Made by a program: the position numbers and the translations under genes. A stretch of 20,323 nucleotides of DNA from a virus. The stretch lies in IMG/VR virus record IMGVR_UViG_3300035698_012946, positions 1 to 20,323 of that record. One strand, written 5' to 3'. This document shows, piece after piece, positions 1 to 20,323 of the stretch; positions within the stretch are counted from its first letter, which is position 1, and every line of letters begins with the position of its first letter. Under the pieces are notes generated by a model. That model was not told the DNA's origin. It was given only the letters and a program-made list of their open reading frames with translations, and ran no database searches.

Positions 1-11
1 AATAATTAAGT

Positions 12-125
12 ATGATAGTAATAATACAAGATAATTTAATAAGTTTAGCATATATAGGTGCAGTAGTATGTTTATCAGCTGCAGCACTATTAGTTATGTG
101 GTTGATTAATAAAGAAAGAAAATAG
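12..125 (+). CDS. Small single-span membrane protein (37 aa)
   Basis: A 37-codon ORF from ATG at 12 to TAG at 123-125. The product has a short N-terminal stretch, then a hydrophobic segment at about residues 9-32 (including AYIGAVVCLSAAALLVMWLI), and ends in the charged tail NKERK. That layout fits one transmembrane helix with a positively charged, probably cytoplasmic, C-terminus. It lies 4 bases before the next gene and is probably co-transcribed with it. Small one-span proteins in phages are sometimes holins, antiholins or superinfection-exclusion peptides, but nothing here picks one of these. No Shine-Dalgarno sequence is visible. The left flank is cut by the window edge, so an upstream in-frame start cannot be excluded. 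Confidence 0.5.
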   Translation: MIVIIQDNLISLAYIGAVVCLSAAALLVMWLINKERK

Positions 126-129
126 TATA

Positions 130-777
130 ATGGAATTAAAGTTAAAAAGTATAAGTCATGGTTTAAGGAGAATGCATTATAAAGGGGTTAGTTGTATAAA
201 GTTTCCTTTTGATTATGTACAATACCAAATGATCATGAATGAAATTCAACCAGATCTTGTAATAGAGATTGGTACATTACGTGGGGGTTCTGCTTTATAT
301 TTTGCAAACCTAATGTTATTGCAAGGAACAGTTGGTGAAGTACATACTATTGATATTGCAACTGCAGAAGAAGACATTACAATACGTAGACCAAATGCTA
401 CAGTTGATCAGAAAGTTATAGATCACCCTAAAATTAAATTGTTTACAGAAGGATGGCAAGGATATGACTTAAAGAATATTGAAGGGTTTCAACGCATCCT
501 TGTGGTTGATGATGGTTCACATCATTATCAAGAAGTATTAGATGCATTGCGTAAGTTTGGTCCTATTGTAACATCAGGTTCATATTATATAGTTGAAGAT
601 GGTAATGCTGAAGATATATGTTCTGATGAAGTATATGCAGAATTACATGGTGGTCCTCTACGGGGAATAATGGATTATTTAAAAGAAGGTGGTCCTTTTT
701 TAATAGATTTACAAAAATGTGATATGTTTGGTATTAATTCCACATTCAATACATATGGTTATTTAAAGAAAATATAA
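130..777 (+). CDS. CmcI-like SAM-dependent methyltransferase-fold enzyme
   Basis: The 215-residue protein matches the pattern of the CmcI/cephalosporin-hydroxylase-like family, which has a class I methyltransferase (Rossmann) fold and includes sugar O-methyltransferases. Visible marks are the N-terminal KFPFDYVQYQ (24-33), the glycine-rich SAM-binding motif VIEIGTLRGGSALYFA (44-59), an acidic strand end TIDI (73-76), the signature VVDDGSHHY (125-133) and YYIVEDG (152-158). Length is normal for the family. Its stop overlaps the next start (TAATG), suggesting coupled translation. In phages, family members are often near glycosyltransferases and probably modify a carbohydrate, but substrate and reaction cannot be read from the sequence. 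The fold and family call is secure; the hydroxylase name is historical and should not be taken as function. Confidence 0.82.
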   Translation: MELKLKSISHGLRRMHYKGVSCIKFPFDYVQYQMIMNEIQPDLVIEIGTLRGGSALYFANLMLLQGTVGEVHTIDIATAEEDITIRRPNATVDQKVIDHPKIKLFTEGWQGYDLKNIEGFQRILVVDDGSHHYQEVLDALRKFGPIVTSGSYYIVEDGNAEDICSDEVYAELHGGPLRGIMDYLKEGGPFLIDLQKCDMFGINSTFNTYGYLKKI

Positions 778-1625
778 TGGAAAGATATTGGTATAAAGAT
801 GAATATAATATGATGCTTATTGAAGGTAATGAAAGATCGTGGCGAGATTCGATAGGTCGTAACTTTGATGCTTATATGAGTAAATATAGGAATTCAGATC
901 TATTAGATGGTGTGTGGTCATGTTTTGAATTTAAAGAACCTCATGAATGGTTAAGGCATCCTGGGAATGTTTCTAATGATCTTAGTAGGGATCATATCAT
1001 ATATGCGATACTATTGTTTATTAAAGGTAAGCAATATCATAGGGCACAATATATATTGAACAAGTTAAAATGGCGTGTAAATAAAACCACTAGGTTGAAT
1101 GGTATGTTCTTATGGAGTAAGGTAATGAAATATAAGTTTGGGTATAATATATATTATATGTTTAAATTACCTGGGATATTTATTAGGCGATTACAAAATC
1201 ATTTAGTTAGGAAATGGGCTAATATTAATCCAGAATTATCACAACCTATGTGGGACTTAGATATGACCCGTAACCGTACTGAGAGGCAACGTAAAGCTAA
1301 GAAACTTGTTTACCCAGCATATGCGTTACATATTGCAGCATGGCAGTTAAACGTGTTCCCTAATAGCAAATTTAAAGCTTTGTTACAAAGGCAGATGTTG
1401 CCATTAGTAGGGGAACATAATTATGTAATTAAGACTTTACTTGGTCATAAGTTAACTAAAGAAGAATTATCATTTGCAAGAAAATATAAGAGTATGACAG
1501 GTAGTAGGTGGACTACTACTTTAGATGAACTTAACGATAGACATGTAGAAATTATAAAACCTGAAGAAATGGGAGATTATGATTTGGAAGCATCTTATTT
1601 AAAATATATTATTAAACATGAATGA
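777..1625 (+). CDS. Conserved phage protein of unknown function (282 aa)
   Basis: The start ATG shares its A with the TAA of the preceding gene. The protein is rich in Trp, Tyr, Arg and Lys and looks mostly helical. Distinctive segments are SRDHIIYAILLFIKG (69-83), a central membrane-like but interrupted stretch around 120-136, YPAYALHIAAWQL (179-191) and a C-terminal TGSRWTTTLDELNDRH region. I recall the combination of an SRDH segment with a later YALHxxAWQL segment in hypothetical proteins of other environmental phages, but I know of no assigned role. An alpha-helical-repeat enzyme acting on sugars is conceivable given the CmcI-like neighbour, but this is a guess. The 3' end overlaps the next gene by 8 bases. 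Confidence 0.75.
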   Translation: MERYWYKDEYNMMLIEGNERSWRDSIGRNFDAYMSKYRNSDLLDGVWSCFEFKEPHEWLRHPGNVSNDLSRDHIIYAILLFIKGKQYHRAQYILNKLKWRVNKTTRLNGMFLWSKVMKYKFGYNIYYMFKLPGIFIRRLQNHLVRKWANINPELSQPMWDLDMTRNRTERQRKAKKLVYPAYALHIAAWQLNVFPNSKFKALLQRQMLPLVGEHNYVIKTLLGHKLTKEELSFARKYKSMTGSRWTTTLDELNDRHVEIIKPEEMGDYDLEASYLKYIIKHE

Positions 1626-1821
1626 AAAGAATCTAATTAAACGAATAAGACAAGTAGAAGAACATATTAAAATACTTGAAGAATCAGAAATGGATGATGT
1701 TTTACGTAAAGAACGCATTGAAAGAAATAAATTATTACGTAGATTTTATGAAAAAAAGTTAAGAGATTTAAAATGGAATTGGTTATTGAAAGGTAACGAT
1801 ATTAAAACATTATTAAATTAA
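1618..1821 (+). CDS. Short basic coiled-coil protein (67 aa)
   Basis: Starts inside the last codons of the previous gene (ATGAATGA overlap), a typical translational-coupling arrangement. The protein is highly charged and almost certainly helical: a heptad-like run of Ile and Leu (IRQVEEHIKILEES, about 10-23) is followed by many Arg, Lys and Glu residues and a basic C-terminal half ending in a Trp-containing amphipathic segment. It has no signal peptide or cysteine. I recognise no family; it may be a small oligomeric accessory protein. Confidence 0.6.
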   Translation: MNEKNLIKRIRQVEEHIKILEESEMDDVLRKERIERNKLLRRFYEKKLRDLKWNWLLKGNDIKTLLN

Positions 1822-1825
1822 TAGA

Positions 1826-2188
1826 ATGAAAGCAGAAGAAATACAATTAGCCCAAGATTGGGTATTGATTAAACCAGATAAACTTAAGACATTTAAGGAA
1901 ACAGAGTTTGTACCTGTCCTACCAAAAGAAAATATGAATGTTGTTAAGGACGAGGAAGACGAACTTGACCCAATACAAGAGGTTGAAGAGATCGAGAGAA
2001 CTTTAGCATTTGTTATTCAACGAGGAACTATAGTAGCAATAGGACCAGGTGAAAGTATGTATGAAGTAGGAGATAGTGTGTTTATTAAACATCTCACTGG
2101 TGTAGACTTCCAATGGGTTGGTAGTCCTGCTAAAAGTACTTGTCCTAAGTTAATGAAGAAGTATGAGATTATAGGTAAAGTAAAATAG
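1826..2188 (+). CDS. GroES-like phage co-chaperonin
   Basis: The 120-residue protein has the outline of a GroES/Cpn10-fold subunit. An N-terminal strand WVLIKPD (12-18) corresponds to the start of GroES, RGTIVAIGPG (66-75) resembles the conserved barrel strand and turn, and VGDSVFIK (81-88) resembles the next barrel strand, followed by a C-terminal EIIGKVK strand. Between residues 22 and 60 lies a longer, acidic region (EEDELDP and EEIE) in the place of the mobile and roof loops, making the protein longer than the 97 residues of E. coli GroES and nearer phage T4 gp31 (111 residues). Such proteins cap the host GroEL ring and help fold the capsid protein. No GroEL-like gene is visible here, so it would work with host GroEL. 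No Shine-Dalgarno is seen. Confidence 0.72.
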   Translation: MKAEEIQLAQDWVLIKPDKLKTFKETEFVPVLPKENMNVVKDEEDELDPIQEVEEIERTLAFVIQRGTIVAIGPGESMYEVGDSVFIKHLTGVDFQWVGSPAKSTCPKLMKKYEIIGKVK

Positions 2189-2193
2189 TAGTC

Positions 2194-2511
2194 ATGCCAA
2201 CTCCAGTTAAATCTAAACGAAAATCTACTATTAAAATAAAACCTTTTAGGAATATAGATCTATTAAATATGTTAGGAAAAGGGAGTGGTGCTTACATTAG
2301 TTGTAGTATTGACGAAAAGATAGGTAAATGGAATGGATACAATATTATAATATCTGATTGTGGTAGTAAAACTGAATTACATGGGTCATTACAAACTATT
2401 GAGAATAGAACAAATGCTTATTATAAAATTGATACTTTAATAAAATCATTAACGGAAATGAAAGATCATTTATCTATTGAATTTAAAAATAAAGGATTAA
2501 AAGTAAAATAA
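2194..2511 (+). CDS. Hypothetical protein (105 aa)
   Basis: A basic protein beginning with a Lys/Arg-rich, probably disordered tail (residues 3-18), followed by a compact region of alternating strands (AYISCSIDEKIGKWNGYNII, then an ELHGSL segment) and a C-terminal helical part. The N-terminal basic tail could bind nucleic acid, but no motif is recognised. It follows the co-chaperonin gene by 5 bases and is the last gene before the non-coding region at 2.5-2.9 kb. Confidence 0.6.
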   Translation: MPTPVKSKRKSTIKIKPFRNIDLLNMLGKGSGAYISCSIDEKIGKWNGYNIIISDCGSKTELHGSLQTIENRTNAYYKIDTLIKSLTEMKDHLSIEFKNKGLKVK

Positions 2512-2519
2512 TTGATAAA

Positions 2520-2553
2520 AAACGTAACCTTTATAAATTATTCTCGTAGAATA
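2520..2553 (+). promoter_or_regulatory. Promoter-like motif, copy A (AAACGTAAC box, TATA, then hairpin)
   Basis: AAACGTAAC at 2520-2528 is followed by TATAAA and a perfect small hairpin (TATTCT / AGAATA with loop CGT, 2539-2553). A hand alignment with 6083-6117 gives about 26 identities over 35 columns with one gap, including an exact 9-base box and a shared CGTAG. It sits in a non-coding region ahead of a structured stretch, so it is probably a phage-specific promoter or operator. It does not look like a host-type -35/-10 pair. Function is inferred. Confidence 0.45.
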
Positions 2554-2838
2554 AGTATTCACACGTAAGGCAGTGAATATATCGGGCGCTTAGAAATGAG
2601 CAGAAAATCATGAAAATGAGCCATTAACTTGCATTTAAACGATGTTTGGACCAGATATTTTACCTACTGCACCTCAGGAGCAGGGTCTAAAAACAGACCG
2701 TCGGGAATTCAAAATTTAAAGAAGGGAGGGATAAGTGACAGATATAATTGTTATATACCTTTTTACTTAGTTAATCTCTTTCGCTAATCGCTCACTCGAT
2801 TTAGCTTCGCTATTTAAAGGTATATTTCTTTTCTTTTA
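2530..2838 (+). ncRNA. Candidate structured non-coding RNA of about 300 nt
   Basis: About 400 bases (2512-2915) carry no convincing gene but many hairpins. In order: TATTCT/AGAATA (2539-2553); TATTCAC/GTGAATA (2556-2562 with 2573-2579); TGGACC pairing with GGTCTA (2647-2652 with 2684-2689) around CTGC/GCAG (2667-2670 with 2680-2683); the alternative GGTCT/AGACC (2684-2688 with 2695-2699); ATATAA/TTATAT (2742-2756); and a 10-bp stem ATATACCTTT/AAAGGTATAT (2753-2762 with 2816-2825) holding GCTAATCG/CGATTTAGC (2783-2805). A promoter-like motif lies at the left end and a T-rich tract at the right, as expected of a transcription unit. A 25-codon ORF (2642-2719, reading MFGPDILPTAP at its start) and an 11-codon GTG ORF (from 2735, after AGGGAGGG) lie inside; they may be chance or leader peptides. 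Covariation is needed to settle this. Confidence 0.42.
2753..2838 (+). terminator. Long hairpin followed by T-rich tract, possible terminator
   Basis: A perfect 10-bp inverted repeat (2753-2762 with 2816-2825) encloses a second hairpin of 8 bp with one bulged T (2783-2790 with 2797-2805). The 3' arm runs into TTTCTTTTCTTTT (2825-2837). The direct repeat TTCGCTA at 2780-2786 and 2806-2812 also lies here. The large loop is atypical for a simple intrinsic terminator, so it may instead be the 3' domain of the RNA above. Confidence 0.4.
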
Positions 2839-2840
2839 TA

Positions 2841-2860
2841 GTATGTTGTAGTATGTTGTA
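2841..2860 (+). repeat. Two tandem copies of a 10-base unit
   Basis: GTATGTTGTA occurs twice in direct succession and is followed by the related GTAGGTATGT. It lies between the T-rich tract and the start of the next gene. It may be a short slippage repeat or a paired protein-binding site; nothing else in the window matches it. Confidence 0.5.
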
Positions 2861-2903
2861 GTAGGTATGTATATAAGTTAATCAGTCAACTAAAGAAGTC
2901 AAC

Positions 2904-2908
2904 GGGAG
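2904..2908 (+). promoter_or_regulatory. Shine-Dalgarno-like site GGGAG
   Basis: GGGAG lies 7 bases before the ATG at 2916. It is one of few good Shine-Dalgarno matches in the window. It supports 2916 over the out-of-frame ATG at 2911, which would hit a stop after two codons. Confidence 0.5.
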
Positions 2909-2915
2909 TTATGTT

Positions 2916-3113
2916 ATGAAAGAATTAAGAGTTAATATTAAGGTAGAATACGATTCAACAGATTTGAATCAATCTCAAGTAGATATGATAGATGAAATAA
3001 TGAAACAAAAAATATCATCTATTGGTGGAAAATGGTGGGCTCAAGGAACTAGTTTTGTAGAAGAAAATAAACGATTAAGAGACGTAGCATACGATATAAA
3101 TATTAGAGTATGA
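2916..3113 (+). CDS. Hypothetical protein (65 aa)
   Basis: A small soluble protein with an N-terminal beta strand (LRVNIKVEY), a helix (SQVDMIDEIMKQKISSIG), a GGKWWAQG turn and a C-terminal strand (YDINIRV). This beta-alpha-beta layout is compact, but I recognise no family. It has a Shine-Dalgarno-like GGGAG 7 bases upstream, and its TGA stop overlaps the next small ORF (ATGA). Confidence 0.6.
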   Translation: MKELRVNIKVEYDSTDLNQSQVDMIDEIMKQKISSIGGKWWAQGTSFVEENKRLRDVAYDINIRV

Positions 3114-3253
3114 TTAAAACAAAGACTGTTCATATAATTACATTTCAAGGTAAAGAGTTTGACAGACAAGCAACAACGTGGGAAATAAAGGAATTAAAAA
3201 GAGAAGGTGTATTGAAAAATTACAATGGGGTTTTGACATTTGATTTTAGGTAA
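3110..3253 (+). CDS. Hypothetical small protein (47 aa)
   Basis: A 47-codon ORF starting in an ATGA overlap with the stop of the preceding gene and ending with TAA at 3251-3253. The product begins MIKTKTVHIITFQGKEFDRQ and has a predicted strand, a short helix (TWEIKELKREGVL) and a final strand (YNGVLTFDFR). The coupled start and balanced composition favour a real gene. The pattern of two strands flanking a helix recalls small phage proteins of unknown role. Confidence 0.55.
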   Translation: MIKTKTVHIITFQGKEFDRQATTWEIKELKREGVLKNYNGVLTFDFR

Positions 3254-3261
3254 TTGACTTT

Positions 3262-3320
3262 AAGTAGGGGAGTATTGCTTAGTAGCAGAAGATAATTTAG
3301 CACAGCGATCTCCCCTTCTT
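3262..3320 (+). other. Structured intergenic element with a 10-bp closing stem
   Basis: AAG-T-AGGGGAG (3262-3272) pairs with CTCCCCT-T-CTT (3310-3320), giving 10 bp with one T-T mismatch. Inside is a small hairpin TGCT-TAGT-AGCA (3276-3287). The stem is GC-rich compared with its surroundings. A weak T-rich run follows (CTTTAT), so it may be a terminator for the 2.9-3.25 kb genes or a processing or leader structure for the gene at 3364. The gap 3254-3363 holds no ORF. Confidence 0.45.
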
Positions 3321-3363
3321 TATACCCTGGTTGTTAGAAAGTTATGTTTAAAATATAAAATTT

Positions 3364-3864
3364 ATGAGTGAATTAAAAGGAGAACCAAGTAGTGAAACTC
3401 CAGTTGAAACAGATCGTAGACCAACGATGTGGACTGGTGATTTTGAGAGAAATTTAAAATTGTTATTTAAAGTATTTAAAGATAAATACAATTTAGTATT
3501 AGATGCAGAAATTAATTTACCTAGAGTTATTTCAGGTAAAGAAAGTTTTTATTATGTATTATTCCTTAAAGTAGAAGGAGATAAAGTATTACCATTGTTA
3601 AGGATGATAAAAGAACTTGATGAAGATATAAGTAAAAATGCATTGTATTATGATGCTTTCGAAGCTACTTTAAAATTATTGACAAGTGATGCTACAATCA
3701 AAGAGATATATGATAAAGCGGTCTCTTCCGAACAGCCTGCTCCAGAAGGGAAAAGTGATGTTGATATACAAGAACCCCTTGGATCAAAAGATGTTGTTGA
3801 TAGCCCAAAAGTTACTGGGGAAGGACTTGGTGGAGATGAAAAAGAAACCAAAAGTAAAAAGTAG
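3364..3864 (+). CDS. Hypothetical protein with acidic, disordered tail (166 aa)
   Basis: No family is recognised. The N-terminal 25 residues and the C-terminal 45 (rich in Glu, Gly, Pro, Ser and Lys, ending KETKSKK) look disordered. The middle (about 26-120) looks folded and mainly helical, with a strand pair around SFYYVLFLKVEG. The start has the AT-rich context AAAATTTATG with no Shine-Dalgarno, as for several virion genes here. The last 29 bases overlap another ORF in the next frame. Confidence 0.65.
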   Translation: MSELKGEPSSETPVETDRRPTMWTGDFERNLKLLFKVFKDKYNLVLDAEINLPRVISGKESFYYVLFLKVEGDKVLPLLRMIKELDEDISKNALYYDAFEATLKLLTSDATIKEIYDKAVSSEQPAPEGKSDVDIQEPLGSKDVVDSPKVTGEGLGGDEKETKSKK

Positions 3865-3958
3865 CGGTAATGCAAAATATAGTCCATGGGAATGGGGGAT
3901 CAGACCAAAGAAAAATAAATCAGCGTATTCGACAAGAAAAACGGATTACATTCCTTAA
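3836..3958 (+). CDS. Small basic protein overlapping both neighbours (40 aa)
   Basis: A longer reading frame is open upstream, but the ATG at 3836 is the best start: it is preceded by GGTGGAG and removes most of the overlap with the gene ending at 3864. The product begins MKKKPKVKSSGNAKYSPWEW and continues basic (GIRPKKNKSAYSTRKTDYIP), with two Trp residues and no hydrophobic segment. It overlaps the next ORF by 89 bases in another frame, so at most one of the pair may be real. The balanced, Trp-containing sequence makes this one plausible. Confidence 0.45.
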   Translation: MKKKPKVKSSGNAKYSPWEWGIRPKKNKSAYSTRKTDYIP

Positions 3959-4025
3959 AGTATTTGTGTGGATCATATTTGCAATATTGCTTAGTTCGAT
4001 AGTTGGTAATTTAATAATAAACTAA
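3870..4025 (+). CDS. Small tail-anchored or signal-anchor membrane protein (51 aa)
   Basis: An ORF from ATG at 3870 to TAA at 4023-4025. The N-terminal half is strongly basic (RKINQRIRQEKR, 14-25) and the C-terminal half is one hydrophobic helix (FLKVFVWIIFAILLSSIVG, 28-46) with four or five residues after it. This suggests a cytoplasmic basic head with a C-terminal membrane anchor. It begins 5 bases after the TAG of the gene ending at 3864, good operon spacing, and ends 4 bases before the next ATG. It overlaps the 40-residue ORF by 89 bases. Possible roles include a lysis accessory or membrane-bound regulator, but there is no direct evidence. Confidence 0.5.
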   Translation: MQNIVHGNGGSDQRKINQRIRQEKRITFLKVFVWIIFAILLSSIVGNLIIN

Positions 4026-4029
4026 TTTT

Positions 4030-4353
4030 ATGAAGATAAAAGTAAAGTATAGTTGTCCTATGACAACTGTAAGGGTTAAACCCAAAAAAGTTAAATCTCG
4101 AGGACCAGGTTTTAGATCTGGTGGTAGATTTGTAACACGCAAAGAGATTCTTAAAGATCCATATTTGTCAAGTACAGAACGTATGTTATTGCTTGATATG
4201 TGTAAGGGTGTTACTGTAAAAAAAGTTAAGAAAATTAAGAAAAGAAATTTTAGGAAACTTGTCACTAAGAGGCCAATTGCTCATTATTTGATTGATGGGA
4301 CTATATATAATACTGGCGACATTACAGAGGTTTCTTCATTTTGGGGAATATAA
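4030..4353 (+). CDS. Very basic hypothetical protein (107 aa)
   Basis: The protein is rich in Lys and Arg throughout, with clusters at VKPKKVKSRG (16-25) and VKKVKKIKKRNFRK (63-76), so it probably binds nucleic acid or an acidic partner. A hydrophobic C-terminal part (AHYLIDGTIYNTGDITEVSSFW) looks like a small beta unit. No recognised domain or cysteine motif. The start context CTAATTTTATG lacks a Shine-Dalgarno sequence. Confidence 0.65.
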   Translation: MKIKVKYSCPMTTVRVKPKKVKSRGPGFRSGGRFVTRKEILKDPYLSSTERMLLLDMCKGVTVKKVKKIKKRNFRKLVTKRPIAHYLIDGTIYNTGDITEVSSFWGI

Positions 4354-4355
4354 TT

Positions 4356-4919
4356 ATGATAAATACAATAGAATATTATCCGGTAGAAGTAGTGAAAGAA
4401 TTTATGTCACTAACTGTAGGAGATATACTTAGGGTTAATCCTAAGACAGGTAATTATGAACTTTATGTTGCTGATGAAGATATTGGCGAAGGTAGTTTTA
4501 TTACGAATGAATATTATATTTCTTTAGAACCTTGGATTATTGAAAAGTATATGGATTATTTTCAGGTATATGAAGAATCTGTTCTTAAAGGTCAAGAAGC
4601 AAGAGATGTTCCTGAATTGGAAAATGCTGATATTGAATTGGACGAATCTTGTGATAATTTTATTGATATCGAAGGAGAAGTAAAAAAAGACCCTGTTCTT
4701 TTAAATAAAGGACAAGTAATAGATATGACTAGTGTACTTATGGATCTCGAAAATAATCAAGCAACTATATATTCTCTTAAAGAAGATTTAGAAAAATTTA
4801 AACAAGAGTTTGAAAGACTGAAATATACGTTGCCTTCAGATCCACATCCACTTGGAAATTTCGATCCTATAGCAGAAAAGATAGTACCTAAGAAGAGAGC
4901 TGTTAAAGCTAAAAAATAA
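4356..4919 (+). CDS. Acidic hypothetical protein with coiled-coil segment (187 aa)
   Basis: I place the start at ATG 4356 (context ATATAATTATG, 2 bases after the previous TAA) rather than at the in-frame TTG at 4341 inside the preceding gene. The first 80 residues look like a small folded domain with Tyr-rich strands; residues 80-110 are very acidic; residues 122-155 form a helix with coiled-coil character (DLENNQATIYSLKEDLEKFK); the end is a short basic tail (KKRAVKAKK). No family is recognised. The stop overlaps the next start (TAATG). Confidence 0.65.
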   Translation: MINTIEYYPVEVVKEFMSLTVGDILRVNPKTGNYELYVADEDIGEGSFITNEYYISLEPWIIEKYMDYFQVYEESVLKGQEARDVPELENADIELDESCDNFIDIEGEVKKDPVLLNKGQVIDMTSVLMDLENNQATIYSLKEDLEKFKQEFERLKYTLPSDPHPLGNFDPIAEKIVPKKRAVKAKK

Positions 4920-5347
4920 TGAAGGAAGAACAAGTAGAGGAATTTCAAGAGGCTATAGAAAAGGAAACAGAGAAGTGTAAATCTGTTATTGATCCTAATA
5001 AAGTTGAGGAAAAACCTTCTTTTACTAAATGGGATTATGGTCATTTGATTAGGGAATGTAATAGATGTGGTCATAAAACTATAATGGATAGGGATGTAGA
5101 AGATGGACTTAGTTTTCATTTACCCACAACAGATAAACATGAAATTAAACTTGTTTGTGAAAATTGTGGAAATAGTATGAGAGTTTACTTTATTAAATCA
5201 GATAAAGTTAAACCACCTAAAGAAGAAGAGAAGGAACCTGTTAATGAAGAATTAGTTGTAGATAAAAAAGTTAAACGCAGAAAAGTTAAGAAAGATGATA
5301 TTTCAAAAGATAGTAAAGAAGAAAAATCTGTATCGACAGATAGCTAG
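4919..5347 (+). CDS. Zinc-ribbon protein (142 aa)
   Basis: Two CxxC knuckles, ECNRCGHK (46-53, Cys47 and Cys50) and CENCGN (80-85, Cys80 and Cys83), separated by 29 residues with strand-forming sequence between, are the classic pattern of a zinc ribbon. Flanking regions are charged: a Glu-rich N-terminus (1-30) and a Lys/Glu-rich C-terminus (95-142). Zinc ribbons often bind DNA, RNA or transcription machinery. The following gene encodes a helix-turn-helix-like protein, so a regulatory pair is conceivable. The start overlaps the previous stop, and the 3' end overlaps the next gene by 53 bases. Confidence 0.75.
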   Translation: MKEEQVEEFQEAIEKETEKCKSVIDPNKVEEKPSFTKWDYGHLIRECNRCGHKTIMDRDVEDGLSFHLPTTDKHEIKLVCENCGNSMRVYFIKSDKVKPPKEEEKEPVNEELVVDKKVKRRKVKKDDISKDSKEEKSVSTDS

Positions 5348-5666
5348 AGTTCTGAATGGTCTTAATGATCTTTCACCTAGGGAAATGGAGATATTTGGTA
5401 TCTTACTTAAAATAGATGCTAATTGGCGTCCTGTGCTTCAAACTGAAACAAAAAATATATTAACAAGAGAGACGCGAAAGGCAATAATGAAAGAGACTTT
5501 TGTTAATAAAAATAATTTAAGTAAATATATATCTGTTTTAAAGGACAAAGGTCTTGTTGTTAAAAATATTTACGATGGTTATCAAATTCATGAAATGTTT
5601 GTTCCAAAATTAGAAGATGGTGTAGTGAAGATTAATTTTACAATGGGAGTAGAAGATGAGGAATAA
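5295..5666 (+). CDS. Winged-helix-like putative DNA-binding protein (123 aa)
   Basis: The segment LSPREMEIFGILL (26-38) looks like the first helix of a winged helix, and NKNNLSKYISVLKDKGLV (71-88) looks like a recognition helix leading into a wing strand pair (VKNIYDGYQI, 89-98). That is the MarR/phage regulator type of layout. The only in-frame ATG before the domain is at 5295, giving a 53-base overlap with the zinc-ribbon gene; the next Met would cut into the first helix. The basic N-terminus (QKIVKKKNLYRQ) may contact DNA. It could regulate the packaging operon 0.5 kb downstream, but that is inference. Its stop overlaps the next start (TAATG). Confidence 0.6.
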   Translation: MIFQKIVKKKNLYRQIARVLNGLNDLSPREMEIFGILLKIDANWRPVLQTETKNILTRETRKAIMKETFVNKNNLSKYISVLKDKGLVVKNIYDGYQIHEMFVPKLEDGVVKINFTMGVEDEE

Positions 5667-6061
5667 TGGTAAAATTAAAACCAGAAGATATCATATTTAA
5701 TGATTTATCGTTAAGATACAAATTAGATAAGCGGGTGATTAGAGAAATTTCTTTTCACCCCTTATTGTTTTTCAAAAGAAAAGCTGAAAGTGGAGATACG
5801 AGACCAATCAGAATAATGTATTGGGGAGCGTTTGTACCTAAACAATTTAAAAAATCAAAAATAAATGCAATGAAATATATAGCAAAAACTTTGTTAAAAA
5901 ATATTGGTGAAGCGTATGAAGCAATTCCTCAAGATTTTTATGCAATATATCCTAACATAAAAATATTTAGAAACGTAATAGAGGAAGCATTAGCTGCAAA
6001 TAATAAGCCAATGTTAGATGAATTGTATGGGTTTTATAAAGAATATTTAAAAAACAATTAG
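5666..6061 (+). CDS. Conserved small phage protein, unknown role (131 aa)
   Basis: The segment from FHPLLFFKRK (30-39) to RPIRIMYWGAFVPK (46-59) resembles a pattern I recall in small proteins of Bacteroidota phages, where an SP/HP-F segment is followed by D..-IRI-Y-G-F. The remainder is helical and ends in DELYGFYKEYLKNN. No catalytic motif is visible. It is the last gene before the promoter-like motif at 6.08 kb, close to the terminase genes, so a packaging-related or regulatory role is possible. Confidence 0.65.
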   Translation: MVKLKPEDIIFNDLSLRYKLDKRVIREISFHPLLFFKRKAESGDTRPIRIMYWGAFVPKQFKKSKINAMKYIAKTLLKNIGEAYEAIPQDFYAIYPNIKIFRNVIEEALAANNKPMLDELYGFYKEYLKNN

Positions 6062-6082
6062 TTATATAACAAAAATATCTAT

Positions 6083-6117
6083 AAACGTAACATATATATG
6101 CTATAGTACGTAGCATA
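6083..6117 (+). promoter_or_regulatory. Promoter-like motif, copy B, ahead of the packaging operon
   Basis: AAACGTAAC (6083-6091), TATATAT and a hairpin TATGCTA/TAGCATA (6097-6103 with 6111-6117, 7-base loop) lie in the 60-base gap before the gene at 6122. The same arrangement occurs at 2520-2553. The hairpin ends 4 bases before the ATG, so it could also act on translation or mark a transcript 5' end. I infer a phage promoter or operator for the late genes. Confidence 0.48.
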
Positions 6118-6121
6118 GTTT

Positions 6122-6685
6122 ATGAAACTATTCGATATAAAAGGAGAAGAGGTAGTTTTGAATGTCCAAGTTTTGGGCATTCCGCCTTTTAAAGAACTTT
6201 ACGAAAGAGATAAATCGAAAGGGAAGAAACAAGCACATAAGGAAATATCTTATGTGACTTTTTTATGCGATAATACTACTGATAATCATTATCGTGGTTA
6301 TAATGAAAATGAAAGGAATGAAATCCTTAAACGGGATTTTATAAAAGATGCTGATTATCAACCAGATGAATTAGTTTTAGAAGCAATTGAAAAGTTTAAA
6401 GACTTACAAAAGACTTCTACTTCTAGATTATATGAATCTGCTTTAGATGGGGCAAATAAATTAGCTGGTTATTTTACTAATGTTAATTTTAATGAACATG
6501 ATGAAGATGGAAAACCAATACATTCTGCTAAAGAATTAGCACAGAATTTATCTGCAGTCGGTAATATTGTCAAGTCTCTTAAGTTATTAGAACAGATTGT
6601 TCGTCAAGAACAACAGGATGCTAGTACAGCTAGAGGAGGAAATATAATTAGTGAATTTGAAGTATCAGACGAAGCATGGATATAA
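6122..6685 (+). CDS. Conserved Bacteroidota-phage protein upstream of terminase; small-terminase candidate
   Basis: A 187-residue mainly helical protein. The order IPPFKELYERDKSKGKK (20-36), EISYVTFLCD (41-50), PDELVLEAIEKFKDLQ (81-96), SRLYESALDGANKL (101-114), a DGKPI segment (129-133), a long helix (138-164) and RGGNIISEFE (171-180) matches a protein type I recall beside terminase genes in gut and marine Bacteroidota phages. Its function is not established to my knowledge. First place in the packaging operon, two genes before the large subunit, makes it a candidate small terminase subunit, though no DNA-binding motif is clear. It overlaps the following small ORF by 10 bases. Confidence 0.72.
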   Translation: MKLFDIKGEEVVLNVQVLGIPPFKELYERDKSKGKKQAHKEISYVTFLCDNTTDNHYRGYNENERNEILKRDFIKDADYQPDELVLEAIEKFKDLQKTSTSRLYESALDGANKLAGYFTNVNFNEHDEDGKPIHSAKELAQNLSAVGNIVKSLKLLEQIVRQEQQDASTARGGNIISEFEVSDEAWI

Positions 6686-6852
6686 AAATATTAAAAGAAG
6701 ACACACCAGAAGGAGAAACTCATTATGGTTTTCAAATAAGGAAACATGGTTTTAGAGGTTCCCCACCAGTAATATCAAATTGGTTTATTTCGGTAGAAGG
6801 TTTAGAGAAACAATTAAATCATCATATAAAACAATATCTTGGAGCCAGTTAA
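6676..6852 (+). CDS. Small hypothetical protein bridging to terminase (58 aa)
   Basis: A 58-codon ORF starting in the last codons of the previous gene and ending 14 bases inside the terminase gene. The product begins MDIKILKEDTPEGETHYGFQ and contains IRKHGFRGSPP, NWFISVEGLEKQLN and a C-terminal helix. The sequence looks protein-like (balanced composition, a strand pair then a helix). It fills a gap of about 150 bases that would otherwise be empty. Because the terminase starts with TTG inside it, the two may be translationally coupled. No family is recognised. Confidence 0.6.
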   Translation: MDIKILKEDTPEGETHYGFQIRKHGFRGSPPVISNWFISVEGLEKQLNHHIKQYLGAS

Positions 6853-8869
6853 ATTAAAAATAAAACATGAAACTAATTCTAATAAGTTTAGACAGGCTGC
6901 CATAACTTATCAAGAAACAGATAAATATGTTGCTGCTCCAGAAGGGACGACAGAATGGAGAAATTATTGGATTGAAGAAGCTAGGCGTTGTGTAAATGGA
7001 TTTATTGCAAAAGATGGGGATGAGATATCTGGTTATTTCTATTTTTACTTAAATTATTGTCCTATTAATAGAGTTGTACGGACTGAAAAAAAAGATCCAA
7101 AAACTGGGAAATTAATAGTTAGTATTAAAAAGGATATAGATTTTCCAGATTTCTATGATTATGACAGATCTTATTTTGATATGATCGCTGAAGCTAGATC
7201 AGTTGGTCGACATTTAGCAGTAATAAAAAAACGTAGGGCAGGGTATTCGTTCAAAAATGGATCAATGCTTTGTCGTAATTTTTATCTTATACCAGGTTCC
7301 AAATCTTATGCAATTGCATCGGAGGCGGAATTTTTGCTTAAAGACGGTATGCTAACTAAGGCATGGGATTATATGAACTTTTTAGATGAGAATACTGCTT
7401 GGACCAAGAAACGTCAGAAGGTAGATACTAAGATGCATAAGCGCGCATCTTTCATTGTTGATATACATGGTACTAAATCGGAGATGGGATTTAAGTCTGA
7501 AATCATAGGAGTGACGCTTAAGAACGATCCACACAAAATTAGAGGTAAAGCTGGGATGCTTTATATGTTTGAAGAAGGTGGTCAGTTTCCAAATTTATTG
7601 GAATCGTGGCAGATCACATTACCATCTGTTCGACAAGATGTCGAAGTATTTGGGCAGATGATTGTATTTGGGACTGGTGGTTCTAAGGACACAAACTTTG
7701 AAGGTTTGAAATCATTGTTTTATGAACCAGATGCATATGAATGTTTACCTATACAAAATGATTGGGATGAAGGTAAGATAGGAACGAAGTGTGGTTTCTT
7801 TGTTCCAGAATATATGAATATGTCTGGTCCTAGGGAAGACCCATATATTTATATGGATAAAGATGGGAATAGTAAAATTAAATCTGCTTTAGTAAGAATT
7901 GAGAAGGAAAGGGAAAGAGTTATATATGGGGCTAGTGATAGAAATGCAATTGATAGATATATAGCAGAACACCCAATAACGCCAGAGGAAGCTTGTTTGA
8001 GTGTAAGTGGTAATATATTCCCTAAGAAAGATCTGATTCGACATTTAGCAACTATAAGAAATAGTGAAACTATAGAGAATTATAAGCAAGTTGGAGAATT
8101 GTTTTTCGATGAAAATGGTAATCCTATTTGGAATATTAGTACAAAAAATAAAGATATAATATCGTACAGATTATCTGAAGGAGTTTCTCGTGAAGGTGCT
8201 ATTGTGGTATGGGAACATCCTATAAATGATCCTCCGTATGGTTTATATGTTGCTGGGATAGACCCATATGATTTCGATAAATCAACTACTAATTCTCTCG
8301 GTTCTTGTATTATTTACAAACGTTTTCAAGACTTTGAATCTTATTACGATTTGCCTGTAGCAGAATATACAGGTAGACCAGATACTGCAGAAGAATATTA
8401 TGAGAATGTTAGAAAATTATTAATATATTATAAAGCAAACGCTTTATATGAAAATGAAAAGAAAGGTTTATTTACTTATTTTAGTCACAAACATTGCGAA
8501 TACCTATTGGCAGATCAACCTAATATAATTAAAGATATTATAAAAGATAGTAAGGTTGAAAGGGGGAAAGGAATACATATGAATAAGTCTATTAAAGATT
8601 GGGGAGAAGGACTTATTAAAGAATGGTTAAATGAAGAGTTTGCTCCTGGTAAAAAGAACTTAACAAAAATATTATCTATACCATTACTTGAAGAATTGAT
8701 ATCATACAACGATGAAGGTAACTTTGACAGATGTATGGCTTTTATGATGGTAATGATATATCGTGAACAATTACATCATGTTCATGTTAAGAAAAAAGAA
8801 AAGGATGTAGATAAAAGTAAAGTAATATTCTCTGAAGGAATATTTAAAAATATAACTAAATACGCATAA
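6839..8869 (+). CDS. terL: Terminase large subunit (packaging ATPase and nuclease)
   Basis: The 676-residue protein has both terminase domains. ATPase: a Walker-A-like KKRRAGYSFKNG (130-141), a Walker-B-like MLYMFEEGG (240-248) with the acidic pair at 245-246, and a coupling motif FGTGG (277-281). RNase-H-type nuclease: AGIDPYD with Asp475, LYENE with Glu538/Glu540, and GNFD with Asp630. It cuts concatemeric DNA and drives it through the portal. The start is unusual: an in-frame stop is at 6827-6829 and no ATG occurs before residue about 115, so TTG at 6839 is the only normal start codon available ahead of the conserved region. The portal gene follows after 2 bases. The length exceeds T4 gp17 (610) slightly. 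This is a secure call. Confidence 0.93.
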   Translation: MEPVKLKIKHETNSNKFRQAAITYQETDKYVAAPEGTTEWRNYWIEEARRCVNGFIAKDGDEISGYFYFYLNYCPINRVVRTEKKDPKTGKLIVSIKKDIDFPDFYDYDRSYFDMIAEARSVGRHLAVIKKRRAGYSFKNGSMLCRNFYLIPGSKSYAIASEAEFLLKDGMLTKAWDYMNFLDENTAWTKKRQKVDTKMHKRASFIVDIHGTKSEMGFKSEIIGVTLKNDPHKIRGKAGMLYMFEEGGQFPNLLESWQITLPSVRQDVEVFGQMIVFGTGGSKDTNFEGLKSLFYEPDAYECLPIQNDWDEGKIGTKCGFFVPEYMNMSGPREDPYIYMDKDGNSKIKSALVRIEKERERVIYGASDRNAIDRYIAEHPITPEEACLSVSGNIFPKKDLIRHLATIRNSETIENYKQVGELFFDENGNPIWNISTKNKDIISYRLSEGVSREGAIVVWEHPINDPPYGLYVAGIDPYDFDKSTTNSLGSCIIYKRFQDFESYYDLPVAEYTGRPDTAEEYYENVRKLLIYYKANALYENEKKGLFTYFSHKHCEYLLADQPNIIKDIIKDSKVERGKGIHMNKSIKDWGEGLIKEWLNEEFAPGKKNLTKILSIPLLEELISYNDEGNFDRCMAFMMVMIYREQLHHVHVKKKEKDVDKSKVIFSEGIFKNITKYA

Positions 8870-8871
8870 CT

Positions 8872-11238
8872 ATGGCAAAAACAGATAGTTCACCTATCTT
8901 TCCACCTCAAAAACTTCCTAAGTCTAAAAAAACTTTGGATTGGAAAGAGAATTGTGTGGATGGTATAATTGCTCGAGAAGGTAGTAGTTCTTTTATTAAG
9001 GGTAGAAGTCGTAAGGATAGAATGCTTATTAATTATGAACTATACAACGGCAATTTTAATGAAGAAGATCTTAAACATGTAACTAATCCATTTAAGGTGG
9101 ATGATGGTTTTCCAGCCACTCCTCAAGACATGAATGTTATTAGACCTAAGATTGATCTTTTACTTGGTGAGGAAAGTAAGAGACCGTTTAATATTATTGT
9201 TATTCAAACTAATGAGGATGTTGTATCGGATATAATGAATAAGAAAGGTAAGTTACTTAAGGAATATGTAATGAACCAACTTAATTCTCAATTAACTGGT
9301 CAACCTAATTCCGAAGAAGAACAGTTAAATCCTGAACAGATAGACAAGTATTTTAGGCAAGACTTTAAGACAATAGGAGAGAGATCTGCTGTAGATATAC
9401 TTAAGTATTATAAGGAAAAACTTAATTTACCTAATGAATTTCTTAAGGGATTTAAAGATGGATTATGTGCCGGTGAAGAACTATATTATAATGGTATAAT
9501 TAATGGCGAACCTATTTTGGAACGAATGAATCCTAAGAATTGTGATTATGATAATAACGTAGATATTGAATTTATTGAAGATGGAGATTGGTTTTTGTAT
9601 TCTACAAAGATGACTCCTGCTACAATATATGACAGATTTTATGATATTATGACAGAAAAGCAATTGGATGATGTATTAGAATTAATTGAAAATTCTGCAA
9701 GTAGTCGTACTAACATGGGCTCTAAAGTAAATACTAAGAGTATCATGTATAAAGATAAGGTGTCAGATCGTTTCTTATCTGGTGATGATGGTGGTTTAAA
9801 TGCTGTTAATGTTTGGCATGCTGTTTGGCGTTCATTTAAGAAGGTTGGTTTTGTTACATTTTATGATCAAGAAAGCGGTGAAGAAACTGTAACTATGGTC
9901 GAAGAAGGTTACAGGAAAGGACCAGACGAAGAATTAGAATGGGATTGGATTGTTGAAATATGGGAAGGATATAGGATTGGAGATGATATTTATGTTGGTA
10001 TGCAGCCAGTTGAATATCAATATGCTTCTATAGACAACCCAAATGCTAAGAAATTACCTTATAGTGGTGTTACTTACAGTGATACAAATTCTCGTGGTAA
10101 ATCTTTAGTTGGTGTAATGAAGCCTTTACAATACATGTATATAATAATATGGTATAGGTTAGAATTGGCTTTAGCTAGGGATAAAGGTAAAGTTATCAAT
10201 ATGGATATTACTCAGATACCTAAATCTATGGGTATAGATGTGGATCGATGGATGCATATGCTTAGTTCTATAGGTGTTAACTTTATTAACCCTTATGAAG
10301 AAGGTTGGGATATACCAGGTCGTGAAGGTGGTAAACCAGCAGCTATGAATCAGATGGGTGCTATAGATTTATCTATGTCTAATACTATTGCTGGATATAT
10401 CGAATTGATGGCGAAGATAGAAGATATGATTGGGGAGATTAGTGGTGTAAGTAAACAACGTCAAGGTTCTATTGAACAACGTGAGTTGGTTGGTAATGTT
10501 CAAAGATCTGTTGTTCAATCATCTCATATAACAGAACCTTTGTTTTGGAATCATGGTTTAGCAAAAAAGAATGCAATTACTATATTCTTAAATACTGCTA
10601 AGTATGCTATAGAAACATACGATAAACAATATATTCATTACTTTAATGAAGATTTATCTAGGAATTTCTTTGAGATCAATGATGAATTTCTATTTTCAGA
10701 CTTTGATGTATTTGTAACAGATAGTTCGAAAGAACATAGGAATCTTGAGGAACTTCGTTCACTTATTCAACCTGCAATGCAGAATGGTGCTTCGTTGTTA
10801 GATGCTGCACAATTACTTACAACGGATAGTATATCTGATATTAAAGTCAAATTGGAAGAAATTGAGACTAACAGGTTACAACGAGAAGAAGAAATGGCTA
10901 GGATTCAACAAGAGACTGCACAGCAGCAAATGCAAATGCAAACTCAGATTGAACAAGAGAAATTGAGAATAGAAGAAGAAGATTCTATACGTGATTCTCA
11001 GACTGCAATTGAGGTGGCTTTGATAGGAGCCGAATCAAAACAATCTGATGAATATTTAAATGACGAAGATATAGCAAAACTTGAACTTGAAAGAGAAAAA
11101 TTAAATACAACTAAACGAAAACAAACAGATGATACTGATATTAAAAAAAGACAGTTGCAAGAAAGTATACGATCTAATAAAGTAAATGAAGAAATAAAAC
11201 GCAAGGCTGCAAATAAAAAGCCTGCAACAAATAAATAA
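8872..11238 (+). CDS. Portal protein
   Basis: A 788-residue protein directly after the terminase, the usual place for the portal. RPKIDLLLGEESKRPF (91-106) and GEELYYNGIINGEPILERMN (201-220) followed by PKNCDYD match the pattern I associate with large portals of crAss-like and related phages. The C-terminal 140 residues form a long Gln/Glu-rich coiled-coil helix (from LEEIETNRLQ to near the end), ending in a basic tail, comparable to the long barrel helices of big portals. Twelve copies would form the channel vertex where TerL docks. It is 2 bases after terL and 2 bases before the acidic scaffold-like gene. A head-maturation fusion was considered, but no protease signature is seen. Confidence 0.85.
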   Translation: MAKTDSSPIFPPQKLPKSKKTLDWKENCVDGIIAREGSSSFIKGRSRKDRMLINYELYNGNFNEEDLKHVTNPFKVDDGFPATPQDMNVIRPKIDLLLGEESKRPFNIIVIQTNEDVVSDIMNKKGKLLKEYVMNQLNSQLTGQPNSEEEQLNPEQIDKYFRQDFKTIGERSAVDILKYYKEKLNLPNEFLKGFKDGLCAGEELYYNGIINGEPILERMNPKNCDYDNNVDIEFIEDGDWFLYSTKMTPATIYDRFYDIMTEKQLDDVLELIENSASSRTNMGSKVNTKSIMYKDKVSDRFLSGDDGGLNAVNVWHAVWRSFKKVGFVTFYDQESGEETVTMVEEGYRKGPDEELEWDWIVEIWEGYRIGDDIYVGMQPVEYQYASIDNPNAKKLPYSGVTYSDTNSRGKSLVGVMKPLQYMYIIIWYRLELALARDKGKVINMDITQIPKSMGIDVDRWMHMLSSIGVNFINPYEEGWDIPGREGGKPAAMNQMGAIDLSMSNTIAGYIELMAKIEDMIGEISGVSKQRQGSIEQRELVGNVQRSVVQSSHITEPLFWNHGLAKKNAITIFLNTAKYAIETYDKQYIHYFNEDLSRNFFEINDEFLFSDFDVFVTDSSKEHRNLEELRSLIQPAMQNGASLLDAAQLLTTDSISDIKVKLEEIETNRLQREEEMARIQQETAQQQMQMQTQIEQEKLRIEEEDSIRDSQTAIEVALIGAESKQSDEYLNDEDIAKLELEREKLNTTKRKQTDDTDIKKRQLQESIRSNKVNEEIKRKAANKKPATNK

Positions 11239-11240
11239 TT

Positions 11241-12422
11241 ATGGTTAAAACAAACGATGATGTTTTTGATGGATTTACATTGGGAGATTTATCCGGTGGC
11301 CTAATTCCAGGTGCCGTGGACCCAAGTTTACCAAAAAACATGATAGATGAAATACCGGTTGTAGATCCAGATGATATACCAGCAGATGATGATGCTGATG
11401 ATAAAGATATCGATGACGATCATACAAACGATGATTCCAAAGACGATTCGGATGATAGTGATGATAGTAAAGATGATAAGGATGATAAGGATGATAAAGA
11501 TGATAAATCTAAAGATGATAAGGATGATAATAAAGACGATGATACATCCGATGATGATTCAGATGACTTAGGTGAATATGAATCTGATATATCAAATTTC
11601 TTTGTTGGAAAATTAGCTGATGAACTTGGTTGGTCTTTGGGTGAGAATGATAAATTTGAGAGTGTATCTGATGTAATAGATTATATGCAAGAGTTAGTAG
11701 AGGATGCATCAAAACCACAATTTGCAAATGACGAAGTTGAAAAATTTAATGAATTTGTAAAAGATGGTGGAAGTTTAAGGAAATTTTATGAAGGTGTTGT
11801 TCATGGAACTCTCGATCTCAATGATTTTGATTTAGAGATTGACGAAAATAAAAGAGCTATTGTTCGAGAAGATTTGAGAAATCAAGGTTATTCTGATAAA
11901 CAAATTATTAGAAAGATAGAAAGATATGAAACAGCTGGTACTTTAGAGGAAGAAGCTGAAGATTCACAAATTAATGTTGAAACGTTTAGAGATAAACAAT
12001 CGCAAAAGCTATTAAAGGATCAACAAAAATTCGCAAATGAGTCTGAAAAACAACAACAAAAGTTCTTAGGCGACGTAAAATCTTATGTAAAAACGCTGAA
12101 AGACATTCGTGGAGTTAAACTTTCCGAAGTAGAAAAGAAACAATTGTTAGATGATATTTTCAGAGTAGATCAAGATGGACAAACAAAATATCAGAAAGTA
12201 TATTCTGAAAATCTTATTAAAAATCTAATTGAATCTGCTTACTTTACTACAAAAGGGAATGCTATTACAGATAAAATAAAAAGAAATGAGCAAACGAATG
12301 CAACTAAAGATCTAAAACGGAAACTCAGATCGTCAAAAAATAAAAGAACCACATCGCGGGGCAATAATCAAGACTCGAGTGTTTCTGCTAATTTAGGGCT
12401 TTTAAGTAAGCAATTATTGTAA
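11241..12422 (+). CDS. Putative capsid scaffolding protein with Asp-rich domain (393 aa)
   Basis: It lies between the portal and major capsid genes, where scaffolding proteins are normally encoded. It is extremely charged. Residues 41-110 are a low-complexity run of Asp with Lys and Ser (units such as DDKDDKDDK). Residues 115-220 look folded and acidic, and the rest is a long charged helix (EKQQQKFLGDVKSYVKTLK) with a basic C-terminus (KRKLRSSKNKRTTSRG), which could bind the capsid shell. Scaffold identity is inferred from position and composition; no family signature or protease site is visible. The Asp run is encoded by a DNA repeat. Confidence 0.68.
   Translation: MVKTNDDVFDGFTLGDLSGGLIPGAVDPSLPKNMIDEIPVVDPDDIPADDDADDKDIDDDHTNDDSKDDSDDSDDSKDDKDDKDDKDDKSKDDKDDNKDDDTSDDDSDDLGEYESDISNFFVGKLADELGWSLGENDKFESVSDVIDYMQELVEDASKPQFANDEVEKFNEFVKDGGSLRKFYEGVVHGTLDLNDFDLEIDENKRAIVREDLRNQGYSDKQIIRKIERYETAGTLEEEAEDSQINVETFRDKQSQKLLKDQQKFANESEKQQQKFLGDVKSYVKTLKDIRGVKLSEVEKKQLLDDIFRVDQDGQTKYQKVYSENLIKNLIESAYFTTKGNAITDKIKRNEQTNATKDLKRKLRSSKNKRTTSRGNNQDSSVSANLGLLSKQLL
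11469..11552 (+). repeat. Degenerate period-9 repeat (GATGATAAG type)
   Basis: Imperfect tandem units of GATGATAAG or GATGATAAA encode Asp-Asp-Lys in frame. Array edges are fuzzy, and flanking sequence keeps a GAT-rich character from about 11,370 to 11,570. It lies inside the scaffold-like gene, so units can be gained or lost without a frameshift. Confidence 0.65.
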
Positions 12423-12446
12423 ATATAAATTACACTTTTTTAAATT

Positions 12447-13928
12447 ATGGAAAACAATGTTTTAAACACATTGCAGCTCTATAGAACTAAGTATTTTTCC
12501 GGACTTGTAGACGAACACATGTTGTCCAATGCTTTAGTAACTGAGCCACATAAGATTTCACCTGTGATTTCCTACATTTTTGGTAGGTTTGACCAAGGAA
12601 ATATTATTGACTTTATTACTAATGGTTCTGGACGGACTCAGACCATTGAAGCGCGTGAGTATGATTGGGAAGTTATGATTGAACATGACAAAGCAATTAC
12701 TATTCGTGCAGCTGAATGGAAAGGTTCTGCTGTAAATACAGATTCAACTTCTGACGATACTCCTGGTATCAACTTATCTCCATTCAAAATTTGGTTGGAA
12801 GAGAAGTGGTTTGGCCCTGGTGCCATTCTTGCTTTTGATAATAAGGATTATCAGGTACGCGTAGTTGGAGCACCTTACCAAGATGGGGATGAATTTGTCT
12901 ATACTGTCGTAATGGCAGATGGTCAAGAAGCTTCTTATGTTGATCCTCAACAAATGGCTCAAGGAAAACAAGTTAGTCGTAACGGTTCTGCATATGAAGA
13001 ATACAGTGATGAAGCTGATATCGTTAATTATCAAACTCCATTCAAACTGAGAAATCAGTTGACTACTATGAGAATGCAGTATGATATTACCGGTGATGCA
13101 CATTCATCTGTTATGATCATTTCTTTTAAAGATCCAAGTTCTGGTAAACAAACCAATTATTGGTCTGTATATCAAGAATGGGTTGCTATGAGACAATGGT
13201 ATGAGAGAATGGATCGTCAAACTATGTATTCTGAATCAAATGTTAGAACTGATGGTTCTGTACATGTTTATGGTTCAAACGGAAGACCTGTATATATTGG
13301 TGCTGGTTTGTTACAACAAATCGCTCCTGCAAACAGGACTCCTTATACAACTATGACTTTAGACATTCTTGATACTTTTATGTCTGATTTGTCTTATAAT
13401 ATACTCGGTTTTGGTGAGAGGAAGTTCCTTGCACTGACTGGTGAAATGGGTATGAAGGAACTCGATAGAGTTCTTAGAGCTAAAGCTACGGCTTACAGCT
13501 TGATCGATACTCACTTTGTTAGCGGCAGTGGCCAAGATTTAGCATTATCTGGACAATTTACGACTTATAAAGGTCTTAATGGTGTAGAGCTAACAATTAA
13601 ACACTTTCCGATTTATGACAATCCTACTTATAATAGGACTCCTCATCCACTTACAGGTAAGCCTCTCGAGTCTTATCGTATGACGTTTATCGATTTCGGT
13701 ATGCGCGATGGCGAATCTAATGTTGTAAAGGTTGTTAGAAAAGATCGTGAACTTTCTATGTGGTATACTGGTGGGTCTATTGCTCCCGGAGCAGGACATG
13801 CTAAGTCAGCTACCACTATGCGGTCGAATTCAAGAGATGGTTACCAAGTACACTTTTTAAGTGAACAAGGAATTATGCTTAAAGATCCGACTACTTCAGG
13901 CGAATTATACTGTGACGCTTCAGAATAA
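12447..13928 (+). CDS. Major capsid protein (HK97 fold)
   Basis: A 493-residue protein after the scaffold-like gene. The N-terminal region (residues 1-40, QLYRTKYFSGLVDEHMLSNA), central segments (NYWSVYQEWVAMRQWYERMD, DILDTFMSDLSYNI) and the C-terminal GYQVHFLSEQGIMLKDP fit the major capsid proteins I recall from crAss-like and related Bacteroidota phages. Length near 490 is normal for that group. No propeptide or fused protease is evident. The codons look slightly more GC-rich than those of the small genes, as is common for a highly expressed protein. Start context TTTTAAATTATG has no Shine-Dalgarno. Several hundred copies would form the shell. Confidence 0.82.
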   Translation: MENNVLNTLQLYRTKYFSGLVDEHMLSNALVTEPHKISPVISYIFGRFDQGNIIDFITNGSGRTQTIEAREYDWEVMIEHDKAITIRAAEWKGSAVNTDSTSDDTPGINLSPFKIWLEEKWFGPGAILAFDNKDYQVRVVGAPYQDGDEFVYTVVMADGQEASYVDPQQMAQGKQVSRNGSAYEEYSDEADIVNYQTPFKLRNQLTTMRMQYDITGDAHSSVMIISFKDPSSGKQTNYWSVYQEWVAMRQWYERMDRQTMYSESNVRTDGSVHVYGSNGRPVYIGAGLLQQIAPANRTPYTTMTLDILDTFMSDLSYNILGFGERKFLALTGEMGMKELDRVLRAKATAYSLIDTHFVSGSGQDLALSGQFTTYKGLNGVELTIKHFPIYDNPTYNRTPHPLTGKPLESYRMTFIDFGMRDGESNVVKVVRKDRELSMWYTGGSIAPGAGHAKSATTMRSNSRDGYQVHFLSEQGIMLKDPTTSGELYCDASE

Positions 13929-13976
13929 ATCACAGTAAATTAATATAAAACGAGTAAAAAATAAATCTATTACACT

Positions 13977-14819
13977 ATGTGGGTAATATTGCGCCCTTTG
14001 GGCAAGAATCCATGGTCAGGGTTACTTCGTTACAGAAATTGTTACGATACCCTTGGACCATATTTCACTCGTTCTGGTCGTATTTACACTGGTCTAATTG
14101 CAGATGATGCAAAGAGATTAGGTGAAACGTTAGGTCATGATTTAACACCAGCTTCTGAATACTGGCATTCGTTCGGTATCAGAGTTGGTTCTAAAGATAT
14201 GTATTTTAATACAGAAGACCCCATGGACGAGCTTAGATATTTGTTTTTAAAAAATCATAAGAGAGTTGCTAGTTCGATATTTGAGAGAAAATCAACTGCT
14301 AATTACGTGCTTGTAAATAAAGAAGAAGAAGCTAAAAAGGCTAACGTTTATAATAAAGCTAAACGCAGGTCTGCACGTGAATTTGATAAATTGTCTGCTG
14401 AAGACGTTAGGCGTTGCTTAAGGTTGTATGGTCAGAACGCATCTACGATGGGTAATGAACAAGCAGAGAATGTATTATATGATTTAGTAGATGGTAATCC
14501 TCAAAAATTTCTCGATCTTTGGGTAGATAATAAGAATAGGGATATTGAAGTTTTAATTGAAACTGCTGTATCTAAAAATGTTCTCAGGAAAACTAAAAAT
14601 GTATATAAATATGGTAGTGATATCATAGGATATAGTTTAGATGATACTGTTCATTATTTATTAGATCCAAAAAATCAAGATCTCAAAATGGCAATTATGT
14701 CAGAGATCGATATCAAAGAGAAATTTTTAGAAACAGAAGAAGTAGAAGAAGAGAAAACAGAGCAACCTGTTAAGGTTTCAGAAAAGAAACCAATAAAAAA
14801 TAAAAAGGTTAGTAAGTAA
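13977..14819 (+). CDS. Structural or assembly protein downstream of capsid (280 aa)
   Basis: No family is recognised with certainty. The N-terminal half (about 1-110) is a folded region with aromatic-rich segments (LGPYFTRSGRIYTGLI, EYWHSFGIRVG); the middle is helical and basic (KEEEAKKANVYNKAKRRSAR); the C-terminus is a Lys/Glu-rich disordered tail (from about 250). The position between major capsid and head-tail adaptor suggests a virion or assembly role. The first codons contain a small GC hairpin, GCCC-TTT-GGGC (13992-14002), unusual for this AT-rich region. The start ATG directly follows TATTACACT. The stop overlaps the next start. Confidence 0.65.
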   Translation: MWVILRPLGKNPWSGLLRYRNCYDTLGPYFTRSGRIYTGLIADDAKRLGETLGHDLTPASEYWHSFGIRVGSKDMYFNTEDPMDELRYLFLKNHKRVASSIFERKSTANYVLVNKEEEAKKANVYNKAKRRSAREFDKLSAEDVRRCLRLYGQNASTMGNEQAENVLYDLVDGNPQKFLDLWVDNKNRDIEVLIETAVSKNVLRKTKNVYKYGSDIIGYSLDDTVHYLLDPKNQDLKMAIMSEIDIKEKFLETEEVEEEKTEQPVKVSEKKPIKNKKVSK

Positions 14820-15823
14820 TGACATTAGATGAGTTACATCAGTTTTTTAATTTAGAATTTGATAAGACAAGTGGTCTTGAACTTCCAGCATTTTTGCCGG
14901 CAGAAAAAGACGATTGGATTAACAATTCAATTAAAAAATTTACTAAGACTAGGTATAGTGGTATAAATCCAAAACGAGAAGCATTTGAACAAACACAAAA
15001 AAGGATAGATGATTTGCGGACTCTTGTTGTGGAAGAAACTTTGGTATGTGATACTGGAACCATAAAACCTAATTCTTATATTGCTGATTTAACAGATTTA
15101 AGTTTCACTTATTGGCTTGCTTTAGGGGAAGAAGGACTTATAGGTTATCAAACTATAAATGATACTGGGACAAATGTTGCTTCCGGTAGTTTAGTTGTAG
15201 GTCAAGTTTATAAAGTAATAACTGACACAGTTACCAATGCCGGTACTACATATGCAGTTGGAGATTATTTTGTATCAGCACATGCAGATTACACCGGTAA
15301 CGGTGGCTGTATTTTGCAAACACAAAAACGTGTACCTGTAACAGAATCAACAATTGATACTTATACAGAACTTCTTGATAATCCTTATAGCAGTCACAAA
15401 TTACATTATGATGATGCACATCCGTTAAGGTTGTTTTATCAAGATAGTGTTGAACTTATAGGAGATGGTAATTATGGGGTGGTCCGTTATTATCTTCGTT
15501 ATCTCAAGGAACCCCAAATTATTGATATATTGACTGATATTGCAACTGGCTCTATTGGAGCTGGTATTTTATATGAAGTTCGTAATACGGATGGTTCTAC
15601 CGTTACTTATAATGGTAACGATTATTATGATGGGGAAACCTTTTTGGGCGTATCTGGTGTTGCAACTTATGTTGAAGGTGGTGTAAGTACAGTCCATGTA
15701 ACAATAAATTTGCCAGTACATACTCACGATGAAATAGTTAGGTTAGCTGTTAATATGGCTCTTGAAAATATCGAACAGCCGCGCTATCAAACTCATGCTG
15801 TCGAAGTAAGTACTATGGAATAA
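14819..15823 (+). CDS. Head-tail adaptor-like protein with two inserted beta modules (334 aa)
   Basis: The N-terminus, MTLDELHQFFNLEFDK (1-16), PAFLPAEKDDWINNS (23-37), FTKTRY (41-46) and the FEQTQKRIDDLRTLV segment (56-70), matches the start of a widespread adaptor-like protein encoded after the capsid gene in Bacteroidota phages; the C-terminal helix HDEIVRLAVNMALENIE (303-319) fits as well. Between them sit two short beta-rich modules at about 122-163 and 243-290 with the shared layout G-x4-G-x2-Y-x-V then Y-x2-G-x2-F. They probably protrude from the fold. The role would be to join the portal to the tail or neck. The family link is from memory, not a search. Confidence 0.7.
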   Translation: MTLDELHQFFNLEFDKTSGLELPAFLPAEKDDWINNSIKKFTKTRYSGINPKREAFEQTQKRIDDLRTLVVEETLVCDTGTIKPNSYIADLTDLSFTYWLALGEEGLIGYQTINDTGTNVASGSLVVGQVYKVITDTVTNAGTTYAVGDYFVSAHADYTGNGGCILQTQKRVPVTESTIDTYTELLDNPYSSHKLHYDDAHPLRLFYQDSVELIGDGNYGVVRYYLRYLKEPQIIDILTDIATGSIGAGILYEVRNTDGSTVTYNGNDYYDGETFLGVSGVATYVEGGVSTVHVTINLPVHTHDEIVRLAVNMALENIEQPRYQTHAVEVSTME

Positions 15824-15840
15824 TTAAATAAACAATTAAT

Positions 15841-16860
15841 ATGTTAAAAAGAGTAGATAAATTATTAATCGGTAAGGATATTAACCGAACTGTTGCCACT
15901 TTGGGCGGTTCTAGCGATGACCTTGCTGATGGAGAAATTGTCGTATTGGACAAAAATATGTCTCTTTTAGCTGCTGGAGCTACCATTAGTGATACAGATA
16001 TTATCTATATCATTCAAGGTACTGGCGATACATATGATTACTCGGACGCCGATGGTACTGCTGTCACAGACGTACGTAGATTTATCGTTTCTGACCCGAT
16101 TGAGGGAAGGTTAGTTAAATCTTGGAAGGGTCTTTCATATGATGCTAAAAGTGAACAGATTTCTAGCTTTACTGATACTGCATTTACGCCGGTTATTGGA
16201 ACAGAATATGTAGTTCGTGTTGTATATAAAGACATTAATGAACATCCTGGACAATTTACTCAAACTTTTAGATACGTTTCTACTACTACTGTGTTAGCTA
16301 CTTTTAATACAGCTTTTGCAGCTGCAATAAATGCTCATAGTGGTAGACGTGTACAAGCTACTGAAGATGCAACTCACTTGATATTAACAGGTAGAGTAAT
16401 AACTGACTGTACAAGTTCATTAACGGATATTGATAAATTTAGTCAAGTTCGTTTTGAAGCATTTTATTATTATGTTCATGGCACCACTGGTGCGTGGACC
16501 GAATGGAATGCTACAACTCTTGCACAAACTGTAACTCCTGCTGATCATGGTTCTGGTACTTGGGAACAAGTACGTGACCTTGAGAAAGCTACTAAAGCTC
16601 ATAGTGGATTCACAAACAGGACAAAGTTCCCGGTTAAAGAACCGACGACTTTTGCTGTTAAAGATGCTACATATGATCTTTTGGCTATAGAATCAAGTAA
16701 ATCTTATGAATCATCCGATGCTTGGCAAAAACAAGCTCCACTAACAACTTTAGTGGCAATTCCTGTACCTAGTACGGGTACTCAGATGACCGATGTGCTT
16801 GCTGTCTTGAATCCTTGGTTTGCATCATGTCCTGGTGCATTTGATACCGTTGCTGTTTAA
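15841..16860 (+). CDS. Virion structural protein (339 aa)
   Basis: Start in AACAATTAATATG, without a Shine-Dalgarno sequence. The protein is Thr-, Ser- and Ala-rich with many predicted strands (ADGEIVVLDKNM at 29-40; TEYVVRVVYKDI; FRYVSTTTVLATF) and little charge patterning, as expected of a shell or tail protein. There is no signal peptide, transmembrane segment or enzyme motif. Position after the adaptor suggests a tail tube, neck or abundant head-associated protein, and I cannot choose among them. Confidence 0.62.
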   Translation: MLKRVDKLLIGKDINRTVATLGGSSDDLADGEIVVLDKNMSLLAAGATISDTDIIYIIQGTGDTYDYSDADGTAVTDVRRFIVSDPIEGRLVKSWKGLSYDAKSEQISSFTDTAFTPVIGTEYVVRVVYKDINEHPGQFTQTFRYVSTTTVLATFNTAFAAAINAHSGRRVQATEDATHLILTGRVITDCTSSLTDIDKFSQVRFEAFYYYVHGTTGAWTEWNATTLAQTVTPADHGSGTWEQVRDLEKATKAHSGFTNRTKFPVKEPTTFAVKDATYDLLAIESSKSYESSDAWQKQAPLTTLVAIPVPSTGTQMTDVLAVLNPWFASCPGAFDTVAV

Positions 16861-16878
16861 CCTTTAAAATTTGATATA

Positions 16879-17292
16879 ATGAGTAAAAATGAATTTCAAA
16901 TAAAAAGAACAGCATTTGCTAATGTAACTGTGCCTGGTCACATTACTGTTAGTGACTTATCTGTTCAAACTGGGGCTTATGTTCCAGCTGGAGCGATTGT
17001 AACTGGTATTAGAATGTTCGCAGGTGGTGCTGTAACGTTAGCTTCTGCTTCAAACGCAACAGTAACTCCATATGTGTATACACAAGCTCTTGCTTCTGAT
17101 AATAACATTCTTTCTTCGTGCGCTATTTTAAATGTCATTAAGACATTAGTTTTAGCTTCTGCTCAAGGAGTTTTTATTGGAACAGGTGGATTAGTAGATG
17201 TTGATTTTGGTTCTACTGGTACAGCTGCTACTGGTATGACTGGAGATTTTGATATCTATGTAGATTATTTATACTGTCCTGATCACGATTAA
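16879..17292 (+). CDS. Small beta-rich virion protein, possible head decoration (137 aa)
   Basis: Nearly all of the protein is predicted beta strand with small residues (TVPGHITVSDLSVQTGAYVP, 18-37; IVTGIRMFAGGAVTLASAS) and a C-terminal GDFDIYVDYLYCPDHD. It lacks charged helices and has a low content of Lys and Glu. This resembles small beta-sandwich decoration or head-fibre proteins. It is the last gene before the strong terminator, which would allow high expression with the capsid operon. Function is inferred from composition and position. Confidence 0.58.
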   Translation: MSKNEFQIKRTAFANVTVPGHITVSDLSVQTGAYVPAGAIVTGIRMFAGGAVTLASASNATVTPYVYTQALASDNNILSSCAILNVIKTLVLASAQGVFIGTGGLVDVDFGSTGTAATGMTGDFDIYVDYLYCPDHD

Positions 17293-17311
17293 GATAGTTT
17301 AAAACTTATAT

Positions 17312-17338
17312 AAAAGGGGCCCTTCGGGGCCTACTTTT
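17312..17338 (+). terminator. Intrinsic terminator with cUUCGg loop
   Basis: AAAAG-G-GGCCC (17312-17322) pairs with GGGCC-TA-CTTTT (17327-17338) around the loop TTCG (17323-17326), closed by C-G. This is the very stable cUUCGg tetraloop, followed by TTTTAATTTT. It is the clearest terminator in the window and separates the head genes from the glycosyltransferase gene. The A/T-rich outer arms make it potentially bidirectional. Confidence 0.85.
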
Positions 17339-17352
17339 AATTTTCAATTTTT

Positions 17353-18072
17353 ATGGAACCGAGAATACTTGGAGAAAATACCGTAGGGATAAATAACGCT
17401 AACTTAGAGGAAGCGATAGAGAGAGTCGATAAGTCCAAAATGTATGAGGATTTGTCGACTATTATTATATGCCCAACGAGGGGAACATTTCCCACGAGAG
17501 TTGTACAATCGTGGATGAAGTTACAAAAACCTATGAATCAAGCTACAGCTGGTCCTATCTTTGCAGAAGCAATGAAAGTTGATCAAGCTTATAATAGTTT
17601 GATAGAATATATATTAGCAAATGAACAGTTAAGTAAATTTAAATATATATTAACAATAGAAGAAGACAATTTACCGCCAGCTGACGGTTTGTTGAATTTG
17701 TACAAAAGTATCGGTGAATATGATGTAGTTGGGGGATTATACTGGGGAAAAGGAAAAACGGGATTTCCAATGATATTTGGTGATCCTAATTCAGATAAAG
17801 TAGATTATTTACCACAGAAACCAATAGCTGGAACTGTACAAGCAGCAAGAGCTCTTGGAATGGGTTTTAATTTATTTAAGTTGGATATGTTTAAAAAAAT
17901 GGAAGGTCCATGGTTTAAGACAGAACAGGAAGTAGATAATAAAGGTATACCCAAAGCTATTACTCAAGATATTTATTTTTATAGGAGAGCATCAAAAGAA
18001 GGATTTAAATTTGCATGTGATACAAATGTTCTTGTAGGACATCTGGATATAAAAAACGATAAAGTTTGGTAA
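17353..18072 (+). CDS. GT-A-type glycosyltransferase
   Basis: A 239-residue protein with the layout of a family-2-like (GT-A) glycosyltransferase. STIIICPTRGTFPTRVVQSW (35-54) is the nucleotide-sugar-binding first strand and helix; TIEEDNLPP (101-109) holds the acidic metal/sugar site in place of a DxD; DVVGGLYWGK (124-133) forms the next core strand; ITQDIYFYRRASKEG (203-217) and VLVGHLD (226-232) carry the late acidic and His residues typical of the fold. The start lies just after the terminator (AATTTTTATG, no Shine-Dalgarno). One base separates its stop from the next gene, a methyltransferase, so the two probably act on the same glycan, on a virion protein or the host surface. Substrate unknown. 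Confidence 0.78.
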   Translation: MEPRILGENTVGINNANLEEAIERVDKSKMYEDLSTIIICPTRGTFPTRVVQSWMKLQKPMNQATAGPIFAEAMKVDQAYNSLIEYILANEQLSKFKYILTIEEDNLPPADGLLNLYKSIGEYDVVGGLYWGKGKTGFPMIFGDPNSDKVDYLPQKPIAGTVQAARALGMGFNLFKLDMFKKMEGPWFKTEQEVDNKGIPKAITQDIYFYRRASKEGFKFACDTNVLVGHLDIKNDKVW

Positions 18073-18073
18073 T

Positions 18074-18664
18074 ATGGCAAATAAAGTAAAAATAGATTTG
18101 GCATGTGGTTCAAAGAAAAAAGAAGGATATATAGGAGTAGATATTGCTAATGTAGAAGGTGTAGATATTGTTCATGATTTAACTCAATATCCTTGGCCTA
18201 TAGAAGATAATAGTGTAGATAATATTCATTGTTCCCATTATATGGAGCATGTACCGCATGTAGATATCAAAGGAATACTTAAACAATCTAGTTCTTTTGA
18301 AGAATTTAAATCAAAAACAATTGAATCAAAAGATGGATTTATTAATTTTGTGAATGAAGTATATAGGATATTAAAAATTGGTGGTACTGCAGAAGTAATA
18401 GTTCCTCATTATATGTCAGTTAGGGCTTTTGGTGATCCTACTCATACGAGATATATTGGGGATTTTTCATTCCTATACTTAGATAAAGAATGGAGAGATG
18501 AAAATAATATATCTCATTATGGTATTGAATGTGATTTTGAGATGATAGCTTCTTATCATATTGGTAATGAATTATTACTTAAATCTCAAGAAGTTCGTGA
18601 TGAAGCGTTTGTAAAAGAGTGGAATGCAATAAATGATTTAATAGTAAAGATGACTAAAAGATAA
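18074..18664 (+). CDS. Class I SAM-dependent methyltransferase
   Basis: A 196-residue protein of the Methyltransf_11/UbiE-like type. KIDLACGSKKKEGYIGVDI (6-24) contains motif I (DLACGS) and the acidic Asp23 that binds the SAM ribose. HYMEHVPH (55-62) matches the post-II HxLEHV signature, and VYRILKIGGTAEVIVPH (96-112) the motif III strand. Residues 113-135 (DPTHTRYIGDFSFLYL) hold a segment I often see in phage and lipopolysaccharide-associated members. It directly follows the glycosyltransferase, so methylation of a transferred sugar is the most economical role. DNA methylation is less likely because no DNA-methylase catalytic motif is present. Confidence 0.82.
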   Translation: MANKVKIDLACGSKKKEGYIGVDIANVEGVDIVHDLTQYPWPIEDNSVDNIHCSHYMEHVPHVDIKGILKQSSSFEEFKSKTIESKDGFINFVNEVYRILKIGGTAEVIVPHYMSVRAFGDPTHTRYIGDFSFLYLDKEWRDENNISHYGIECDFEMIASYHIGNELLLKSQEVRDEAFVKEWNAINDLIVKMTKR

Positions 18665-18670
18665 AATGGT

Positions 18671-19363
18671 ATGGCTTTAGAACTAGGGCTTTCTTTTTTG
18701 GAAGCTAATGATAATACAGGTTTACAACTAACCGATGCAACTGGTGAAACAACTACTGGTACAACTACTGGTTGGGGAGTGGTTTCTGGTGAGGCACCAA
18801 CTCCAGCTACAGACTTATACACAGATATTATAACAAGTGGAACTGCGACAGCTGAGAAATGGCATTTAAAGTTAGATGTCGTATATACAGGATCTGATGG
18901 TACAGAAATAACATACGATCAATTGGATTTATTTGATCTTGATACAACAGGTGCTTTTGCAGTAGTTGGTGATTTACTTTGGGTTCTTGAACCATCTGAT
19001 TTAGTATCTGATGGTACCGAAATGGGTTCATCTGGTGATGAATTTTTAGATGGCATATATGAGTTTACTTATTCTTTATTAGATGCTCCAACTGATGTTA
19101 TTATAGAAGACAGTCTTGTAACATCTATTTTAGTAGATGGTAAAGTGAGAGTTAAAACATACGATGTAATACGTGAAATAGCATCTATATATAATTGTAC
19201 AAATGAAGAAGAACCTATTTATAATCCTAAATATAGGGATATTTTAGTAGCTCTTTTAAAATACGGGATGTTTAGTAGCATGATTGCTAATGTTTCTTAT
19301 GGTAATGTTACTGAAGTACTTAACATATTAGATACTTTAGAACGATTAACTATAAATGATTAA
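18671..19363 (+). CDS. Tail-associated structural protein (230 aa)
   Basis: The N-terminal 130 residues are Thr-, Gly- and Asp-rich with beta character (TGLQLTDATGETTTGTTTGW), as in a tail or fibre-attachment domain. The C-terminal 90 residues are helical: KVRVKTYDVIREIASIYN (157-174), YRDILVALLKYGMFSSMI (188-205) and VTEVLNILDTLERLTIND (213-230). I recall a C-terminal region of this type (a small helical bundle ending in V..VL..L..LE.L) in tail-region proteins of other Bacteroidota phages. No enzyme motif is seen. It precedes the fibre gene by 2 bases. Confidence 0.62.
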   Translation: MALELGLSFLEANDNTGLQLTDATGETTTGTTTGWGVVSGEAPTPATDLYTDIITSGTATAEKWHLKLDVVYTGSDGTEITYDQLDLFDLDTTGAFAVVGDLLWVLEPSDLVSDGTEMGSSGDEFLDGIYEFTYSLLDAPTDVIIEDSLVTSILVDGKVRVKTYDVIREIASIYNCTNEEEPIYNPKYRDILVALLKYGMFSSMIANVSYGNVTEVLNILDTLERLTIND

Positions 19364-19365
19364 AA

Positions 19366-20323
19366 ATGGGAGCAACAATATTTACTTCATATGTCAATAA
19401 TAATAGAGGGTTTATTGTAAACCCCGAACTTGTAAGTAGTTCCACAGTAACTGTTTACGAGACTCCTGTTGCTAACCAAATATCAATTTGGAAAAGTGAT
19501 TCTTCTATTCAAGGAAGTTCTAATTTAACTTATGCTGGTGGTACACTTACTATAAGTGGTACTGTAGCGGCTACTACTATAACAGGAGCTAATGTGACAA
19601 CCGGTGCTGATCCAGGTCACACACATACTACAATAACAGTTGCTGATGAAAGTGCAGATACTATTTGTTTTCCACTATTTGTAACAGCTGCAGCTGGAAC
19701 TTTACAACCAAAAACTGGTAGTAATTTAGAATTTAATTCAAGTACAGGTGAACTTACTACAATTGGTGATATAAGTGTTGAAAAAGACAATGGAGATATA
19801 AATGTTGGATCTGGTACTGGTACGGGTAGGTTTAATGCTATTTCGGCAACAGGATCAGTTGCAGGATTGACATTAACTTCTGGCGCATCAACAGTTGAAA
19901 TGGCATATGTAGAAACATCTGGCTATTGTTTTTTTAATACTGCAGCAACAGAGACAGCAATAAAATTTTATGATAATGGGGCTGTTGAATTGTATTGGGA
20001 TAATGCAAAGAAACTTGAAACAACAGCGGCAGGTACTACTATTACGGGGGCATTAACAGCAACAACATTAATAGGAACAACACTAACGGGAACTTTAAGT
20101 ACTGCAGCCCAAACAAATGTTACCTCAGTAGGTACATTAACTTCATTAATTGTAGCGGGTACTATTAATACATCTACACTTGAACCTGCGTCTGGGAATT
20201 TAACAATCAATGCTGAAAATCACGTATATATTAAAGTTAATGATGGTGGTCCTGCTATAGACGCATTAGATAGTGGGGCAGTTACATTATATTGGAATGA
20301 ACTTCCTAGATTAGCAACTAGTG
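19366..20323 (+). CDS. Tail fibre or spike protein, N-terminal part (runs off window)
   Basis: Open from ATG at 19366 to the window edge without a stop; at least 319 residues. The product starts MGATIFTSYVNNNRGFIV and becomes a Thr/Gly/Ala/Ser-rich repetitive protein, typical of a trimeric beta-helical fibre. Two copies of a unit are visible about 99 residues apart: GAVELYWDNAKKLETTAAG near residue 205 and GAVTLYWNELPRLAT near residue 304, each preceded by a DNG or DSG. Motifs like TITGALTATT are repeated. Receptor binding by the missing C-terminus is expected. The length, any chaperone domain and the receptor-binding tip cannot be judged here. Confidence 0.75.
   Translation, partial: MGATIFTSYVNNNRGFIVNPELVSSSTVTVYETPVANQISIWKSDSSIQGSSNLTYAGGTLTISGTVAATTITGANVTTGADPGHTHTTITVADESADTICFPLFVTAAAGTLQPKTGSNLEFNSSTGELTTIGDISVEKDNGDINVGSGTGTGRFNAISATGSVAGLTLTSGASTVEMAYVETSGYCFFNTAATETAIKFYDNGAVELYWDNAKKLETTAAGTTITGALTATTLIGTTLTGTLSTAAQTNVTSVGTLTSLIVAGTINTSTLEPASGNLTINAENHVYIKVNDGGPAIDALDSGAVTLYWNELPRLATS

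Follow-up and report, generated by a model that had tools for sequence, protein, structure and literature searches.

The longest intergenic gap in a 20,323-base IMG/VR virus record – the whole stretch of DNA analysed here, referred to as the window – very likely contains a real, conserved structured RNA, located at 2556 to ~2730. It is a member of what we call family A, for which homology, covariation, non-coding nature, association with a promoter and genomic position are shown. The overall explanation that we favour – a structured non-coding RNA family of crAss-like phages, driven by a promoter, occupying a slot at the co-chaperonin gene and acting in trans – is likely as a whole, at a probability of roughly 0.75.

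The window is a fragment of a crAss-like phage genome. Head-and-packaging PHROGs are matched by its portal, major head protein and terminase, the last sharing 50-60% identity with terminases of crAss-like phages and matching best that of the human-gut phage cr118_1 (classified as Crassvirales, Suoliviridae, Uncouvirinae). The gap extends over 404 nt (2512-2915), the flanking genes ending at 2511 and resuming at 2916; the next largest in its vicinity measures 110 nt (3254-3363). This second gap is also structured, as AAGTAGGGGAG (3262-3272) is complementary to CTCCCCTTCTT (3310-3320), a pairing that is likely the terminator behind the 47-aa ORF. The GroES-like gene of the window has no Pfam match above the cut-off. 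Elsewhere (130-777), this phage DNA carries a gene similar to CmcI/rhamnosyl O-methyltransferases (PF04989), whose homologue in L002 is positioned elsewhere relative to the other genes.

The original prediction had described a gene-poor stretch (2520-2838) with at least six hairpins, a motif at its left end and a 10-bp stem plus T-rich tract at its right end. This is confirmed, with at least seven hairpins readable in 2556-2825 (Table 1). The proposed length of ~300 nt has to be corrected to ~180-200 nt of conserved RNA, as conservation does not extend into the final ~100 nt of the interval originally flagged. The 5′ end is inferred from the promoter and the 3′ end, set at the G-rich motif, is approximate. 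As a part of the RNA, the right-hand stem failed for conservation: it was not found conserved in relatives and is possibly, at most, a local terminator. This stem is AU-rich and followed by a T-rich tract; a clear GC-rich terminator after the RNA is missing, and in several family-A members a bracketing promoter and intrinsic terminator without an ORF are not evident. Directly past the T-rich tract lies a tandem 10-nt repeat, TAGTATGTTG TAGTATGTTG TAGTAGGTATG, at 2840-2865.

Table 1. Positions of the features discussed in the text (window coordinates unless a locus is named).
Feature	Position	Strand	Remarks
GroES-like co-chaperonin gene	1826..2188	+	Slot marker; belongs to a family annotated 'putative chaperonin' in cr118_1
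Probable phage promoter, ECF-sigma-type	2524..2552	+	GTAACCTTT 2524-2532, CGTA 2545-2548; AAC-CGT spacer 16 nt
Family-A structured RNA, conserved extent	2556..2730	+	R3 covariance model match 2618-2713, 75.7 bits; RNAalifold z -6.6; 3′ G-rich motif
H1 hairpin, RNA 5′ end, TATTCAC/GTGAATA	2556..2579	+	Read from sequence
Pa stem GGC 2585-2587/GCC 2620-2622	2585..2622	+	Encloses inserted GAAA hairpin and H2; also predicted by RNAalifold
Inserted GAAA hairpin	2588-2601	+	Inside Pa
H2 hairpin TCAT/ATGA, GAAA loop	2608-2619	+	Inside Pa
P1: UAAC - UUG(C) bulge - CAUU/GAUG - GUUU	2625..2648	+	Inner pairs covary
Conserved GUUGGAUCAG-type element (TTTGGACCAG in the window)	2645..2654	+	Near-invariant among members
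P2 hairpin CTGC/GCAG	2667..2683	+	98% of cells paired; fourth pair U-A/A-U/C-G
P3 hairpin GGTCT/AGACC	2684..2699	+	Double changes in 4/4 modelled pairs
Conserved GUYGGGA and P4 3′ strand (TTCAAA)	2700..2713	+	Member comparison, RNAalifold
G-rich 3′ motif GGGAGGGATAAG	2724..2735	+	GGGnGGGA-like motif, 20-50 nt past core in members
10-bp stem and T-rich tract	2753..2840	+	Arms 2753-2762/2816-2825, 100% complementary; then TTTCTTTTCTTTTA
Two small ORFs, 65 and 47 aa	2916..3253	+	Downstream of RNA; absent from most family-A phages
Family B loci	L008:3606-3960; L033:1518-1820; L016:96-400; L081:508-800		Also L084, L049, L043, L044, L041, L229
Family C loci	L199:1412-1792; L015:5519-5930; L245:1110-1503	L199 minus	L022 also listed as C

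Homologues were found at the equivalent place in related phages. Among loci fetched through the terminase, the gap matched an intergenic region of L014 (E=3e-6) with the same gene order – GroES-like gene, gap, small ORF – and the same core was found by reading in L013, L020 and L030, each time directly past the same promoter motif. Family A was defined as a covariance-model match in which the RNA starts 22-27 nt behind a promoter, a definition that the window itself meets (75.7 bits, promoter at 2524). A model built on four members (R1) recovered L030, which was not in its training set, at E=1.5e-7. L128 was first found by a pattern scan; when R2 (five members) was run on the whole 96-kb genome, L128 ranked top, at its promoter, with E=1.7e-4 (1e-6 in a local search). 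Among loci from a second terminase search, R2 also recovered L249, L243, L225, L226 and L220, none of them used in training. Trained on all 11 distinct members, R3 matched only those 11 across 1.44 Mb of relatives, up to E=0.5.

The promoter, present ahead of 11/11 members, serves as an independent check on the model matches. The need for one is illustrated by an R2 match in L271 (E=0.0013) that was discarded since it lies inside an ORF, which shows that model E-values are rough and should not be over-read alone; weak R1/R2 matches in L036, L069 and L214 were rejected as lacking the promoter. Searching whole records (~65 crAss-like) with the covariance model gave known members only, with one family-A RNA per genome, and a second viral pattern scan added none. 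Four matches from a pattern scan of bacterial genomes look like chance. The neighbouring 105-aa and 120-aa proteins, used as queries, yielded no matches; comparing the gap with phage records at the DNA level gave chance AT-rich matches only; and an initial survey of gene gaps was useless because spurious ORFs overlie the RNAs.

From 5′ to 3′, the members generally share the layout H1; Pa with linker and H2; P1; GUUGGAUCAG; P2; P3; GUUGGGA; P4 strand; GGGnGGGAUAAG. L013, L014, L030 and L128 have 5′ hairpins equivalent to H1, with other sequences. Pa consists of three pairs, often with ACGAAAR as the linker inside, and the H2 loop is often GNRA; the P1 bulge is UUC or UUGC, and P2 follows the pattern CUGN...NCAG, with a loop ending in GG (GG(A) in members inspected by eye). 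P4 (UGGAUC/GAUCCA) is predicted by RNAalifold, and the 5′ half of the GUUGGAUCAG-type element is also able to pair with 2708-2713 (= P4). The outer part of P1 (77% paired) and P4 thus compete for the same bases; either may form, and which one does is not settled.

Folding energy of the single sequence does not contribute to the case. It is unremarkable both for 2512-2850 (z=-0.73, with 25/100 shuffles equally good) and for 2556-2725 (z=-0.92 against shuffles), and only modest for the 3′ hairpin alone (z=-2.3). This line of evidence was dropped, as the gap was not distinct from shuffled sequence, and hairpins seen in a lone sequence would therefore not have counted as evidence.

The comparison between members gives a clear answer. 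With columns shuffled in a MAFFT alignment of three full-length family-A members, RNAalifold gave z=-6.6, none of 200 shuffles being as good; for five family-A cores the value was z=-3.0, and for a TerL coding control in the same test z=+0.4. In an alignment of 11 sequences, 87.9% of the cells in paired columns pair, against 67.8 +- 2.2 in shuffles, and 32 cells carry double changes, against 11.4 +- 2.7 (a count reached in 0/500 shuffles), while slid partners give at most 11. The inner helix of P1 is 88% paired, with double changes in 3/4 pairs. Since this 11-sequence alignment was fitted to the covariance model – one model-based alignment that misplaced L128 had been replaced – the alignment-neutral MAFFT and RNAalifold test matters. 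Pa and H2 were paired by hand in ten members, at 30/30 and 20/20 positions, with Pa varying between GGC/GCC, GCC/GGC, CCC/GGG, CGU/ACG and GGU/ACC; these arms were chosen by eye, so the counts are supporting only.

Could the conservation reflect a short peptide rather than an RNA? The candidate is a 25-codon ORF (MFGPDILPTAPQEQG...), and in its favour the nucleotides around GUUGGAUCAG encode VGSG-like residues in several members. However, L013, L030 and L128 each run into an in-frame stop within 10-18 codons, the frame shifts between members without a conserved start or any shared reading frame, and the invariant bases fall on third codon positions (GGA, nCA). The peptide is thereby all but excluded.

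The promoter-like motif noticed at the left end held, though as a likely ECF-sigma-type phage promoter and not a sigma-70-like one, an assignment inferred from sequence alone. The window has a single GTAACCTTT-N12-CGTA, 100 shuffles of it have none, and a GTAACCTTTT-N-CGTA motif lies 22-27 nt ahead of all 11 family-A RNAs. In 1.1 Mb, GTAACCTTTT-N10-14-CGTAWA has 14 matches on the TerL strand vs 0 on the opposite strand, and reversed, complemented and swapped control patterns have none; over whole records, the motif counts were 11 vs 0. The AAC-to-CGT spacing of 16 nt is the spacing of ECF sigma promoters. An ECF-like sigma gene, seen as a frame of 181-213 aa with a Sigma70_r4_2 domain, is found in 7/15 crAss-like records tested, cr118_1 included (W01:58032); three records that carry the promoter (G001, G003, G006) gave no match for sigma region 4. 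That a phage sigma factor reads the promoter is a possible inference. At some sites (L013:2950-3010, L014:4800-4850, L016:900-950, L020:5450-5480), a terminator and the next promoter overlap, the -35 element GTAACCTTTT being also the 3′ arm and U-run of the upstream terminator hairpin (AAAGGTT...GTAACCTTTTTT).

In the mechanism that we propose, the RNA would be transcribed from this promoter – transcription being itself inferred – and would be the product in its own right, working in trans as an RNP or a regulatory RNA that is produced alongside the structural/late genes. The main alternative is a structured 5′ leader acting in cis, as an attenuator, in translation control, as a stabilising 5′ structure or as a put-like antiterminator for read-through. 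In its support, the RNA starts directly at the promoter in 11/11 members and an ORF follows 36-207 nt past it in 10/11; in L020, L220, L225 and L243 an ATG ORF lies 36-50 nt past the core without an obvious terminator; and a terminator-like hairpin with a U-run directly past the promoter of L030 would require antitermination. In layout, this part of L030 (801-824) resembles an attenuator, the hairpin and T-run lying ~30 nt past the promoter and being followed by a competing hairpin.

Against a leader, hardly any members have related genes downstream, leaving no cognate gene: among the 11, BLAST finds common downstream ORFs only in L030 and L249, the closest pair. This argues against a riboswitch-type leader, which family A resembles as a conserved multi-stem RNA ahead of ORFs, but from which it differs in having no conserved downstream gene. 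In addition, these genomes contain further copies of the promoter that drive genes but no family-A RNA, and the RNAs of family C (see below) end at a terminator that precedes the next promoter. Because the downstream ORFs are unrelated and promoter copies occur without the RNA, we prefer a stand-alone, trans-acting RNA. Nonetheless, the ORFs within 36-50 nt in several members keep a cis leader or a put-like antiterminator possible, and the put-like version survives since such an element needs no cognate gene. The put sites of HK022 are two short stem-loops acting in cis as antiterminator RNAs; like them, family A is a structured RNA directly downstream of a phage promoter, but it is larger, occurs once per genome in the records searched and is not found behind other copies of the promoter. 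On balance, the cis reading is less likely than not and the trans-acting one only slightly more likely than not, function being inferred without RNA data.

The RNA does not correspond to any known class that we searched for. Rfam 15 gave no matches in the window, nor any in 2480-2930 at E<=10; in six family-A loci and the family B and C loci, the same threshold returned four weak matches, none over the gathering score and 3/4 on the opposite strand. The original prediction of an undescribed structured non-coding RNA of a phage, recognisable as neither GOLLD nor ROOL, is therefore supported by the lack of Rfam matches, the homologues at the equivalent place and the covarying stems. None of the three outcomes named in advance as refuting it was met: homologues are present, stems covary and conservation does not follow the 25-codon ORF. 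The claim of a single discrete transcript remains an inference, without RNA data.

Might the phage have acquired a group I or II intron, a tRNA-like RNA or some other known catalytic or mobile RNA? In favour, TerL of relatives carries intron-like inserts and an intein-like sequence. Such a reading is very unlikely: at E<=10 neither the window nor five further family-A members gave a convincing Rfam match, no tRNA or tmRNA was found, no gene is interrupted, and the position is directly past a promoter. As to the terminases themselves, that of L003 (372-4562) is split by a ~1-kb intron-like insert (780-1829) and contains, further on, an intein-like sequence (CIAEGTKISTKEGFKNIE); those of cr118_1 and L007 are likewise interrupted.

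With GOLLD and ROOL – large ornate RNAs, many of them from phages, that form homo-oligomers (PMC12286853) – family A shares its occurrence in phage genomes as a structured non-coding RNA of unknown function. GOLLD and ROOL are far larger, at several hundred nt; family A, with its ~180-200 nt, its own promoter and slot and no Rfam match, is neither. The packaging RNA of phi29 is a phage RNA of a size similar to that of family A and comes from the same wider packaging-gene region, but there is no sequence match, the slot is beside the co-chaperonin gene and nothing ties family A to the motor.

The family-A locus lies 3-8 kb upstream of the large terminase, with a GroES-like gene at most 590 nt upstream of the RNA in the window, L014, L013, L020, L030, L225 and L243. 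The same arrangement recurs with two other RNAs, family B (L033) and family C (L015, L022, L245). The GroES-like gene is downstream of the family-B RNA in L008, L081, L084, L049, L044, L041 and L043, and downstream of the family-A RNA, 2.5 kb away, in L128; in six contigs, several of which end there, no co-chaperonin was matched. Directly upstream of the L128 RNA, this phage encodes a ferritin-like protein (863-1408; PF00210, E=7e-28).

Similarity is strong inside each of the families A, B and C but absent between them. The column-shuffle test marks B and C, too, as conserved RNAs (z=-3.2 and z=-5.7, respectively), and strong covariation is seen between two family-C members. Family B is present in cr118_1, where 3355-3976 is without annotation; in L022 and L015, family C has the order promoter, RNA, intrinsic terminator and next promoter, without an ORF. 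A distant A-B link through an AUCAACUyU-GGAGGGGA stretch (L030, L081) was not above shuffles and was rejected. That unrelated conserved RNAs fill the slot elsewhere supports the trans reading of family A, and their replacement of one another suggests a host-facing role. A bolder interpretation, a little less likely than not on present evidence, is that crAss-like phages have a dedicated non-coding RNA slot beside the co-chaperonin gene, under an ECF-type promoter, in which at least three unrelated families take each other's place. The slot would then supply a trans-acting RNA that turns over fast, probably faces the host and is made with the virion genes.

No structured RNA family for Crassvirales was found in Rfam or in the full-text literature searched, and phage records gave no match beyond cr118_1 itself, for family B. 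The RNA families, their promoter link and the slot have no counterpart in what was searched, and on that basis we rate the family-A RNA and the slot as new, the general kind – structured phage RNAs of unknown function – being already known. Crassvirales rank with the most abundant phages in the human gut. Their RNA biology and late transcription gain a defined, testable entry point in a conserved RNA that has a phage-specific promoter and whose slot is filled, in relatives including the human-gut phage cr118_1, by two unrelated RNAs.
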